Shown here piece by piece: positions 1 through 64,000 of a stretch of 64,000 nt of DNA. The notes under the pieces were generated by a model. It had not been told where the DNA came from, ran no database searches, and worked only from the letters and a program-made list of their open reading frames with translations. This DNA is from Thermonema rossianum DSM 10300. Lineage in GTDB: Bacteria > Bacteroidota > Bacteroidia > Cytophagales > Thermonemataceae. Both the position numbers and the translations under genes were made by a program. The stretch spans positions 1 to 64,000 of the forward strand of contig NZ_AUGC01000007.1 of assembly GCF_000426825.1 (NCBI RefSeq). The letters run 5' to 3'. Position 1 is the first letter of the stretch; the number at the start of each line of letters is the position of its first letter.

Positions 1-38
1 AGAGAGCTCTTCACGCCAAACCACAAGAAGGCAAAAGA
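1..38 (-). repeat. Half copy of the dispersed palindromic repeat (cut by window edge)
   Basis: Read on the minus strand, this stretch matches the internal part of the full repeat near 2350-2390 almost base for base, including the segments TTTGCCTTCTT and GGTTTGGCGTGAAGAG. The homology stops at about base 38, so the arm nearest the yyaL-like gene is absent and the other arm would lie outside the window. Half copies with the same retained side are seen at 2429-2475 and 18816-18870. Confidence 0.7.
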
Positions 39-111
39 AGCAAACGAAAACCAAGACTGATGCACCATTTGGCTTGTCCATACGTTTTTTTAAAAACCAT
101 TTTCCATTCTT

Positions 112-2142
112 ATGACTTCACACCCTACCCGCACACCCAATGCGCTGATACACGAAAGCAGCCCTTATTTGCGCCAACATGCCTACAACCCCGTGCAATG
201 GATGCCTTGGGGCAAGGAAGCCCTCGAGCTGGCAGAGAAACTGCAAAAACCCATCATACTGAGCATCGGCTACTCTACCTGCCATTGGTGCCATGTGATG
301 GAACGCGAATGCTTCGAAAACGAAGAGATCGCCGACCTGATGAACGCCCATTTTATCAATATCAAAGTGGACAGGGAAGAACGCCCCGACCTCGATGCCA
401 TCTACATGGATGCCGTGCAGGCGATGGGCTTGCCCGGCGGCTGGCCGCTCAATGTGTTTCTGCTGCCTGACCGCCGCCCCTTTTATGGCGGCACCTATTT
501 CCCGCCCGAAGCATGGAAGCAGCTGCTGCGCAATGTAGTGAAGGCATTCAAGACCGAACGCCAAGCCTTGGAAGAAGCCGCTGCCAAGCTGAGCAGTGCC
601 CTGCAGCAAAGTCTATCGCAGCGTTTCGGCTTGCGAAACAACGAACAGCTGCCCACCGAAGCAAGCATGCGCACAAGCCTGCACCGCCTCGAAGAAGCCT
701 TCGATAACCTGCACGGCGGCTTTTCCGGCGCACCCAAGTTTCCCACGCCCTGCGTGTATGCATTCATGCTTTATGCCGGCGTGGCACTCAAACAAAATAC
801 CTTGCTCGAGCAGGTTGAGCGCAGCCTGCAAGGCATGTACCGGGGCGGTCTCTATGACCACGTGGGCGGTGGTTTTGCCCGTTATTCGGTCGATAGTGCG
901 TGGCATGTGCCCCACTTCGAAAAAATGCTGTACGACAACGCCCAACTGTTGGGCTTGTATGCTCAAAGCTACCGCCACCGGGCTGCCACCTATAAGCAAG
1001 AAGTCGTATTCCGCACCTTCGATTTCTTGAACCGCGAACTGCTCAGCCCCGAAGGCGCCTACTACGCCGCCCTGGATGCCGACTCCGAAGGCGAAGAGGG
1101 GAAATACTATGTCTGGCACTACGAAGAAGTAAAAGACATTCTGCAGCAAGACTTCGACACCTTCACCACCCTATTTGACCTGCGCCCCGAGGGCAACTGG
1201 GAAGAAGGGAAAAACGTGCTGCGGCGCCTGCGCTTGCCCACCGATGAAACAGAAGAGCAGGCCATCCGGCACATGCTCGAACGTTTGTTGCATAAGCGCG
1301 CTTTGCGCACGCCACCCGCCCGCGACACCAAAATACTGACGGCATGGAATGCGCTCCTCATCAAGGGGCTGTGCGAAGCATACCACGCTTTTGGCAGGGA
1401 AGAATTCAAAACGGCCGCCCTGCGCATCATGCAGTTTATAGAAGAAAGGCTCATGGTGCGGCATACCCTTTACCATAGCTACCAGGAAGGCAAACCCAAG
1501 GGCGAAGGCTTGGCCGAAGACTATGCTCACACCATTGCTGCCTACATAGCCCTTTATCAAGTCACCTTCGACGAGCGCCACATACGGCAAGCCCGCCAAC
1601 TGCTTGAACAAGCGCAATCGCTTTTCCTGAACGACGAAGGGCTCTACAGCATGGCTCCACTCAACAGCAAAGACCTCATTGCCAACAAAAGCAATATATT
1701 CGACAGCGTGATGCCCTCTGAAAATGCCGTCATGGCACACAACCTCTTTTATTTGGGGCTGCTGCTCGAAAACAAAGCATGGCAACACCAAGCCCGGGGC
1801 ATGCTGGCATATGTAGGTCCTATGTTGCAAACAGAAGTGCGTTATCTGGCTCACTGGGGGCACCTGTGGCTGCACCACATCCGCCCTACAGCCGAAGTGG
1901 CCATTGTAGGGGCACAAGCGCTGCAAGCACGCGCCCGGCTGGCCAAGCACTATCTGCCCCATGTGGTGTGGATGGGCACCAATCAAGAAAAAGGCACGGA
2001 CAGCCTGTTGCCCAACCTGAAAGAAAGGGAAGCCATAGACGGGAAAACCACTTTTTATGTGTGTGTAAACAAGAGTTGCCTGCTGCCTGTACACGAGGCC
2101 GATGCCGCCTACCGGCAGCTGCAGCAGTTGTTGGAAAGGTAA
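112..2142 (+). CDS. Thioredoxin-fold DUF255 protein (YyaL / SPATA20 family)
   Basis: A 676-residue protein, the usual length for the YyaL/SPATA20 family. The N-terminal thioredoxin-like DUF255 domain (about residues 1-165) starts with the family signature NALIHESSPYLRQHAYNPVQ and carries STCHWCHVM, a CxxC redox pair. The rest looks like the alpha/alpha-barrel glycosidase-like region of the family, with GGGFARYSVD and HFEKMLYDNAQL. Known family members have no firmly established reaction; a thiol redox role is inferred from the CxxC pair. No signal peptide is visible, so it is probably cytoplasmic. It is a single gene on the plus strand. The ATG at 112 gives the family-typical N-terminus. Confidence 0.93.
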   Translation: MTSHPTRTPNALIHESSPYLRQHAYNPVQWMPWGKEALELAEKLQKPIILSIGYSTCHWCHVMERECFENEEIADLMNAHFINIKVDREERPDLDAIYMDAVQAMGLPGGWPLNVFLLPDRRPFYGGTYFPPEAWKQLLRNVVKAFKTERQALEEAAAKLSSALQQSLSQRFGLRNNEQLPTEASMRTSLHRLEEAFDNLHGGFSGAPKFPTPCVYAFMLYAGVALKQNTLLEQVERSLQGMYRGGLYDHVGGGFARYSVDSAWHVPHFEKMLYDNAQLLGLYAQSYRHRAATYKQEVVFRTFDFLNRELLSPEGAYYAALDADSEGEEGKYYVWHYEEVKDILQQDFDTFTTLFDLRPEGNWEEGKNVLRRLRLPTDETEEQAIRHMLERLLHKRALRTPPARDTKILTAWNALLIKGLCEAYHAFGREEFKTAALRIMQFIEERLMVRHTLYHSYQEGKPKGEGLAEDYAHTIAAYIALYQVTFDERHIRQARQLLEQAQSLFLNDEGLYSMAPLNSKDLIANKSNIFDSVMPSENAVMAHNLFYLGLLLENKAWQHQARGMLAYVGPMLQTEVRYLAHWGHLWLHHIRPTAEVAIVGAQALQARARLAKHYLPHVVWMGTNQEKGTDSLLPNLKEREAIDGKTTFYVCVNKSCLLPVHEADAAYRQLQQLLER

Positions 2143-2326
2143 AACAAGCGAAACCGGGCGCCACTCAAAGCGTTTTGCCTGCTTTGTTCTGTGGGCTTGG
2201 TTTCGCTTTTCTTGCTTCTTTTCTGTTTTTGTGCTTTTTGTGCTTTCCGCTCCTCCCCGTCTTTTTGTGCATCTTCTCCCCCTCCCTCTCGAGCACTTTG
2301 CCCCGCTCTTTTCGAGCATCCTCCTG
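2143..2326. other. Pyrimidine-rich intergenic tract downstream of the yyaL-like gene
   Basis: Between the stop of the yyaL-like gene and the repeat at 2327 the plus strand is strongly enriched in T and C, in TTTTCTT, CTCC and CCCTCC-type runs from about 2190 to 2320. No convincing gene, hairpin terminator or promoter is visible. The whole gap 2143-2490 therefore holds this tract and the repeat cluster. Confidence 0.5.
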
Positions 2327-2417
2327 TGTCATTCGAGCGTAAGCGAGAAATCTCTTTTGCCTTCTTATGGTTTGGCGTGAAGAGATCTCTCACTCGCTTC
2401 GCTCGTTCGAGATGACA
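2327..2417. repeat. Full palindromic repeat unit (cluster A)
   Basis: An inverted repeat bounded by TGTCAT and ATGACA. The left arm contains TTCGAGCGTAAGCGAGAAATC and the right arm its near complement (CTCGCTTCGCTCGTTCGA). About 40 bp of internal sequence includes GGTTTGGCGTGAAGAG. It lies between the convergent yyaL-like gene and potassium channel gene. The same unit recurs at 18585, 18721 and 62040. Confidence 0.85.
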
Positions 2418-2428
2418 AGAGATAAGCT

Positions 2429-2475
2429 TGGTTTGATGAGATTTCTCACTTCACTGCGTTCCGTTCGATATGACA
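2429..2475 (+). repeat. Half repeat unit (cluster A)
   Basis: Internal GGTTTGATGAGAT followed by the right arm only (TTCTCACTTCACTGCGTTCCG then ATGACA). It lies 11 bp after the full unit. The same full-plus-half arrangement recurs at 18721-18870. Confidence 0.75.
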
Positions 2476-2490
2476 AACCCGGGCTCGTGT

Positions 2491-3522
2491 TTACAGTGCA
2501 AAATGCTTCTCCTGCATATACAACTCTTCGAATTTGCGCAGGTGTTCGGGCAAGCCCAGCACTATGAATACATCTTCTTTCTGAATGGGACGGTGAGGAT
2601 CTACGTTGAATATGAACTGCCCGCCTTCGCGCAGCGCCAATACCACAGCACCGCCGGTGGCATTTCGTATGTTTAGTTCTGCCAAAGATTTGCCTATCAC
2701 GTCGGGGCGCAGCCAGTAGCCGCGCACTTCTTCCAAATCAAGATGAATGTCGCCAATGCCCGAAAGCAAATCCAAGAACTCTATCACATAAGGCTTGGTA
2801 ATAATTTGCGCCATATGGATGCCCCCGATATAGTCGGGCATGACCACCCGGTTAGCACCGGCACGGTACAGCTTGCGTTCGGAGGTCTCCTCCGATGCCC
2901 GTGCCACAATAAAAATACCAGGATTCAGCTCTCTGGCGGTCAAGGTAATAAATACATTTTCTGCATCTTTGGGCAAGGTGGTCACAATGGCAGAGGCCTG
3001 CTCGATGCGTGCCTCTTTCAAGGTTTCGTCGAGGGTGGCATCGCCTACAATGTACCCGAAGCGCACATCCTTGGCAAAGACCGGGCGGCTCACTTTGGGG
3101 TCATGCTCTATAATCACAAAATCACGCTTGGCTTTCACCAACTCTTCACATACTTTGATGCCATTGCGCCCATAACCGCACACTATCACATGATTTTTCA
3201 TCTTACGTACATTTCTGCTAATGCCGAAGTTATACAATAGTTTTTGGATTTCACCCTCAAAGAAAAACGAAGTAAGGGTCGATACGGCAAAACCGGCAAC
3301 CAAAAGGTTAAAAACAATAAAGAAGGAAGTGAATAAACGCCCCTCTTCCGACAGGGGATGCACCTCCGTATAGCCTACCGTAGAAAAAGTAATCACCGTC
3401 ATGTAGAAGGCTTCCAAGGGGGTATAGCCCTCTATGAGCTGATAAGCAATGGTGCCTACAATAAAGCTCAACAAGATGAGAACAAAAGCAATCAGCAGGC
3501 GCTTGAGACCTATTTGAAGCAT
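2491..3522 (-). CDS. Potassium channel with RCK/TrkA-N domain
   Basis: A 343-residue membrane protein. Residues 1-28 form the first transmembrane helix. A pore loop with filter T48-V-G-Y-T-E and a second helix (about 64-86) follow. A Rossmann RCK/TrkA-N domain then begins at VIVCGYGRNG, and a TrkA-C-like region closes the protein. This is the two-helix ligand-gated K+ channel layout (MthK/Kch type), so passive K+ flux gated by a nucleotide or ion is inferred. The start at 3522 is chosen because the upstream in-frame extension to 3606 has no hydrophobic or conserved content. The filter has Thr where Gly is usual (TVGYG). It follows the peptide-binding lipoprotein gene on the same strand after 95 bp. 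Confidence 0.85.
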   Translation of the reverse strand: MLQIGLKRLLIAFVLILLSFIVGTIAYQLIEGYTPLEAFYMTVITFSTVGYTEVHPLSEEGRLFTSFFIVFNLLVAGFAVSTLTSFFFEGEIQKLLYNFGISRNVRKMKNHVIVCGYGRNGIKVCEELVKAKRDFVIIEHDPKVSRPVFAKDVRFGYIVGDATLDETLKEARIEQASAIVTTLPKDAENVFITLTARELNPGIFIVARASEETSERKLYRAGANRVVMPDYIGGIHMAQIITKPYVIEFLDLLSGIGDIHLDLEEVRGYWLRPDVIGKSLAELNIRNATGGAVVLALREGGQFIFNVDPHRPIQKEDVFIVLGLPEHLRKFEELYMQEKHFAL

Positions 3523-3566
3523 GTTTGTTGGCAATTCGTAAAAATAAGGCTTGAATATAAACAAGA

Positions 3567-3589
3567 TGCCGGGCGTTTGCAACCCGGCA
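3567..3589 (-). terminator. Hairpin between the peptide-binding lipoprotein and K+ channel genes
   Basis: TGCCGGG pairs with CCCGGCA around a nine-base loop. It lies after the stop of the leftward lipoprotein gene and before the channel start. The T-run is poor, so it may be a weak terminator or an mRNA-processing hairpin. Confidence 0.4.
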
Positions 3590-3617
3590 CCTCGTGTGTC
3601 ATGCAAGTAAAAATCAC

Positions 3618-5327
3618 TTATTCCGTGCCGGCAGTTTCTGCGGCAGCTTGATTCGGGTCCACAAAATCAACCTCTTCCAGGCTGAGTATGTTCATGGGGT
3701 TCACCCGCAAGCCGGTCACATTCTTTTGTGACATACGCAAAACATCGTCGTAATAGAGAATGATGACGGGGCATTCTTCCAAAATAAGTTTTTCCATTTC
3801 GTGATAAATGGCATAACGCTTGAAATAATCTTCTGCGTTTTCTTTTACATGCATGGCTTCCACATACAGGCTGTCATATGTGGGATTGATGAAATGTGTT
3901 TTGTTGGGACCGGCAGGTGACAAATACTTGCTGTAGAACATAGCAAGGTAGTTTTCGGCATCGGGGTAGTCGGCAAGCCACGACCCACGGAACAGGTTCA
4001 CCTTGCCATTGTCCACACGTTCTTGGTGGGTAGAAAACTGTGCTGTTTCTATTTCCACTTTTACGCCTATCGACTCCCATTGCTTTTGTATGAACTCTGC
4101 AATATTGCGGTCGGTAGAATACGTAGAGAGCTTCAATTCGTATTTCTCTAAGCCCTGCCCGTTCGGGTAACCGGCTTGCTTGAGCAGCTCGCGCGCCTTG
4201 GCCGGGTCGTAGCGATAACCCTTCACCACCGAAGAGTCAAACGAAGGCATGCCCATAGGCACAATGCCTGCCACACCCGGTTTACCCAAGCCATTGCGCA
4301 GCGAATAAACCAGCTCGTCACGGTCGATGGCGTAGGCCAATGCCTGGCGAAACTCTTTTTTGAGGAAGGGGTGTTTGTCCGGGTCCACATAGTTTTCCGG
4401 ATTCATTTGGAAACCTATGTACTCGGTATTCAGGTAGTCAGCTTTTTCGATATTGAACTTCTGTGCAAACTCGGGTTTTATGTTGCCTTGCCCGTCCAGT
4501 ATTTCCTTCGCATTTTCGGGCAGGCCGGTGATGAAGTCCAGATTGCCTGCTTGGAATTCACGAAATGCCTGGTTGGGGTCTTCTATGAAGCGCACCTGTA
4601 CGGCATCGACATAAGGAATGTCTTTGCCCAACTCTTTGGCTTTCCAGTAATTGGGGTTTTTCTCAAATACCAAGCTCTCGCCTTCCTTCCACTCTTTAAA
4701 CTTGAAAGGACCGGTTCCTACCGGATGGCTGCGGAAATCGTCTTTGTAATACTCTACCGCTTCACGTGGTACTACAAAAGTATAAGGCACCGTCAATAGG
4801 TCAATAAAAGGCGGGAAGGGCTCTTTCAAGCGGATTTGCAAGGTGTAGTCATCAAGGGCAACAAAGGCAGAGTCAGAAAGTGTGCCGTTGGGGTTGGTGA
4901 GCACCTTGCCCTCAAACACCCAACGCCCGGTGCTGGCAGTGGCCGGCGACATGATTCTTTTGAACGAATACACAAAATCCGATGCTTTCACCTCACGCCC
5001 TTTCCCATCGGGGAAGCAAGGGTCGTCGTGAAAGTAAACCCCTTTCTTGATGGTAAAGGTGTAGGTTTTGCCGTCTTCGGAAATACTCCACGTATTGGCC
5101 AAAGCCGGCATGGGATGCAAGCTTTCGTCCATTTCAAAGAGGCCGTTGTAGAGCTGCGTGGTTGCCCACACGGTCGCCCGGTTGTTGGCAAAGGCGGGGT
5201 CAAGCGACTTTAAACCACCGGTTTGATTATAGCGAAAGACTTTTTTTGGCGCCCCTTCTTTGGCCGGTCCGCCACAGGCAGCCAAGAAAGTAGCCAAAAC
5301 AATAAATGATAAGATTCTACGTACCAT
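3618..5327 (-). CDS. Peptide ABC transporter substrate-binding lipoprotein (OppA/DppA family)
   Basis: A 569-residue extracytoplasmic solute-binding protein, family 5. The N-terminus is a lipoprotein signal ending in LAAC (Cys18). Family features include the start YNQTGGLKSLDPAF, the segment PVGTGPFKFKEWKEG and the C-terminal part with YDPAKARELLKQAGYP. Family members bind oligopeptides or related ligands and deliver them to a Dpp/Opp permease. No permease or ATPase gene is next to it, so its transporter partner must be elsewhere. It would be anchored in a membrane facing the periplasm. Transcription is leftward, towards the K+ channel gene. Confidence 0.92.
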   Translation of the reverse strand: MVRRILSFIVLATFLAACGGPAKEGAPKKVFRYNQTGGLKSLDPAFANNRATVWATTQLYNGLFEMDESLHPMPALANTWSISEDGKTYTFTIKKGVYFHDDPCFPDGKGREVKASDFVYSFKRIMSPATASTGRWVFEGKVLTNPNGTLSDSAFVALDDYTLQIRLKEPFPPFIDLLTVPYTFVVPREAVEYYKDDFRSHPVGTGPFKFKEWKEGESLVFEKNPNYWKAKELGKDIPYVDAVQVRFIEDPNQAFREFQAGNLDFITGLPENAKEILDGQGNIKPEFAQKFNIEKADYLNTEYIGFQMNPENYVDPDKHPFLKKEFRQALAYAIDRDELVYSLRNGLGKPGVAGIVPMGMPSFDSSVVKGYRYDPAKARELLKQAGYPNGQGLEKYELKLSTYSTDRNIAEFIQKQWESIGVKVEIETAQFSTHQERVDNGKVNLFRGSWLADYPDAENYLAMFYSKYLSPAGPNKTHFINPTYDSLYVEAMHVKENAEDYFKRYAIYHEMEKLILEECPVIILYYDDVLRMSQKNVTGLRVNPMNILSLEEVDFVDPNQAAAETAGTE

Positions 5328-5501
5328 ATTTAAGCGTTTTTTAAAGGTTTAATTGTATCTTTAATTTCAACAAAGACGTATGCTTGATAGTAAATCTGCA
5401 TATTTTATTCGTAAAAAACAACTCATTACAATGAAAATACTATTTTGCTTTTAAATGCAAGAATTTATCAGTACTTTTCGCTTATTAAAACCGGAATTTT
5501 T

Positions 5502-6296
5502 ATGGGGAAAGTTATAGCTATTGCCAATCAAAAAGGTGGCGTAGGCAAAACCACCACCGCCATCAACTTGGCTGCCAGCTTGGCGCATCTGGGGTATAAA
5601 ACACTGGTGATTGATGCCGACCCCCAAGCCAACTCCACTTCGGGACTGGGGCTGAACCCCCGCGAGGTGGAAAACAGCATCTACGAATGTATGGTTGACG
5701 GCGTGGATATTCAAAGTGCCACCGTGCCTTCTCAAATGTCTAATTTATACATTGTGCCTTCTCATATCGACTTGGTGGGTGCCGAGGTGGAAATGATCAA
5801 CCTGCCGGAGCGGGAAGTAAAAATGCGGCAAGCCATCGCCCCCATACGCGACAACTACGATTTCATCTTGATAGACTGCTCCCCTTCGCTGGGGCTTATC
5901 ACGGTCAATGCCCTTACGGCAGCTGATTCGGTAGTGGTGCCCGTACAGTGTGAATATTTTGCCTTGGAAGGGCTGGGCAAACTGCTCAATACCATCAAAA
6001 TCATTCAAACACGCCTCAATACCAATTTACAAATAGAGGGCATCTTGCTTACGATGCATGACCTGCGCATTCGCCTGTCCACACAGGTCATCGAAGACGT
6101 CAAGCAGCACTTCAAAGAGATGGTCTTCGATACCGTTATTCCACGGAATGTGCGCCTGAGCGAATCGCCCAGTTACGGCCTGCCCGTCATCATGTACGAC
6201 GCCGGCAGCAAAGGTGCTGAATCATATTTGGCGCTTGCAAAGGAAATATTAAAAAAGAATCAATTACCTTTGAAGGCGAAAAGTCCCAAAGCATAA
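5502..6296 (+). CDS. parA: Chromosome partitioning ATPase ParA (Soj)
   Basis: A 264-residue ParA-type ATPase. The deviant Walker A motif KGGVGKTTT lies at residues 10-18 in the context [14 protein letters not shown]. Family segments [23 protein letters not shown] and the Arg-rich DNA-binding end follow. It dimerises on ATP, binds nucleoid DNA and moves ParB-parS complexes. The ATG at 5502 starts at [10 protein letters not shown], as in homologues; the upstream extension to 5445 is not family-like. parB follows after 9 bp and three more envelope or lysine genes continue the cluster. No parS site was spotted in the window. Confidence 0.97.
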
Positions 6297-6305
6297 AAAG
6301 TGACG

Positions 6306-7205
6306 ATGAGCAAACGCAAAAAAGGATTAGGAAGAGGGCTGGGTGCGCTGCTTTCCGACAGCGACGCGGTACAGCAACCCACACCTTCGGCAGAAGAAAA
6401 ACAAGACAGCATACAAGAAATTCCGGTTCAATCCATTGAACCCAACCCTTTTCAACCACGCCAGGATTTTGCCCCCGAAGCCCTGCAAGAGCTGGCAGAG
6501 TCCATCAAGGTGCACGGCATCATACAACCCATCACCGTACGACGCTTAGAAGAAGGCAAGTATCAAATCATTTCGGGCGAACGCCGCTGGCAAGCCTCTC
6601 AGCTGGCGGGGCTCTCTACCATCCCCGCTTATGTGCGCACAGCCGATGACCAGCAAATGCTGGAGATGGCGCTCATTGAAAACATACAACGCCAAGACCT
6701 GAACCCCATAGAGATAGCCTTAAGCTATCAGCGCCTGATTACCGAATGCGGGCTTAAACAAGAAGAGTTGGGCGAGCGGGTCGGCAAGAAGCGTTCCACG
6801 GTAACCAACTACTTGCGTTTACTGAAGCTGCCCCCCGACATACAAGCCGGCTTGCGCGATGGCCTGCTGAACATGGGACATGCCCGCGCCCTGGTAGCGC
6901 TCGAAGACCCCGCACAGCAAATTTTTATCTATAAAAAAATTGTCACTGAAAAGCTCTCGGTGCGGCAAGTAGAGCAGCTGGTGCAAGCCGTGCAGAAAAA
7001 GAAACCAACCGGCGCCAACAAATCTCAAAAAAGCGGCGAGCTGGCGCCTGAGCTCAAGCAGCTGCAGCAACGGCTGTCTTCACACTTTGGCACCAAAATA
7101 CAAATAAAAACGGGCAAATCGCCCGATAAAGGCGAGATAAAAATACCATTCACCTCCATAGACGAGCTCAACCGCCTGCTCGAAATTCTTAACATAGAGT
7201 TGTAA
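6306..7205 (+). CDS. parB: Chromosome partitioning protein ParB
   Basis: A 299-residue ParB/Spo0J protein. It opens with the conserved KRKKGLGRGLGALL. The N-terminal CTPase/nuclease-like domain (about 40-130) has IIQPITVRR and GERRWQAS. A central helix-turn-helix region (LKQEELGERVGKKRSTVTNY) binds parS, and a C-terminal dimerisation domain follows. The GERRxR CTP-binding box reads GERRWQ, with Gln replacing the last Arg. An in-frame GTG at 6300 is possible, but ATG 6306 gives the standard N-terminus. The TAA stop overlaps the next ATG by one base, so translation is probably coupled. Confidence 0.96.
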   Translation: MSKRKKGLGRGLGALLSDSDAVQQPTPSAEEKQDSIQEIPVQSIEPNPFQPRQDFAPEALQELAESIKVHGIIQPITVRRLEEGKYQIISGERRWQASQLAGLSTIPAYVRTADDQQMLEMALIENIQRQDLNPIEIALSYQRLITECGLKQEELGERVGKKRSTVTNYLRLLKLPPDIQAGLRDGLLNMGHARALVALEDPAQQIFIYKKIVTEKLSVRQVEQLVQAVQKKKPTGANKSQKSGELAPELKQLQQRLSSHFGTKIQIKTGKSPDKGEIKIPFTSIDELNRLLEILNIEL

Positions 7206-7801
7206 TGCCCATGAGTCACCGGATAGTTGCTTTGTGTTTGTTTGCCTGCTGTTGGCAAGCCGGATGGGCACAAAACGACAGCCTGCAAACGGTTCCGCCT
7301 TCCCCGGAACCGCAGGCGCGCACGGCAGCCCCCGCGCCCTATATTGAAGACATAGGCAGCAACCCTTTTTCACCTGCCGAAGCAGCCAAACGCTCGGCTG
7401 TCTTGCCCGGCTGGGGACAGGTGTATAACAAAAAATACTGGAAGGTGCCGGTCATCTATGCAGCCTTAGGCGCCATTGCCTACGGCATTTACTGGAACAA
7501 TTCCTACTATCAGTACTACGACAACCTGTATAAGCAGGCCATCCTGAACGGGAACCCCAACCAGCTGGATTTGAACCGCACCCGCTATTTGCGCACCTTT
7601 ACGCGACGCAACAAAGAGCTGCTTATCCTGGTGGGCATTCTCACCTACGGCCTGAACATTGCCGATGCCATCGTGGATGCCCATTTGGCCGGCTTTGACT
7701 TCAGCGACGACATTAGCCTGCGGCTGTCGCCCCACATAGAACCACTACCCCACACCCATGGTATTTGGGCAAAAGGTGTTACCTTTACGTTCCGGTTTTG
7801 A
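7205..7801 (+). CDS. DUF5683 domain protein
   Basis: A 198-residue protein with a signal peptide (residues 1-22, ending GWAQ). A DUF5683 core follows with KRSAVLPGWGQVYNKKYWK, where a hydrophobic helix starts, then YAALGAIAYGIYW and a second hydrophobic stretch near ILVGILTYGLNIADAIVDAH. The family is common in Bacteroidota next to parB, and its function is unknown. The start overlaps the parB stop by one base. A membrane or outer-membrane location is inferred from the signal peptide and the aromatic C-terminus VTFTFRF. Confidence 0.88.
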   Translation: MPMSHRIVALCLFACCWQAGWAQNDSLQTVPPSPEPQARTAAPAPYIEDIGSNPFSPAEAAKRSAVLPGWGQVYNKKYWKVPVIYAALGAIAYGIYWNNSYYQYYDNLYKQAILNGNPNQLDLNRTRYLRTFTRRNKELLILVGILTYGLNIADAIVDAHLAGFDFSDDISLRLSPHIEPLPHTHGIWAKGVTFTFRF

Positions 7802-7828
7802 CCTTGTAAAACAATTTAAACAGAACAC

Positions 7829-8581
7829 ATGGCACTGAACATAGCACTGATCGGCTACGGCAAAATGGGCAAAGCCATTGAAAGTATTGCCCGCGAAAGG
7901 GGGCATCATATTACGGCCATCATTCGCCGGCAAAACCAAGAAGAACTGCAAACACTCTCGCCACAAAATACAGATGTAGCCATTGAGTTTACCACACCGG
8001 AAAGTGCTTTTGACAACATACGGCAGTGTCTGCAGCAGCAAGTGCCGGTGGTCAGTGGTTCTACCGGCTGGCTTGAACATCTGCCCGAAGTAAAACAGCT
8101 TATAGAAACTCACCGGACGCCCTTTTTCTATGCGCCCAATTTCAGCATAGGCGTCAACTTGTTTTTTCTTGTCAACCGTCTGACAGCCCGCCTCATGAGC
8201 AGCCAGCCACAGTACGAAGTGAGCATGGAAGAAGTGCATCACATTCACAAAAAAGATGCCCCCAGTGGCACCGCCATCCGTCTGGCAGAAGACCTGCTGG
8301 CCTACTATCCCCAAAAACAGGGATGGGCGCTTGCCGGTGAAGCCCAAGCCGGGCAACTGCCCATCGAAGCCAAGCGCATCGACGAAGTGCCGGGCACGCA
8401 CATTGTTCGCTACCGCTCTGCCGACGACCAAATAGAGCTCAAGCATGAAGCCTTTTCACGCCATGGCTTTGCCTATGGTGCGGTACTGGCTGCCGAGTTT
8501 TTGGCACAACAAAGTGCCGGTTTCTTTGGTATGGAACAACTACTACAAAGCCAATTGGGCATCTCTTTCCCCTCACTTTAA
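7829..8581 (+). CDS. dapB: 4-hydroxy-tetrahydrodipicolinate reductase DapB
   Basis: A 250-residue reductase of the lysine/diaminopimelate pathway, converting 4-hydroxy-tetrahydrodipicolinate to tetrahydrodipicolinate with NAD(P)H. The N-terminal nucleotide-binding motif is GYGKMGKAI. The signature EEVHHIHKKDAPSGTAIRL carries the catalytic His and the substrate-binding DAPSGTA. It lies between DUF5683 and lepB in one plus-strand run, giving a link between peptidoglycan precursor supply and envelope biogenesis. Length and start fit the family. Confidence 0.96.
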   Translation: MALNIALIGYGKMGKAIESIARERGHHITAIIRRQNQEELQTLSPQNTDVAIEFTTPESAFDNIRQCLQQQVPVVSGSTGWLEHLPEVKQLIETHRTPFFYAPNFSIGVNLFFLVNRLTARLMSSQPQYEVSMEEVHHIHKKDAPSGTAIRLAEDLLAYYPQKQGWALAGEAQAGQLPIEAKRIDEVPGTHIVRYRSADDQIELKHEAFSRHGFAYGAVLAAEFLAQQSAGFFGMEQLLQSQLGISFPSL

Positions 8582-8617
8582 AACCATTGACACAACCTTT
8601 CTCAAACAACTAAGACC

Positions 8618-9754
8618 ATGAAGCTTAAACTGCCTTTTTTGAAAAAATCATCGAAGGAACAGACGAATAAACAACCCAAGTCGAAGCTGCGCGAGTGGAT
8701 AGACTCGCTGCTTTTTGCCGTCATCGTAGCCACCTTGGTGCGTTGGCTTGTCGTGGAAGCTTACACCATCCCAACGCCTTCCATGGAGCGCAGCTTACTG
8801 GTAGGCGACTTCCTGTTTGTAAGCAAACTGAGCTATGGCGCCCGCACCCCCCAAACCCCTCTTCAGCTGCCGCTCACGCACCAAACCATCTGGTTTACCG
8901 ATATTCCTTCTTATCTGGATTGGATTCAACTGCCCATGTATCGCCTGCCCGGCTTTTCGAAAGTAAAAAAAGGCGATGTGGTGGTATTTAACTTTCCCCC
9001 CCAAGAGCCGGGACGCCCCAAGTACCCTACCGACCTGAAAACACACTACATCAAGCGCTGCGTGGCTACCGGTGGCGACACCATAGAAATCAAAGCCGCC
9101 AAAGTCTATATCAACGGCGTGGAACAAGCCTATCCCGAAGGCGTGCAGTTCCGCTACGACGTATATACCAACCAAAGCATACGCCCCCGCGTGTTCGAAG
9201 AGCTGGGCATACGCTACTCGGCCGACAGCAACACGGACGTCTATGCCACCAACTTCGGCTACCGTATCACCATGACCCCGGCCACTGCCGAAGCCCTGAA
9301 GAAACTGCCGATGGTAGAAAAAGTGGAATTGTCTCTTGCCGAAGAAGGCATCGGCAACCTGCGTGTGTTTCCCAATCATCCGCAGTTCAACTGGAACGAA
9401 GACTACTTCGGACCGCTCTACGTGCCTAAAAAAGGCGATAAAATAAAAATGACGCCCGAAAATGTGATTCTCTACGGGCACACCATTGCCGAGTATGAAG
9501 GGCACGAGCAAGCCGAAGTGAAAAACGATAAATTGTATATCAACGGACAGGCCGTGGAAGAATATACTTTCCGCCAAGATTACCTCTTCATGATGGGCGA
9601 CAACCGCCACAACTCTCTGGATTCGCGCTTCTGGGGCTTTGTGCCCTATGACCACGTGGTGGGCAAAGCTGTCTTTGTGTGGTTATCGGTAGATCCTTAT
9701 GCCGATTTTCTGCACAAAATACGCTGGAGCCGCCTGTTTAGCGGTGTCAATTAA
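8618..9754 (+). CDS. lepB: Signal peptidase I
   Basis: A 378-residue S26 serine protease. A single N-terminal transmembrane helix (about 28-48) precedes the catalytic Ser motif YTIPTPSMERSLLVGD. The catalytic Lys lies in HYIKRCVATGGDTIEI. Box E, MMGDNRHNSLDSRFWGFVP, is close to the C-terminus. The protein is longer than the E. coli enzyme because of an insertion between the Lys box and box E, as is usual in this phylum. It removes signal peptides from exported proteins at the inner membrane. It is the last gene of the parA cluster. Confidence 0.96.
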   Translation: MKLKLPFLKKSSKEQTNKQPKSKLREWIDSLLFAVIVATLVRWLVVEAYTIPTPSMERSLLVGDFLFVSKLSYGARTPQTPLQLPLTHQTIWFTDIPSYLDWIQLPMYRLPGFSKVKKGDVVVFNFPPQEPGRPKYPTDLKTHYIKRCVATGGDTIEIKAAKVYINGVEQAYPEGVQFRYDVYTNQSIRPRVFEELGIRYSADSNTDVYATNFGYRITMTPATAEALKKLPMVEKVELSLAEEGIGNLRVFPNHPQFNWNEDYFGPLYVPKKGDKIKMTPENVILYGHTIAEYEGHEQAEVKNDKLYINGQAVEEYTFRQDYLFMMGDNRHNSLDSRFWGFVPYDHVVGKAVFVWLSVDPYADFLHKIRWSRLFSGVN

Positions 9755-9771
9755 AAAAACCTTTCATGAGG

Positions 9772-9791
9772 TCTCTTTGTTTCAAAAAGAG
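9772..9791. terminator. Small hairpin after lepB
   Basis: TCTCTTT pairs with AAAGAGA around six bases, 18 bp after the lepB stop and before the oxidase cluster. It lacks a T-run, so it may be a weak terminator or a boundary structure. Confidence 0.3.
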
Positions 9792-9828
9792 ATTGCTTTA
9801 AAAGATTGATTATAAACCAAAAACAGTT

Positions 9829-10452
9829 ATGAAACAGGAAGAAGTGTTGGACGAGTTGTTGCATGTGGAAGAGCCTACCCCCACCTTCAGCATGAACCCG
9901 AAGAAGTTCATGTTGTGGCTCTTCATTGTTTCCATAGTCATGATTTTCGCCTCGCTTACCTCTGCCTATATTGTGAAGCAGGCAGACAGCGCCTGGCTCT
10001 CTATCGAGTTGCCGTCAATATTATGGTACAGCACGGCCGTGCTGCTGCTCAGTAGTCTTACCGCCCATATGGCCTACCGCGCGGGCAAAAAAGAGCAAAC
10101 CGGCAAAGCGCGCCTTTACCTGCTGGCAACCCTAACATTGGGCTTGGTTTTTCTGGCTATGCAGTGGTTGGGCTGGGTGGACCTGGTAGAGCGTGGCATC
10201 TTCTTTGGCGGTGTGGACCGTGAAGGCAACCCCGCCAACCCGGCCGGCTCTTTTATTTATGTGCTGATGGGCGTTCATGCCGTGCACCTGATTGCCGGCT
10301 TGATTTACTGGCTGGCGATGCTCTTGATGAAACGCCAAACCGAAAGCCAAAAAGAAAACTGGCGTCTGCACCTTGAAATGTCCACTATCTTTTGGCATTT
10401 CCTGGACGGACTGTGGGTCTATCTGTTTTTATTTTTATTGTTAAATCGCTAA
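9829..10452 (+). CDS. Haem-copper oxidase subunit III, first copy
   Basis: A 207-residue membrane protein with about five transmembrane helices. Subunit III features include GVHAVHLIAGLIYW in the third helix pair and the C-terminal EMSTIFWHFLDGLWVYLF. Subunit III supports proton uptake and stability of aa3/caa3-type oxidases in the inner membrane. It is the first of five plus-strand genes of an oxidase accessory cluster; the catalytic subunits I and II are not in this window. Confidence 0.9.
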   Translation: MKQEEVLDELLHVEEPTPTFSMNPKKFMLWLFIVSIVMIFASLTSAYIVKQADSAWLSIELPSILWYSTAVLLLSSLTAHMAYRAGKKEQTGKARLYLLATLTLGLVFLAMQWLGWVDLVERGIFFGGVDREGNPANPAGSFIYVLMGVHAVHLIAGLIYWLAMLLMKRQTESQKENWRLHLEMSTIFWHFLDGLWVYLFLFLLLNR

Positions 10453-10526
10453 TTTAGCCACGTTGAAAAGCTTTGTTTCTTTATATAGCTGAAAGACAAA
10501 CAGATAAAAACTTAACGCTGAAAATT

Positions 10527-11282
10527 ATGGCATCTACAACTGTAACAGTGAGCAATGCGCAAGACAAAACCAGTCCTTGGTTTGGCGGCAAGTCGCCCAT
10601 GAATGCCAGCTATGGCAAATTGATGATGTGGTTTTTCTTGCTTTCTGACGCCTTTACCTTCTCGGCTTTCCTGGTAGGCTACGGTATGGTGCGCTTCATG
10701 CATCCGGCTTATGACCCGGCCGTGCATGGCGAATTTAAATTCTCTACAGAATATTGGCCTATTCCGGAATATGTGTTCAATGCTTTTCCGGGCTTCCATG
10801 GTGTGCATCTGCCTCTGGTATTCGTAGGCTTGATGACCTTCATATTGATTGTAAGTAGTGTAACCATGGTACTGGCTGTGGAGGCGGGGCATCGCCGCGA
10901 CAAGGAAGCCGTTACTAAATGGATGCTTTGGACCATTATCGGCGGCTTGACCTTCTTGGGTTGCCAGGCATGGGAATGGACCCACTTCATCATGGGTGAC
11001 CCCCAGTCGCCTTATGGTGCTGCCGGTGGCTTCATTGGTGCCAACCTCATTCAGAACCAATACGGACCTACGCCTTTTGCTGATTTCTTCTTCTTTATCA
11101 CCGGTTTCCACGGGATGCACGTATTCAGTGGCGTGATTTTGAACCTGCTGGTGTTCCACAATACTGTATATGGTGTGTATGAACGCCGTGGACATTATGA
11201 AATGGTGGAAAAAGTAGGGCTCTACTGGCACTTTGTAGATTTGGTTTGGGTATTTGTGTTTACCTTCTTCTATCTTGTGTAA
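10527..11282 (+). CDS. Haem-copper oxidase subunit III, second copy
   Basis: A 251-residue second subunit III-like protein, larger than the first. It has LMMWFFLLSDAFTFSAFLVG in the first helix, the loop ITGFHGMHVFSGVILNL and the terminal YWHFVDLVWVFVFTFFY, both classic subunit III segments. The ATG at 10527 is chosen because the extension up to 10473 is not hydrophobic or conserved. Tandem, divergent subunit III genes are common in Bacteroidota caa3-type clusters; whether both are in one complex is unknown. Confidence 0.9.
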   Translation: MASTTVTVSNAQDKTSPWFGGKSPMNASYGKLMMWFFLLSDAFTFSAFLVGYGMVRFMHPAYDPAVHGEFKFSTEYWPIPEYVFNAFPGFHGVHLPLVFVGLMTFILIVSSVTMVLAVEAGHRRDKEAVTKWMLWTIIGGLTFLGCQAWEWTHFIMGDPQSPYGAAGGFIGANLIQNQYGPTPFADFFFFITGFHGMHVFSGVILNLLVFHNTVYGVYERRGHYEMVEKVGLYWHFVDLVWVFVFTFFYLV

Positions 11283-11322
11283 TTTCCTGATTTGACATCA
11301 ATCACTGAAAAAAATAGTAACT

Positions 11323-11613
11323 ATGGCAAATACAGCTTCACACGGCGCCCCGCAAGTAAAAACCCTCATTAAGGTATTCTGGATATTGTTGGGGGTAACA
11401 GCCCTCGAGTTCCTGATTGCTTTTACCATGGAACCGGGCACTTTGAAAATCGCTATTTTCATCGGCTTGACCATCGTAAAAGCTTTTTATATAGTGGCTG
11501 AGTTCATGCACCTGAAAGGAGAGGTCAAAGCACTGGTATGGTCCATCCTCCTTCCTTTGATTTTTGTGGTGTGGCTCATCATAGCCCTCATTGTAGAAGG
11601 TGGTGCTCACTAA
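11323..11613 (+). CDS. Cytochrome c oxidase subunit IV-like protein
   Basis: A 96-residue protein with three predicted transmembrane helices (about 17-35, 44-62, 69-90). It matches the small prokaryotic COX4 family by its size, its position after subunit III and the segment KAFYIVAEFMHLKGE. The role is structural in the oxidase complex. It sits between the second subunit III gene and the Sco-like gene. Confidence 0.85.
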   Translation: MANTASHGAPQVKTLIKVFWILLGVTALEFLIAFTMEPGTLKIAIFIGLTIVKAFYIVAEFMHLKGEVKALVWSILLPLIFVVWLIIALIVEGGAH

Positions 11614-11625
11614 GCCTTTGAAGCA

Positions 11626-12105
11626 ATGAAAGTAAAACGCATCACACAAGCGGGTGCCCTCTTGCTTATGCTGGGGGCACCTGTTTTTATTTTTGTTTTC
11701 TTCTATTTGTTCGGAGAAAATCATTATGAACTGCCGCACGAAGGGCGTTACGAAATAACACCTGCCCACGATACGACTTACATGGCGGTGCCTGTAAAGT
11801 CTTTTTCTTACCTCAATCGCGGCAAAGTGCATATTGTCATGCTCAGCGACAGCCTGCCTCCACAAGAAGCCGGTGAACAGTGGCAACGCCTGCAAGCGTA
11901 TTTTCAAACCAGTAAAACCGTTGTGCTGCACCGGGCAGCCCCTGACTCCCTGACGCTCGCATGGCTCTGCCCCCACCATAACTACCGGCAAACCCCTTTC
12001 GTGCTGATAGACAAACAGGGCTTTGTACGTGGGCATTACGGCAGCGACATGGAAGAGTATGACCGCTTGATTACCGAAACACTGATTGCCGTTAAACTTC
12101 CTTAA
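11626..12105 (+). CDS. Sco-like thioredoxin-fold protein lacking the copper CxxxC motif
   Basis: A 159-residue protein. An N-terminal membrane anchor (about 10-29) is followed by ENHYELP and a small domain ending FVLIDKQGFVRGHYGSDM, which resembles the last strand and helix of Sco1/SenC proteins. Its place between subunit IV and DUF420 is where many Bacteroidota carry a Sco gene. The CxxxC copper site of Sco is absent. The only Cys is C115 in LCPHHNY, next to two His. Sco proteins normally deliver copper to CuA of oxidase subunit II; whether this one can still do so is open. The family assignment is by resemblance and context. Confidence 0.6.
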   Translation: MKVKRITQAGALLLMLGAPVFIFVFFYLFGENHYELPHEGRYEITPAHDTTYMAVPVKSFSYLNRGKVHIVMLSDSLPPQEAGEQWQRLQAYFQTSKTVVLHRAAPDSLTLAWLCPHHNYRQTPFVLIDKQGFVRGHYGSDMEEYDRLITETLIAVKLP

Positions 12106-12155
12106 TCAACGATTGGTTTAATAGGAAAAACCGCTCTTTCCTAAAAAAAAACGAT

Positions 12156-12704
12156 ATGAATACCTCACTGACCTCTTCACAAGACCGGCTTTACCGCCGT
12201 CTCATTGGCGTTGTATCGGTAGCCATCCCCATCGTAGTGGCCATACTGTTTTACTTGCAGCGAACCGACAAAAATATCACTTATGAATCGGTGGACTTCC
12301 TGCCCCACCTGAATGCTTTCATCAATAGTGCCACCTTCGTGGCTCTTATTGCCGGCTTCATCGCCATCAAGCGAAAAAACATAGCTTGGCACCGCCTGTG
12401 GATGATGACTGCTTTCGTGCTTTCCTCTATTTTTCTGATTTCGTATGTCATCTACCATACATTTGGCACACATACGCCTTATGGCGGCGAAGGATGGATA
12501 CGCACCGTTTACTTCTTCATCTTAATCACCCATATTGCTCTCTCGGCGGTAGTAGTGCCTTTTGTGCTGTTTGCCCTTTATTTTGCTTATACCAAGCAGT
12601 ATGCCAAGCACCGCAAGGTGGTCAAGTGGGCTTATCCCATCTGGGCATATGTGGCTGCCTCGGGTGTGGCTGTTTACCTTATGATATCGCCTTACTACAA
12701 CTAA
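12156..12704 (+). CDS. DUF420 membrane protein of oxidase cluster
   Basis: A 182-residue protein with five predicted membrane segments. DUF420 features include DFLPHLNAFINSATFVALIAG, the LWMMTAFVLSSIFLISYVIYH segment with conserved His, and RKVVKWAYPIWAYVAASGV near the end. DUF420 proteins are found beside haem-copper oxidase genes; CtaM in Gram-positive bacteria is a related assembly factor. It ends the cluster and is followed by a strong hairpin terminator. Confidence 0.88.
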   Translation: MNTSLTSSQDRLYRRLIGVVSVAIPIVVAILFYLQRTDKNITYESVDFLPHLNAFINSATFVALIAGFIAIKRKNIAWHRLWMMTAFVLSSIFLISYVIYHTFGTHTPYGGEGWIRTVYFFILITHIALSAVVVPFVLFALYFAYTKQYAKHRKVVKWAYPIWAYVAASGVAVYLMISPYYN

Positions 12705-12727
12705 TACCGGTGCTAATTATATAAGCA

Positions 12728-12763
12728 AAGGCACGGTGCCAAAACGGGATACCGTGCCTTTTT
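12728..12763 (+). terminator. Intrinsic terminator after the oxidase cluster
   Basis: AAGGCACGGT pairs perfectly with ACCGTGCCTT around a 13-base loop, followed by five Ts. It closes the five-gene oxidase run. Confidence 0.85.
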
Positions 12764-12828
12764 GTCTTAACGGATGCCTGGCTATCTGCCCGCGCAGATG
12801 GCAGGTGCGCCATGCTTCCCTCCTGCGG

Positions 12829-13416
12829 CTACTCTACTTGAAATGTATGCATGATTTGCTCGCCTGTCTCTTGGTAGTCAGCAAAACGATGACGCTCGGT
12901 AGTGAGTGTGAGCACATAGGCTTTGCCGTCCACTACTCTGTAGTGCTGTACAAAAGTAAGGTCAAAACGGGGGTTATAGGTGCCGTCAGTGCCCGAGGCT
13001 ACGCCCTGTGCCCCCTCAAATATCAAACGGTGGTATTTGTTTCCGGTGCCATCTGTTTCGGTGCTGCTCTCAAGTATCTTAGCTTCCGGCATGTAGTTCA
13101 GTATTTGCCGCTTTGAGGCTTCGGCATACTGCTCCAAAGACATATCATAGCCCTGCAAGTCCTCAATGGTCAAGTTTATATTTTCACGAAAGCGGTCTTT
13201 AGGGGACTCTTGCGGAAAATACAAAAAGAAGCGCACGCCCAACTTGCCGGATTCATCTACTTCAAGGCTGTCCGGATAGTGAATGGTGTAATTCTCCCGG
13301 GCAAGTGTTTTCCAGCTTTCGGGGGGCTCATGGGCATTTTTGTTTTTTTGACTGCAGGCCGGCAACATGCAAAGATAAGCCAGCGCTAAGGCGCACCATA
13401 TTTTTACAGTTTGCAT
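12829..13416 (-). CDS. Putative lipoprotein with a PsbP/DcrB-like domain
   Basis: A 195-residue exported protein with a lipoprotein signal ending LPAC (Cys21). The mature part has the pattern WKTLARENYTIHYPDSLEVD, then INLTIEDL, then a terminal KAYVLTLTTERHRFADYQ and MHTFQVE. This resembles the PsbP/MOG1-like fold of many secreted Bacteroidota proteins. The function is not known. It lies 88 bp downstream of the MacB-like permease gene on the same strand and may be co-transcribed with it. Confidence 0.7.
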   Translation of the reverse strand: MQTVKIWCALALAYLCMLPACSQKNKNAHEPPESWKTLARENYTIHYPDSLEVDESGKLGVRFFLYFPQESPKDRFRENINLTIEDLQGYDMSLEQYAEASKRQILNYMPEAKILESSTETDGTGNKYHRLIFEGAQGVASGTDGTYNPRFDLTFVQHYRVVDGKAYVLTLTTERHRFADYQETGEQIMHTFQVE

Positions 13417-13504
13417 GACATTGTTGTTTGGTGAATAATAATATCACCGGGCACAAAAGCAGTACCAACGGTAAGGGTTCTTCCCGGCTTTTGAAAGTAT
13501 TTTT

Positions 13505-14779
13505 TCACCCCCCTGCCCGGATGGCCTTCACGGGGTCCAATCGGGCGGCGGTCCAGGCAGGTATAATACCCGACACCACACCTACCACTGCCGAAATCAA
13601 AACACCCCGCAGGATATTGCCTGCCGTCAGCCGAAGCTCTAAAGAGCCCAGAGGGACAAAGCTCACCAGCCAAACCAAAAAGAGCCCTATCAATCCGCCA
13701 AAGATGCTCAAAAAGATAGCTTCGAACAGAAATTGGTTGAGAATAAAGAAATTTTTTGCACCCAAAGATTTTTGCACACCAATGATGGGCGTGCGCTCCT
13801 TTACCGACACAAACATAATATTGGCTATACCAAAGGCACCTACCAGCATGGCAAAGCTGCCAATAACGCCCCCCGCCACGTTGAGTACACCAAAGATGGC
13901 ATTCAGCTGATTGGTTAAAAACTCCGGACGGTTGATGGCAAAGTTATCTTCTTCCGTGGGGCGAAGTGCCCGTTTACGACGCATCAGACCGCGTGCTTCT
14001 GCTTCGAGACGCACCAAGCCGGCATCCTCTTCCTTGCCTTTGAGCGCAATAACAGGCTCACGCCCATCTTTACCCACTTTATAAATCTTTGCAAAGAAGA
14101 AAAAAGGCATGATACAGGTTTTATCGGAACTGGGTGCGCCCAAGAAGTTGGCTCCTTCGCGCTTCATAACCCCAATGACCCGCAGCTTGCGCCCTTTCAA
14201 ACGGATATCTTTGCCTACTGCCGAACGGTTGGGAAAAAGGGTCTGTGCAATTTCATAGCCTATGATGGCTACATTCAAGCCATTGGCCATTTCATGGGGC
14301 AAGAAATAACGGCCTTCTGCCAAATCCACATTGGCTACTTCGGAATAAGAGTAAGAAACGCCCCGCAGGGTTACGTCTTCAATACTCAGGCTGCCGCTTT
14401 GCAGCACAGCCCCGCCACGACCGGTAAAAAGAGCCACCGCCGAAGCTTGCTTTGCATAACGTGCCAAAAATTCATATTCTTCATAGGTATTGACCGGCCG
14501 GTTCACATACTTCCACCAAGGGTAGTCCGGTCCAAATGCCCACGGCCATTTTTGAATATAAAGCACATCCTTTCCCAAAAAATTCAAGCTCTCCTTGATG
14601 CTACGCTCCAGCGAGTCGACCACCGTAAAAACGGTAATGATGGCAAACACGCCGATGGTTACGCCAAACAGCGACAAGGTAGTACGCAACCAGTTGGCGC
14701 GCAGCGATTGCACCGCAAAAGAAAAGCTCTCCCAAAATAAAAGAGAGTAAAGTCGTATGATTTTATAGGCTTTTTGCAT
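13505..14779 (-). CDS. ABC transporter permease, MacB/FtsX type
   Basis: A 424-residue protein. The first transmembrane helix carries LRANWLRTTLSLFGVTIGV, the entry to a MacB-PCD periplasmic domain (about 50-260). An FtsX-like C-terminal domain with three helices follows, containing FVSVKERTPIIGVQKSLGA and ending WTAARLDPVKAIRAGG. This is the mechanotransmission-type ABC permease layout. No ATPase or membrane-fusion protein gene is adjacent. Substrate is unknown; export or lipoprotein handling is typical of the family. Confidence 0.92.
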   Translation of the reverse strand: MQKAYKIIRLYSLLFWESFSFAVQSLRANWLRTTLSLFGVTIGVFAIITVFTVVDSLERSIKESLNFLGKDVLYIQKWPWAFGPDYPWWKYVNRPVNTYEEYEFLARYAKQASAVALFTGRGGAVLQSGSLSIEDVTLRGVSYSYSEVANVDLAEGRYFLPHEMANGLNVAIIGYEIAQTLFPNRSAVGKDIRLKGRKLRVIGVMKREGANFLGAPSSDKTCIMPFFFFAKIYKVGKDGREPVIALKGKEEDAGLVRLEAEARGLMRRKRALRPTEEDNFAINRPEFLTNQLNAIFGVLNVAGGVIGSFAMLVGAFGIANIMFVSVKERTPIIGVQKSLGAKNFFILNQFLFEAIFLSIFGGLIGLFLVWLVSFVPLGSLELRLTAGNILRGVLISAVVGVVSGIIPAWTAARLDPVKAIRAGG

Positions 14780-14843
14780 ACCTTATCTTTTATTCTGTTT
14801 ACTACTTAAACGCCACCGGCAGCAAGAAAAGTACAAAGGAAGG

Positions 14844-14851
14844 CAAAAATA
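14844..14851 (-). promoter_or_regulatory. Putative -7 box for the MacB-like permease gene
   Basis: TATTTTTG on the minus strand fits the Bacteroidota TAnnTTTG box, 65 bp before the permease start. No clear TTTG lies at -33. Confidence 0.4.
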
Positions 14852-14937
14852 TATGAAGCCGGCACTTGCATTTGACTTTTTCAAAGAACTATATTGCACA
14901 AGTCCCTGTTTTTTTACGTGGTTCAAATGATTTTTCT

Positions 14938-14945
14938 TAAGTTTG
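14938..14945 (+). promoter_or_regulatory. Putative -7 box for queA
   Basis: TAAGTTTG fits TAnnTTTG, 20 bp before the queA ATG. The -33 region is T-rich without a perfect TTTG. Confidence 0.5.
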
Positions 14946-14964
14946 CAAGCCTAAAAATTGAGGT

Positions 14965-16032
14965 ATGGCGAAGTCAGAAATGAAATTATCGGCTTATCGT
15001 TTTGATTTGCCCAGTGAGTTAATTGCTCTTTACCCTGCTGAAAACCGCGACGACGCTCGTTTGATGGTGGTGCATCGCGATACCGGCAAAATAGAGCACC
15101 GCACTTTTCGCGATATTGTAGATTATTTTGAAGAAGGCGACCTCATGGTCGTAAACAATACCAAAGTTTTTCCAGCACGGCTCTATGGCTACAAAGAAAA
15201 AACAGGTGCCGACATAGAGGTGTTTTTGCTGCGTGAGCTGAAAAAAGAGTCGCACCTGTGGGATGCTATGGTGGACCCGGCCCGGAAAATACGGGTGGGT
15301 AACAAGCTCTTTTTCGGCGATGGCGAGCTGGTGGGCGAAGTCATAGACAACACCACCAACCGCGGGCGCACCATCCGTTTCCTTTGGGACGGTGAAGAAG
15401 AAGAGTTTTATGCTACGGTGAAACGCTTGGGCAATCCGCCTTTGCCCGAACCTATTTACAGCCGTCGCAAAGCAGAGCCTATCGACGAAGAGCGTTTTCA
15501 AACCATCTTTGCAGAAGTAGAAGGTGCCATTGCACCACCGGCTGCCGGCTTGCACTTCACCAAGCAAGTGGTGAAGCGGTTGGCCATTAAAGGCGTCGAT
15601 ATCAAGCCCATCACCATGCATATCAGCTTGGGCAGCTTCCGCGATGTGGAAGTGGAAGACCTCACCAAACACCGCACCGACTCCGAGCAATACGCCATTC
15701 CGGAAGAAACAGCAGAGGCGGTCAACCAAGCATTGGAAGCCAAACGCCGGGTGTGTGCGGTAGATATCAGCACCTTGCGCACGCTGGAAACCTCCGTGTC
15801 GGCAAGCAACCGTCTGAAGGCAAGCGAAGGATGGACAGATAAGTTCATCTTCCCCCGCTATGATTTCAAAATAGCCAATGCCTTGTTGGTCAACTTTGAG
15901 CTGCCCGAAGCCACCGCCCTGATGAGTGCTTGTGCTTTCGGCGGCTATGACCTCATCATGGAAGCTTATCAGGAAGCCATCAAAGAAGGGTATCGCTTCT
16001 TTATTTATGGCGATGCCATGTTGATATTGTAA
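14965..16032 (+). CDS. queA: S-adenosylmethionine:tRNA ribosyltransferase-isomerase QueA
   Basis: A 355-residue enzyme of queuosine biosynthesis. It transfers the ribosyl part of SAM to preQ1 at position 34 of tRNA to give epoxyqueuosine. Family signatures are AYRFDLPSELIALYPAENRD at the start, GAIAPPAAGLHFTKQVV in the middle and MSACAFGGYDLIMEAYQEAI near the end. Length is normal. The glycerate kinase gene follows after 6 bp. I saw no preQ1 riboswitch in the leader. Confidence 0.97.
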   Translation: MAKSEMKLSAYRFDLPSELIALYPAENRDDARLMVVHRDTGKIEHRTFRDIVDYFEEGDLMVVNNTKVFPARLYGYKEKTGADIEVFLLRELKKESHLWDAMVDPARKIRVGNKLFFGDGELVGEVIDNTTNRGRTIRFLWDGEEEEFYATVKRLGNPPLPEPIYSRRKAEPIDEERFQTIFAEVEGAIAPPAAGLHFTKQVVKRLAIKGVDIKPITMHISLGSFRDVEVEDLTKHRTDSEQYAIPEETAEAVNQALEAKRRVCAVDISTLRTLETSVSASNRLKASEGWTDKFIFPRYDFKIANALLVNFELPEATALMSACAFGGYDLIMEAYQEAIKEGYRFFIYGDAMLIL

Positions 16033-16038
16033 GCAGGC

Positions 16039-17199
16039 ATGCGCTGGCTTATTGCTTGTGATAAATTCAAAGAAGCATTATCTGCACAAGAAGTATGCGA
16101 GCAGATAGCACTGGGGCTGCAACAGGCCGACACGCTATCTGCTTTTTCTATTGACTGCTGCCCACTTAGCGACGGGGGCGATGGCTTTCTTCAGGTCATG
16201 CATAAAGCCGTAGGCGGCGAATGGCAGCGCAGTGCCTGCCACGATGCCCTGCTGCAACCTCATGAAGCCATGTGGCTTTGGTTACCCAACGAGCAAACAG
16301 CCTTCATAGAGGTAGCCGCTGCTGCCGGTCTGGCAGCTATTCCTGCCGGCAGGCGCAATCCCCACCAAAGCAGCAGTTATGGCGTGGGTGAGTTGATACG
16401 GGCGGCTGTCAAGCAAGGGGCGCGCCACATTTATGTCGGCATTGGCGGCAGTGCCTCGCATGACCTGGGCTTGGGCTTGGCTGCCGCTCTGGGGGTGCGT
16501 TTTTTCAATGCTCAACAAAAAACATTTATTCCTACTGCCCACACCCTGCAACAAATTGAACGTGTAGAAGTGCCCGGCGTACTCATTCCACCCCACTGCC
16601 GGATAGAAGCCATCTGTGACGTGCAAAATCCCTTGGTGGGCAACGAGGGGGCTGCTTTCACCTACGCTTTACAAAAAGGATTCAGACAAGAAGAACTGTC
16701 GCAACTCGAAGCACACACGCAACAAGCCGTCAACTGCCTGGCAAGCGCATGTCCTCAAGCCCGGACTATTGCACAACAAACCGGCAGTGGTGCGGGCGGC
16801 GGCATTGCTTTTGGCTTGGCTGTCTTTTTGGGCGCTCCCCTCACGGCAGGCGTTGCATGGATAGCCGAAAAAGTGGGCTTTGCCCGGCGCTTGCAACAAG
16901 CAGACATCGTCATAACAGGCGAGGGCAAACTGGACAACCAAAGCCGCTTTGGGAAAGTCACCCATTTTGTAGGGCATGAAGCGCAAAAACAAGGCAAATT
17001 GTGCGCGGTTTTCTGTGGAAGCTGTGAGCTTTCAATATCAGGAAATCACCCCTACGACTATGTGTGCAGCATATTGCCTGCGCCCATGTCTTTGGAAGAA
17101 GCCCTCGCACAAACGGCCGATCACCTGCATGCTGCCGCTTTTCAGTTTGGCAAGCTTATGACAAACGGCAAGCTTCGAAGCTTGCTTTTGAAGAAATAG
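16039..17199 (+). CDS. Glycerate kinase (GarK/GlxK family)
   Basis: A 386-residue kinase that phosphorylates D-glycerate with ATP. Family signatures are IACDKFKEALSA at the N-terminus, PLSDGGDGFLQV, YVGIGGSASHDLGLG, a Gly-rich SGAGGGIAFGLAVFLGAPL and DIVITGEGKLDNQS. Length fits the family. It starts 6 bp after queA, so it is probably co-transcribed although the functions are unrelated. The last codons form part of a hairpin described separately. Confidence 0.95.
   Translation: MRWLIACDKFKEALSAQEVCEQIALGLQQADTLSAFSIDCCPLSDGGDGFLQVMHKAVGGEWQRSACHDALLQPHEAMWLWLPNEQTAFIEVAAAAGLAAIPAGRRNPHQSSSYGVGELIRAAVKQGARHIYVGIGGSASHDLGLGLAAALGVRFFNAQQKTFIPTAHTLQQIERVEVPGVLIPPHCRIEAICDVQNPLVGNEGAAFTYALQKGFRQEELSQLEAHTQQAVNCLASACPQARTIAQQTGSGAGGGIAFGLAVFLGAPLTAGVAWIAEKVGFARRLQQADIVITGEGKLDNQSRFGKVTHFVGHEAQKQGKLCAVFCGSCELSISGNHPYDYVCSILPAPMSLEEALAQTADHLHAAAFQFGKLMTNGKLRSLLLKK
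17168..17189 (+). terminator. Hairpin overlapping the end of the glycerate kinase gene
   Basis: GCAAGCT pairs with AGCTTGC around TCGA, and four Ts follow. It lies inside the last codons of the glycerate kinase gene. It may terminate the queA transcript while the psd promoter begins immediately downstream. Confidence 0.5.
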
Positions 17200-17210
17200 T
17201 GCTATTTTTG
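17181..17210 (+). promoter_or_regulatory. Putative psd promoter
   Basis: TATTTTTG at 17203-17210 fits the -7 box. A TTG at 17182-17184 is a possible -33 element. The box lies 37 bp before the psd ATG. Confidence 0.5.
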
Positions 17211-17247
17211 CATATTTAAGGACTGTTTAAAAATCAAAATCAACACC

Positions 17248-17907
17248 ATGACAATACATAAAGAAGGACGCCGTCTGCTGCTTATTCTGCTCCTGATACT
17301 TGCTGCCCTGAATGTGAGCTTATGGCTGGGTGGCGTTACTGACTGGCTCCGGTGGGGCGTTCTTGTGGTAAGTGTGGTTTTCTACTTGCTCATTCTTCAG
17401 TTTTTCCGTCATCCCAAGCGCCACACCCCTGCGGGAGAAGGGCTGGTAATAGCCCCTGCCGATGGCAAGGTGGTGGTTATAGAAGAAACCGAAGAGCCGG
17501 AATACATCAAAGGCAAATGTCGCCAGGTTTCCATATTCATGTCGCCCTTCAATGTGCATGTCAACCGCAGCCCCGTAGAAGGCTCCGTAAAATATTACCG
17601 CTACCACGAGGGCAAATATCTCGTGGCTTGGCATCCTAAGTCGAGCACCGAAAACGAACGTACGACCCTGGTACTGGAAACTCCGCAAAAACAATTGGTT
17701 TTGGTGCGTCAAATAGCCGGTGCCTTAGCCAAGCGCATCAAGTGTTATGTGCAGGAAGGCGACCATTTGCATGCCGGTCAGGAATTTGGCTTCATCAAGT
17801 TTGGCAGCCGTGTGGATGTATTCCTGCCCCTCGATGCCGAAGTGTTGGTCAACATAGGCGATAAAACCAAAGGGGGTGAACAGGTAATTGCCCGTTTGAA
17901 ATCATAA
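17248..17907 (+). CDS. psd: Phosphatidylserine decarboxylase, short (archaeal-type) form
   Basis: A 219-residue decarboxylase that makes phosphatidylethanolamine from phosphatidylserine. Two N-terminal membrane segments (about 9-25 and 29-50) precede the catalytic part with LVIAPADGKVVVIEETEE and SIFMSPFNVHVNRSPVEG. The self-cleavage site that yields the pyruvoyl group is the GS in KFGSRVDVFLPLDA. The short length is typical for this subgroup. It probably has its own promoter just upstream and acts at the inner membrane. No pssA lies next to it. Confidence 0.95.
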   Translation: MTIHKEGRRLLLILLLILAALNVSLWLGGVTDWLRWGVLVVSVVFYLLILQFFRHPKRHTPAGEGLVIAPADGKVVVIEETEEPEYIKGKCRQVSIFMSPFNVHVNRSPVEGSVKYYRYHEGKYLVAWHPKSSTENERTTLVLETPQKQLVLVRQIAGALAKRIKCYVQEGDHLHAGQEFGFIKFGSRVDVFLPLDAEVLVNIGDKTKGGEQVIARLKS

Positions 17908-18208
17908 TACCAGGTGCGGAAGTATATCGCCACTTTTTGGTGTGGCATAAATGCCGCACTCAAAAAGCAGACAACACTCAAGACGACGCCTGACACAGCC
18001 TGAACAACAGCTGCCGGCTGCCTAAATGGCAGCCATCGAGCCCCACGAAAGATCTATGTGTCTTGCATATATTATTTCAGATTTAGACTTATTATAAATT
18101 TTACAGATTAAGCGGCTTTTGTGAACCATAGCGAAAAAACAATAGTTGTTTTAACACGAAACCAAGCAGTATATTCTTCACTATTTTGCAATTAAACTTA
18201 AAAACGTG
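17908..18208. other. Intergenic region with hairpins, psd to CDGSH gene
   Basis: No gene is visible. A perfect 7-bp hairpin, GGCTGCC-TAAAT-GGCAGCC, lies at 18016-18034. An imperfect one around GTGTGGCAT/ATGCCGCAC lies near 17940-17965. Neither has a T-run, so they are not classic terminators. The last 130 bp are AT-rich and end with CTATTTTGC about 25 bp before the next gene, a possible but imperfect -7 box. Confidence 0.5.
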
Positions 18209-18454
18209 ATGCCTATGGAACCCTTGGAAATACCACAGAAAGCCCCGTATGCTGTAGAAGTAGAAGCCGGCAAAAAATATTTTTGGTGTGCCTGTGGCAA
18301 AAGTCAAAAACAACCTTTCTGCGACGGCAGTCATAAAGGCACGGAATTTGCACCTAAAATGGTTACCTTCGAAGAAAGCAAGACCGTTTACTTCTGTGGT
18401 TGTAAGCACACGCAAAACCCGCCCTTTTGTGACGGTTCGCACAAAAGCTTATAG
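18209..18454 (+). CDS. Double CDGSH iron-sulfur domain protein
   Basis: An 81-residue protein made of two tandem CDGSH motifs. The first is CACGKSQKQPFCDGSH and the second CGCKHTQNPPFCDGSH. Each has the three Cys and one His that bind a [2Fe-2S] cluster in this family. Such two-cluster proteins form a small monomeric class in bacteria; roles in redox or iron handling are proposed but unsettled. ATG 18209 is preferred over the GTG just before it. A hairpin terminator follows. Confidence 0.93.
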   Translation: MPMEPLEIPQKAPYAVEVEAGKKYFWCACGKSQKQPFCDGSHKGTEFAPKMVTFEESKTVYFCGCKHTQNPPFCDGSHKSL

Positions 18455-18500
18455 CCCTCTTGTCCCAACCTAACATTTTCTTTCTTTGCTTGTAAAAATG

Positions 18501-18530
18501 GGCTGCCTCAAAAAAGGCAGCCATTTTTTT
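18501..18530 (+). terminator. Intrinsic terminator after the CDGSH gene
   Basis: GGCTGCCT pairs with AGGCAGCC around a six-base loop, followed by A and then seven Ts. Confidence 0.8.
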
Positions 18531-18584
18531 GTTTAAAAAAAGAATATGGAACAGAGTCAAAAAATGTAGAATCCGGTCGCCCCT

Positions 18585-18672
18585 TGTCATTTCAAGCGCA
18601 AGTGGGAAATCTCTTTTTGCTGTTTGTGGTTTGATTGAGATCGCTCACTCGCTTCGCTCGTTCGAGATGACA
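18585..18672. repeat. Full palindromic repeat unit (cluster B, first)
   Basis: Bounded by TGTCAT and ATGACA. The left arm is slightly degenerate (TTCAAGCGCAAGTGGGAAATC); the right arm CTCGCTTCGCTCGTTCGAG is intact. The internal part contains GTGGTTTGATTGAGAT. It lies between the convergent CDGSH and hutI genes. Confidence 0.85.
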
Positions 18673-18720
18673 AATCGCTTTTTCCTCTTCCAAGGCATCT
18701 CTTTTCTAACATTCGTCTCT

Positions 18721-18804
18721 TGTCATTTCGAGCGCAGCGAGAAATCTCTTCTTTTGAAAAAAAGGCATGGTTTGACGAGATGTCTCACTTCGTTCGACAT
18801 GACA
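18721..18804. repeat. Full palindromic repeat unit (cluster B, second)
   Basis: The cleanest left arm of the family (TTCGAGCGCAGCGAGAAATC after TGTCAT). The right arm is shortened (CTCACTTCGTTCGACATGACA). The internal part contains CATGGTTTGACGAGAT. Confidence 0.85.
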
Positions 18805-18815
18805 AAAGATAAATT

Positions 18816-18870
18816 TGGTTGAATGAGCTTGAGATTTCTCTCACCTCACTGCGTTCGGTTCGAAATGACA
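18816..18870 (+). repeat. Half repeat unit (cluster B)
   Basis: Internal TTGGTTGAATGAG followed by the right arm only, ending TTCGAAATGACA. It follows the full unit by 11 bp, as in cluster A. Confidence 0.75.
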
Positions 18871-18938
18871 AGCTGCGCCACGCTCAAAGGTACCGGGGAC
18901 CCTACCGGACACCAAGCGCGTTGTCTAAGAAAAGCCGC

Positions 18939-20165
18939 TCACACCAAGCGTTCGGCGCGTGCCCACACGCCCCAAGGTTTCATACGCCCTTGTGCATACC
19001 ATACTTCCCGGTGGTCGTTGGTCGGAAAGGCTGCCAAATCGCACCAAAAGCCCTTCTGCAAGCACCCTACCTCCTGCTCCAACCCCAAAGCATAAGCAGC
19101 CCGGTAAGTAAGCCCCGCCCACAATTCGGCAGCACTTAGCTTTTCATAGATACCCAAGAGAGCCGCTTGCACCAGCAAATCCCCCATGGGCGCAGAGCCC
19201 GGGTTCCAGTCGGAAGCAATGGCCACCACACAACCGGCATCCAACAAACGGCGCGTGGGCGCAAAGCGGATGCCCAAACCCAAAGAAGCTCCGGGCAAGA
19301 CCACGGCAGCAGTATCTGAGGCAGCCAAGGCAGCAATATCTTCTTCTGCCGATGCTTCGAGGTGGTCGGCGCTTTGAGCTTTTAACTCAACAGCCAAGCG
19401 TGCCCCTCCCGCTGTAAACTGGTCGGCGTGCACCGTGAGGGCAAAACCTTCGGCTGCTGCCTGCAGCAGATAAAAGCGTGCCTCTTCTACCGAAAAAGCG
19501 ATGTCTTCCACGAAAATATCGACACGCCCGCTTAAGCCTTCTTCTTTCACTACAGGCAACACCTCTTCAAGCAAAAATTGCAGATAGGCTTTTTGGTCTT
19601 GGAATTCCGGCGGGCAGGTATGCGCCCCCAAGAAAGTGGGCACTATATGGGCAGGCGTCCGGCGCTGCACCGCCTTGATTGCCCGCAGCATTTTCAGCTC
19701 GCCTTCTTTGTCTAAGGCATAGCCACTTTTTATTTCACAGGTCGTAATGCCTATGCTGTTCAAGAAACGAAGGCGCTCTTCGATGCCCTCCATGAGCACC
19801 TGCCCGGAAGCAGCCCGCGTAAAACGCACCGAACTAAGGATGCCCCCGCCTGCCCGGGCTATCTCTTCATAGGTTTTGCCTGCCATGCGCATGCAGTAAT
19901 CCATAGCCCGGCTGCCCGCAAAACAAATGTGTGTATGGGCATCGACCAAGCCGGGCACGGCCACAGCCGGTTCTTCTATAAACTCTACCCGTGCAGCAGG
20001 ATATTCCCGCAATAAGGTATCGAAAGCATCGACCCGCACAATCCGCCCGTTGTCTGTCAATATGCCGGCATTCTCCCAAACTGGGCAATGCTCATCTTTG
20101 ACAGGACCACGCAAGGGCATATTTTCCATGGTAAGCAATTGCTCAAAAGGACCTATTATTTTCAT
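18939..20165 (-). CDS. hutI: Imidazolonepropionase HutI
   Basis: A 408-residue amidohydrolase of histidine degradation that opens the ring of imidazolone propionate to N-formimino-L-glutamate. Metal-ligand segments are PGLVDAHTHICFAGSR, TVHADQFTAGGARLA and the Asp in ASDWNPGSAPMGD. The start at 20165 (MKIIGPFEQ) is chosen because the longer reading has no family similarity. No hutH, hutU or ftcD is adjacent, so the rest of the pathway would be elsewhere. Transcription runs towards the repeat cluster. Confidence 0.95.
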   Translation of the reverse strand: MKIIGPFEQLLTMENMPLRGPVKDEHCPVWENAGILTDNGRIVRVDAFDTLLREYPAARVEFIEEPAVAVPGLVDAHTHICFAGSRAMDYCMRMAGKTYEEIARAGGGILSSVRFTRAASGQVLMEGIEERLRFLNSIGITTCEIKSGYALDKEGELKMLRAIKAVQRRTPAHIVPTFLGAHTCPPEFQDQKAYLQFLLEEVLPVVKEEGLSGRVDIFVEDIAFSVEEARFYLLQAAAEGFALTVHADQFTAGGARLAVELKAQSADHLEASAEEDIAALAASDTAAVVLPGASLGLGIRFAPTRRLLDAGCVVAIASDWNPGSAPMGDLLVQAALLGIYEKLSAAELWAGLTYRAAYALGLEQEVGCLQKGFWCDLAAFPTNDHREVWYAQGRMKPWGVWARAERLV

Positions 20166-20285
20166 ACGTTTGACTTCGTTGGTGTATGGTTCACTGCAAA
20201 ACAAAAAAAGAGCTTTTCAAAAGAAGATGAAACTTTTTCCCGGCAAAATCGAAAAAAAAGTATATTCGTAAAAGAAAACAGAAGC

Positions 20286-20909
20286 ATGTACTCCATGAAA
20301 CACAACTTACGCGCTACACTCATCATGTCCCTTTTCCTTGGCACTTGCCTGTGGCTGACAGAAGGCTGTCAATCTTCAAAAGAAAAAAAAGAAAACGACA
20401 GCGACAGTACCGTAGTGGCAGCCCTCGACAGCCTCCCTGCCGTGACGCTTACCCCTGCCGAAGGGGATGCATACACCATTGAAACCGATGTTTTCAGTCT
20501 GCCCTTTCCCGCACAACCCCATCACCAAATAGACACTTTACAACTGGGCGATGGCATCCAAGCCCAAAGCCATGCCTATCTTTTAGACCTTGGTTCGCAA
20601 GTGTTTGCGCTCATCTATATTGACTATCCCGGCAAGCCACACCCCCAACAAATCATTAAGGAAGCCAAGACAGGCATTCTGAGCAGCTTTTACGACGAAC
20701 CGCTCATCCGTAAAGACAGCGCCTTCGAGTGGCAAGGCTATCCGGCTGTGGATCTGACAGCCGGCAGCCCCAAAGACGGCCTGTTCTTGCACTACCGCCT
20801 GTTGGCAGTAGGTCCCCGCCTGTATCAGATAGCCATCTCCAATACCGATGATTTTCTTGATGAAGAATATGTGCAAGACTTTTTCAATGGCTTTCAGCTG
20901 AAGAAGTAA
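20286..20909 (+). CDS. Secreted protein of unknown function, possible lipoprotein
   Basis: A 207-residue protein with an N-terminal signal (about 8-27) before Cys28. The lipobox is weak (TEGC), so lipidation is uncertain. After a low-complexity EKKENDSDS linker the mature domain shows YTIETDVFSLPFPAQP, then SQVFALIYIDYP and a C-terminal GPRLYQIAISN...DFFNGFQLKK. This alternation resembles secreted PsbP/DcrB-like domains. No function can be assigned. ATG 20295 is an alternative start. A TATATTCG box (one mismatch to the -7 consensus) lies at 20261-20268. Confidence 0.7.
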   Translation: MYSMKHNLRATLIMSLFLGTCLWLTEGCQSSKEKKENDSDSTVVAALDSLPAVTLTPAEGDAYTIETDVFSLPFPAQPHHQIDTLQLGDGIQAQSHAYLLDLGSQVFALIYIDYPGKPHPQQIIKEAKTGILSSFYDEPLIRKDSAFEWQGYPAVDLTAGSPKDGLFLHYRLLAVGPRLYQIAISNTDDFLDEEYVQDFFNGFQLKK

Positions 20910-20930
20910 AAAACTTGCCTTTATATAAGT

Positions 20931-20962
20931 GCGGGAAGCATAGGCGGCTTCCCGCTTTTTTT
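20931..20962 (+). terminator. Intrinsic terminator
   Basis: GCGGGAAGC pairs perfectly with GCTTCCCGC around seven bases, followed by seven Ts. It lies between the secreted-protein gene and ispE. Confidence 0.9.
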
Positions 20963-21010
20963 ATAGATTGCCTGTCAAAGGTGCTGTGTTTTGATTTAAA
21001 ATCTGTTTTT

Positions 21011-21826
21011 ATGGCAATTGCATTTCCCAAAGCAAAAATCAATATTGGTCTGTACATTACAGGAAAGCGGCAGGACGGTTACCATGACTTGTGCTCTTGC
21101 TTTTATCCTGTTCCCTTCTACGATGTGCTGGAAATACTGCCATCCGATGACTATGCCCTCCATGTTTCGGGATTGGACATAGCAGGCACAACCGAAGACA
21201 ACCTCTGCACCAAGGCTTTCAGGCTCATGCAGGAAAAACACGGCATTGGTGCGGTCAACATCTACCTGCATAAACACATTCCCATGGGGGCCGGCTTGGG
21301 GGGCGGCTCTTCCGATGCAGCTGCTACGCTTCAACTGCTGAACGAACTGTTTGACCTGCAGCTACCATCCCAAACGCTTAAAGACTATGCCGCTTCCCTG
21401 GGCAGCGACTGTGCCTTTTTTATAGACGCGCAACCGGCGCTATGCACCGGGCGCGGCGAAATATGCCGCCCCCTTCCACTCAGTCTTCACGGCTACCATC
21501 TGGTCGTCGTGTACCCCAATGTGCACATAAGTACGGCAGAAGCATACCGCCACATGCGCCCTGCTCCCGTGGGCTATGACCTGGCGCACTTTCTGACCAC
21601 CCATGAGCCCGAAGCATGGAGTACCGTGGTCTTCAATCAGTTCGAAGAGTACGTATTGGCCCAATACCCGGACTTGGCTTTATTGAAAAAGCAACTATAT
21701 GAATCCGGCGCCTGTTATGCCTCTATGAGCGGCTCAGGTTCGGCTTTTTATGGTATATTTAAACAACCCTTGGCAAATCATCCATGGCAGTACCCTACCT
21801 GGCAGTTTGCTATTCAAAACGACTAA
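21011..21826 (+). CDS. ispE: 4-diphosphocytidyl-2-C-methyl-D-erythritol kinase IspE
   Basis: A 271-residue GHMP kinase of the MEP isoprenoid pathway; it phosphorylates CDP-ME at the 2-position. Signatures are FPKAKINIGLYITGKRQDGY at the N-terminus, the ATP loop PMGAGLGGGSSDAAATL and SMSGSGSAFYGIF near the end. The start at 21011 begins at the conserved motif and lies downstream of a strong terminator, which rules out the longer reading from 20915. The protease gene follows 38 bp later. Confidence 0.96.
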   Translation: MAIAFPKAKINIGLYITGKRQDGYHDLCSCFYPVPFYDVLEILPSDDYALHVSGLDIAGTTEDNLCTKAFRLMQEKHGIGAVNIYLHKHIPMGAGLGGGSSDAAATLQLLNELFDLQLPSQTLKDYAASLGSDCAFFIDAQPALCTGRGEICRPLPLSLHGYHLVVVYPNVHISTAEAYRHMRPAPVGYDLAHFLTTHEPEAWSTVVFNQFEEYVLAQYPDLALLKKQLYESGACYASMSGSGSAFYGIFKQPLANHPWQYPTWQFAIQND

Positions 21827-21864
21827 GTGGTATACTGACAATCCTTTCAACTCGTTTTAAACCT

Positions 21865-23952
21865 ATGAAACATAAGATTTGGTACATTATGAAGAGAGTA
21901 CTTATTGCCTTAATCCCTTTGAGCCTTCTTTTTTTGGCTTTTAAGTATCATCAAAAACAGGGGGACGTGCCACGGCTACCCGAAAGTGCCTGGGCACGAT
22001 TTCAAGACACGCTGCCGGTCATTCGTCCGGAAGAAGTACACCAGAAGCGTGCCCGTGTGGTAAGTGAAATGGTTTCGCGCTATCATTATCGCCAAACCCC
22101 GCTGAACGACTCCGTATCCTCCGCCATCTTCGATATGTATTTGAAAGAGCTGGATGAAAACAAGCTCTATTTCTTGGCTTCCGATATTGAAGACTTCGAG
22201 CAATACCGCTATGCTTTGGACAACCAACTGCTTGCCGGGGACCTGAGCGTAGGCTTTTATATTTTCAATGTGTACTTGCGCCGCAATGCCGAACGCGTGC
22301 AACGCAACATAGACATCATCCGCCGGGGCTTCGACTTCACCAAAGACGAAGTATATGACCGGGACCGCAGCCAAGCTGCCTGGGCAAAATCCATGGACGA
22401 GCTGGACGAAGTGTGGCGCAAGGCGCTCAAAGACCAATTCCTGACCTCCAAGCTGGCAGGCGAAGCCGACAGTACCATTCAAAACCGGCTCATCAAACGC
22501 TACGAACGCCTGCAGAAATCCATCATGCAAATCAATGCGGAAGACATCCTCAGCAGCTACCTGAATGCGTTGGCACACACTTACGACCCACATACCGCCT
22601 ACCTTTCGCCCATCGATGCCGACAACTTCCGTAACAGCATGCGGCGCTCGCTCGAAGGCATCGGGGCAGTGCTTTCTACCGAAAACGATTATGTCATCAT
22701 TCGGGAAGTGCGCCCCGGTGGTCCTGCCTACAAAAGCGGCAAGCTGCACCCCAACGACAAAATCATAGCAGTAGCCCAAGGAGACGAAGGCGAATTTGTG
22801 GACGTGGTCGGATGGCGCCTCGACGAAGTAGTGCAACTCATTCGCGGACCCAAGGGCACCGTCGTGCGCCTGTTGATTCTGCCTGCCAAAGACGGCGCCA
22901 ATGCCAAACCCATGGAAGTGCGCATGGTGCGCGAAAAAATCACTTTCGAAGAACAATCGGCGCAGAAAAAAGTCATTGTCTATACAGACAGCAAAGGGAA
23001 AAAACACAAAGTAGGCGTTATACAAGTGCCCGCTTTCTATATCAATATTGAAGAATATCAACAGGGCAAAGCCGATTACAAAAGCACCACCAATGATGTA
23101 CGCCGCCTGATTGGGGAACTACAAGCCGAAGGCATTGAAGGTTTGGTCATAGACCTTCGTTATAATGGCGGCGGCTCCTTGAAAGAGGCCATAGACCTCA
23201 CCAGCCTGTTTATTCCACGTGGTCCGGTGGTGCAGGTAAAAGACGTGGACGGCAACGTGCGTGTAAGCCAAACCGAAGACGTGAGCCAGGTATATGACGG
23301 CAAGCTCATTGTTTTGGTGAATCGCCTGAGTGCTTCCGCTTCCGAAATATTCTCCGGCGCCATTCAGGACTATCGCCGCGGACTTGTGATTGGCGAAACC
23401 ACTTTCGGAAAAGGCACCGTGCAAAGTGTCATTGATTTGGCGCGCTATATAGGCGAGCAAAACCAAGGGCAGCTCAACATTACCTTGGCCAAGTTTTACC
23501 GCATCTCGGGTGAAAGCACCCAGCTCAAAGGCGTGACGCCCGACATTACGCTGCCCAGCTTCTACCCGGAAGACGAAGTGGGCGAAGCCTCCTACCCCAC
23601 AGCTCTTCCGTGGGATAAAATAGCACCCGCTGCCTATAAGAAAACCGGACAGCTGAGTGACAAAAAAATAGAACAGCTGAAAAAGCTTTATCACGAACTT
23701 TCAAAAAACAAGGAATATATGCGAAAGCTGCTCGACGACATTCAAAAGGCACGGGAACGCTACAAGCGTACCACGGTGAGTCTCAACGAAGACAAGCGCA
23801 AAGCAGAGATGGAAGCTGCCCGTGAAGAAGAAGAAGCAGCAAACGAAGAGCAAACCCAAAACAATGCACAAGAAAAGCCTAAAGTACTCAACTTCGATGA
23901 GGAAAAAGATGCCTATTTGAAATTGGCTACCGAAATGCTGCTCAACTGGTAA
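21865..23952 (+). CDS. Carboxy-terminal processing (tail-specific) protease, S41A
   Basis: A 695-residue periplasmic protease. An N-terminal membrane segment (about residues 8-25) is followed by a long Tsp N-terminal domain, a PDZ domain (about 255-350, with EVRPGGPAYKSGKLHPNDKI) and an S41 core. The catalytic Ser-Lys dyad is in NRLSASASEIFSG (about 490) and TFGKGTVQS (about 515). The C-terminal DUF3340-like region ends in a charged Glu-rich segment. Prc-type proteases trim periplasmic substrates and tune murein hydrolases. ATG 21889 is an alternative start. Confidence 0.94.
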   Translation: MKHKIWYIMKRVLIALIPLSLLFLAFKYHQKQGDVPRLPESAWARFQDTLPVIRPEEVHQKRARVVSEMVSRYHYRQTPLNDSVSSAIFDMYLKELDENKLYFLASDIEDFEQYRYALDNQLLAGDLSVGFYIFNVYLRRNAERVQRNIDIIRRGFDFTKDEVYDRDRSQAAWAKSMDELDEVWRKALKDQFLTSKLAGEADSTIQNRLIKRYERLQKSIMQINAEDILSSYLNALAHTYDPHTAYLSPIDADNFRNSMRRSLEGIGAVLSTENDYVIIREVRPGGPAYKSGKLHPNDKIIAVAQGDEGEFVDVVGWRLDEVVQLIRGPKGTVVRLLILPAKDGANAKPMEVRMVREKITFEEQSAQKKVIVYTDSKGKKHKVGVIQVPAFYINIEEYQQGKADYKSTTNDVRRLIGELQAEGIEGLVIDLRYNGGGSLKEAIDLTSLFIPRGPVVQVKDVDGNVRVSQTEDVSQVYDGKLIVLVNRLSASASEIFSGAIQDYRRGLVIGETTFGKGTVQSVIDLARYIGEQNQGQLNITLAKFYRISGESTQLKGVTPDITLPSFYPEDEVGEASYPTALPWDKIAPAAYKKTGQLSDKKIEQLKKLYHELSKNKEYMRKLLDDIQKARERYKRTTVSLNEDKRKAEMEAAREEEEAANEEQTQNNAQEKPKVLNFDEEKDAYLKLATEMLLNW

Positions 23953-23985
23953 GCAACCGCCGTAAATAAGTTAAAAAAACACGGG

Positions 23986-24018
23986 AACATCCCCTCGCAC
24001 ACGGGGGGATGTTTTTTT
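23986..24018 (+). terminator. Intrinsic terminator after the S41 protease gene
   Basis: AACATCCCC pairs with GGGGATGTT around ten bases, followed by a T-run. Confidence 0.85.
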
Positions 24019-24082
24019 GTTTCACAAAATATTTTTAGACTTGCCTAAAAATTTAAAAAGTCAAAACAAAACAAATATTAAG

Positions 24083-26341
24083 ATGAAACACAAGCTACAA
24101 TTATTCATACTATCCCTCCTTGTTTTAATGCCCGGCGTCATGGTGGCACAAACCGGTACATGGCAAGGCGTGGTTATAGAAGCCGGGACCCAGGCGCCCG
24201 TTGCCTTTGCCCAGATATTTCTTCCTTCAACAAAAACAAGCATCATAGCCGATGAGCAGGGGCGATTTGCCATCACTATCGATAGCCTCACTTTTCCCCT
24301 GCAAGTAGTGTGTATGCACGTGGGCTATCATCCTGCCGAGCTCAAGCTGCTTTCGTTCGACGACCTGCCCCGGCATATAATCTTGCAACCGCTAAGCCTT
24401 GAAGAAGTGGTGGTCAGCGGTAGCCGCTTTCAAGAAAGCATCCACGAAAGCGCCATAAAAATTGAAACCATTCAGGCCCGCCAATTCGAAGCGGTCCAGG
24501 CTTCGTCGCTTTTGGACGGACTCTCCTTTCAGTCAGGTGTGCGCACTGAAATTGACTGCCAAACGTGCAATTACAGCCAAGTGCGCATCAATGGGCTGGG
24601 CGGCGCTTACAGTCAAATACTATGGAATAGCCGCCCCATCTTTAGCAATCTTTTAGGGCTTTACGGCTTGGAGCAGTTGCCTGCAAGCATGATTGAGCGC
24701 GTGGAAGTAGTGCGAGGCGGCGGTTCGGTTACCTACGGTGCCAATGCCATTGCCGGCACGCTCAACATCATCACACGGCGCCCTACGGGAAATGACTATG
24801 AAATAAGCACTTACCGTAGTTGGATAGGCAACCAAGCTGCCGATGACCGCCTGCAGGCATCTGTAAGTCACTCGGCAAAAAAAAGCGGCTGGCTGCTTGC
24901 TTCTTCCATGCGCCGCCGCGAAGCCTTCGATGCCAATGGGGACGGCTTTTCTGAGATTCCTCAAATCCGGCAGCAAAGCCATCTGCTTAGCGGCTACATA
25001 GACCCGGGCAGCCGGCACGAGTTCAATATTCACCTGATGGCACTACAGGAAGAAAGGCACGGAGGCGACCGGCTGCACCTGCCCCCTCACGAACGCCAAC
25101 AAAGCGAATGGCGCAACGCCTTCACCCTTGCCGGTGCTGTCGATTGGAACTTTGAACTCTCGCCCCGGCATCAAATGCAGGCATTTGTTGCTTGGCAACA
25201 AACCGGCCGCCAACATTACACCGGTTATTACGGCAGCGAAGGCTATGGCAATACGGACAACCTAAGCTATCAAAGCGGGTGGCAACACCTTTGGCTCAGC
25301 CCCTCGCTGCGCTGGCGCATCACCAACGGCATAGAGTGGCAAGGGGAAAAGGTATTGGACCAAATCCCTTCTTGCAACTACCTCATCAATCAGCATGCCC
25401 GCTTGTGGGGCTGGTTCACCGAAATACAGTGGCAACACAAAGAACGGTGGAAGATACAGGCGGGACAACGTATCAGCTATCACAATCTGGCAAAACAGTG
25501 GTACTGGACGCCTCGGGCATCTGTGCGCTTTCAGGCAGACAAGCACCATATATTGCGCGCCACCTATTCGCAAGGATTCCGCCCGCCGCAAGCTTTCGAT
25601 GCCGACATGCACATTGCTTTTGCAGGAGGCGGCATTGCCCGTATTCAAATAGACCCCGGCTTGCAAAGCGAGCATGCCCGCAGTGCCATGCTTAGCATCG
25701 ATGCGGACTACCCGCATACACATTATATCGCAGGATTTAGCTTGTCAGGATTTTACACGCATTTACGCAAGCCTTTCACTCTTGAAGAACTTGGCACTAC
25801 CTCTACCCAAGAGCTTATTTTGTTGCGTAGCAACGGCAGCGATGCCTTGGTTTACGGTTTATCGATAGAAGCACGTGCCAACCTGCGCGAGCAGTGGGAG
25901 CTGCGGGCCGCCTATACCATACAGCGCAGCTATTACGCCCAAGCCGTTGCCTGGTCTGCCGAACACGAGCCTGTGAAGGAGTTTTTGCGCACGCCCAATC
26001 ATTATGGTTACTGGCTTGTCGAATATGTGGGCATTGCCCCCTGGAAAGTGTCTTTCGCCGGTACCTACACCGGACCTATGTGGATACCTCACTTCGCAGG
26101 TGCCGAAGGTGTTACCGAAGATAAACTGACACGTAGCCCCGCTTTCTTCGACACAGGTTTTCAAATAGGTTATGAGTGGCATTTCGACGACCTGCCCCGC
26201 CTCTCGCTTTCTGCCGGTGTGCAAAACATATTCAATGCTTATCAGCGCGATTTTGACAAAGGCGCGCAGCGCGATTCCAATTATATTTACGGACCGGGGC
26301 GCCCCCGCACCTTTCAGCTGAGCCTGCGTTTGCGTCCGTGA
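24083..26341 (+). CDS. TonB-dependent outer-membrane receptor with CxxCN plug motif
   Basis: A 752-residue receptor. It has a signal peptide (1-22, ending MVAQ), a carboxypeptidase-regulatory-like domain (about 25-105), a plug domain and a 22-strand-type barrel ending in FQLSLRLRP. The plug carries DCQTCNYSQVRINGLGG (C159, C162) and the conserved VEVVRGGGSVTYGANAIAGT. The CxxC-containing plug is typical of a Bacteroidota receptor subgroup related to BtuB and metal-complex receptors. The substrate cannot be read from sequence. It is a single gene with no SusD partner. Confidence 0.92.
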   Translation: MKHKLQLFILSLLVLMPGVMVAQTGTWQGVVIEAGTQAPVAFAQIFLPSTKTSIIADEQGRFAITIDSLTFPLQVVCMHVGYHPAELKLLSFDDLPRHIILQPLSLEEVVVSGSRFQESIHESAIKIETIQARQFEAVQASSLLDGLSFQSGVRTEIDCQTCNYSQVRINGLGGAYSQILWNSRPIFSNLLGLYGLEQLPASMIERVEVVRGGGSVTYGANAIAGTLNIITRRPTGNDYEISTYRSWIGNQAADDRLQASVSHSAKKSGWLLASSMRRREAFDANGDGFSEIPQIRQQSHLLSGYIDPGSRHEFNIHLMALQEERHGGDRLHLPPHERQQSEWRNAFTLAGAVDWNFELSPRHQMQAFVAWQQTGRQHYTGYYGSEGYGNTDNLSYQSGWQHLWLSPSLRWRITNGIEWQGEKVLDQIPSCNYLINQHARLWGWFTEIQWQHKERWKIQAGQRISYHNLAKQWYWTPRASVRFQADKHHILRATYSQGFRPPQAFDADMHIAFAGGGIARIQIDPGLQSEHARSAMLSIDADYPHTHYIAGFSLSGFYTHLRKPFTLEELGTTSTQELILLRSNGSDALVYGLSIEARANLREQWELRAAYTIQRSYYAQAVAWSAEHEPVKEFLRTPNHYGYWLVEYVGIAPWKVSFAGTYTGPMWIPHFAGAEGVTEDKLTRSPAFFDTGFQIGYEWHFDDLPRLSLSAGVQNIFNAYQRDFDKGAQRDSNYIYGPGRPRTFQLSLRLRP

Positions 26342-26362
26342 GCCCCTCTCTTGGTCTGTCCG

Positions 26363-26395
26363 GCCGGCAGCTTGAAAGTATCTGCCGGCTTTTTT
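26363..26395 (+). terminator. Intrinsic terminator after the TonB-dependent receptor gene
   Basis: GCCGGCAG pairs with CTGCCGGC around eleven bases, followed by six Ts. Confidence 0.88.
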
Positions 26396-26404
26396 GACTG
26401 AAAA

Positions 26405-26438
26405 TTTGCTGCGATTGTGTAATTTGGGACTATCTTTG
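26405..26438 (+). promoter_or_regulatory. asnB promoter (-33/-7)
   Basis: TTTG at 26405-26408 and TATCTTTG at 26431-26438, with a 22-bp spacer, match the Bacteroidota sigma consensus. The ATG of the asparagine synthetase gene is 24 bp downstream. Confidence 0.75.
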
Positions 26439-26461
26439 ACAAACCCCTAAGCTGCTTTTTT

Positions 26462-28360
26462 ATGTGTGGAATCACCGGCGTGTATGCCTTCAATGAAATT
26501 GGACGTATTTCACTCATTCACCTGCAACAAGCCACGCACAGCCTTGCCCACCGCGGACCGGACGCACAGGACTCTTTTATAGATTACTTCGTGGGCTTGG
26601 GACACTGCCGCCTGTCCATCATTGACCTTTCGGCAGCTGCCAACCAACCCATGAGCGATGAAAGCGGGCGCTATGTCATCGTATTCAACGGCGAAATTTA
26701 TAATTACCGCCCTTTGCGTGAGCATCTGATGGAAATGGGCTATTCGTTTCGCACACAATCTGACACCGAAGTGCTATTGCATGCCTACCGGCACTGGGGA
26801 AAAGACTGCCTGCATCAACTGCAAGGTTTTTTTGCCTTCGCTATCTACGACAAGCAAGAAAAAAGCTTATTTATAGCCCGCGACCGTTTCGGCATCAAGC
26901 CTTTGTATTGGTATTTAGATGAAGACCGCTTTTTGTTTGCTTCCGAGCTGCGCAGCATTTTGCATTATGGCATAGAAAAGAAAATCAATGCCGCCGCTTT
27001 GTTGGCATACCTTCAGCTGAACTACGTGCCTGCCCCCTTCTGCATGCTGGAAGGTGTGCAGCAATTAGAACCCGGCCACTTTATTTTCTTGCGGGCCGGA
27101 AAAATGGAGAAGCAAGCCTATTACCGGCTTGAGGCGGCAGTGCCTGCCACACCTCCCCCGGACTATAAAACAGCACAGAAAACACTGCGCACACTTTTGG
27201 AAAAAGCCGTTGCCAAACGACTCATTGCCGATGTACCCGTAGGTACTTTTCTAAGTGGCGGCATCGACTCTTCCATTGTCAGCATTCTGGCTGCCTTGCA
27301 AGGGCAGAAAATACAAGCTTTTTCGGTGAGTTTCCCCGAGAACCGCTTCTACGACGAGCTGCCCTATGCTGAAGCGGTTGCCCGTCGCTATCATATCGAG
27401 CACCGCGTATTCGAGCTGCGCGAATACGATATGCTGCATCACATTGACCCCATCTTGGAGCACTTCGACGAGCCCTTTGCCGACTCTTCGGCTATAGCTG
27501 TTTATATGATTAGCCTGCATGCACGAAAGGAAGTGAAAGCCATCTTGTCGGGCGATGGCGCCGATGAAGTATTCGGGGGATATCAAAAGCATTTGGCGGA
27601 ATATTATGCGCGCCGCCGGGCATCATGGGCATGGCTTCTGGCATTGCCTTATGCCATAAGCCGCCACCTGCCCCAGCATAGAAACGGCTTTCTGCCCAAT
27701 AAAATACGTCAGTTCAATCGTTTTATGGAAGGGCTGCGCCTGCCGCCCCAAGAACGCTACTGGCGCTGGGCGAGCATCACCCCTTATCGGCAAGCCTTGC
27801 AGCTTTTGCAAGATTCATTCAAAGAAACCCAAGCTATAGAAGCATTCGAACAGTTGCGCCAATCCTGCACACAACACATTGACGGCAACGATTTAAATGA
27901 AGTATTGCAGGCTGATTTGCGTCTGGTGCTTCCGAACGATATGTTGAAAAAAGTGGACAGCATGTCTATGGCGCATGCTTTGGAAGTGCGTGTGCCCTTC
28001 TTGGATCACGAGCTGGTTGAGTTTGCTTTTTCACTGCCGGGCAGTTATAAAGTAGCACGTGGCATGCGCAAACGCCTTTTGCAGGATGCTTTCCGGGAGC
28101 TGCTGCCCGAAGCACTTTACCGCCGTCCCAAAAAAGGCTTCGAAGTGCCCATTGCCGCTTGGCTGCGTGGTCCTCTGCGCCATCGTGTGGAGAACGACTG
28201 GCTGGCCGACGACTTCGTGGAAGCACAAGGTGTCTTCAAGCCGGATGCTGTCAGGCAGCTAAAGAAACAGTTGTTTTCCAAGAATCCGGGCGATGCTCAT
28301 GCGCGTGTGTGGGCATTAATATCATTTCAGGTATGGTGGAAAAAAGTATTTCAAAATTAA
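26462..28360 (+). CDS. asnB: Asparagine synthetase (glutamine-hydrolysing)
   Basis: A 632-residue class II glutamine amidotransferase. After Met removal, Cys2 of MCGITGVYAF is the glutaminase nucleophile. The glutaminase domain shows LAHRGPDAQ and VFNGEIYNYRPLREH. The synthetase domain has the ATP pyrophosphatase loop FLSGGIDSSIVS (about 262-273) and LSGDGADEVFGGYQKHL. It converts aspartate and glutamine to asparagine. It has its own promoter, and its 3' end overlaps the UbiA-type gene by 28 bp, suggesting coupled expression. Confidence 0.94.
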   Translation: MCGITGVYAFNEIGRISLIHLQQATHSLAHRGPDAQDSFIDYFVGLGHCRLSIIDLSAAANQPMSDESGRYVIVFNGEIYNYRPLREHLMEMGYSFRTQSDTEVLLHAYRHWGKDCLHQLQGFFAFAIYDKQEKSLFIARDRFGIKPLYWYLDEDRFLFASELRSILHYGIEKKINAAALLAYLQLNYVPAPFCMLEGVQQLEPGHFIFLRAGKMEKQAYYRLEAAVPATPPPDYKTAQKTLRTLLEKAVAKRLIADVPVGTFLSGGIDSSIVSILAALQGQKIQAFSVSFPENRFYDELPYAEAVARRYHIEHRVFELREYDMLHHIDPILEHFDEPFADSSAIAVYMISLHARKEVKAILSGDGADEVFGGYQKHLAEYYARRRASWAWLLALPYAISRHLPQHRNGFLPNKIRQFNRFMEGLRLPPQERYWRWASITPYRQALQLLQDSFKETQAIEAFEQLRQSCTQHIDGNDLNEVLQADLRLVLPNDMLKKVDSMSMAHALEVRVPFLDHELVEFAFSLPGSYKVARGMRKRLLQDAFRELLPEALYRRPKKGFEVPIAAWLRGPLRHRVENDWLADDFVEAQGVFKPDAVRQLKKQLFSKNPGDAHARVWALISFQVWWKKVFQN

Positions 28361-29187
28361 ATGCCGGCCTGCGCTTGCTGCGCGCGCCCAACTTGCTCAT
28401 GATTGTGCTGGTATTGACCTTCAGTAAGCGTTTTCTTTACGAAAGCAGCTGGTCAGCCCTTGCCGATCTGTCGTTTTGGTTGTTTGTGGGGAGTGTTGTG
28501 TGCACTGCTGCGGCAGGTTATATCATCAATGATTATTACGACGTAAAAATAGATGCCATCAACCGCCCCAAGCGTGTGGTGGTGGGGCGACGTATCAGCC
28601 GCCGGCAAACGCTACTGCTTTACACACTGTTTAATTTTGCGGGATTGCTGCTTGCCCTCTCTTTGTCGTTTTTTCTTGCGGCAGCAGTACTGGGCGTGCA
28701 ATTGTTGCTTTGGCTCTATTCCGGCATTCTGAAACGTATTGCCTTTTGGGGCAATATACTGGTGGCGGCCTTGTCGGCACTGCCCCTGTTGTTGCTGGCT
28801 TTGCTTGAAAGCAGTGCGCCCCCTGCCGTGCTGCTTTATGCCGCCTTTGCCTTCTTCATGACCCTCATCCGGGAAATAGTCAAAGACTTGGAGGACTTGC
28901 AAGGCGACCGCACCCACGGTTGTCGCACCCTGGCCATTGAGTGGGGCTTGCCCAAGACCCGGAAACTGATTTATTTGCTGCTGCTGCTTATGGGGCTGCT
29001 GCTAATAGGCAGCTTCCGGATACTGCCTGCCCCGGCTGCAGCATACCTATTGGGCACTACCTCTTCGGCGGCTGCTTACTTTTTCTGGAAACTGTCCCAT
29101 GCAGACACGCAAAAAGACTTTCACTTCCTGAGCCAATACCTCAAAGGCATGATGCTGCTGGGCATAAGTAGTTTATGGTTTCTGTAA
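28333..29187 (+). CDS. UbiA-family prenyltransferase (geranylgeranylglycerol-phosphate transferase-like)
   Basis: A 284-residue membrane enzyme with about eight helices. The two Asp-rich motifs of the UbiA superfamily are NDYYDVKIDAINRPKR (about 57-72) and DLEDLQGDRTHGCRTLAIEW. The pattern matches the branch that includes geranylgeranylglyceryl phosphate transferases, commonly found in Bacteroidota with an uncertain product. The start at 28333 lies inside the end of asnB. The 3' end overlaps the convergent lysozyme-like gene by 15 bp. Confidence 0.88.
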   Translation: MVEKSISKLNAGLRLLRAPNLLMIVLVLTFSKRFLYESSWSALADLSFWLFVGSVVCTAAAGYIINDYYDVKIDAINRPKRVVVGRRISRRQTLLLYTLFNFAGLLLALSLSFFLAAAVLGVQLLLWLYSGILKRIAFWGNILVAALSALPLLLLALLESSAPPAVLLYAAFAFFMTLIREIVKDLEDLQGDRTHGCRTLAIEWGLPKTRKLIYLLLLLMGLLLIGSFRILPAPAAAYLLGTTSSAAAYFFWKLSHADTQKDFHFLSQYLKGMMLLGISSLWFL

Positions 29188-29862
29188 GGTCCATTGCTCG
29201 TAAAAACGCCATGCCAAAGCAGCATAAGCATAGCGAATGGTATGGTAACGCCCATAAGGGAAAGCTTTGACCTTCATCCAAGACCGTATTTCCTCTTCGC
29301 TTGCCTCAATGCCGTAGTTATAAAGTGCTGCCAGGAAGGGGATGCGTTTTTCCGGCGGCATTTGACTCAATGCGGGGAAACGTGCATAAGCCACGCATAA
29401 AAAAGCTTTCAGATACAACAACTGTCCTTCTATCTGCGTCAAGCACTGCAAGCGTTGGCGCCGCTGCTGCTCCGGTGTGGTCTCTGTGAAGGCTAAGGGG
29501 CAGTCGCAACCATAACGTCGCGCCAGTTGCTCCACCGTTTCCGCAAAAGAAGGTTTCATTTGGAACAAGCCCACGGAAAAGTTGGCATAGCCGGCACCGT
29601 AACGGACGTATAGCTGCCGTAAAACGTACATTTCTACCTCATCGCGCAATAAAGAATAGCGCAGTAATTCCGGATAAACTACAGCCCAAGCTTCTGCCAC
29701 CGATGTGTCACCCAGAAGGTGCCGCGCCAGGGGCGTGTAATCTTGCAACTGCTGCCATGCCGTGCGGTGTGCTTCTGCGAAATAGACCTCTACCGGCGGT
29801 TGCGCACCCGCAGACAGATATCCCCAGCATACCAACACAAACAAACGGACAAACCTTTTCAT
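29173..29862 (-). CDS. Secreted protein with possible lysozyme/transglycosylase fold
   Basis: A 229-residue protein with a signal peptide (about 1-21, ending SAGA). Residues 96-107 read SVGLFQMKPSFA, close to the SxxGLxQxxPxTA core of soluble lytic transglycosylases. A later ALYNYG resembles the LAAYNAG motif of the same fold. E65, E75 and E77 are candidates for the catalytic acid. The match is distant, so peptidoglycan cleavage is only a suggestion. The start at 29862 is chosen because it gives a clean signal peptide. Its last bases overlap the UbiA-type gene. Confidence 0.6.
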   Translation of the reverse strand: MKRFVRLFVLVCWGYLSAGAQPPVEVYFAEAHRTAWQQLQDYTPLARHLLGDTSVAEAWAVVYPELLRYSLLRDEVEMYVLRQLYVRYGAGYANFSVGLFQMKPSFAETVEQLARRYGCDCPLAFTETTPEQQRRQRLQCLTQIEGQLLYLKAFLCVAYARFPALSQMPPEKRIPFLAALYNYGIEASEEEIRSWMKVKAFPYGRYHTIRYAYAALAWRFYEQWTLQKP

Positions 29863-30177
29863 TCTTACGGAGCGGATGTTTTTCTTGTAAAGGCAAGAAA
29901 GAAAAAATAAACGAAACAAAATGAACAAAGGCAACCAACATATCCAGAAAGCGTTTAACGATATTTGCAAGCGGCATCGTAAAAAGAAGTTTATGCCCGG
30001 ACAAGCCACAAACAAAGGCAGCAAAGCAAGTCTTCTGCTGCTTGTTCGAGCAAGCTTGCAAAAAGAGCGGCAAAATTAAGCCGTGGCACTATTTATGCGC
30101 GACATTTCGCAGCCTGTGCATCTTTTTGCCCGGGCTTGCTTATTTTTGTGGTTATTTACACCTTAAAACCGTATTCT
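29863..30177. other. Divergent intergenic region, lysozyme-like gene to phosphohexomutase gene
   Basis: No gene or clear RNA element is visible. A likely promoter for the rightward mutase gene (TATTTTTG) is at 30141-30148. A minus-strand TAATTTTG (30071-30078) might serve the leftward gene but would leave a leader of about 200 bases. Confidence 0.45.
30141..30148 (+). promoter_or_regulatory. Putative -7 box of the phosphohexomutase gene
   Basis: TATTTTTG fits TAnnTTTG, 29 bp before the ATG. There is no strong -33 element at the expected distance. Confidence 0.45.
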
Positions 30178-31914
30178 ATGACTACCAATACAACGCTATC
30201 GCCGGAAGTAGAAGCACGAATAAAGCAATGGACACAAGCGCCCTTTGATGAAGATACGCGCCGGGAAGTGCTCCGCATGCTTGAAGAAGGCAATGTTCAA
30301 GCCCTCTACGATGCTTTTTACACAGACCTGGAATTTGGCACCGGTGGCTTGCGTGGCATCATGGGCGTGGGCACCAACCGCATGAACCGTTACACCGTAG
30401 GCTTGGCTACCCATGGGTTGGCGCTCTATTTGAAAGAGCAATTCCCCGGTGAGCAGCTGCGCGTAGCCATAGCACACGACAGCCGGCACCAAAGCGACTA
30501 TTTTGCCCAAGTCACTGCCAGCGTATTTTCAGCACATGGTATTGAAGTTTTTTTATTTGACAACCTGCGCCCTACCCCACTGCTTTCGTTTGCCATACGG
30601 GAGCTGAAATGCCACAGCGGAGTGGTCATCACGGCTTCTCACAACCCTCCTGCCTATAACGGCTACAAAGCCTACTGGAAAGACGGTGCACAGTTGGTGG
30701 CACCCCATGACCAAGCCGTCATACAAAAAGTAAAGCAGGCGCGTATGGAAGAGGTACCACTCAGTGCCCGCCCCGAATTGATTCATACCATCGGTCCGGA
30801 GCTGGAAGAGCGTTACATGGAAAAAGTTTGTGCCCTGTCTATTCAAAGAGCATGCGTGGAAAAACACAGCGACATGCCTATTGTTTATACTCCCTTGCAT
30901 GGGACGGGCATCACCCTGATTCCTCAACTGATGAAACGCTGGGGTTTTCATAATTTGCATGTTGTGGAAGCGCAAGCCCAAGCCGACGGTAGCTTCCCTA
31001 CGGTGAAGTATCCCAACCCGGAAGAAGCAGAAGCCCTCAAAATGGCTATAGATTTGGGCAAGAAAGTAAAAGCAGCCCTCATATTGGCAAATGACCCCGA
31101 CGCCGACCGGCTGGGCATTGCCGTTCCAGATGCATCAGGTGAGTTTGTGCTGCTCAATGGTAACCAAACAGCCTGCCTGTTGCTTTATTATCTTGCCAAA
31201 CACCGCAAACAAAGCAACTTGCCCTACTATATCGTCAAAACCATCGTGAGCACTCCTCTCATGGAAAAAATAGCCGAAGCGCACGGCATCCGTTGCTACG
31301 ACACCCTCACCGGCTTTAAAAACATAGCGGCTATCATGCGAGAGAAAGAGGGGCAAGAAGCCTTTCTGATGGCTGCCGAAGAAAGCTATGGCTATTTGAT
31401 AGAAGACTTCGTCAGAGACAAAGACGGCATTTCTGCTTGTGCCATGATGGCCGAGGTGACTGCCTGGGCAAAAGAGCACTACGGCGGTTTACTGAATCTG
31501 CTCATGCACATCTACCTCGAATACGGGCTTTATTACGAAGGGCTCCTGTCAATCACCAAGGAAGGATTGGAAGGCAAGGAAGCCATTGCCCGCATGATGC
31601 GTCATTTCCGGCAACATCCACCTCTCCGGTTTGGCGGCAGCCGTGTGGTAGAGATACGGGATTATGAAAGCGGCGTGCGGCGTCTTTTGATTTCACAAAC
31701 GGAAGAGCCCCTTTCCATCCCCTCTTCCAATGTTTTGCAGTTTGTAACGGAAGACGGGGCGCTCATCTCGGTGCGCCCTTCGGGTACAGAGCCTAAAATC
31801 AAGTTTTATTTTAGCGTGTCGGCACCGCTGCCGCAAGCCGCTGCCTACGCAGAGACCTTGCAAAGCCTCAAGGACAAAGTGGCTCAAATACAACAAGAAT
31901 TACCGGTAGAGTAA
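30178..31914 (+). CDS. Phosphohexomutase (phosphoglucomutase/phosphomannomutase family)
   Basis: A 578-residue alpha-D-phosphohexomutase. The phosphoserine loop is VVITASHNPPAYNGYKAYW. The Mg-binding loop is LANDPDADRLGIAV, the sugar-binding loop LMAAEESYGY, and the phosphate-binding loop SVRPSGTEPKIKFYF. It interconverts hexose 1- and 6-phosphates. Length and early residues fit the longer PGM2-like bacterial subgroup, and the exact sugar is not fixed by sequence. ATG 30178 is chosen by the -7 box just upstream. A strong terminator follows. Confidence 0.94.
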   Translation: MTTNTTLSPEVEARIKQWTQAPFDEDTRREVLRMLEEGNVQALYDAFYTDLEFGTGGLRGIMGVGTNRMNRYTVGLATHGLALYLKEQFPGEQLRVAIAHDSRHQSDYFAQVTASVFSAHGIEVFLFDNLRPTPLLSFAIRELKCHSGVVITASHNPPAYNGYKAYWKDGAQLVAPHDQAVIQKVKQARMEEVPLSARPELIHTIGPELEERYMEKVCALSIQRACVEKHSDMPIVYTPLHGTGITLIPQLMKRWGFHNLHVVEAQAQADGSFPTVKYPNPEEAEALKMAIDLGKKVKAALILANDPDADRLGIAVPDASGEFVLLNGNQTACLLLYYLAKHRKQSNLPYYIVKTIVSTPLMEKIAEAHGIRCYDTLTGFKNIAAIMREKEGQEAFLMAAEESYGYLIEDFVRDKDGISACAMMAEVTAWAKEHYGGLLNLLMHIYLEYGLYYEGLLSITKEGLEGKEAIARMMRHFRQHPPLRFGGSRVVEIRDYESGVRRLLISQTEEPLSIPSSNVLQFVTEDGALISVRPSGTEPKIKFYFSVSAPLPQAAAYAETLQSLKDKVAQIQQELPVE

Positions 31915-31936
31915 ACAACAATAAGAGTAAAAACAC

Positions 31937-31964
31937 AAGGCGCCGGATACCGGCGCCTTCTTTG
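31937..31964 (+). terminator. Intrinsic terminator after the phosphohexomutase gene
   Basis: AAGGCGCCGG pairs perfectly with CCGGCGCCTT around ATA, followed by CTTTG. Confidence 0.8.
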
Positions 31965-31973
31965 TTTACATAG

Positions 31974-32005
31974 AAAAAAGGCGGACCGCCGAAGCAGTCC
32001 ACCTT
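31974..32005 (-). terminator. Intrinsic terminator of the SusC/SusD operon
   Basis: On the minus strand AAGGTGGAC pairs with GTCCGCCTT (one wobble) around nine bases and is followed by a T-run. It lies 27 bp past the susD-like stop. Confidence 0.8.
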
Positions 32006-32032
32006 TGAGGGGTTTGAGGTTAAGTAGTCAGT

Positions 32033-33466
32033 TTAGTTGGCGTTCACCGGCGTAGGAGTAAACAAGTGGTCTATGCTCTGTTCAGGAACGTTCGGGTTAG
32101 TGTTTACCTCTACTTGCGGATAAAGGAAGCGCTGAGGAATGGTAGGTGCAGCAGGAGTCTTCACCGGTACATTGGGAGCCAAGTCTTTCACGGCACTACC
32201 GCCAATGACGGTGTTGTCATTCAGCCAGCGGCGAAGGTCATTAAAGCCCTCAATCTGTCCTACCATGGCTATGTATTTTTCCTCCATGATAGCCTTCATG
32301 GCATCTGCATCAGTGGCAGGAGCTAACGGGGCATAAGTACCCCCGCCCACGTAGGCGTCAATGTTTGCACGGTAGTCGTTCAAATAAGTAATTGCTTGTG
32401 CACGGGTGCCGGTACGCATTTCAGCCTCTGCCAAAATCAATTGGTTTTCAGCATAAGTAACCAGAGGGAAAGAAGCATCAGCTGCAAAAGCGGCGTCATC
32501 AGCTGTGTTAAGCTCAGCGCTTGCTAAACCAGCAGAAACATCGAAGTAGTAGTCTCTGCGTTCAGGATCATCAATTCCATTATTGATACGCTCAGTCATC
32601 AACCACACTACAAAAGAGCCGGCATCCGGATTATTGTCGCCATCATAGTCATAGCCACCGCTTGTTGAAGTTCCGGCAGTCATATAACCCGAGCGCTGGT
32701 TCACCACAAATTCATAGTAAGGATTCATGTTGCCATCTTGGGTGGTTCCATGAGGCATCATCATGTCACCGGCAGGTGATGAAATGCCGTTCAAAGCTGC
32801 CGACTTGGCATTGGCATAATCCTTAAGATGCATATAGTATCTTGCCTTCAAGGTATTAGCAGCAGCTATCCACTTACTTTTATCACCGGCAAAAAACAAG
32901 TCTTGGGCAGCAGGAATTGCAGAAGACGCATCTCCAAGTGTAGCGATTGCTTCATCAAGCAATGCTATGACTCCCTGATATATAGACGCTTGTGGGTCAT
33001 ATTTGGGAGTCGGAAAATCATCGCTTGCTGCTTCTGAAAAAGGAGCATCTCCCCACAGAGCAGCTACTGAGCCCATAATATGCGCTTCTATGATTTTCGA
33101 TACGGCAACAATTCCGGTTTTCCCTTCCTCTTCTGCCTTAGCCCGCATTACCTTGGCTTGTTTGAGCACTTGGCGATAAGCAATATCCCAGTTGCTATCA
33201 AACTCAGAAGCTACCACATTGTACACCTCATAAGCCGTAAACTGACGATCAGATCCGGTGAAGTAGCCGGCCCAAATGCCCGACAAACGTGCAGATTGGC
33301 TTTCATGGAAGAAGGCATCGTTCATCAGTACCGTAACCATCAGCTCTTCTGCAGCTGATATGTCGGTCGGTACGTTCGGGTTTTTATCAAACCCTTCTAC
33401 CAGGTTGCGGCAAGCTGTCGTTGCAAACAACAACAAGGCTGTACCTAATAATAATATTTTTCTCAT
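32033..33466 (-). CDS. SusD/RagB-family nutrient-binding outer-membrane lipoprotein
   Basis: A 477-residue surface lipoprotein with signal ending TTAC (Cys19). It belongs to the SusD-like group with TPR-type helices. Visible features are LVEGFDKNPNVPTDISAAEE after the anchor, SARLSGIWAGYFTG, YADNQ-like FPLVTYAENQLILAEAEMR and a C-terminal PQRFLYPQVEVNTNPNVPEQ. SusD proteins cap the paired SusC barrel and capture glycans or peptides. It lies 78 bp after the susC-like gene, with a hairpin in between. No glycoside hydrolase or peptidase is adjacent, so the substrate is open. Confidence 0.94.
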   Translation of the reverse strand: MRKILLLGTALLLFATTACRNLVEGFDKNPNVPTDISAAEELMVTVLMNDAFFHESQSARLSGIWAGYFTGSDRQFTAYEVYNVVASEFDSNWDIAYRQVLKQAKVMRAKAEEEGKTGIVAVSKIIEAHIMGSVAALWGDAPFSEAASDDFPTPKYDPQASIYQGVIALLDEAIATLGDASSAIPAAQDLFFAGDKSKWIAAANTLKARYYMHLKDYANAKSAALNGISSPAGDMMMPHGTTQDGNMNPYYEFVVNQRSGYMTAGTSTSGGYDYDGDNNPDAGSFVVWLMTERINNGIDDPERRDYYFDVSAGLASAELNTADDAAFAADASFPLVTYAENQLILAEAEMRTGTRAQAITYLNDYRANIDAYVGGGTYAPLAPATDADAMKAIMEEKYIAMVGQIEGFNDLRRWLNDNTVIGGSAVKDLAPNVPVKTPAAPTIPQRFLYPQVEVNTNPNVPEQSIDHLFTPTPVNAN

Positions 33467-33506
33467 AGTTCAATGCTATTTTAATATTGGTTTTTGATTA
33501 ATAGGG

Positions 33507-33526
33507 GTGGGAGGTTTCCCTCCCAC
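33507..33526 (-). promoter_or_regulatory. Hairpin with GAAA loop between the SusC-like and SusD-like genes
   Basis: On the minus strand GTGGGAGG-GAAA-CCTCCCAC forms a perfect 8-bp stem with a GNRA-type loop. No T-run follows, so an mRNA stability or partial attenuation role is more likely than termination. Confidence 0.6.
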
Positions 33527-33544
33527 TATAATCAACCATGGGGC

Positions 33545-36500
33545 TTAGTAAGTAATTCTTAAAGAGAATACCCAAGAGCGGGTAGTGGGGTTCTGGAAGT
33601 AATGCAAGCCACGTCCATTCGAAGGACCGGTCAAGTTGGTGTCAGGGTCAAAACCACGAATCTCTTTGGTCCACAACAGCAGGTTACGTCCGGTAATGGC
33701 AAACTCCACAGAACCAAGCTTGGTCAGATTACGGAATCCTTCTGAATCCAAGCGATAGCTTAAAGTTACCTCACGCAGACGCGTATGGGTGGCATCATAG
33801 ATAAACTGCTCAGAAGGACCGGTAAAACCACTACCCAAACCAGAAGTATACCAGTCTGCATCCAATACTACAGGACCGCCTCCGAAATCTTTCACTTCAC
33901 CACGAATAGTAGTGCCGGCAGGAACAGTTGTTCCGAAATAGGTAGTAGCTTCCTGAGTCAAGGTAGTTTCCTTAGCAGTATAATCCCAAGTACCAAAGAA
34001 GGTCAAAGCACCTTCGGTACCGGCCCAGAAGTCACCACCTTGCCAGTGTTCAAACAACACATACAAAGAGAGTCCTTTATAACCAAAGCGAGTAGCAGCC
34101 GAGCCTCTCCAATCGGGGTTAGGATCACCCACTACTCCTTCGGTAGCTGCCTGGGTCGGGAAGCCGTTGGCATCCAATACAAGGTTGCCTTGTGCGTCAC
34201 GCTCCCATTTAGAGCCCCAAATAACTCCCAAAGGATACCCTTCAACTGCCGAAGAGGAAGCATCTACAAAACCGGCCAACGATATGCGTTGAGCACCGCC
34301 CAAAGACAGCACCTTGTTGCGATAGCGGGTCCAGTTACCTTCAATGGTCCAGTTAAAGCCATCGGGGTTACGGATAATGTCAAAGCCCCAATCCAGCTCT
34401 ATACCTTTGTTTTCAATAGCAGCCACATTGGCATACTCAGTAGAATAACCACTGGAAGGTGGCAAGTCAATGAATGCCAACAGGTCATCTGTGCGGTTCG
34501 AGAAATAGGTAGCACTCAAACGGAAGCGATCATCTACAAATCGCAGGTCAGTACCTATTTCAAATTCAGTTTTCTTTTCAGGCTTCAAGTTGGGATTAGG
34601 ACGCTGGCTTCCCAATTCAAGACCACCACCATAATTGGAAGCAACCAATGATTCGCCCCATGAGCTGGAAACATCGCCAGTAGTAAATACCCCATAGATA
34701 TTGTACGGGCTCGGCTGTACCCCTACTTGTCCGTAAGAAGCACGCAATTTACCAAAGCTCAGGAAAGTAAGGTTGTCAAATGCGGGCAATTGAGTGAATT
34801 GCCATGCCAAGCTTGCAGAGGGATATACAAACACAGGATTGGCATCAGGACCAAAGGTAGAAGCCGCTTCTGCACGACCGGTTAAGTTCAAGAATACCAT
34901 GTCCTTGAATGCCATGTCCAAAGAAGCATAACCCGCATTGGTACGAATCTCAGAATATGAATCAAAAGGATCCACATTTTCAGCAGTAAAGTTGCTCAGA
35001 TCCGGAGGGAATGAAGGTGTAATAAAGCTCACACCACTGCCTCCGATACTTTCAAAACGGCGATGGTTGAAGTTGAAACCACCTAATACAGAACCATTGA
35101 TATCTTCATTCAACTCAAAGGTATAGCGACCAATCACATCCAAGTTGAACTGAGACTCAGAAATATTTTCTTTTGTCAATGCACCATTTTGATAGGTTGC
35201 ATCAAATTGAGGGAACTGAGTCAAACGACGGTCGGTATAATAGTCGATACCCGCACGGGTAATGATCTCAAACTTTTCTACAGGTTTATAGATAAGTTCA
35301 CCTGAGGTAATGAAACGGTTCACCACATTCTCGTTCAACATCTCATTGATAGTAAAACCGGGGTTGTTGTAACGAGGTGTAGTGTTGGCGCCTATGGGGT
35401 TGCGATACGAGCGATGACGGCGGATACCTGCTGCCCCGGGGCCTGAGTAATACAAACCGATATAATCAGTATTATCAAAGTCGGCAGGAGTACGCAACAA
35501 GCCTAAAAGCAAACCGGAAATGTTACTTCCTTGCTGGATACGATTAGAAGAGGTGCGAGTGAAGCTGGTGCGAGTATTAAACTTCACACGAGGACTCAAC
35601 TCAGAATTCGTGTTGAAGCGGAAGGTGGTACGGCGATAGTCTGAGTTGTTACGGATAACACCCTTTTGGTTCAAATCAGATACACTGGCGTAAAAAGTAG
35701 TAGCACCACTTCCGCCGCTGATGCTCAGGTTGTTTTCAAAATAAGAACCTTTCTGTAAGATTTGATCTTTGTTGCTCTCCAGGTAAGTGCGGCGAGAATT
35801 CTTCTGTATGATGGGGTAATATGTATTTCCTGTAATGTCCCCTACAAAGTAAGCACCACTTGTATCAAACACATCATCGCCACCGGGACGATCAGCTATC
35901 TTATCACCCCACGACAAGAAGTAGCCATTTATGTAGCTACCGAAACCTTGTCCGAATTTGTCTTGCAAGGGATACCATACATTCACTTCATCCATCGAAT
36001 AGGTAGCACCATAGGTGATGGTCGGCTTGTTGCTTTTAGAACCACGCTTGGTACGAATCACAATCACACCATTGGCAGCACGGGTACCCCACAAAGCAGC
36101 AGCTGCTGCACCTTTCAATACTTCTACTGACTCAATGTCGTTGGGGTTCAGGTCATTCAGACGAGATTGCTGGGTCACACCATCTGTGCCGGAACCGATA
36201 GTAGAGTTGTATATAGGTACCCCGTCTAATACGATTAGAGGCTGAAGGTTACCGGTAATAGAGCTTTGACCACGGATCTGAATGTATCCACCGGCACCGG
36301 GGTCACCGGAGTTACGCTGAATAAGTACACCGGAAGCCTTACCGGCAAGACCGGTCAATACAGACGTTTCACCGGACTGCTTAATAGCCTCTGCTTTCAC
36401 AGGTGAAGAGGCGTACCCGATCTTATCCCGGGAATCTTCAAAGCCCAGGGCGGTAATCACTACTTCGCCCACACTCATCGGCTTCAAAGATACCGACACG

Positions 36501-36775
36501 GAGGTCTGGTTACCTACAGCAATCTCTGCCTCTTGGTAACCTACAAAAGAAACTACCAATGTAGCGCCTTCGGGCACCACCAAGGTAAAGCTTCCGTTTT
36601 CGTCGGTGACTGTACCAACGGAAGGATTACCCTTCACGAATACCGTTGCTCCGGGCAGGGGTTGTCCCTGGTCATCCTTGACAGTACCGGAGATTGTTCT
36701 GTCTTGTGCGAAGGCAACAGCGCCCCACAGCATCAAGACCAAGAACAATAACTTGGAGTACATTTTTTGGACCAT
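33545..36775 (-). CDS. SusC/RagA-family TonB-linked outer-membrane protein
   Basis: A 1076-residue barrel protein. The signal peptide ends at VAFAQ (about 24). A carboxypeptidase-D-like domain follows with ISGTVKDDQGQPLPGATVFV. Next come the SusC plug (VEVLKGAAAAALWGTRAANG) and a long barrel ending FQNPTTRSWVFSLRITY. It imports the ligand bound by the SusD-like partner using TonB energy. Codon use differs from neighbours: in a 30-residue stretch near 36290-36390, eight of nine Gly codons are GGT and both Arg codons are CGT. ATG 36763 is an alternative start. Confidence 0.96.
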   Translation of the reverse strand: MVQKMYSKLLFLVLMLWGAVAFAQDRTISGTVKDDQGQPLPGATVFVKGNPSVGTVTDENGSFTLVVPEGATLVVSFVGYQEAEIAVGNQTSVSVSLKPMSVGEVVITALGFEDSRDKIGYASSPVKAEAIKQSGETSVLTGLAGKASGVLIQRNSGDPGAGGYIQIRGQSSITGNLQPLIVLDGVPIYNSTIGSGTDGVTQQSRLNDLNPNDIESVEVLKGAAAAALWGTRAANGVIVIRTKRGSKSNKPTITYGATYSMDEVNVWYPLQDKFGQGFGSYINGYFLSWGDKIADRPGGDDVFDTSGAYFVGDITGNTYYPIIQKNSRRTYLESNKDQILQKGSYFENNLSISGGSGATTFYASVSDLNQKGVIRNNSDYRRTTFRFNTNSELSPRVKFNTRTSFTRTSSNRIQQGSNISGLLLGLLRTPADFDNTDYIGLYYSGPGAAGIRRHRSYRNPIGANTTPRYNNPGFTINEMLNENVVNRFITSGELIYKPVEKFEIITRAGIDYYTDRRLTQFPQFDATYQNGALTKENISESQFNLDVIGRYTFELNEDINGSVLGGFNFNHRRFESIGGSGVSFITPSFPPDLSNFTAENVDPFDSYSEIRTNAGYASLDMAFKDMVFLNLTGRAEAASTFGPDANPVFVYPSASLAWQFTQLPAFDNLTFLSFGKLRASYGQVGVQPSPYNIYGVFTTGDVSSSWGESLVASNYGGGLELGSQRPNPNLKPEKKTEFEIGTDLRFVDDRFRLSATYFSNRTDDLLAFIDLPPSSGYSTEYANVAAIENKGIELDWGFDIIRNPDGFNWTIEGNWTRYRNKVLSLGGAQRISLAGFVDASSSAVEGYPLGVIWGSKWERDAQGNLVLDANGFPTQAATEGVVGDPNPDWRGSAATRFGYKGLSLYVLFEHWQGGDFWAGTEGALTFFGTWDYTAKETTLTQEATTYFGTTVPAGTTIRGEVKDFGGGPVVLDADWYTSGLGSGFTGPSEQFIYDATHTRLREVTLSYRLDSEGFRNLTKLGSVEFAITGRNLLLWTKEIRGFDPDTNLTGPSNGRGLHYFQNPTTRSWVFSLRITY

Positions 36776-36803
36776 ATTTTGTTATGTTTTGGTTGATGAT
36801 GCC

Positions 36804-36811
36804 CAAATATA
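36804..36811 (-). promoter_or_regulatory. Putative -7 box of the SusC/SusD operon
   Basis: TATATTTG on the minus strand fits the consensus exactly, 28 bp before the susC-like ATG. No clear TTTG lies at -33. Confidence 0.55.
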
Positions 36812-36967
36812 TCAATTCGCTTTTTAAAAAAAAAAGAACCACGCCACATTTTTTCATATCCTCTGCGGCTTCAAAAAGAAAAAAACTCATTGTCAACCAC
36901 TTATTCTCCGGCTTACAATAAGACAAAATCAAGATTTTATTAAATAAAAGCAAGACAGTCTCTCAAG

Positions 36968-36994
36968 CAAAACAGCCCACCTGCCGGCGGGCTG
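36968..36994 (-). terminator. Terminator after the AraC-type gene
   Basis: On the minus strand CAGCCCGCC pairs with GGTGGGCTG (one wobble) around four bases, followed by TTTTG. Confidence 0.7.
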
Positions 36995-37023
36995 CCTATT
37001 GCTGTCAGGAAGTATTTCTTTGG

Positions 37024-37959
37024 TTATACGTTCATGAGGGAAGTACGCTTGCGCATCTTTCCTGCCGAGATACCAAACATCATTTTGAATCGACGGCAGA
37101 AGTAAGCCGTATCTTTGTAGCCCACTTCACGCCCTATTTCCCGGATACTTTTTTTGGTTGTGCGCAGCAGCTCTACTGCCTTTTCCATGCGCTGGTATTC
37201 GATGTAGTCTTGCGGGTTGATGCCCATCATGGCTTTGAAGTACTGCCCCACATAGTCTTCCGATATATTGGCTACACTTGCCAGTACTTTGTTCGACAAG
37301 TCCCCTGACAGATAGTTTTTAATGTAGTTCAGGATATCGATCAGGCGGGGGTCTTTGAAGTAGTTCATGTTGGTAGCCAACTTCTCCATGAACAAATTAT
37401 TGGCAACAATATAACGCAAGATGCCAATCACCAGCTCCTCCGTTTTGTTTTTCAGCATACGCTCCTTGCCTATGCTCTGCTCAAATTCCTCCCGCATGAT
37501 GTCTTCTACCTGCCGTTGCAGGCCGGCTTCCCGGGAGATGATAAACGGCGGTATATCCAAGTTGGCAAAGAAGCTGACGGCGTCAAAGATGCGTGCCGAG
37601 AAGGTGATATAACTGAAGCTGTCTTCGAGACGGGGATACAGCGCTCCGTCTTGAACAGACAAGAAAAACTCATCGCGACGGGCTAAATAGTCTTCATACG
37701 TCAGCTCTTCGGCGCCTTCTCCTTTGCCATATGCGATATATGCCTGCTTGCCGGCAGGAATGAAAAGGATATCACCCTCCTGTGCTTCAATCAGTTCCTC
37801 GCCTATGCGCAGCGATATATCGCCCTTATGCAGCAAAAAGAGGGCATTGTCCACATCACAAAAATTTTTGATGACAAAGGGACGCTGTATTTGCACATAG
37901 CGTGCCCGGAGAAATTTAATATCCAAAGCTTCAATGACCTTTTGAAAGTCGGCGTTCAT
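37024..37959 (-). CDS. AraC-family transcriptional regulator
   Basis: A 311-residue regulator. The N-terminal half has a cupin-like sensor (FLLHKGDISLRIGEELIEA, EGDILFIPAGKQAYI). The C-terminal AraC helix-turn-helix pair (about 205-305) includes VLASVANISEDYVGQYFKAM and IREIGREVGYKDTAYFCRRF. The start at 37959 removes an upstream extension without conserved content. It is encoded next to the SusC/SusD operon on the same strand, so it may respond to an envelope nutrient signal, but that is only positional. The ligand is unknown. Confidence 0.9.
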   Translation of the reverse strand: MNADFQKVIEALDIKFLRARYVQIQRPFVIKNFCDVDNALFLLHKGDISLRIGEELIEAQEGDILFIPAGKQAYIAYGKGEGAEELTYEDYLARRDEFFLSVQDGALYPRLEDSFSYITFSARIFDAVSFFANLDIPPFIISREAGLQRQVEDIMREEFEQSIGKERMLKNKTEELVIGILRYIVANNLFMEKLATNMNYFKDPRLIDILNYIKNYLSGDLSNKVLASVANISEDYVGQYFKAMMGINPQDYIEYQRMEKAVELLRTTKKSIREIGREVGYKDTAYFCRRFKMMFGISAGKMRKRTSLMNV

Positions 37960-38020
37960 GGCTGCATTTCTTGTTTTTATCCTAAAACTTCTTAATAAGC
38001 AAACATAGCAAAAAAGATGC

Positions 38021-38066
38021 AAAAGAAAAAGGCAAAGTAGATATTTTTTATACTACCTTGCCTTTT
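38021..38066 (-). terminator. Terminator after the acyl-CoA dehydrogenase gene
   Basis: On the minus strand AAAAGGCAAGGTAG pairs with CTACTTTGCCTTTT (one mismatch) around a twelve-base AT loop, followed by a T-rich run. Confidence 0.75.
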
Positions 38067-38094
38067 GTGTTAAAAAATCAAGCAATCACTTTCA

Positions 38095-39258
38095 CTATTT
38101 CAAGATATTGCGTGCAATCACTATTTTCTGTATTTCGGAAGTACCTTCGTAAATTTGTGTAATTTTGGCATCACGCATCAAACGTTCTACGTGGTACTCT
38201 TTCACGTAGCCATAGCCACCATGGATTTGCACGGCTTCGGTGGTTACCCACATAGCCACTTCCGAGGCATACAATTTGGCGGTGGCGGCAGCCAGGGCAT
38301 AATCTTCGCCAATGTCCTTCAAGTAAGCGGCTTTATATACCAGCAGGCGTGCTGCTTCTATCTTGGCATACATTTCTGCCAGCTTGAACTGAATAGCCTG
38401 CAGCTCGCAAATGGGGCGGCCAAAAGCTTTGCGCTCTTTTGAATACTGCAGAGCCAGCTCATAAGCACCGGCGGCAATACCCAGTGCTTGGGCAGCGATG
38501 CCTATACGCCCGCCATTCAGGGTTTGCATGGCAAACTTAAAGCCAAAACCATCTTCTCCTATGCGGTTTTCTTTGGGCACCTTCACATCGGCAAACATCA
38601 AAGAATGGGTATCGGAACCACGAATTCCCATCTTGTCTTCTTTTTTACCGATGGTGAAGCCCTCCATTCCTTTCTCCACGATAAGGGCATTGATGCCGCG
38701 GTGCCCTTTTTCCGGATGGGTTTGGGCTATTACAATGTAGGTAGAGGCAGAGCTGCCGTTGGTAATCCAGTTTTTGGTACCATTCAGCAGATAATAGTCA
38801 CCCTTATCTTCGGCGGTGGTGCGCTGCGAAGTGGCATCCGAGCCGGCTTCCGGTTCGGAAAGACAAAAAGCCCCAATTTTTTCACCTTTTGCCAAAGGCA
38901 CCAGATACTTCTGCTTTTGCTCTTCGGTTCCGTATTTTTCCAACCCCCAGCATACGAGCGAGTTATTTACCGACATACACACCGAAGCCGAAGCATCGAT
39001 TTTGGATATCTCTTCCATAGCCAAGACATAAGAGATGGTGTCCATGCCACCCCCGCCATATTTGGGGTCCACCATCATGCCCATAAAGCCCAACTCGCCC
39101 ATTTTCTTGATTTGCTCGGCGGGAAAGATTTGGTGTGTATCACGCTCGATGACGCCGGGCAGCAGCTCACGCTGCGCAAACTCGCGTGCTGCACGTTGCA
39201 CTTCCAAGTGCTCTTCCGACAAACGGAAGCTGGGTCCTTCGGTCATTACCTGTGTCAT
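38095..39258 (-). CDS. Acyl-CoA dehydrogenase
   Basis: A 387-residue FAD flavoenzyme that oxidises acyl-CoA to enoyl-CoA. Signatures are CLSEPEAGSDATSQRTTA, KNWITNGSSAS and the terminal catalytic Glu region QIYEGTSEIQKIVIAR. The segment IHGGYGYVKEYHVERLMRD is typical of short- or branched-chain members. Chain-length specificity cannot be read. The start 39258 gives a normal length. It follows the E2 gene on the same strand after 52 bp. Confidence 0.95.
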   Translation of the reverse strand: MTQVMTEGPSFRLSEEHLEVQRAAREFAQRELLPGVIERDTHQIFPAEQIKKMGELGFMGMMVDPKYGGGGMDTISYVLAMEEISKIDASASVCMSVNNSLVCWGLEKYGTEEQKQKYLVPLAKGEKIGAFCLSEPEAGSDATSQRTTAEDKGDYYLLNGTKNWITNGSSASTYIVIAQTHPEKGHRGINALIVEKGMEGFTIGKKEDKMGIRGSDTHSLMFADVKVPKENRIGEDGFGFKFAMQTLNGGRIGIAAQALGIAAGAYELALQYSKERKAFGRPICELQAIQFKLAEMYAKIEAARLLVYKAAYLKDIGEDYALAAATAKLYASEVAMWVTTEAVQIHGGYGYVKEYHVERLMRDAKITQIYEGTSEIQKIVIARNILK

Positions 39259-39310
39259 GATTTTTTATTTTAAAGTTTCTGTATGTAAACGAAGCGTTTG
39301 AAACAAATGT

Positions 39311-40954
39311 TTATACCAGCATGCGCAGAGGCTCTTCCAGATTGGCTTTCAAGGTTTGCAGGAAAGCGGCTCCCACTGCGCCATCCACCACACGGTGGTC
39401 GCACGAAAGTGTTACTTTCATGATATGTGCTATTTTTATTTCGCCATCCAACACAATCGGCTGCTGCTGAATGCTGCCCACTGCCAAGATGCAGGCATTG
39501 GGCGGGTTGATGATAGCGGTAAACTCTTCAATACCGAACATACCTAAATTGGAAACGCTAAACGTAGAGCCTTCCCAGTCGGCAGGCTGAAGCTTGCGGC
39601 TTTTGGCTTTTTCTGCTAATTCTTTGGTTTCTTGGGCTATCTGCGACAGGGATTTTTGGTTGGCATAACGAATGACGGGGACCACCAGCCCTTCGGGCAC
39701 CGCTACAGCCACACCTATGTGTGCATGTTTGTGGTAACGTATTTTGTCGCCCAACCAGGCGGCATTCACCTCCGGATGCTTCATCAAAGCCATGGCGGTT
39801 GCTTTCACCACCAAATCATTGAACGATATTTTCACCGGCGACATTTCGTTCATCTGCTTACGCGCTGCCATGGCTTTGTCCATGTTGATGGACACGGTAA
39901 GATAAAAATGAGGCGCCGTGAACTTGCTTTCCGACAGGCGGCGTGCAATGGTTTTGCGCATCTGGCTGACCGGCACTTCTTCGTATTCGCTCTCCGGCAT
40001 AGACGGTGCTTGAGCAGCAGCCTGACTCACTACCTCACGGGCAGGCTCTTGCGCCGGTGCTTGCGCTTGGTAAGCTTCTATGTCACGCTTTACGATGCGT
40101 CCTCCTTCGCCGGTACCCTTCACTTTGCTGAGGTCAATGCCCAGTTCTTCTGCCATACGGCGCGCCAAAGGTGAAGCTTTGATGCGCCCGTTTGCACCGG
40201 TAGTGACAGTTTCTTTTTCAGAAACGGCTGCTTGTTTTTCAACGGTAGCAGCTGCCTTCTCTTCTTTTTTGGCAGGTGCAGTATCTTGTTTGTTGTTCAA
40301 AGCACTCACAATTTCCTCCACACTCACCGGCAGTTCGTCTTCTGCCAAAATATAGAGAATATCATTCACCCGGACTGCCTCCCCTTCTTTGGCTCCTATA
40401 TAAATAAGTTTTCCGCCCTCGTAGGCTTCCAGCTCCATGACGGCTTTGTCTGTTTCCACCTCTGCCAAAATATCACCGGGTTGCACATTGTCGCCCACTT
40501 GCTTGTGCCATGCCACAATGACCCCTTCGGTCATGGTGTCGCTCATCTTGGGCATGCGCTCCACTTTAATAGGCAGGCTGTCTATATCTATATTGCTTTT
40601 TCCGTTGCTTTCATTGGTTTTGGCCGGAGTATTACCGGCTGTTTCGTTTGTGTTCGTTTGTCCGGTAGCACCGGCTTTCTTTGCCCCGTCATTGAGCAGA
40701 TGCTCATAAGACTCGCCGGGCTCGCCCACAATGTAAAGTATGGCATCTACAGGAACGGTATCGCCTTCCTTGGCGCCTATATATAGGATGGTTCCGGATT
40801 CATAGGCTTCCAATTCCATCACGGCTTTATCGGTCTCCACTTCTGCCAAAATATCACCGGGCTGAATGGTATCACCTACTTTTTTATGCCACGCTACAAT
40901 GACACCTTCGGTCATGGTGTCGCTCATCTTGGGCATTCGTATTACTTCTGCCAT
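39311..40954 (-). CDS. Dihydrolipoamide acyltransferase (E2) with two lipoyl domains
   Basis: A 547-residue E2 subunit, most like pyruvate dehydrogenase E2. Two lipoyl domains lie at about 2-78 (Lys43 in ETDKAVMELE) and 131-206 (Lys170 in the same motif). An Ala/Glu-rich linker, an E3-binding domain (257-293, KASPLARRMAEELGIDLSKV) and a catalytic domain with SCDHRVVDGAVGAAFLQTLK follow. It moves acetyl groups from E1 to CoA. E1 and E3 genes are not in the window. The two lipoyl domains are close copies at DNA level. Confidence 0.93.
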   Translation of the reverse strand: MAEVIRMPKMSDTMTEGVIVAWHKKVGDTIQPGDILAEVETDKAVMELEAYESGTILYIGAKEGDTVPVDAILYIVGEPGESYEHLLNDGAKKAGATGQTNTNETAGNTPAKTNESNGKSNIDIDSLPIKVERMPKMSDTMTEGVIVAWHKQVGDNVQPGDILAEVETDKAVMELEAYEGGKLIYIGAKEGEAVRVNDILYILAEDELPVSVEEIVSALNNKQDTAPAKKEEKAAATVEKQAAVSEKETVTTGANGRIKASPLARRMAEELGIDLSKVKGTGEGGRIVKRDIEAYQAQAPAQEPAREVVSQAAAQAPSMPESEYEEVPVSQMRKTIARRLSESKFTAPHFYLTVSINMDKAMAARKQMNEMSPVKISFNDLVVKATAMALMKHPEVNAAWLGDKIRYHKHAHIGVAVAVPEGLVVPVIRYANQKSLSQIAQETKELAEKAKSRKLQPADWEGSTFSVSNLGMFGIEEFTAIINPPNACILAVGSIQQQPIVLDGEIKIAHIMKVTLSCDHRVVDGAVGAAFLQTLKANLEEPLRMLV

Positions 40955-41001
40955 AGCTTCGATAGGTTATGGTATATCTTGTTGTTTTCTAAAATTACCG
41001 T

Positions 41002-41009
41002 CAAAGTTA
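41002..41009 (-). promoter_or_regulatory. Putative -7 box of the E2 gene
   Basis: TAACTTTG on the minus strand fits TAnnTTTG, 47 bp before the E2 start. Confidence 0.5.
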
Positions 41010-41118
41010 AATTTAATCTTACTTTCTTCAAAAAAGAGTTGCTTGAAAACAGCCATTGCTTTTTTGTAATATTGTAGCAAGGTAATTGTTTTTTGAAAAC
41101 TACATTTCTTGCTTTTCG

Positions 41119-42177
41119 ATGAATGAGCGTAAATTAAGAGAAATCGGACAACGGCGCCGCCTGTTTTATCATCATGGACACAGCATAGAATACCCCCTGC
41201 TTCAACAGACCTTTCCTGCTAATCCGGAAGAAGAGGTGCGCCTCAATGCTTATTTGCATTTGGTGGTGGAGCGGCATTATCCACCCACCTGCATTGCTTT
41301 TGAGCATCCGGTTAAAATGGGCTCTTCCTACAAACGCATCGATATTGCCGTTTTTGAGGATGAGCAACAGCGGAAGCCTTTTTTGTGGGTAGAATGCAAG
41401 CGCGCCGATGCCGGTGAATCGGTCATGCAGGAGGCAATAAAGCAGGCATTCTCATATGACAACCAATTGCCGGCGCCTTATTTGTGGGTGACCAACGGAA
41501 AAAAGAACTACGTATATCACTGCGAATGGAACGGCAAAGGACGGCAACGCTATGCCATTCCCGAAGTACCGCCTTTTGGTGGTGCCCGCCGCCGGGCTTT
41601 GCTCCTTCAGCGCTTCAAGCATACGCTACGGCAGTTCTGGCAAACCTATTTAGCCCCACAACTCCAAAAAGAGTGGTTAAGCAAGTGGTTGCTCATCAGT
41701 CTGCTGCTGATTGTTTTGGGGCTTATTTTCAGCTGGCTCAATGCCCGCACGCTCACGCCTTTTGTGGTACGTAAGACACAGTGGCTGCGCCATATTACCT
41801 TTCAGCATTTGTATTGGGCTACTGCTGTCGGTAGCTCTTTGGCGGCGCTGACTATCCTGTTCAATTTCATCATTCCGAGGAAATTATCCTCCGGCATCAG
41901 ACAAAAACCGGTGCTGGCTCTTTTTGCCTTGGCCATCATTACCGTGCCGGCGGTGTTTATTCCTAACTTGCTGTTCGGTGGAAGCCTCGAGTGTTTTCGT
42001 TGTGCCGAATGTGCCCGCACATGGGACTGCTGGTGGATGTACGCACACTTTAAGCTATACAAGCCTTCCGAGTGGTTTTGGGAATATTTTACGCCCTATT
42101 TGGTGAGTGTGCCGCTGCAAGCACTCGTCATACTGCTCACCTCATGGGCATTCAAAGCCTTTCAGAAATTAAGTTGA
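41119..42177 (+). CDS. PD-(D/E)XK nuclease-like domain fused to a four-helix membrane module
   Basis: A 352-residue protein. Residues 35-135 resemble the N-terminal nuclease domain of type I restriction HsdR subunits (HSDR_N type). They show NPEEEVRLNAYLHLV, D75 in YKRIDIAVFED, E92 and K94 in WVECKRADAG, and a later YLWVTNGKKNYVY. These are the PD-(D/E)XK catalytic residues. Four predicted transmembrane helices follow (about 187-206, 229-252, 263-286, 324-346). Between helices 3 and 4 is a Cys cluster, CFRCAECARTWDC (C292, C295, C298, C304). No methylase or helicase is adjacent. The function is unknown. The thioesterase gene follows on the same strand. The start at 41119 omits a non-conserved 11-residue extension. 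Confidence 0.75.
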   Translation: MNERKLREIGQRRRLFYHHGHSIEYPLLQQTFPANPEEEVRLNAYLHLVVERHYPPTCIAFEHPVKMGSSYKRIDIAVFEDEQQRKPFLWVECKRADAGESVMQEAIKQAFSYDNQLPAPYLWVTNGKKNYVYHCEWNGKGRQRYAIPEVPPFGGARRRALLLQRFKHTLRQFWQTYLAPQLQKEWLSKWLLISLLLIVLGLIFSWLNARTLTPFVVRKTQWLRHITFQHLYWATAVGSSLAALTILFNFIIPRKLSSGIRQKPVLALFALAIITVPAVFIPNLLFGGSLECFRCAECARTWDCWWMYAHFKLYKPSEWFWEYFTPYLVSVPLQALVILLTSWAFKAFQKLS

Positions 42178-42212
42178 TTCCTCACAGATTGACCCTAAAA
42201 GAAAAAGAAGCT

Positions 42213-42755
42213 ATGTTTCATTTCGATCCCGGTAAACACTACCCCAAACTGATGGAGTCACCGGCTATCATACGTTTTCAGGACTGTGACCCACTCAAGC
42301 ACCTCAACAACGCCAAGTATTTTGATTATTACTTTAATGCACGGGAAGACCAAATCGTGCATTTCTACGGCATGACCTCATCGGATTTCTACAGACGCCA
42401 CCATGCTACCTGGGTCATTTACAACCACAACATATCTTATGTGCGATCGGCGTGGGTGGGCGAAACCGTGCATATCTTTTCACACATTATTTATTATGAT
42501 GCCGACACCATCGTGACGGAGTTTTTCATGACCGACTACGAGAAGAAAGAAATCAAGAACCTGCTGTGGACTACGTCGAAATACATAGACACACAAACGG
42601 GCAAACGCACACCACACCATGAAGAGGTGCTTCGTTTTCTGGAAAAAGTGCATGACCCGGTCGAGGGTTTCCCGCAGCTTACGCACCATGAGCGTGTCAA
42701 GCAGCTCAAAGCGTGGCTGCTTGAACAAGGCGCATCACAAGCCGGCAAGCAATAG
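42213..42755 (+). CDS. Acyl-CoA thioesterase, 4HBT hotdog family
   Basis: A 180-residue hotdog-fold protein. The active-site segment is RFQDCDPLKHLNNAKYFDY, with the Asp and the HLNNA pattern of 4-hydroxybenzoyl-CoA thioesterase relatives. It probably hydrolyses an acyl-CoA; the chain is unknown. ATG 42213 begins just before the conserved domain. ATG 42144 would overlap the nuclease-like gene. It starts 35 bp after that gene and overlaps the convergent ald gene by 21 bp. Confidence 0.88.
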   Translation: MFHFDPGKHYPKLMESPAIIRFQDCDPLKHLNNAKYFDYYFNAREDQIVHFYGMTSSDFYRRHHATWVIYNHNISYVRSAWVGETVHIFSHIIYYDADTIVTEFFMTDYEKKEIKNLLWTTSKYIDTQTGKRTPHHEEVLRFLEKVHDPVEGFPQLTHHERVKQLKAWLLEQGASQAGKQ

Positions 42756-43961
42756 ACTGATGTCGCTGTATTGCATACCTAATTTTTTGGCTACGCCGGC
42801 ATTGGTGAGTTTGCCACGGAAGGCATAAGCTCCTTTCATGAACCAAGGGTTGCGTTGCATCATCTTTTCCACGCCTCCGCTTTCGCCTATTTCCAAAATC
42901 CAAGGGGTGAAAATGTTACTTAGGGCAATGCTGGAGGTGTGGGCTACACGCGACGCTATGTTGGGCACACAATAGTGGATTACATCATATTTTTTAAAGA
43001 CGGGCTTGCGATGGGTACGCAGCTCCGAGGTCTCGAAAACGCCCCCTTGGTCTATGCTTACGTCTATAATCACCGAATTGGGTTTCATGGCACGCACCAT
43101 GTCTTCGGTTACGATGCAGGGGGTGCGCCCTTCTTGTGCACGTACCGCCCCAATGGCTACATCGGCTTCGCTCAGGGCTTCGCGCAGCAGCAGGGTGTTC
43201 AGGGTAGAGGTATAGACGTGCTGCCCCAAGGCATATTTCAGGCGGCGCAGCTTGTAAATATTGTTATCAAAGATTTTCACTTCTGCCCCCAAGCCCAAAG
43301 CCGTACGGGCGGCATATTCGGCTACGGTGCCCGCCCCGATGATGACTACTTTTGTCGGCGGCACGCCTGTGATGCCTCCCAAGATGATGCCCCGCCCCTC
43401 GTTGATGGTATTGAGGTATTCGGCGGCAATCAGCAGCACGGTGCTGCCGGCAATTTCACTCATGGCGCGCACTACCGGCATATTACCGGTTTTATCTTCT
43501 ATGAACTCAAAAGCAAAGCAGGTAAGGCGCTTTTGGTTCACCGCCTGTATGTATTCGGCAGTGAGCTTAGCCATGGGCAGCGCCGATACCAAAGTATGGT
43601 GCGGCTTCATGAGCTCCAGCTCCTCGAAGGTAGGCGGCTCCACCTTCAAAACAAAGTTGGCTTCAAATACTTTTTCGCGGCTATATTCAATTTGTGCTCC
43701 GGCTTCGGAATATTCACGGTCAGAGAAATGGGCGGCATCGCCGGCACCGGCTTCCACTATCACTTCATGCCCGTTGGCAACGAGCACGGCTACGGCATCC
43801 GGGGTAATAGGCACCCTGTTTTCGAAAGTAGCCAACTCTTTGGGTATGCCTATCACCAAGTGGTTTTCTTTGTTTTTCAAAAGAGCCGGCTGCTCTTGGG
43901 GATACAACAAAGACTCTCTTGCCAATTCTTCAAAACCGCTGGCTCCCGATTGCTTACTCAT
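42735..43961 (-). CDS. ald: Alanine dehydrogenase
   Basis: A 408-residue NAD-dependent enzyme of the alanine dehydrogenase/transhydrogenase family that interconverts alanine and pyruvate plus ammonia. Family features are VIGIPKELATFENRVPITPD, GAGDAAHFSDREY and the NAD-binding GAGTVAEYAARTALGLGA. A 35-residue N-terminal extension is typical of Bacteroidota members. The start overlaps the end of tsaE by 8 bp, so the two are translationally linked. The 3' end overlaps the thioesterase gene. Confidence 0.92.
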   Translation of the reverse strand: MSKQSGASGFEELARESLLYPQEQPALLKNKENHLVIGIPKELATFENRVPITPDAVAVLVANGHEVIVEAGAGDAAHFSDREYSEAGAQIEYSREKVFEANFVLKVEPPTFEELELMKPHHTLVSALPMAKLTAEYIQAVNQKRLTCFAFEFIEDKTGNMPVVRAMSEIAGSTVLLIAAEYLNTINEGRGIILGGITGVPPTKVVIIGAGTVAEYAARTALGLGAEVKIFDNNIYKLRRLKYALGQHVYTSTLNTLLLREALSEADVAIGAVRAQEGRTPCIVTEDMVRAMKPNSVIIDVSIDQGGVFETSELRTHRKPVFKKYDVIHYCVPNIASRVAHTSSIALSNIFTPWILEIGESGGVEKMMQRNPWFMKGAYAFRGKLTNAGVAKKLGMQYSDISLLLAGL

Positions 43962-44382
43962 AACGTTCTATTTCAAAAATGCGTTCTTCATTGTCCCGGC
44001 GGTGAATATAAATAGACAAGCGCGGCACGGGCAAATAAGGCTCTATGCGGCTTGCCCACTCTATCCAGCACCGGGCACCGGAATAGAAATATTCTTCAGC
44101 ACCTATGTCAAGGGCTTCTTCTGCTGTCTCTAAGCGGTAAAAGTCGAAATGATAAACAGGGGTTCCATCAGGCAAGGTGTACTCATTCACCAGGCTGAAA
44201 GTAGGACTTTGGATAGCCTCGCGAACCCCCAAATGCTTCCCTGCGGCTTGCAAAAAGGTGGTTTTTCCTGCCCCCAGGTCGCCTTCAAGTGCCCATATGG
44301 CAATGCCTTCGGAAGCACGCAACACCTGCTCCACCACTTCCGGCAGTTCGTTCAAAGATGTACAACTAATTTGAATGGCCAT
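43954..44382 (-). CDS. tsaE: tRNA threonylcarbamoyladenosine biosynthesis ATPase TsaE
   Basis: A 142-residue P-loop protein needed with TsaB, TsaC and TsaD for the t6A37 modification of tRNA. Walker A is EGDLGAGKTTF. Other family segments are IQSPTFSLVNEY, VYHFDFYRLETAEEALDIG and WIEWASRIEPYLP. Starting at MAIQISC (44382) gives the usual length. It heads a two-gene unit with ald, and a -7 box lies just upstream. Confidence 0.95.
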   Translation of the reverse strand: MAIQISCTSLNELPEVVEQVLRASEGIAIWALEGDLGAGKTTFLQAAGKHLGVREAIQSPTFSLVNEYTLPDGTPVYHFDFYRLETAEEALDIGAEEYFYSGARCWIEWASRIEPYLPVPRLSIYIHRRDNEERIFEIERYE

Positions 44383-44402
44383 GCGCACGAATTCAATTAG
44401 CA

Positions 44403-44410
44403 CAAATTTA
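44403..44410 (-). promoter_or_regulatory. Putative -7 box for tsaE-ald
   Basis: TAAATTTG on the minus strand fits TAnnTTTG, 20 bp before the tsaE ATG. Confidence 0.5.
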
Positions 44411-44450
44411 AAAAAAAGAGCAGAACCACAAGAACTTCTCAAGAATGCGT

Positions 44451-45995
44451 TTAGAAAAAGTCGCCGTCTTCATCTTCTTCATCGTCAGGGGCTACTCCGC
44501 CCAGCATGCCATTCAAGATGTCTTGAAACTGATGGGCTGCATTCAATTGCTTGCGGCTAATTTGAGAGTATTCGGCCAAACCATGCAGCAAAAACTCCAT
44601 CATGAGTAATTGTTCTTCGCCGGTGAGGGTCTTATGAAAAAGCCGTACGGCTTCCTGTAAACCACTTACCGACTGCAGCTTTTTTCGATACTTTTCTTCG
44701 CTGTCTTCGGCACTCAGTTCAAGGTCGTTTTTTGCGAACCACTCAAGCACCGCCCCATAAGGGTTGGGCATCTTTTCTTTTTTTATCTGCTCCGGTTCAG
44801 GGAACAGCTCTTTGAAAAGGCTGCGGATGGCACGCCCCACCAAATGACGCGCCACGCTGTCGGCGCCTTCTTGCTCGCCCTCATACACCAGTTCTATTTT
44901 ACCGGTAATGGCCGGAATGATATTCCACAGGTCGGCAACACGCGCCGTGGTATGGCTTTGCTTACATAATAAGCAACGCCGCTCGGCCGAGCTCACCAGG
45001 TGCTCATAGGCCGAAATGGTCAAGCGCGCCGACACCCCGCTCTTGGCATCTACATATTCGCTGTGGCGTGCTTCAAAAGCCACCTGCTCTACCAGGTCAC
45101 GCAACAGCTCCGGCACCTTCACCTTTTCTTGCTGCTCTTTGCTCAAGCGTACTTCCTGCGCTGTGATTTTCTTGGCTATATCGCGGCTTTTTGGGTAGTG
45201 TGTCAATATTTGGCTATCGATGCGGTCCTTCAAAGGGGTAATGATACTGCCACGGTTGGTGTAGTCTTCGGGGTTGGCTGTAAAGACAAACTGAATATCC
45301 AAAGGCAGGCGCATTTTGAATCCCCGAATTTGAATGTCGCCCTCCTGCAAGATGTTAAACAAAGCTACTTGAATGCGCGCTTGCAAGTCGGGCAGCTCGT
45401 TCATTACAAAGATGCAGCGATGCGAACGGGGCACCAAGCCGAAATGAATCACCCGCTCGTCGGCATAAGACAGTTTCAAGACGGCCGCCTTGATGGGGTC
45501 TATATCGCCAATTAAATCTGCCACAGACACATCGGGGGTAGCCAGCTTTTCGGTATAGCGTGCTTCGCGCGGCAACCAATCGATGGGCGTATTGTCGCCT
45601 AAGTTGCGCACCTGCTCGCGTGCGTAAAAGGAAAGTGGCTGCAAGGGATCATCGTTGATTTCGCTGCCGGCTATCACGGGAATCACTTCGTCGAGCAGCC
45701 CCACCATCAAGCGGGCAATACGCGTTTTGGCTTGCCCCCGCAACCCCAACAAATTGATATGATGTTTGGCTAAAATAGCCCTTTCGATATCGGGAATAAC
45801 GGTTTCGTCGTAGCCCCAAATGCCATGAAACACAGGGCGCCCTTCCATACGTGCCCGTATGAGATTGCGCCTCAACTCATCTTTGATGCTTTCGGAACGG
45901 TAACCGCTGGCTTTCAACTCGCCCAAGGTGCGTATTTGCAGTTTTTCGGAAGTGCTCAGCTTGTAATATTCACACATAGGGTTATGTTTTTTCAT
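44451..45995 (-). CDS. MoxR/Mg-chelatase-like AAA ATPase
   Basis: A 514-residue AAA protein of a subgroup common in Bacteroidota, often labelled magnesium chelatase or sigma-54 interacting. Walker A reads GLRGQAKT (84-91) with Ala in place of the third Gly. Walker B reads CIFVMNELPDL (194-204) with Asn before Glu. A helical C-terminal part follows and ends in the acidic tail DDEEDEDGDFF. Such ATPases usually work with a von Willebrand factor A partner; none is adjacent. ATG 45977 is an alternative start. Chaperone-like remodelling is inferred from the family. Confidence 0.85.
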   Translation of the reverse strand: MKKHNPMCEYYKLSTSEKLQIRTLGELKASGYRSESIKDELRRNLIRARMEGRPVFHGIWGYDETVIPDIERAILAKHHINLLGLRGQAKTRIARLMVGLLDEVIPVIAGSEINDDPLQPLSFYAREQVRNLGDNTPIDWLPREARYTEKLATPDVSVADLIGDIDPIKAAVLKLSYADERVIHFGLVPRSHRCIFVMNELPDLQARIQVALFNILQEGDIQIRGFKMRLPLDIQFVFTANPEDYTNRGSIITPLKDRIDSQILTHYPKSRDIAKKITAQEVRLSKEQQEKVKVPELLRDLVEQVAFEARHSEYVDAKSGVSARLTISAYEHLVSSAERRCLLCKQSHTTARVADLWNIIPAITGKIELVYEGEQEGADSVARHLVGRAIRSLFKELFPEPEQIKKEKMPNPYGAVLEWFAKNDLELSAEDSEEKYRKKLQSVSGLQEAVRLFHKTLTGEEQLLMMEFLLHGLAEYSQISRKQLNAAHQFQDILNGMLGGVAPDDEEDEDGDFF

Positions 45996-46161
45996 GAAGA
46001 TACTAAATTTGCAGCTTGGAAAAAAAGACATAAAGCAAACTAAACAGAAAGTAAAAAGGTTTTTGATAGAAGCCGGTGGCCTGGTGCGATTCTTGAGGTA
46101 GATGTAAGAAAGCCCCAAGCCCTGCGGTTTGAATGCTTGGTTAAACCTAACCTCAATACTT

Positions 46162-46344
46162 ATGGAAGTAGTGCAAAAAGAACAGCTCATGGAAAAGCGG
46201 ATGCGTTTGTTGGAATTACTACGCACCCGCCATTTATCGCCGGAAACCGAACAGCTGGTGCGGCAGGACTTGCGAGAGGTAGAGCGCAAACTTCTCCAAC
46301 TACAGGAAAGCGAAGCCCTGAAAGACACAAAACTTCAGGGGTGA
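46162..46344 (+). CDS. Small hypothetical coiled-coil protein
   Basis: A possible 60-residue protein rich in Glu, Leu, Arg and Gln, with a heptad-like pattern (MRLLELLRTRHLSPETEQLV then DLREVERKLLQLQE). It has no Cys, no signal peptide and no recognised family. It ends 66 bp before rpsT, upstream of the rpsT promoter. A TAAATTTG box lies far upstream at 46004-46011. The codon pattern looks coding, but support is modest. Confidence 0.4.
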   Translation: MEVVQKEQLMEKRMRLLELLRTRHLSPETEQLVRQDLREVERKLLQLQESEALKDTKLQG

Positions 46345-46346
46345 AG

Positions 46347-46378
46347 TTTGTAAAATCGAAATGAGTCTTATATATTTG
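46347..46378 (+). promoter_or_regulatory. rpsT promoter (-33/-7)
   Basis: TTTG at 46347-46350 and TATATTTG at 46371-46378 with a 20-bp spacer are a textbook Bacteroidota promoter, 33 bp before the rpsT ATG. Confidence 0.85.
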
Positions 46379-46410
46379 CGTCCCTAAGTGATTAACCGAA
46401 AACAAGAGCA

Positions 46411-46665
46411 ATGGCAAATCTGAAGTCAGCAAAAAAGAGAATGCGTCAAGCTGAGAAGCGTCGCTTGCACAATCGTTACTATAAAAAAACGACCAAAACG
46501 TTCATGAAGCGACTCTTCGCAACGACTGACAAGACCGAAGCGCAAGAGCTGTTGAAGAAAGTAAGCTCTATGTTGGACAAACTTGCAAAGCGCAACATCA
46601 TCCACAAAAACAAAGCTGCGCGTCATAAGTCGCAATTGTACAAGCACGTCAATAGCTTGGCGTAA
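46411..46665 (+). CDS. rpsT: 30S ribosomal protein S20
   Basis: An 84-residue basic protein starting MANLKSAKKRMRQAEKRR and ending HKSQLYKHVNSLA, which is typical of bS20. It binds 16S rRNA early in 30S assembly. It is a single gene with a strong promoter upstream and a terminator downstream. Its codons favour CGT and GCA more than most neighbours, as expected for high expression. Confidence 0.97.
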   Translation: MANLKSAKKRMRQAEKRRLHNRYYKKTTKTFMKRLFATTDKTEAQELLKKVSSMLDKLAKRNIIHKNKAARHKSQLYKHVNSLA

Positions 46666-46701
46666 GCAACGGCACAGTAAGACATTTTTATTGATAGCCG
46701 G

Positions 46702-46728
46702 GCGAGTGATTCTGTCACTCGCTTTTTT
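46702..46728 (+). terminator. Intrinsic terminator after rpsT
   Basis: GCGAGTGA pairs with TCACTCGC around five bases, followed by six Ts. Confidence 0.9.
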
Positions 46729-46820
46729 ATTTTTTCATTTTCTATCTCTCTGATTTTTAGGCAAAGCGGCATTTTTTGCTTATCTTCCTTTCTCCACTAC
46801 GCCCCAAAAAGAGAACACCT

Positions 46821-47522
46821 ATGGAAGAGAAGCAAGCCCCTTATTTGCGCATCCAAGACCTGGCCGCTGATGATCGCCCCCGTGAAAAGATGCTTCAAAA
46901 AGGCAAGAATGCCTTAAGCGACGCCGAACTGCTGGCCATACTCATCGGTTCGGGCACACGCCAAAAAAGTGCTTTGGATTTGGCACGTGAGCTATTGCAA
47001 AAAAATGGCAACAGCCTGCAGCGTCTGGCAAGAAATGACCTGCACGACCTGATGAAAACCAAGGGCATAGGTAAAGCCAAAGCCATTACGATTGCAGCAG
47101 CCCTGGAGCTGTCGCGGCGCCTCAAAGCTACCCACCAAGCAACCCAAGCCATCACTTCCTCGAACGATGCCTTCACCGCCTTTTATCCTTATCTGGCGCA
47201 CCTCAGCCATGAAGAGTTTTGGATACTGCTGCTGAACCGTGCCAACAAACCCATTTGCCCGCCCTTGCAAATCAGCAAAGGGGGATTAAGCGGCACCATC
47301 ACCGATATACGTTTGATTTTCAAGCATGCCATAGAACACCTGGCCAACAGTTTGATTATAGCACACAATCATCCGGCAGGCACACCCTATCCCAGTGAAA
47401 GCGACAAACAAATTACCCGGCGCATAGCAGAAGCCGGCTCCCTTTTTAATATTCAGCTGTTGGACCACCTCATTTTATTTGAAGAAGACTTCTTTAGCTT
47501 TCGAGAAGCAGGACTGCTATAA
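46821..47522 (+). CDS. radC: RadC-family JAB/MPN domain protein
   Basis: A 233-residue protein of the RadC family. The N-terminal helix-hairpin-helix part has KNALSDAELLAILIGSGT and LMKTKGIGKAKAITI. The C-terminal JAMM metallo-domain carries HNHPAGTPYPSESD, with the HxHx(n)D zinc ligands. Despite the name, a role in DNA repair is not established; JAMM chemistry suggests isopeptidase or amidase activity. The start at 46821 gives the usual N-terminus. The CBS gene follows. Confidence 0.94.
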   Translation: MEEKQAPYLRIQDLAADDRPREKMLQKGKNALSDAELLAILIGSGTRQKSALDLARELLQKNGNSLQRLARNDLHDLMKTKGIGKAKAITIAAALELSRRLKATHQATQAITSSNDAFTAFYPYLAHLSHEEFWILLLNRANKPICPPLQISKGGLSGTITDIRLIFKHAIEHLANSLIIAHNHPAGTPYPSESDKQITRRIAEAGSLFNIQLLDHLILFEEDFFSFREAGLL

Positions 47523-47643
47523 AATATTTATACAATTTTACACACAAAAACAAACGATTCTTTTGACCAAAGAAAGAAAAAGTGTATCTTTTTATACACA
47601 AACAACAAGTTTGTATTTTTTCATTCACCAAATTCTTAAACCT

Positions 47644-48054
47644 ATGCTGCGACGCAAACCCGTCACCGATTACATGACCCCCCTTAGCCGGCTTATCGTT
47701 TTTCATCCCGGGCAAAACATTTTGGAAGCCATCAGCCTGTTGATTAAACACAAGATCTCCGGCGGCCCGGTGGTCAATCAATACAATGAACTCGTGGGCA
47801 TGCTCTCTGAAAAAGACTGCTTGCGTGTATTGATCGACAGCCTTTACAATGACCTGCCCCCGGGCAAGGTAGAAGACTACATGAGCAAAAAAGTAGAGGT
47901 GGTTACCTCCGACAAAAGCATTTTACAAGTGGCCGAAATGTTCTTAAACACCCATTTCAAGCGCTTTCCCGTGGTCGATCACGACGGCAACCTTCTGGGG
48001 CAAATCAGCCGTGCCGATGTATTGCGCGCCACCAACGACATCCCCATGCATTAG
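47644..48054 (+). CDS. CBS-domain pair protein
   Basis: A 136-residue protein made of two CBS domains. The first is in VTDYMTPLSRLIVFHPGQNI to GMLSEKDCLRVLI, the second in VEDYMSKKVEVVTSDKSI to GQISRADVLRA. CBS pairs bind adenosine nucleotides and regulate partner proteins; no partner is fused here. It ends 4 bp inside the convergent VOC gene. Upstream in-frame sequence is AT-rich and not CBS-like, so 47644 is chosen. Confidence 0.9.
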   Translation: MLRRKPVTDYMTPLSRLIVFHPGQNILEAISLLIKHKISGGPVVNQYNELVGMLSEKDCLRVLIDSLYNDLPPGKVEDYMSKKVEVVTSDKSILQVAEMFLNTHFKRFPVVDHDGNLLGQISRADVLRATNDIPMH

Positions 48055-48773
48055 TCAGCTTCTATTTTCAGGCTATAAGGATAGCCCATAGAAGGGAAAT
48101 GGCGGGCAGTAAATACTTTTTGGGCAGATGCGTGCTGCACAAGCACTTGCATGGGAAATATGCAGGCGGGGCGTCGGGTAGGAAACCACGCCCTCCCTTT
48201 TTTTACCAAAATGAACAAGCCGTGCGGATCGCCCATGGCAGCAAAATTTTGACTGCCGCTCTCGGTGTAGTAAAGCGGCAATTGAAGTTTATCCTGCATA
48301 TCCTGCACAGCAGCAGGCACGTCGTCGAGCACCCAGCCTATTTCCGATACCGACAAGATATGTGCTGCATGAAAAGGCTCTGTGCGCGCCGTTTCTTTCA
48401 AATCATGGCGGGCAATAAATTCCACAATGTTGCCTGCCGGGTCAAAGAAATAAAAAGAATGTGCATTCCAATTTTTAAAATCATGCACCACGATGCCATG
48501 CCATTCAATCGGCACAATGCCTTTATGCTGTACCCATTGCAGTGCTTCATCGATTTTGTTCTCTGCAATATTAAAGGCAAAATGATAGAAAGGTTTTCCT
48601 TGCGAAGCCTTTGAGAAGGTAAGCAACGTACCTTCAAGCGCAATGGTAAAGCTTTGTGAATCAATCCCTCGCTGCTGTGAAGGTCGCCCGGCAGGCAATT
48701 CCAGTCTGTTTATATAGAAATGATACAAATCTGCCAAACAGTGCGTTTCTATGTCAAGCGCTCTTATTTTCAT
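48051..48773 (-). CDS. VOC-superfamily (glyoxalase-like) protein
   Basis: A 240-residue protein with one clear VOC fold module (KPFYHFAFNIAENKIDEAL, AHSFYFFDPAGNIVEFIAR) and a second, weaker one after HILSVSEIGWVLDDV. The HSFYFFDPAGNIVEF segment supplies the typical terminal Glu metal ligand. VOC proteins include glyoxalases, dioxygenases and resistance proteins; the reaction here is unknown. It lies downstream of the MFS gene on the same strand, and its end overlaps the CBS gene by 4 bp. Confidence 0.8.
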   Translation of the reverse strand: MKIRALDIETHCLADLYHFYINRLELPAGRPSQQRGIDSQSFTIALEGTLLTFSKASQGKPFYHFAFNIAENKIDEALQWVQHKGIVPIEWHGIVVHDFKNWNAHSFYFFDPAGNIVEFIARHDLKETARTEPFHAAHILSVSEIGWVLDDVPAAVQDMQDKLQLPLYYTESGSQNFAAMGDPHGLFILVKKGRAWFPTRRPACIFPMQVLVQHASAQKVFTARHFPSMGYPYSLKIEAD

Positions 48774-48884
48774 AGTTTCAAACGGTTGTACATACAAAAA
48801 CCTCCCTGCCTTGTCTGTTCCACCAAAAAGATAATCAAATTCAAGGACTTATTTCCTCTCAAGCACCTTCCTTCCACAAACCGC

Positions 48885-50105
48885 TCACAGCCTTGCGGGC
48901 AAACGCAGGCGTAAAACCAAAGCCGAAGCCAAAGTAAGCGCCCCTACTACCAAAAAAGCCACCTCTATGCTCCATTCGTCGGCAAGCCACCCCGAAAGCA
49001 GGGCGCCGCCGACATAGCCCAAGTCACGCCACAAGCGATAAATGCCCAAATAACGGGCACGGGCATAAGGCGACACCACCCCGGCAATGGTTGCCAAAAA
49101 AGTAGGATACACCATAGCCGTGCCCACACCAAGCGCTATCAGAGCACCAACTATCAAAAACGAAAAGGAAGGCAGCATTACCAAGCCCGCTATGGCTATG
49201 CCTTGCAAAGCCATGCCACCCCATAAAAGCGGCCGCTTCGGTAGGCGGTCCGCCAGCGGACCGGTAAACAGTTGTCCAATGCCCCACACCGCCGGATAAA
49301 TCCCCGCCAACAGACCTATATCACCCAAGCCGTCATATTGCTTGGCCAACCAAACAGGCAACAGCCCCCACAATACCCCGTCATTCAAATTATTCACAAA
49401 GCCCCCCTGCACCACCGCACCTATGATGCGTCTGCGTGTCGTTTCTTTCCACGCCGGCGACAAATGTGAAGTAACCTTTTCTTCCAAATGCATAAAAATG
49501 GTGGTATCCCGCACCAGCCCCCATGACAGCAACAACCCCAAGCCGGCAAGCCCCAGCGTCAGCCAGAAGGCAGCCTCCCACTGATATTGCTCTGCCAGGC
49601 GTGCAGCCCCCCATGAAGCAAGCCCTACCGCCATATAACCGGCAAACTCATTTAAGCCCATAGCCAAACCTCGTTGCCTGTGCCCGGCAAGGTCTATTTT
49701 CATAATCACGGTACTTGTCCATGCAATGCCTTGGCTCATGCCTAAAAAGAGATTGGCAATCAAAATCAGGTGCCATGAGGTGGCATACATCAACAACCAC
49801 GGCACGGGCAATGCCAATGCCCACCCCAGCAGCAAAAGGGGCTTCCGCCCATAGCGATTGGCATTTTTGCCCATCCAATAGTTGGTAAGGGCTTTAGCCA
49901 AACCAAAGGCAGCAACAAACAGCAACAGCACTGCGTATGAGTGTATGCCCATTTGCTCCTGCGCCATCAAAGGCAATACGGCGCGCTCCACCCCCAGCAC
50001 AGCCCCCACCAGCATATTTACAAATACCAGCAAGCTGAATTGACGATAATTCTGCCTCAACCCTAACTGTAATCCGCCTTTCTTTTGTGGTGTATTGATC
50101 TGCAT
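48885..50105 (-). CDS. MFS transporter
   Basis: A 406-residue major facilitator with about 12 transmembrane helices. It shows the A-motif-like YWMGKNANRYGRKPLLLLGW between helices 2 and 3 and a matching GPLADRLPKRPLLWGG in the second half. The substrate cannot be told. The start 50105 begins MQINTPQKKGG. The VOC gene lies downstream on the same strand after about 110 bp. Confidence 0.9.
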   Translation of the reverse strand: MQINTPQKKGGLQLGLRQNYRQFSLLVFVNMLVGAVLGVERAVLPLMAQEQMGIHSYAVLLLFVAAFGLAKALTNYWMGKNANRYGRKPLLLLGWALALPVPWLLMYATSWHLILIANLFLGMSQGIAWTSTVIMKIDLAGHRQRGLAMGLNEFAGYMAVGLASWGAARLAEQYQWEAAFWLTLGLAGLGLLLSWGLVRDTTIFMHLEEKVTSHLSPAWKETTRRRIIGAVVQGGFVNNLNDGVLWGLLPVWLAKQYDGLGDIGLLAGIYPAVWGIGQLFTGPLADRLPKRPLLWGGMALQGIAIAGLVMLPSFSFLIVGALIALGVGTAMVYPTFLATIAGVVSPYARARYLGIYRLWRDLGYVGGALLSGWLADEWSIEVAFLVVGALTLASALVLRLRLPARL

Positions 50106-50200
50106 ACCTTAAAGAATAAACTGCCCAAAGAACTATTTTATGAAACAATTTTCATACAAAAAAATTCAAGCCACGTGTGATGCAAACGACAATTTCTTAG

Positions 50201-50208
50201 TAGCTTTG
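50201..50208 (+). promoter_or_regulatory. Putative -7 box of the 50270 gene
   Basis: TAGCTTTG fits TAnnTTTG, about 60 bp before the ATG of the small secreted protein gene. Confidence 0.4.
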
Positions 50209-50269
50209 AGTAGTAAGTAAAATACGGTTGCTCATTGCACTTTATGTAGGACTTAAAAAAACACGCCTT

Positions 50270-50776
50270 ATGAAACGCTTTGCATTCACGCTTTTCTTGT
50301 TGCTTGCTTTGACTATGGCAAGCCATGCACAACGCTACAAAGACCCTGTTTTGCGCCAATGCGCCGGTATGGTACAAGACGACAGCAGCCGGGCAATACT
50401 CAACCGCCTGGGCACCGATTTTAACATCAGCGAGTGGGCGCATACGCTTTACCGCAAGTGTGAAGCCACCCTTGACAAGAAAAACCCCAAGTATTTGCTC
50501 GACATTGCACGCGCCGAGCAGACGGCACGCGACCTGCTGTATCTGTCGAGCCAGTGCGAGGGCAACAAGGCATGGCGTCGCATCCGCCCCGACCTGGAAC
50601 AAATCGTAGCGGTATATGAAGAAGTGGAAGTGCAAGAACATGTGGAAGAATCGCAAGCCGGCGGCTTTGAAGGCTTGTTTGAAGAAGAAGAAAGCGAACA
50701 GGTCAGCTTCAGTTTAAACAAAGTACGGAAGCTGAAAAACAAATATCTGTCTGTCAGCAAGAAAGCCAAGCCATAG
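50270..50776 (+). CDS. Secreted protein of unknown function
   Basis: A 168-residue protein with a signal peptide (1-20, ending SHAQ). The mature part has two Cys in its central helical region (YRKCEATLD, SSQCEGNKA) that might pair. An acidic stretch (EEVEVQEHVEES and EEEESEQ) leads to a basic end (KVRKLKNKYLSVSKKAKP). No family was recognised. It lies just upstream of the tRNA genes but is separated from them by their promoter. Confidence 0.7.
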   Translation: MKRFAFTLFLLLALTMASHAQRYKDPVLRQCAGMVQDDSSRAILNRLGTDFNISEWAHTLYRKCEATLDKKNPKYLLDIARAEQTARDLLYLSSQCEGNKAWRRIRPDLEQIVAVYEEVEVQEHVEESQAGGFEGLFEEEESEQVSFSLNKVRKLKNKYLSVSKKAKP

Positions 50777-50796
50777 CAAAAAAAATTAACAAATTA

Positions 50797-50828
50797 TTTG
50801 GCGGGTATTTCAGAAAACACTACTTTTG
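50797..50828 (+). promoter_or_regulatory. tRNA operon promoter (-33/-7)
   Basis: TTTG at 50797-50800 and TACTTTTG at 50821-50828 with an exact 20-bp spacer. The tRNA-Gly gene starts 33 bp downstream. Confidence 0.8.
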
Positions 50829-50861
50829 TATCGCTTTTCAGCCACGAAGGCGATACAAGAA

Positions 50862-50934
50862 GCGAAAGTAGCTCAGTTGGTAGAGCGCAACCTTGCCAAG
50901 GTTGAGGTCGCGGGTTCGAATCCCGTCTTTCGCT
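50862..50934 (+). tRNA. tRNA-Gly (GCC)
   Basis: A 73-nt cloverleaf: acceptor GCGAAAG/CTTTCGC, D arm GCTC-AGTTGGTA-GAGC, anticodon stem CAACC/GGTTG with loop TTGCCAA (anticodon GCC), T arm with GGTTCGAATCC. CCA is not encoded. Confidence 0.97.
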
Positions 50935-50947
50935 CTTTTTTCATTTA

Positions 50948-51034
50948 GCCGGGGTGGTGGAATTGGTAGACACGCAAGACTTAAAATCTTGTGAGCCCTA
51001 AAGGCTCGTGCGGGTTCGAGTCCCGCCCCTGGTA
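50948..51034 (+). tRNA. tRNA-Leu (TAA)
   Basis: An 87-nt class II tRNA. Acceptor GCCGGGG pairs with CCCTGGT (two G-T pairs). The anticodon loop CTTAAAA gives TAA. A long variable arm (GAGCCCTAAAGGCTC) and a T arm GGTTCGAGTCC follow. CCA is not encoded. It is co-transcribed with tRNA-Gly, 13 nt downstream. Confidence 0.97.
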
Positions 51035-51055
51035 CTTCACTTATCCTCCTTTGTT

Positions 51056-51085
51056 AAAAGCGTGCCAAAAAGCACGCTTTTTTTC
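51056..51085 (+). terminator. Terminator of the tRNA operon
   Basis: AAAAGCGTGC pairs with GCACGCTTTT around CAAAAA, and more Ts follow. Confidence 0.9.
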
Positions 51086-51253
51086 TTTTTTGCCCCCTAT
51101 AGTGCAGTAGCTGTGTTTTTGTCAGCTCCTGCCCTGTCTGCTTTTTACGACAAAAAGGCAGACCATGCATAACATTTTGCCTATATGCACGTTTTTTGCA
51201 AACAAAAATCAATAAAGAAATTTTCTTATCTTAAAAATGAAGGATATATTTCT

Positions 51254-51856
51254 ATGATAACCCAGCCAACCAAAAATATGCCGTACACCAGAGAAGAAAA
51301 ATACAGAATCTTCAACGAAGAGCTTCTGCCACATGCAGATGCCATGTATAACTCTGCTCTTCGTCTTACCTTAGACGAAGACGACGCCAAGGACCTGGTA
51401 CAAGAAACCTATCTGAAAGCATTCCGCTTTTTAGACTCATTCCAGCAAGGAACCAATGCCAAAGCGTGGTTGTTCAGAATATTAAAAAACAGCTTCATCA
51501 ATAACTTTCGCAAGAAAAGTAAAGAACCTGCGAAAGTAGATTATCAAGAAGTAGAGTCATTCTATAATTCCGATGAAGCCGATAACAGCCGGTTGTCTGT
51601 AACTACGGACTTGCGTAGCGAAACCGTACAGGACAAAATAGGCGACGAGGTGGCTACGGCCCTCAACAGCCTGCCGGTAGATTTCCGGATAGTGATTATT
51701 TTGTGCGATATTGAGGGCTTTACTTACGAAGAAATGTCCAAAATATTGGACATCCCTATCGGTACCGTACGCTCGAGGTTGCACCGCGCACGCAACCTGT
51801 TAAAAGAAAAGTTGCGCGACTATGCCAAGAAGATGGGATATTTAAAAAATGCATAA
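51254..51856 (+). CDS. ECF RNA polymerase sigma factor
   Basis: A 200-residue sigma-70 family ECF factor. Region 2 contains LRLTLDEDDAKDLVQETYLK and GTNAKAWLFRILKNSFINNF. Region 4 contains LPVDFRIVIILCDIEGFTY and IPIGTVRSRLHRARNLLKEK. The sequence fits a conserved Bacteroidota ECF group. The start at 51254 (MITQPTKN) is preferred to the AT-rich extension. It overlaps the anti-sigma gene by 8 bp, the usual pairing. Envelope or stress control is inferred from the pairing. Confidence 0.93.
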   Translation: MITQPTKNMPYTREEKYRIFNEELLPHADAMYNSALRLTLDEDDAKDLVQETYLKAFRFLDSFQQGTNAKAWLFRILKNSFINNFRKKSKEPAKVDYQEVESFYNSDEADNSRLSVTTDLRSETVQDKIGDEVATALNSLPVDFRIVIILCDIEGFTYEEMSKILDIPIGTVRSRLHRARNLLKEKLRDYAKKMGYLKNA

Positions 51857-52154
51857 AACCATGTCGAAGGAAACGAGTAACGAAACCACCAAGATGCCCA
51901 TGACCGGAGAAAAGAAGATATGTGACAACTTCAGCTGGGAGGGCATCTATCTTTATCTGGACGGCCAGGTAAGTGAAGAGCAAAAGCGCCAAATAGACGA
52001 ACACATGCGCAAATGCCTTTTTTGCAACGATTGCAAAGAGCTGGAAGAAACCATCCGTTCCATTTTAAAAATCAAAGTGAGTGCCCAGTGCCCCTGCGAG
52101 CTATTGGAAGCCATCAAACAAAAGATAGAAGAAGAAAGCGGTCAAGGTTCATAA
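51849..52154 (+). CDS. Zinc-finger anti-sigma factor (ZAS type)
   Basis: A 101-residue soluble protein with a ZAS-like zinc site: Cys in KKICDNFSW, then HMRKCLFCNDC giving HxxxCxxC. Hydrophobic membrane segments are absent, so it would hold the upstream sigma factor in the cytoplasm and probably release it by a redox or zinc change. The start overlaps the sigma gene by 8 bp. Two additional Cys (AQCPCE) occur later. This is the standard position for an anti-sigma partner. Confidence 0.85.
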   Translation: MHKTMSKETSNETTKMPMTGEKKICDNFSWEGIYLYLDGQVSEEQKRQIDEHMRKCLFCNDCKELEETIRSILKIKVSAQCPCELLEAIKQKIEEESGQGS

Positions 52155-52170
52155 AGACAGCCTATTTTTC

Positions 52171-52178
52171 TATTTTTG
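52171..52178 (+). promoter_or_regulatory. Putative gmk -7 box
   Basis: TATTTTTG fits TAnnTTTG, 27 bp before the gmk start, so gmk may be transcribed apart from the sigma pair. Confidence 0.45.
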
Positions 52179-52205
52179 CACTCTCACCGAACGATAAGCA
52201 CAGGC

Positions 52206-52826
52206 ATGTCAAGCGACAAACAAGGTAAAATCATCATTTTTTCAGCCCCCTCGGGTGCAGGCAAAACCACCATCGTCAAGCATTTATTAGCCAAGTTTCC
52301 TGACAAATTGGCATTTTCTATTTCTGCCTGTACCCGCCCCCGCCGGGGACGCACCGAAGAGCATGGCAAAGATTATTACTTCTTCACCCCGGAAGAGTTC
52401 CGCGAAAAAATCAAAAACAACGAATTTGTAGAGTGGGAAGAAGTGTATCCCGGGGCTTATTACGGCACTTTGAAGTCCGAAATACAGCGCATCTGGAATG
52501 AAGGCAAGCACGTTGTCTGCGACGTGGACGTAAAAGGGGGACTCAAACTAAAAAACTATTACGGCGACCATGCGCTGGCTGTTTTCGTGAAAGTACCCAG
52601 CTTGGATATCCTGCGGCAACGCCTGATGCAGCGCCAAACCGAAACCGACGCCAGCATAGAAACCCGCATGGCTAAAGCCTCCTATGAAATGTCCTTCGAA
52701 CCGGAGTTCGACGTGGTACTGGTCAACGACAATCTGGAAAAAACCTTTGAAGAAGCCGAGCGGCTGGTACTGCATTTCATTGAAACCGGCAAAATATTGC
52801 ACCCCACCGAAAAGCAGGCAGAATAA
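52206..52826 (+). CDS. gmk: Guanylate kinase
   Basis: A 206-residue kinase converting GMP to GDP. The P-loop is [17 protein letters not shown] and the GMP-binding part has [20 protein letters not shown] and GAYYGT. Length and start (52206) fit the family. It lies 51 bp after the anti-sigma gene and has a likely own promoter. Confidence 0.96.
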
Positions 52827-52854
52827 GTAGAAGCATAAAAGCACACAAACACCG

Positions 52855-52887
52855 AAGGGCAGCCCTTGAGCTGCCCTTGGCTTTATT
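52855..52887. terminator. Bidirectional terminator between gmk and the nitroreductase gene
   Basis: AAGGGCAGC pairs perfectly with GCTGCCCTT around six bases, followed on the plus strand by a T-rich stretch. It separates convergent genes. Confidence 0.75.
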
Positions 52888-52907
52888 TTGATTACTCCAA
52901 ACACTAT

Positions 52908-53558
52908 CTATGCTTCCACAGACTCGCCTTTTATCTCTACAAAAAGCTCCTCTTTGGGACGACGCACTTTTTTCATGTTTACAAGCCAATCATTTTCAGC
53001 ATCGCGGTACCCCAAAGGCAAAAGCAACACACTGCGCAAGCCTTGCTCTCTGAGCCCAAGCAAATCGTCGAGCTCATCGGGCGAGAAGCCTTCCATAGGC
53101 GTGCAGTCGATTCCCTGCTCTGCTGCCGCCACCATGGCAATCCCCATGGCTATGTATGCCTGCTTGGCAGCATGATGTGCATGCCACTCTTCGGGCAATT
53201 GCGAATATATGCCCCACAATTTTTCGCGGTAGGCATCCATGGTGTCGGGGGGCAGGTTTCTTTCTTTCAAAATAAACTGAAAAGTCTCATCAATCTTTTC
53301 TTCGGTGTATTTGTCCCAGGCAGCAAATACCAAAAGATGCGAGCAATCTACGATTTGACTTTGTCCCCACGCAATGGGCTGTATTTTTTTCAACAGCTCG
53401 CGGTCGTCAATCACCAGCACCTTATAGGGCTGCAAACCCGAAGAAGAAGGTGACAAACGAATGGCTTCCAAAATATAGTCCAGCTTTTCTTGCGGAATGC
53501 GCTTGCCATTCATCTTTTTGGTAGCATAACGCCACTGTAATGCCTCTAAAACAGTCAT
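52908..53558 (-). CDS. Nitroreductase-family NAD(P)H oxidoreductase
   Basis: A 216-residue flavoprotein of the NfsB/nitroreductase family. It opens with MTVLEALQWRYATKKMNG, whose RYATK matches the FMN phosphate-binding R(Y/R)SxR region. It continues with EAIRLSPSSSGLQPYKVLVI, then GIAMVAAAEQGIDCTPMEGF and LLLPLGYRD. FMN-dependent reduction of nitro or quinone compounds is the family activity. The start 53558 gives the typical N-terminus. It is divergently transcribed from an HxlR-type regulator, a frequent pairing for electrophile-responsive reductases. Confidence 0.92.
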   Translation of the reverse strand: MTVLEALQWRYATKKMNGKRIPQEKLDYILEAIRLSPSSSGLQPYKVLVIDDRELLKKIQPIAWGQSQIVDCSHLLVFAAWDKYTEEKIDETFQFILKERNLPPDTMDAYREKLWGIYSQLPEEWHAHHAAKQAYIAMGIAMVAAAEQGIDCTPMEGFSPDELDDLLGLREQGLRSVLLLPLGYRDAENDWLVNMKKVRRPKEELFVEIKGESVEA

Positions 53559-53587
53559 TTTTTTTAGTTTTAAGTGAAAGAACAATG

Positions 53588-53595
53588 CAAAACTA
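53588..53595 (-). promoter_or_regulatory. Putative -7 box of the nitroreductase gene
   Basis: TAGTTTTG on the minus strand fits TAnnTTTG, 29 bp before the start. It sits back to back with the hxlR box. Confidence 0.55.
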
Positions 53596-53596
53596 C

Positions 53597-53604
53597 TACC
53601 TTTG
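53597..53604 (+). promoter_or_regulatory. Putative -7 box of the hxlR-like gene
   Basis: TACCTTTG fits TAnnTTTG, 43 bp before the ATG. One base separates it from the opposite-strand box. Confidence 0.55.
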
Positions 53605-53633
53605 CTATAAAAAAAGAAGCAGGTAACAACAAA

Positions 53634-53654
53634 ATATCGATATACAAATGTATA
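53634..53654. promoter_or_regulatory. Inverted repeats overlapping the hxlR start
   Basis: ATATCGATAT (53634-53643) runs into TATAC-AAAT-GTATA (53641-53654), which covers the start codon. It could be an operator for the HxlR protein or an mRNA hairpin hiding the start. Confidence 0.4.
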
Positions 53655-54037
53655 GCAACAAAGACAAAGCAAAGGAAATGAAGGACTTAGGGTGTTTCTC
53701 GGAAGTAAAGCAATGCCCCACACGTTATGTACTGGCGGTGAACGACACGCTGAATGTCATTAGCGGCAAGTGGAAACTATCCATTATTGCTTCGCTCATT
53801 CATGGCAAGAAACGCTTCAAGGAATTGGAAAGAAGCATAGAAGGCATCACCCCGCGCATGCTGTCGAAAGAACTGAAAGAGCTGGAGATAAACGGGGTAG
53901 TCAAGCGTTTGGTGCATAATACACGCCCGGTGTTGATTGAGTATGAACTCACGGAATCGGGCTACCGCCTGACCGATGTCATTGATGCCATGATACAGTG
54001 GGGCTTGGCTCACCGGCAGGCCTACATGTCGGAGTAA
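53648..54037 (+). CDS. HxlR-family transcriptional regulator
   Basis: A 129-residue winged-helix regulator. The core is LNVISGKWKLSIIASLIHGKKRF followed by ERSIEGITPRMLSKELKELE and VIEYELTESGYRL-like residues. Two N-terminal Cys (CFSEVKQCP) lie near the DNA-binding domain, where some HxlR members sense electrophiles by thiol change. It is divergent from the nitroreductase gene, its likely target. nadD follows after 29 bp. Confidence 0.92.
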   Translation: MYSNKDKAKEMKDLGCFSEVKQCPTRYVLAVNDTLNVISGKWKLSIIASLIHGKKRFKELERSIEGITPRMLSKELKELEINGVVKRLVHNTRPVLIEYELTESGYRLTDVIDAMIQWGLAHRQAYMSE

Positions 54038-54066
54038 AACCGTAGCTTTGCGCTCAAAAAAGAACA

Positions 54067-54639
54067 ATGAAAGTAGGTTTGTTTTTTGGTTCTTTCAACC
54101 CCATTCACATAGGGCATTTGATTTTGGCAAATGTGGCGGTAGAAAGTACCGATTTGGATAAAATATGTTTTGTGGTATCACCACAAAACCCTTTTAAAAA
54201 GCGCAGTAGCCTGTTGCATGAATTTGACCGCTTGGATATGGTGCGGGCGGCCATCCATGACAACCCACGTTTTGAAGTGAGTGACATAGAGTTTCACCTC
54301 CCCCGCCCCAGCTATACCATAGACACGCTGACCTACCTTCAAGACAAGTATCCTCAGCGCCGTTTTGCCCTGCTCATGGGCGAAGACAACCTGACACACT
54401 TCCACAAATGGAAAAACTACGAGCAAATCCTCGAATATTATGAGTTGTATGTTTACCCCCGCCCCCATGCCGGCGAGCACGCTTTCCGTAATCACCCCAA
54501 AATACACCATATAGAAGCCCCCTTGTTAGATATTTCGGCTACTTACATTCGCCGTTGCATACAAGAAGGGCGCTCTATTCGTTACATGGTTACCGAGCCT
54601 GTAGCAGAGTTGATTTACAGCCGGAAGTATTATCATTGA
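54067..54639 (+). CDS. nadD: Nicotinate-nucleotide adenylyltransferase NadD
   Basis: A 190-residue enzyme that adenylates nicotinate mononucleotide for NAD synthesis. The nucleotidyltransferase motif is GSFNPIHIGHLILAN, with HxGH. The second motif is ISATYIRRCIQEGRSIRYMV. Length is normal. A coiled-coil secreted protein gene starts 26 bp after its stop. Confidence 0.95.
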   Translation: MKVGLFFGSFNPIHIGHLILANVAVESTDLDKICFVVSPQNPFKKRSSLLHEFDRLDMVRAAIHDNPRFEVSDIEFHLPRPSYTIDTLTYLQDKYPQRRFALLMGEDNLTHFHKWKNYEQILEYYELYVYPRPHAGEHAFRNHPKIHHIEAPLLDISATYIRRCIQEGRSIRYMVTEPVAELIYSRKYYH

Positions 54640-54665
54640 TACAGCTTCACCGAAATCAAAGCTAT

Positions 54666-55883
54666 ATGAAACACCTGCGCCTCCTTCTGCCTTGTCTTTT
54701 CAGTATTGCGGGCAGTCTTTATGCTCAATCGGACAGCCTGCTCACCACCAAAGTGGACAGCTTGCAACAGCTGTTGTTCCGTACGCAATCTACCTACCGG
54801 GACAGTTTACAGCTGCTCCGGCAGCAATACATGGAATTATCGCAGCACGTGCAATGGCAGGGGCAAATGATTCGTGAGCTAAGGGAGCGCCGCCGCGCCA
54901 GTGCCCGCACACAGCATGAACGCCATGTGCAAAGCATTCGCCAAACGGTTTTGTTTTGTGAGCAAAGCAGCCGCAGCCTGCAAGCCATTCAGAACTCCAT
55001 TGCAGGCAGCTACTATTTCAACACCATCGGTAGCCTGCACAACCCTACCAACCAAGAGCTGGGTTTCAGTTTAAAAGAAGCGACCATCCGCTTGGCACAA
55101 GAAAAAATATTTTCGCGCGTCAAACGCTTCAAGAAAGGGGCGCGTCTCGTTGCCCTGATGCAGCATATCTTCGACTCGCCTTTGTCGCAAGCCGTCAGCG
55201 AGGTGATTCCCACCATTCATTATTTTCAGTCCATCACACAACTGATTTACAAGGCCGCCTTCGAAGAAGAAGACATAGCAATGAGCGACCTGAAGGCCTT
55301 TGAAGAAGAGCTGCAAAAGTATCTTCGTCACTACGAAGCCTTGTCGGAAGCCAACCGGGAATTTCAGCAAAACCTTTCGAGCCTGCGTGTGCGCAGCCAA
55401 GCCCTGCATCAACTGCTGCTTGACTTTGTACGCCAGCAAAGCAGCAGCCTGCACCCCGGCAAGCGGACTGAAATAGCCCGGCTACCCTTACAAGACCTCA
55501 TCAACCATTATTATCAATACAGCCATGTCGATAGCCTCATCCGTAACATAGAAGCCTCTTATACGGAAGAAGGCATCATTCAATACGAGCCATTGGTAAG
55601 TGATGCGCGCCTGATGTATCCTGTAATAGGCATTCAAAAGGTGCATCAAATTGACCAAGAACTGGAAGCGCTCTATCGCGAATATCTGTCCTTGCTGGAC
55701 GGCTATCATCAACGTATAGAAGAGATTCTTCGCAACAGCAGGCAGTTGTCTCAACAACCGGAAGCCATCGACAAGAAAATTCAGGAACTGCAAGAGCAGT
55801 ATGGGCGATTGCGCGCCGAGATTGTGCGCAGTGTCAATATAGAGCAAGTACATCATTACATGCACCGCATTCCTCTTTACTGA
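54666..55883 (+). CDS. Secreted coiled-coil protein of unknown function
   Basis: A 405-residue protein with a signal peptide (1-20, ending SLYAQ). The rest is almost all helical with long Gln/Arg/Leu-rich stretches, for example QLLRQQYMELSQHVQWQGQM, and a C-terminal coil (KKIQELQEQYGRLRAEIV). No enzymatic motif or family was recognised. It lies 26 bp after nadD and probably shares its transcript. A strong bidirectional terminator follows. A periplasmic or outer-membrane-associated structural role is possible but not supported further. Confidence 0.7.
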   Translation: MKHLRLLLPCLFSIAGSLYAQSDSLLTTKVDSLQQLLFRTQSTYRDSLQLLRQQYMELSQHVQWQGQMIRELRERRRASARTQHERHVQSIRQTVLFCEQSSRSLQAIQNSIAGSYYFNTIGSLHNPTNQELGFSLKEATIRLAQEKIFSRVKRFKKGARLVALMQHIFDSPLSQAVSEVIPTIHYFQSITQLIYKAAFEEEDIAMSDLKAFEEELQKYLRHYEALSEANREFQQNLSSLRVRSQALHQLLLDFVRQQSSSLHPGKRTEIARLPLQDLINHYYQYSHVDSLIRNIEASYTEEGIIQYEPLVSDARLMYPVIGIQKVHQIDQELEALYREYLSLLDGYHQRIEEILRNSRQLSQQPEAIDKKIQELQEQYGRLRAEIVRSVNIEQVHHYMHRIPLY

Positions 55884-55907
55884 CTTGAATAAAAACGGCA
55901 AAGTAGC

Positions 55908-55938
55908 AGAAAAGCGGCACCGCCGGTGCCGCTTTTCT
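55908..55938. terminator. Strong bidirectional terminator
   Basis: A 14-bp perfect stem (AGAAAAGCGGCACC with its complement) around GCC. A- and T-rich arms suit termination in both directions between convergent genes. Confidence 0.9.
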
Positions 55939-55964
55939 GTTTTCTTTCACCCCAAAAGGCTTAA

Positions 55965-57044
55965 TCAAGAAAGTGGCACGGCGCCAAGGTCTGTCCGTTC
56001 CACTCCTTCAAATTCAAGAATAAAGTCTTTACCGAATGCCTTGGAAGGCGTATAGAACCCCTTCATCTGGTGCGGTTCCAACAGGCGGCGGGCAATTTCC
56101 ACGGCTGTCAGGGAAGTCAGGCGGTAACCTTCGGGGGTGATGAGTCGCGCTTCTCGTCGTTGACCTTCTTTGTTTTCCACACGCCCCCAAAGATAGCTTT
56201 TACCTTCTTTCAGCAGCTTGTCGTCCGGTCCGGTATAACGCTTTTCAGCCTGCTTTTTCAAATAGTTTTTTACAATGGACAACTTCAGCAGCCAACGCCA
56301 GCGATATGCTTGGCGCATTTGCTCCATCATTGGCTTGGGCAGCGCCATAAATACCTGAATGTTGGGAATGCCCGTGCTGTAATAAGCCGTTGACACATCG
56401 CCCCACGGGATGCAGGCGGCCGTGGACATCTCGCCGTCGCCAAAGTCCATCGTCATCACTTCATGAGCTGCGGGCACTTCCACTATTTTACCGTCACGGC
56501 GTATGGCGCCCCCCTTGCCCAGGTTTTCGACCATGGTAAGAGCCGTACCGCGGGACATGCGCGATACACCTTTGAACGCCAAGGTGAGTGTATGGGCATC
56601 GGGCAGCAGGCTTTTTAAATGAGCTGCCAGGCAATCGGACGGCACCACGTCGAAGCCGCTGCCGGGCAACAACACGATACCGCGCGATGCGGCACGCCCT
56701 GACTGCGCTGCCAAGTACTCAAAAACCTCTATTTCGCCCGTAATGTCCACGTAGTGGGTTTGGGTGGTCAGGCAGGCTTCCAGCACCGGGCGGACGGTAT
56801 GAATAAAAGGACCTGCACACTGCAAAATTACTTTCACCTCTTTCAGGGCATCGCGCAAGGCAAGTCCGTCATCCAGAGAAAAAACACGGTATTCCAAGTC
56901 GTACTGCCGGGCAAGGGCTTCTGTCTTGTCGCGATTGCGCCCGGCAATCACGGGGCGTAAGCCTCGGCGTACAGCTTCGGCCACTATCAGCTTGCCGGTA
57001 AAGCCATAAGCGCCATAAATCAGTAAAGGGCTTGATTGGGTCAT
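55965..57044 (-). CDS. Saccharopine dehydrogenase-like / trans-acting enoyl reductase family protein
   Basis: A 359-residue NAD(P)-binding protein. The N-terminal Rossmann motif is IYGAYGFTGKLIVAEAV, then VIAGRNRDKTEAL and VILQCAGPFIHTVRPVLEAC with YVDITGEIEVFEYL. This matches the saccharopine dehydrogenase NADP-binding family, which includes mycobacterial trans-acting enoyl reductases. The substrate is unknown. The start 57044 begins right at the Rossmann strand. It is divergent from the 57090 gene. Confidence 0.85.
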   Translation of the reverse strand: MTQSSPLLIYGAYGFTGKLIVAEAVRRGLRPVIAGRNRDKTEALARQYDLEYRVFSLDDGLALRDALKEVKVILQCAGPFIHTVRPVLEACLTTQTHYVDITGEIEVFEYLAAQSGRAASRGIVLLPGSGFDVVPSDCLAAHLKSLLPDAHTLTLAFKGVSRMSRGTALTMVENLGKGGAIRRDGKIVEVPAAHEVMTMDFGDGEMSTAACIPWGDVSTAYYSTGIPNIQVFMALPKPMMEQMRQAYRWRWLLKLSIVKNYLKKQAEKRYTGPDDKLLKEGKSYLWGRVENKEGQRREARLITPEGYRLTSLTAVEIARRLLEPHQMKGFYTPSKAFGKDFILEFEGVERTDLGAVPLS

Positions 57045-57089
57045 GGTATTTTCTTTTTTTGAAAAAGATACGTAAAAAATATAAAAACA

Positions 57090-57515
57090 ATGTTCAGATA
57101 CCTCCTCATACATTCTTTGTTATTTTACTGCTTGGTTGGGCTATGCTTTAGTTGCCGCACGAAACCCCATGCAGGCACCACACAAAAAGAACGGCGGCAA
57201 GCAGCGCTTCCGCTTCCTGCCGTGGCACGTGGCAACGAGCCTTTTTGGCTGCTGCAAATACCGGACAGCACGACCGTCTTATGGGAACGTCCCGGCAGGG
57301 GCATAGATACCTTTCGCATATTCGACCGCGCATGGCAAAACAAACAATGGAAAATACAAGCCCGGAATGCAGCACATCACCTTGAGGTTGTCTTTAGCCC
57401 CCGGCAATGTAGCGACGGCATGTCTGACCGTCTCTACCCTTTTTCAGTGGAAGTGCTTATTTTTGACAGCAAAAATACCCATACGCCGCAGCACTATAAG
57501 GGCTGTGGCGAATAG
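57090..57515 (+). CDS. COG3650-like envelope protein
   Basis: A 141-residue protein with an N-terminal signal of about 21 residues before Cys22; the lipobox (CFSC) is weak. The mature part has ARGNEPFWLLQI and ends CSDGMSDRLYPFSVEV then YKGCGE. These are the hallmark blocks of a small family of envelope proteins of unknown function (COG3650 type). It is 8 bp upstream of trmN6 on the same strand, so the two are co-transcribed. Confidence 0.7.
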   Translation: MFRYLLIHSLLFYCLVGLCFSCRTKPHAGTTQKERRQAALPLPAVARGNEPFWLLQIPDSTTVLWERPGRGIDTFRIFDRAWQNKQWKIQARNAAHHLEVVFSPRQCSDGMSDRLYPFSVEVLIFDSKNTHTPQHYKGCGE

Positions 57516-57523
57516 CAGATAAT

Positions 57524-58261
57524 ATGCCGGCACGAACCAAAAACCATTTTTTTCGATTCAAACAGTTTACCGTAGAGCATGCCTTGTGCGGCATGAAGGT
57601 AAGCACCGAAGCTTGCATCTTGGGCGCTTGGGCACCGGCACCGGCCACACCCCCCACCCGCATTTTAGATATAGGCACGGGCAGTGGCCTGCTGGCACTC
57701 ATGCTGGCGCAGCGTTTTGCGCAAGCCGAAGTCCATGCCGTTGAAATAGAAGCCAATGCCTGCCGGCAGGCATCGTTGAATTTTGCACGCAGCCCTTTTG
57801 CGGAACGTCTCCGGCTGTTTGAACAGCAGGATGTATTGCGATGGGAAGCCCCTTGTCTTTACGACCTTATCGTGGTGAACCCTCCCTTTTTTGCCAGCAG
57901 CATGCGCCCACAAGATCAACGCAAGCAGCTGGCAACCCACGGTGTCGATTCACTTCCGCCCTCCCGACTGGCTGCCTGTTGTGCCCGCTTGCTTTCAACC
58001 GAAGGGCATTTGGTTGTGCTCTATCCCCCGCACGAAATGCAACAGTTTGAGCAGCATGCAAGGGCAAGCGGCTTGCATCCGAGGCAGCAGCTGTGTATTT
58101 ACCACAGCGAAAAGCACCCGCTCTTTCGTCTTATTACGGTATTTGGCAGACAGCCGGCAGCCGGAAAACAACAGCACACGCTTTACATACGCCAAGCCAA
58201 TCAGACAGACTACCACCCTGCTTATGTAGAGCTGCTGCGCCCCTTTTACATTATATTCTAA
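57524..58261 (+). CDS. trmN6: tRNA1(Val) (adenine(37)-N6)-methyltransferase TrmN6
   Basis: A 245-residue SAM-dependent methyltransferase of the YfiC/TrmN6 family. It starts with FRFKQFTVEHALCGMKVSTE. The SAM motif is LDIGTGSGLLALMLAQRF and the catalytic NPPF motif is VVNPPFFASSMRP. It methylates A37 in tRNA-Val. It follows the COG3650-like gene and overlaps the convergent Na/Pi gene by 4 bp. Confidence 0.92.
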   Translation: MPARTKNHFFRFKQFTVEHALCGMKVSTEACILGAWAPAPATPPTRILDIGTGSGLLALMLAQRFAQAEVHAVEIEANACRQASLNFARSPFAERLRLFEQQDVLRWEAPCLYDLIVVNPPFFASSMRPQDQRKQLATHGVDSLPPSRLAACCARLLSTEGHLVVLYPPHEMQQFEQHARASGLHPRQQLCIYHSEKHPLFRLITVFGRQPAAGKQQHTLYIRQANQTDYHPAYVELLRPFYIIF

Positions 58262-59868
58262 GCGACGGTCTCTTGCAAATACTCCGTGTCAGGCTTGCCT
58301 TCCAATGCTTCAATGACACTTTCTAAATATTCTTTGTTTTCGTGAATCATATTAAGAAAAGTAGCGGCTTCGTTCAGCCCGTAACGCACCGTACCCTGCA
58401 GCACTTCTTCGTTTAGCTGTCGCTGCCATTGGCGGTTCCGCTCCCAAAGAGCTTGCATCACCAAATCTTGGCTCTGCAGCCAAAACTCTTTTTTCTCTTC
58501 CAAAGCAGCCAAGGTAGTAGCTACTTGTTCGCGCATGTGGGCAAGCAACAGCTGCACTGCTTCGCGCTCGTCGTGCCTGTAGTGCTCTATGTTGTGGCGT
58601 ATGTCTTTTAAACTCTTGGCAGCACGCAACAGGCGACGTACCGACCATAAAAGGGCGGTCAGGTTTTGCGCATTGGCTTCGGTTTTCATGTGCTGTTGCA
58701 ACTGTACGATGTAAGCGATGATTTCGCTTCCCAGCTGCTTGATGGAGGCATAAACCACAGTAGGCTCACCGGCACCGGCTGCCTCACCCAAGCCCCACAA
58801 CAAGCGCCCCCACGCCAACACGCGTTCTGCCAAATGCACTACTTCTTTTTGAAGGGCAATCAGGGCGGCATCGGTTTGTGAAACGGGCACCCGGTGAATG
58901 AAGTGGGCTTCTGTCTTTTTCTTGGGTTTCACCAGACGTTCAATCAAACGCATGAACGGACGGATGAAAGGCAGGAAGAGCACAGCGCCCAATATATTCA
59001 TTCCGGAATGAAAGGTAACCAATGCCAGCAGGGGATCTGTAATGCCCAATAGTTTTTCCACCGCGGCAATTTCCCAAGGCAGCAGTGCAAAAGCTATCAG
59101 GTTGATAATTAGGTTGTAAAGAAAATGAGTCAAAGCCACTTGCCGCTTGGCAACGTTGCCATCGAGTGTTCCCAGAAATACGGTTATGGTAGTGCCCAAA
59201 TCTGCGCCAATCATCAAGGCTGCCCCCTGATAAAAGCCCAAAATGCCGGCATGCATGGCACTCAAAGTGATGGCCATCGTAGCCGAGCTCGATTGAATGA
59301 TGGCCGTCAACACAAAGCCAAAAACAAAAAGCGTGAGACTGCCTGCATCTTGCCAGGCAGAGAGGTCCACCACCTCGGCAAAACGGGCAATGGCATTTTT
59401 CATCCACTCCAAGCCTATGAAAAGCAAGGCAAAGCCCGCAATGGCTTGCCCCGACAGCTGCAGCCAACGTTTATAGTTCCATATGACCGCCAAAAACGCC
59501 CCAATGCCCAAGCCCCACAGAGCCAGTTCTTCTATGTTTAATTTAAAACCCAGCAAGGTTACCAGCCATCCGGTAGCCGTCGTGCCTATGTTGGCGCCCA
59601 TAATCAGACCGAAGGCCTGCGCGAGCGTCAAGATGCCGGCCCCCACCAAAGCCACCACCATCAAAGAGACCAAAGAGCTGCTTTGCAGCAGGGCAGTGGC
59701 TACTGTTCCCCAGAAGATACCCAACAGGGGGGTACGCGTAGCCTTTCGCAACAGACGACTGAAAGAGCTGCCGCCGAGCTGTTCCAATCCTGTTTCCAAA
59801 AGATGCATTCCCAGCAAAAAAGCGCCCAGTCCGCCCAAGAACCGGCTCCATTCAATGACTTGTCCCAT
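58258..59868 (-). CDS. Na/Pi cotransporter family protein with PhoU-like tail
   Basis: A 536-residue membrane transporter. Two inverted-repeat QSSS motifs (ALLQSSSLVSLMVVA and AIIQSSSATMAITLS) and GANIGTTATGW mark the Na+/phosphate family (NptA/YjbB type). The N-terminal part has about nine helices. The last 200 residues are soluble and helical and resemble PhoU. It probably moves phosphate with sodium or regulates its export. It is a single gene. Confidence 0.92.
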   Translation of the reverse strand: MGQVIEWSRFLGGLGAFLLGMHLLETGLEQLGGSSFSRLLRKATRTPLLGIFWGTVATALLQSSSLVSLMVVALVGAGILTLAQAFGLIMGANIGTTATGWLVTLLGFKLNIEELALWGLGIGAFLAVIWNYKRWLQLSGQAIAGFALLFIGLEWMKNAIARFAEVVDLSAWQDAGSLTLFVFGFVLTAIIQSSSATMAITLSAMHAGILGFYQGAALMIGADLGTTITVFLGTLDGNVAKRQVALTHFLYNLIINLIAFALLPWEIAAVEKLLGITDPLLALVTFHSGMNILGAVLFLPFIRPFMRLIERLVKPKKKTEAHFIHRVPVSQTDAALIALQKEVVHLAERVLAWGRLLWGLGEAAGAGEPTVVYASIKQLGSEIIAYIVQLQQHMKTEANAQNLTALLWSVRRLLRAAKSLKDIRHNIEHYRHDEREAVQLLLAHMREQVATTLAALEEKKEFWLQSQDLVMQALWERNRQWQRQLNEEVLQGTVRYGLNEAATFLNMIHENKEYLESVIEALEGKPDTEYLQETVA

Positions 59869-59951
59869 CGTGTATTTTCTTTTGGTGCGAAAATAAGACT
59901 TATCTTTTAAGTCTGTGGCCTAAGAAGAAAAAAAACAGCTGTGGCTTCCCC

Positions 59952-61133
59952 TTAGCAGTCCTCTTCTGTTGCGTCTGTTTCTACCCGGAATAAAATCTTG
60001 GCTTGTTGCAGCTGCTGCCGGAGCAGCGCCGCCTCTTTATGCTGCATGATAACATAACCGAAATGCTCCCCCACCCCCGCACGCGGTTTCACACGGGTGC
60101 CTGCTTTCAGCTTTGTGAAGCGGCTTTCTACAACCGCAGGAAGCGCGGCTATGTCTTTTAGCCCATCCACCGAGCGAATCACGCCCACAGGCGGATAAAA
60201 AAAGCGCACGGCTGCATGTCTGCTTGCTTCTGCCGGGAAGGGCGCCACGGGCAAGTGGCTCATCAGACGCCACCACTGCCCCCAGCTGTCGATACCATAG
60301 GCAAGGTCCATGAGCTTCATTATATGCCCTCCGGGCGGTCGCAGGGCTATTTCTCCGAATATCCATTGCCCCGAAGGGGTAAGAAAAGCCTCCAGGTGTG
60401 TGAGCGCATTGCGTAGCCCCAAAGCGGCAATCACCTGCCGGTTTAGTTCTTTCAACCCCTGCAAATGCTGCTCTGCGAGCATGGCAGGCAACAAATTGGC
60501 AAACTTGGGCTCTACATATTCGGTGCAGTTTTCAAGCAAAATATTACCTTCCTGTACCCATGTTTCCATGCTGTACTCCACGCCTTCCACAAAAGACTCC
60601 ACCAGCATGCCGGCAGGTAAGTGTGCCGGTAACTCTTCTTCGCTGCGAAAGATGCTTGTACCTCTGCTTCCCGAGCTGTCGGGGGGCTTAAGCACCACGG
60701 GCAACTGCCAGCTTTTCAAAAAATCTTGTTTGGAAACGGGCGCTTCCAAGAAAGCAAAGCGGGCCATAGAAATGCCGGCTGTCTGCAAAAAGCCCTTCAT
60801 GACATGCTTTAAGCTGCCGCGCTCCGCTTGTTCTACGGTTATGCCCGGGAGCCCCAACACCGCCCGCATGTAGGCAGCAGGCAAAACAGCGGCTTCGGTG
60901 CATGCCAAAACTGCCTGCGGCATACCATACTCTTGAACGAGCTGCAAGGCTTGGGCTTCCCAAGCCGGGCGCAGCATGCCCCGCTCCATAGCAAGCACTT
61001 TTAGGCAAGCGGCTTGCACAGGCGGCGGGTTCAGCTTGGGGTCACACCATAAAACATAGCGCACGGTGGCAGGTAGCACATGCAACAAAGGGGCACGCAA
61101 GCCTACAAGCCATAAAGTTATAGACTGCTCCAA
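59952..61133 (-). CDS. ATP-grasp ligase of unknown substrate
   Basis: A 393-residue ATP-grasp enzyme. The nucleotide loop KPPDSSGSRGTS follows K149. Central acidic residues lie in VESFVEGVEYSMETWV (E179, E186). The Mg-binding end includes HLEAF (E248) and GEIALRPPGGHIM (E261, 265-270). The fold adds an amine or other nucleophile to a carboxylate through an acyl phosphate. It is not a recognised D-Ala ligase or biotin carboxylase. It starts 12 bp after a small lipoprotein gene, implying one transcript and perhaps an envelope link. Confidence 0.8.
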   Translation of the reverse strand: MEQSITLWLVGLRAPLLHVLPATVRYVLWCDPKLNPPPVQAACLKVLAMERGMLRPAWEAQALQLVQEYGMPQAVLACTEAAVLPAAYMRAVLGLPGITVEQAERGSLKHVMKGFLQTAGISMARFAFLEAPVSKQDFLKSWQLPVVLKPPDSSGSRGTSIFRSEEELPAHLPAGMLVESFVEGVEYSMETWVQEGNILLENCTEYVEPKFANLLPAMLAEQHLQGLKELNRQVIAALGLRNALTHLEAFLTPSGQWIFGEIALRPPGGHIMKLMDLAYGIDSWGQWWRLMSHLPVAPFPAEASRHAAVRFFYPPVGVIRSVDGLKDIAALPAVVESRFTKLKAGTRVKPRAGVGEHFGYVIMQHKEAALLRQQLQQAKILFRVETDATEEDC

Positions 61134-61145
61134 GTGATTCCCTGT

Positions 61146-61322
61146 TTATTTTTTCTTTTTTTGTTGCCCGGGTGCATAGGGCTTTGCCGACTGGCTGCCC
61201 GTTACTTTTTTCATCTGACCGGGTGGCAAGGGCTTCCCTGCCGGCACATGCACGGAAGCGCTACAGGCTGATAAAAGCCATACTGCCACGCTCATAAGCC
61301 ATAATCCCCAACGACGTCTCAT
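61146..61322 (-). CDS. Small lipoprotein resembling proteins labelled quinol oxidase subunit 4
   Basis: A 58-residue protein found by direct reading of the minus strand. The lipoprotein signal ends LSAC (Cys20). The mature peptide has VHVPAGKPLPPGQMKKVTG then SAKPYAPGQQ and a Lys4 end. I recall Bacteroidota proteins with this layout that carry the label quinol oxidase subunit 4, but the label has no basis in the sequence. The ATP-grasp gene starts 12 bp downstream. Its real job is unknown; the basic Pro/Gly/Lys mature peptide suggests binding to an acidic partner. Confidence 0.8.
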   Translation of the reverse strand: MRRRWGLWLMSVAVWLLSACSASVHVPAGKPLPPGQMKKVTGSQSAKPYAPGQQKKKK

Positions 61323-61455
61323 AAGAAAGAATTTTGGAGTTGAAATAACGTTTTTTAAATAAATTTGGTTACCTTTTCAGTACGAATATTGTCTCTTGGC
61401 TGTTCGTTCATCTTTCATACTTTTCGTAACTTTAAAGCACTAAACAACTTCCGGT

Positions 61456-61941
61456 ATGCAAAAAATAATTTCCCTGTTTGCTTTATTATGCCTTGCAGCG
61501 ATTGCTCCTTCAGCCATTGCACAACAAAAAGAAGACAGCCTGCAAACCGCCGACAGTGTGAGTGTGGAACAGCGTCGCCTTGACGCCATAGAAAAAAGCT
61601 GCCTTTCCAAGATAGCAGAAGGCTTTCAAGTAGTGAAGACTTACCGTTTCAACGTATCGACCAATCCCAAAGAAGGATACAAAATCAATCAGAATTACAT
61701 ATTCAGCAGTACAGCCCAATATAATATTGCCATTTGTGGCGAATGGGAAGAAGACCGGATGCCGGTAATTTATGTATTCGACAGCCGGAATAACAAAATA
61801 GCAGAATCGAAAAACGGCAGCGTAAGCATCAAGCCACAACAAGGCGGCATCGTGCGTATTGTGTATGACTTTAAGAATCCGCCTGCTCAACTGCTGGGGG
61901 TGAGTATTATTGCTTCGGCACCTAAGGCAAAAAAGAAATAG
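61456..61941 (+). CDS. Secreted protein of unknown function
   Basis: A 161-residue protein with a signal peptide (1-22, ending SAIAQ). The mature domain has GFQVVKTYRFNVSTNPKEGY, then QYNIAICGEWEE and IYVFDSRNNKIAESKNG, consistent with a small beta-sandwich. The last residues KAKKK are basic. No family was recognised. It is a single gene, convergent with the COG3014 gene across a repeat copy. Confidence 0.75.
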   Translation: MQKIISLFALLCLAAIAPSAIAQQKEDSLQTADSVSVEQRRLDAIEKSCLSKIAEGFQVVKTYRFNVSTNPKEGYKINQNYIFSSTAQYNIAICGEWEEDRMPVIYVFDSRNNKIAESKNGSVSIKPQQGGIVRIVYDFKNPPAQLLGVSIIASAPKAKKK

Positions 61942-62039
61942 GCAGCATTGGGAAAGCTTACTTTTCTTCCTCAATGCTCCACTTGCTTCCGGGGCTAAGC
62001 TGCTTTTTCTTTCATCTTTGCCATCTGCCTTTCCTTTTT

Positions 62040-62131
62040 TGTCATTTCGAGCGTAAGCGAGAAATCTCTTTTTTTCTTCTTGCGGCAGATTTGAGTTTTC
62101 TCGCTCCGCTTACGCTCCGTTCGAAATAATA
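62040..62131. repeat. Palindromic repeat unit (cluster C)
   Basis: The left arm TGTCATTTCGAGCGTAAGCG is clean. The right arm (CTCGCTCCGCTTACGCTCCG then TTCGAAATAATA) has a decayed terminus. The internal part carries GCAGATTTGAG. It lies between convergent genes, as in clusters A and B. Confidence 0.8.
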
Positions 62132-62166
62132 CACTTTGCCGCACCCCGTTTGCACTTGTCAATAAT

Positions 62167-63564
62167 TTAATAACGGAAGGGGCGGCTTTGTAAGTTGTGG
62201 AAGTAATGAAAGGTGGTTTGCCCGGCTTCCACATCAAAGACGAAGTTATAGGTCTTATTTTCGCCTTCTGCGCCTTGCACTACCAGCTTTACCGTTTGCT
62301 TTCCTTCCGGCAAGCGCACACGCGTGTAGTGAATGGCATAGGGCAAAGTCATCCATGCGCGGGTGTCGGACTGCTGCCCCATTTGTAACAAAAGCCCCAC
62401 CCACATGGCGGCCTCTTCGTTGTCTTCTTCTATACCCTTTTCTATGGCTTTGCGTAAAGCCATACGAAGCACCGCCGAAGACACTTCCCAGAACAAACGT
62501 TGTTTCAGTGTATAAAAGGCAACCGCATTGATATCTTCTGCCAATTCAAAAGCAAGCGTGTCATTACCTGCCAGCAAATAGGCCGACTGATAAACAGGGG
62601 GGCGCTCTTTGTATTCGGGAATTACTACATTAAAGACTTCCAGCTTGTCCAGCTTCTCTTTTTCGTCTTTAGACAAACGACTTTCAAAAGTCCAGCCGTA
62701 CTCTTCGTTATAAAAATAGGCTTTGTTGCCCTTCACACGCGTAGCAAATGAAATGCTTTTATCTACTTTCACCGGCGCCAAGCCTGTATGCCAAAAGAAT
62801 ATGAGTTCGCCGTAATCAGATTCGGACGGTTCGGCTTCATAGGTCATGCCAAACTCTTTTTCATAAGCGTGCATTTCTTCAATGAAGCCGCTCAAATAAG
62901 CCGTACGTAGCAGATCTTTTTTCAATTGCTGTGGTGCATGCACCCCGAACAACTCGCTGTGAATGGTTTGGTATGCGTTCCACGCATTGCGGTAAGCAAT
63001 GAAGGCATTGTTGTAATCGTGCATGGCGTCGTAGGCAAGCCCCATAATCAGGTAGAAGAAGGCATCGCTTCTATACTTCACCTCTTCCGTATTCTTGTAA
63101 TAGCTTGTCCAGCGTCGCAGCAAAATATCGACGCGGCGGCACTCCACCAGCGCTTCTTCGTAGCGTTTTAGTTTTAAGTAAGCCAGCGCTTTGTAGTAGT
63201 GCACCATCAGCAGCTCGAAGTACTCTCCCCGGTAAGGCGCGTACATGGGATTGATCAGCTCGGCAGCCCCTTCCGCCAAGTAATTGCGCGACAGATTGTC
63301 GCCCAAGCGATAGGCTATTTCAAAATACTGAATGGCATCTTCATAACGCTGCGCCATGAAGGCAGCCATACCCATGTTCATATAATGCAGCAGGTAATTG
63401 CGGCGGGGCACTTTCGACTTCTTCAATATCTGCAGTGCCTGCTCAAAGTCGCCTTTTTCGAAGGCTTTGTGGTATTCAAGATAACGCACATAGTAGGAAG
63501 AGCAGCCTCCTAAAAAAAGCAGGCAGCAGCCAAGCAACAAGCTACGTAGCCGGCGGCGTATCAT
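62167..63564 (-). CDS. COG3014-family TPR lipoprotein
   Basis: A 465-residue lipoprotein with signal ending LGGC (Cys21). The first 250 residues are TPR-like (YHKAFEKGDFEQALQILKKS, YEDAIQYFEIAYRLGD, LAYLKLKRYEEALVECRRVD). The C-terminal part has beta-rich segments (KQTVKLVVQGAEGENKTYNF). The family is usually next to lpoB, and its function is unknown; a role with penicillin-binding proteins is inferred from that pairing. It starts 4 bp after the lpoB stop. Confidence 0.8.
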   Translation of the reverse strand: MIRRRLRSLLLGCCLLFLGGCSSYYVRYLEYHKAFEKGDFEQALQILKKSKVPRRNYLLHYMNMGMAAFMAQRYEDAIQYFEIAYRLGDNLSRNYLAEGAAELINPMYAPYRGEYFELLMVHYYKALAYLKLKRYEEALVECRRVDILLRRWTSYYKNTEEVKYRSDAFFYLIMGLAYDAMHDYNNAFIAYRNAWNAYQTIHSELFGVHAPQQLKKDLLRTAYLSGFIEEMHAYEKEFGMTYEAEPSESDYGELIFFWHTGLAPVKVDKSISFATRVKGNKAYFYNEEYGWTFESRLSKDEKEKLDKLEVFNVVIPEYKERPPVYQSAYLLAGNDTLAFELAEDINAVAFYTLKQRLFWEVSSAVLRMALRKAIEKGIEEDNEEAAMWVGLLLQMGQQSDTRAWMTLPYAIHYTRVRLPEGKQTVKLVVQGAEGENKTYNFVFDVEAGQTTFHYFHNLQSRPFRY

Positions 63565-63568
63565 CTGT

Positions 63569-64000
63569 TTAGTTCTTTACAAACTTTTTGATTTCTTTTT
63601 TGCCTATCCAAACCACTTCGTTGGTCTCGATATTGGTAAGTTCCAAATTCACCTGATAATAGATGACACGCTTACGCTTTTCTATGTCCACAATGGAAGA
63701 GATGGTCCCCAACAACATGAAATCGGCACCCAACTCTTTGCCCCACTGCTTCTGTGTAGAAGGCGACGCAAAGTTTTGTTGGTCAAGGCGTTCTTCCCGC
63801 ACTTTGTCGCGCAGGGCGGCATTTTGCACAACCCGCACCCGGCGCGACTCGATAAGTGCCCGCTCAATGTCTTTAATAAAAGTCTCTGTGTTGATGTGTT
63901 CGTGTGTTTTATTTTGAATGAAGCCCACTATCACGACCGGTTCGCGTTCATGGTCCATATAAAAATTACGATGCCAATGGGCTTCCATGATTTGGCGTGT
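63569..64000 (-). CDS. lpoB: Penicillin-binding protein activator LpoB-like, 5' end cut by window
   Basis: The visible part encodes about 144 residues of the LpoB (YcfM) family: REPVVIVGFIQNKTHEHINT, then FIKDIERALIESRRVRVV, then GADFMLLGTISSIVD and a terminal NEVVWIGKKEIKKFVKN. The frame stays open to the window edge with no stop, so the usual lipoprotein signal and linker lie outside. An internal ATG at 63988 is not a credible start. LpoB stimulates class A penicillin-binding protein activity from the outer membrane in E. coli. It is the upstream partner of the COG3014 gene. Confidence 0.85.
   Translation of the reverse strand, partial: TRQIMEAHWHRNFYMDHEREPVVIVGFIQNKTHEHINTETFIKDIERALIESRRVRVVQNAALRDKVREERLDQQNFASPSTQKQWGKELGADFMLLGTISSIVDIEKRKRVIYYQVNLELTNIETNEVVWIGKKEIKKFVKN

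Follow-up and report, generated by a model that had tools for sequence, protein, structure and literature searches.

What would a nuclease domain of the restriction type do at a membrane? The question is raised by a 352-aa open reading frame in the window, by which we mean the whole 64,000-nt stretch of Thermonema rossianum DSM 10300 DNA analysed here (positions 1 to 64,000 of contig NZ_AUGC01000007.1). Its product joins an N-terminal PD-(D/E)XK domain to a predicted four-helix membrane module that carries a cysteine cluster and a WWxxxH motif (Table 1). A preliminary description, made from the letters alone, had proposed a membrane-bound nuclease with a possible metal or iron-sulfur site, acting in defence or DNA uptake.

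Table 1. Features of the gene and its product, with window coordinates (residue numbers refer to the 352-aa chain)
Feature	Coordinates	Strand	Basis
Whole gene, 352 aa, PD-(D/E)XK (HSDR_N_2) domain and four-helix membrane module	41119..42177	+	Open frame; full Cys-type chain in 17 genomes of two families; dN/dS 0.083
HSDR_N_2 nuclease domain, residues 36-140	41224..41538	+	Pfam PF13588, E 3.5e-18; BsaXI nuclease domain Z 11.7, model residues 2-161
Active-site residues D75, E92, K94	41341..41400	+	Invariant in 17/17 Cys-type and 11/11 Cys-less rows and in the short form G008
Q109-x3-Y113 motif	41443..41457	+	Invariant in 29/29 rows
Helix 185-210, predicted TM1 (in to out)	41671..41748	+	AlphaFold2/DSSP; mean hydropathy 1.69 over 14 rows
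Helix 228-246, predicted TM2 (out to in), least hydrophobic	41800..41856	+	AlphaFold2/DSSP; mean hydropathy 0.97
Helix 262-285, predicted TM3 (in to out)	41902..41973	+	AlphaFold2/DSSP; mean hydropathy 1.75
Cys cluster C292, C295, C298, C304 (C-x2-C-x2-C-x5-C), between helices 3 and 4, predicted extracytoplasmic	41992..42030	+	Four Cys in 17/17 Cys-type rows; side from charge counts
WWxxxH motif (W305, W306, H310), just after the Cys cluster	42031..42048	+	WW in 28/28 and H in 27/28 full-length rows, Cys-less rows included
Helix 320-351, predicted TM4 (out to in)	42076..42171	+	AlphaFold2/DSSP; mean hydropathy 1.35

Nuclease fold, active site and kinship

A Pfam scan of the chain up to E 5 found HSDR_N_2 alone, at 66.1 bits against a cut-off of 25, and all 14 rows of alignment A1 matched the same family (E up to 1). 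The profile search that the preliminary description had called for thus returned the expected family from the N-terminal part, and its proposed pattern at residues ~35-135 was borne out, with D75, E92 and K94 at the places given. A Type I motor subunit was rejected because the chain has no helicase, HSDR_N_2 being its sole Pfam domain; the best NCBIfam model was a Type I R subunit, matched weakly at residues 84-136 (E 0.18). Conservation was read from 29 aligned rows, made up of 17 chains with the cysteine cluster (Cys-type) from the window's own family (f1) and a second family (f2), 11 Cys-less chains from a third family (f19), and the short form G008. E37, E38, D75, E92, K94, Q109 and Y113 were identical in every row. 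The Q109-x3-Y113 pair, absent from the preliminary description, resembles the QxxxY motif of RecB/HsdR nucleases.

The AlphaFold2 model of the whole chain (mean pLDDT 82.9, pTM 0.53) shows an alpha/beta domain to about residue 154; at this pTM the mutual placement of the two halves is unsure. Realignment of structures placed DNA-bound BsaXI first (8w2p_A; Z 11.7, 144 residues, rmsd 3.2), followed by an HsdR fragment (Z 8.6) and the EcoR124I HsdR subunit (Z 7.2), which supports a PD-(D/E)XK fold in the stretch where one had been proposed. In BsaXI, cutting requires E73, D90, E105 and K107 (PMC11997821), and D75, E92 and K94 are presumably the counterparts of the last three; the D...ExK arrangement, as in BsaXI, is kept in 29/29 rows. 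Two observations count against the functional reading that we favour below: the invariant loop 65-70 has the lowest confidence of the model (pLDDT < 50), and a second BsaXI entry, 8w0p_A, aligns at just Z 6.0. Foldseek on its own found nothing that reached E 0.001, and the EcoR124I HsdR subunit headed its list at E 0.054. The whole-chain profile matched no PDB chain up to E 1, and the only PDB match of the nuclease-domain profile, a collagen chimera at E 0.25, was not credible.

The preliminary description held that HsdR-like domains sit in motor subunits or occur alone. This did not hold, as the nearest relatives of the domain in Bacteroidota are the N-terminal domains of N6-methyltransferase fusions, an arrangement like that of BsaXI. 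For one such methylase-fused relative, P0002, the best PDB match was RM.BsaXI, through the methylase part. In the same vein, four models of PADLOC-DB 2.0.0 match the window protein (E up to 0.01), the best being MTase_I PDLC03030 at residues 34-156 and the other three being confined to residues 35-136; the best models are Type I methyltransferases that match through their N-terminal part only, and no model in this database covers the whole protein. The product differs from the BsaXI RM subunit (Type IIB), with which it shares the fold and the active site of the N-terminal endonuclease domain, in having a membrane module instead of a methylase domain, and from HsdR of EcoR124I, which belongs to the same Pfam domain families (HSDR_N, HSDR_N_2) and has the same fold, in being 352 aa long, with a membrane half and without the helicase/translocase motor.

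A tree of 54 nuclease domains set apart 13 standalone HSDR_N_2 proteins of Bacteroidota (99/97), which have the same domain without the membrane half; one standalone protein is encoded in the window's own genome (G000:C6:190613-190942). The 17 domains from f1 and f2 grouped together with modest support (80/91), the 11 f19 domains joined 9 of the 12 methylase fusions (97/94), and holding all 28 membrane forms together was rejected (AU p 0.022). At the same time, the membrane halves of f19 and f1/f2 are alike (hhalign over 102 columns, with a probability of 75% and P 2.5e-5), with a score of 38.0; the reversed alignment scored 26.6, and none of 100 column shuffles exceeded 19.4. These results hint that a related membrane module joined such a nuclease twice, or else long branches mislead the tree.

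The membrane half and its predicted outer loop

The four predicted transmembrane helices of the preliminary description were recovered as helices in the AlphaFold2 model with matching hydropathy, TM2 being the least sure, as its hydropathy is the lowest. The C-terminal half modelled alone gave pLDDT 88.2 and pTM 0.83. Over 14 rows, Lys plus Arg averaged 2.5 ahead of TM1 and 2.0 at the C-terminus; the TM1-TM2 and TM2-TM3 loops had 3.4 and 6.5, and the TM3-TM4 loop, which is longer, had 4.7 beside 3.9 acidic residues. Under the positive-inside rule these counts predict both ends in the cytoplasm and the cysteine loop outside, mainly on the strength of the TM2-TM3 loop. The topology is uncertain, given that the TM1-TM2 loop, outside in the model, is net positive (3.4 K+R vs 1.1 D+E) and that TM2 is weakly hydrophobic. 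In searches of the membrane half against Pfam, 11 families besides HSDR_N_2 and HSDR_N appeared, each weak and in one or two of 14 rows; Foldseek against the PDB gave 44 matches up to E 10 and none at 0.001, and realignment to 202 chains gave a best Z of 7.1, for a bacterial dynamin, so that no credible relative emerged from these searches, a result that falls short of proving a new fold.

The cysteines lie between helices 3 and 4, where a CxxCxxCx5C cluster had been described, and close homologues retain them: all 17 Cys-type chains have the four conserved cysteines that would be looked for in an iron-sulfur or zinc Cys4 protein, spaced as CxxCxxCx5C in 7 chains and as CxxCCx5C in 10. The cluster is missing as a block in all 11 f19 chains, which retain the WWxxxH element, suggesting either that the cluster is an elaboration or that the block was lost in f19. 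The WWxxxH motif is thus more widely conserved than the neighbouring cysteines. With the loop predicted to lie outside, a pair of disulfides is more probable than an iron-sulfur cluster, which the Cys-less relatives also speak against. Hence the earlier proposal stands in part: a membrane-bound nuclease is our best reading, on predicted topology, and the cysteine cluster is conserved, while a metal site is disfavoured.

Distribution, selection and gene neighbourhood

The full Cys-type chain was found in 14 of 98 genomes searched, the window's own included (8/8 sampled from f1, 6/7 from f2), and four f19 genomes in the same search matched with the Cys-less form. Searches within families found a match in 11/11 f2 genomes, nine with the full Cys-type chain and two, of genus g5, with a short form, and the Cys-less form in 11/18 f19 genomes; a further f19 match, in G487, covered the nuclease part only, in a 718-aa frame, and was set aside. 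The short forms are L017 (G008) and G513:C11:44891-45679; in G008 the nuclease domain is followed by two hydrophobic stretches and a tail rich in Lys/Arg, and TM3, the cysteine cluster and TM4 are missing. The presence in 8/8 sampled f1 and 11/11 f2 genomes (two with the short form) is a core-gene pattern.

Whether the two halves occur together elsewhere, as the preliminary description had asked, was surveyed with a profile of the Cys-type membrane half. Strong matches came from 17 of 390 genomes of the order, in two families, and from one of 395 genomes of the phylum, the window's own, and in both samples every one lay inside the fused gene. When the nuclease half was included, 134/395 phylum genomes matched at 1e-10, and both halves were covered in the window's own genome only. 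Weak membrane-half matches in six more genomes of the order (E 0.0025-0.008) and a second one in G007 (0.0021) were treated as chance, and a match in a 1059-aa frame of G009 (E 2.5e-5) was set aside, as the nuclease motif is missing from every frame at that locus. An alignment scan of genome contigs found the gene at nine loci, in named records including Raineya orbicola, Bernardetia and Flexibacter, and a single-sequence scan of the same collection confirmed no relative; the closest 16S relative of Raineya is Thermonema (PMC5982127). The full chain was not found in phage, plasmid and viral collections, where the matches, in three plasmid records and one phage, were to annotated methylases through the nuclease domain only, and neither scan of viral contigs confirmed a relative.

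Against a congener, whose protein is 85% identical, the gene has a dN/dS of 0.083, with 0.087 over residues 1-160 and 0.068 over residues 173-352; near-saturation of synonymous sites (dS 1.02) makes these values rough. Purifying selection acts on both halves with similar strength; 12 neighbours ranged from 0.012 to 0.311, with 0.085 for the adjacent 2-oxoacid dehydrogenase acyltransferase. In the best full-length tree, where long branches are flagged, f1 is split by a starred branch that places G002 with f2; a single f1 clade was not rejected (AU p 0.20), and vertical descent is possible.

The nine flanking genes in the window encode an AraC-type regulator, an acyl-CoA dehydrogenase, the 2-oxoacid dehydrogenase acyltransferase, a 4HBT_2 thioesterase, an alanine dehydrogenase, TsaE, a 625-aa frame, RadC and a TonB receptor. 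None of the nine matched PADLOC at 1e-5, so that the suggestion to look beside defence genes led to nothing here, and no methylase or specificity subunit was recognised among them (one has no family match). The window and 20 further loci share gene order among close relatives only, and the nameable next genes elsewhere look housekeeping by eye (response regulators and glycosyltransferase-like, aminotransferase-like and uroporphyrinogen decarboxylase-like genes). These flanking genes speak against a defence-island gene, and such a neighbourhood, together with absence from mobile collections, is atypical of genes of that class.

Some local details were also observed. At four f19 loci of one genus (L099-L102), a secreted thioredoxin-like gene, identified by eye and encoding 393-402 aa, lies directly downstream on the same strand in 4/4, and the one fully read sequence has WCPNC. 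With a start at ATG 42144, the thioesterase frame (42144-42755) would run over the last 34 bases of the gene, but the congener frame starts at the ATG matching 42213, which is therefore probably the true start. For the 625-aa frame (44451-46328), a MoxR/Mg-chelatase-like ATPase by eye, no Pfam family was found at 1e-5, and the congener frame of 508 aa suggests that its N-terminal part is probably non-coding.

A proposed nuclease held at the membrane

Our preferred reading, put forward tentatively, is a membrane-tethered DNase that would act on entering DNA. The fusion to a membrane anchor suggests that the nuclease is probably kept at the inner membrane, the entry site of foreign DNA. The product would be a polytopic inner-membrane protein whose four helices anchor the nuclease, with the PD-(D/E)XK domain facing the cytoplasm and cutting DNA that reaches the membrane, most likely foreign DNA on entry; the TM3-TM4 loop, outside, would probably be braced by two disulfides, and the conserved WWxxxH element may dock an envelope partner. 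Tethering would then stand in for methylation in sparing the chromosome, as in SNIPE. Against this counts that no DNA-recognition part is visible in the chain.

SNIPE (PD-lambda-1) provides the mechanistic precedent. In PMC13190303 it is described as a nuclease tethered to the membrane that cleaves phage DNA while this is being injected; without its membrane helix it cuts the host chromosome, which its authors take to mean that tethering spares the chromosome. A review (PMC12904381) counts Zorya, Kiwa and SNIPE among the DNA-targeting systems that localise to the membrane. Like SNIPE, the window protein is a single polypeptide with a cytoplasmic nuclease at the inner membrane, predicted here from helices and charge. 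SNIPE, however, has a GIY-YIG nuclease, DUF4041 and an N-terminal anchor, whereas the window protein has its PD-(D/E)XK domain first, followed by four transmembrane helices, and neither GIY-YIG nor DUF4041 in Pfam; SNIPE homologues have one transmembrane helix in 59% of cases and two in 7%, and are scattered over many clades in up to 10% of genomes (both from PMC13190303), in contrast to a gene that is near-universal in two families. The window protein is not a SNIPE member and at most shares with it the principle of membrane tethering. The role in defence suggested earlier thus has a mechanistic precedent on its side, and the lack of PADLOC matches among the flanking genes and the core-gene distribution against it.

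An alternative is a membrane nuclease that processes the cell's own or taken-up DNA, in repair, chromosome handling, scavenging or transformation, and not in defence. Near-universal presence in two families, an f1 clade that the tree does not reject, housekeeping neighbours on the window and a dN/dS close to that of the adjacent acyltransferase and within the range of the neighbours would all be expected of such an enzyme. The restriction-methylase kinship of the nuclease domain argues the other way, as does the finding that no operon partner points to a pathway; moreover, strong matches were confined to two families in the order sample and to the window's own genome in the phylum sample, so that the gene is lineage-restricted and its function not a general housekeeping one. 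We consider such a role possible, if somewhat doubtful. A sensor of redox state or damage in the envelope, whose outer Cys/WWxxxH loop would free or activate the nuclease against the cell's own DNA or RNA in an abortive response, could account for the four invariant cysteines of the Cys-type chains beside WWxxxH in a loop predicted to lie outside, and for a membrane half about as constrained as the nuclease half. We find it improbable: the 11/11 f19 relatives without the cluster rule out redox sensing as a function shared by all forms, no partner gene turned up at the loci analysed, and a suicidal gene is rarely universal. Equally hard to credit is a PD-(D/E)XK domain that cuts RNA or does not cut at all and serves as a nucleic-acid-binding tether at the membrane. 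KwaB of Kiwa, described in PMC12904381 as binding DNA at the membrane without cleavage, is a parallel, but seven residues (E37, E38, D75, E92, K94, Q109 and Y113) invariant in 29/29 rows would be unusual for a dead enzyme.

The membrane-tethered DNase that we favour could be taken further, as an innate membrane restriction enzyme hard-wired in the core genome of two families: a nuclease of the BsaXI type that has shed its methylase and specificity subunit and tells self from non-self by membrane position and not by methylation, with the polytopic domain (WWxxxH, and in one branch the outer Cys4 brace) as the aiming part. In this full form we think the proposal unlikely.

The kind of nuclease domain and the principle of membrane tethering are both known; what is new in the searchable literature is the fusion of a restriction-type nuclease to a four-helix anchor of unfamiliar kind. 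Other membrane-linked PD-(D/E)XK proteins exist, some of them Mrr-like. Our search of openly licensed literature, with few subscription papers, found no description of a polytopic membrane module joined to HSDR_N or a similar PD-(D/E)XK domain and nothing of use on EcoKI at the membrane; PMC1913061 mentions transmembrane segments solely as a method.

If the gene is a housekeeping one, it would encode a membrane DNA-processing enzyme of Cytophagales so far undescribed in that searchable literature. A nuclease aimed at foreign DNA by membrane position has been shown only recently, in SNIPE and in a related form in Zorya, and if our preferred reading is true, the window protein would embody the membrane-tethering principle in an independent and unusually static form, kept as a core gene in whole families. 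It also makes testable how cells tolerate a restriction nuclease when no methylase accompanies it.
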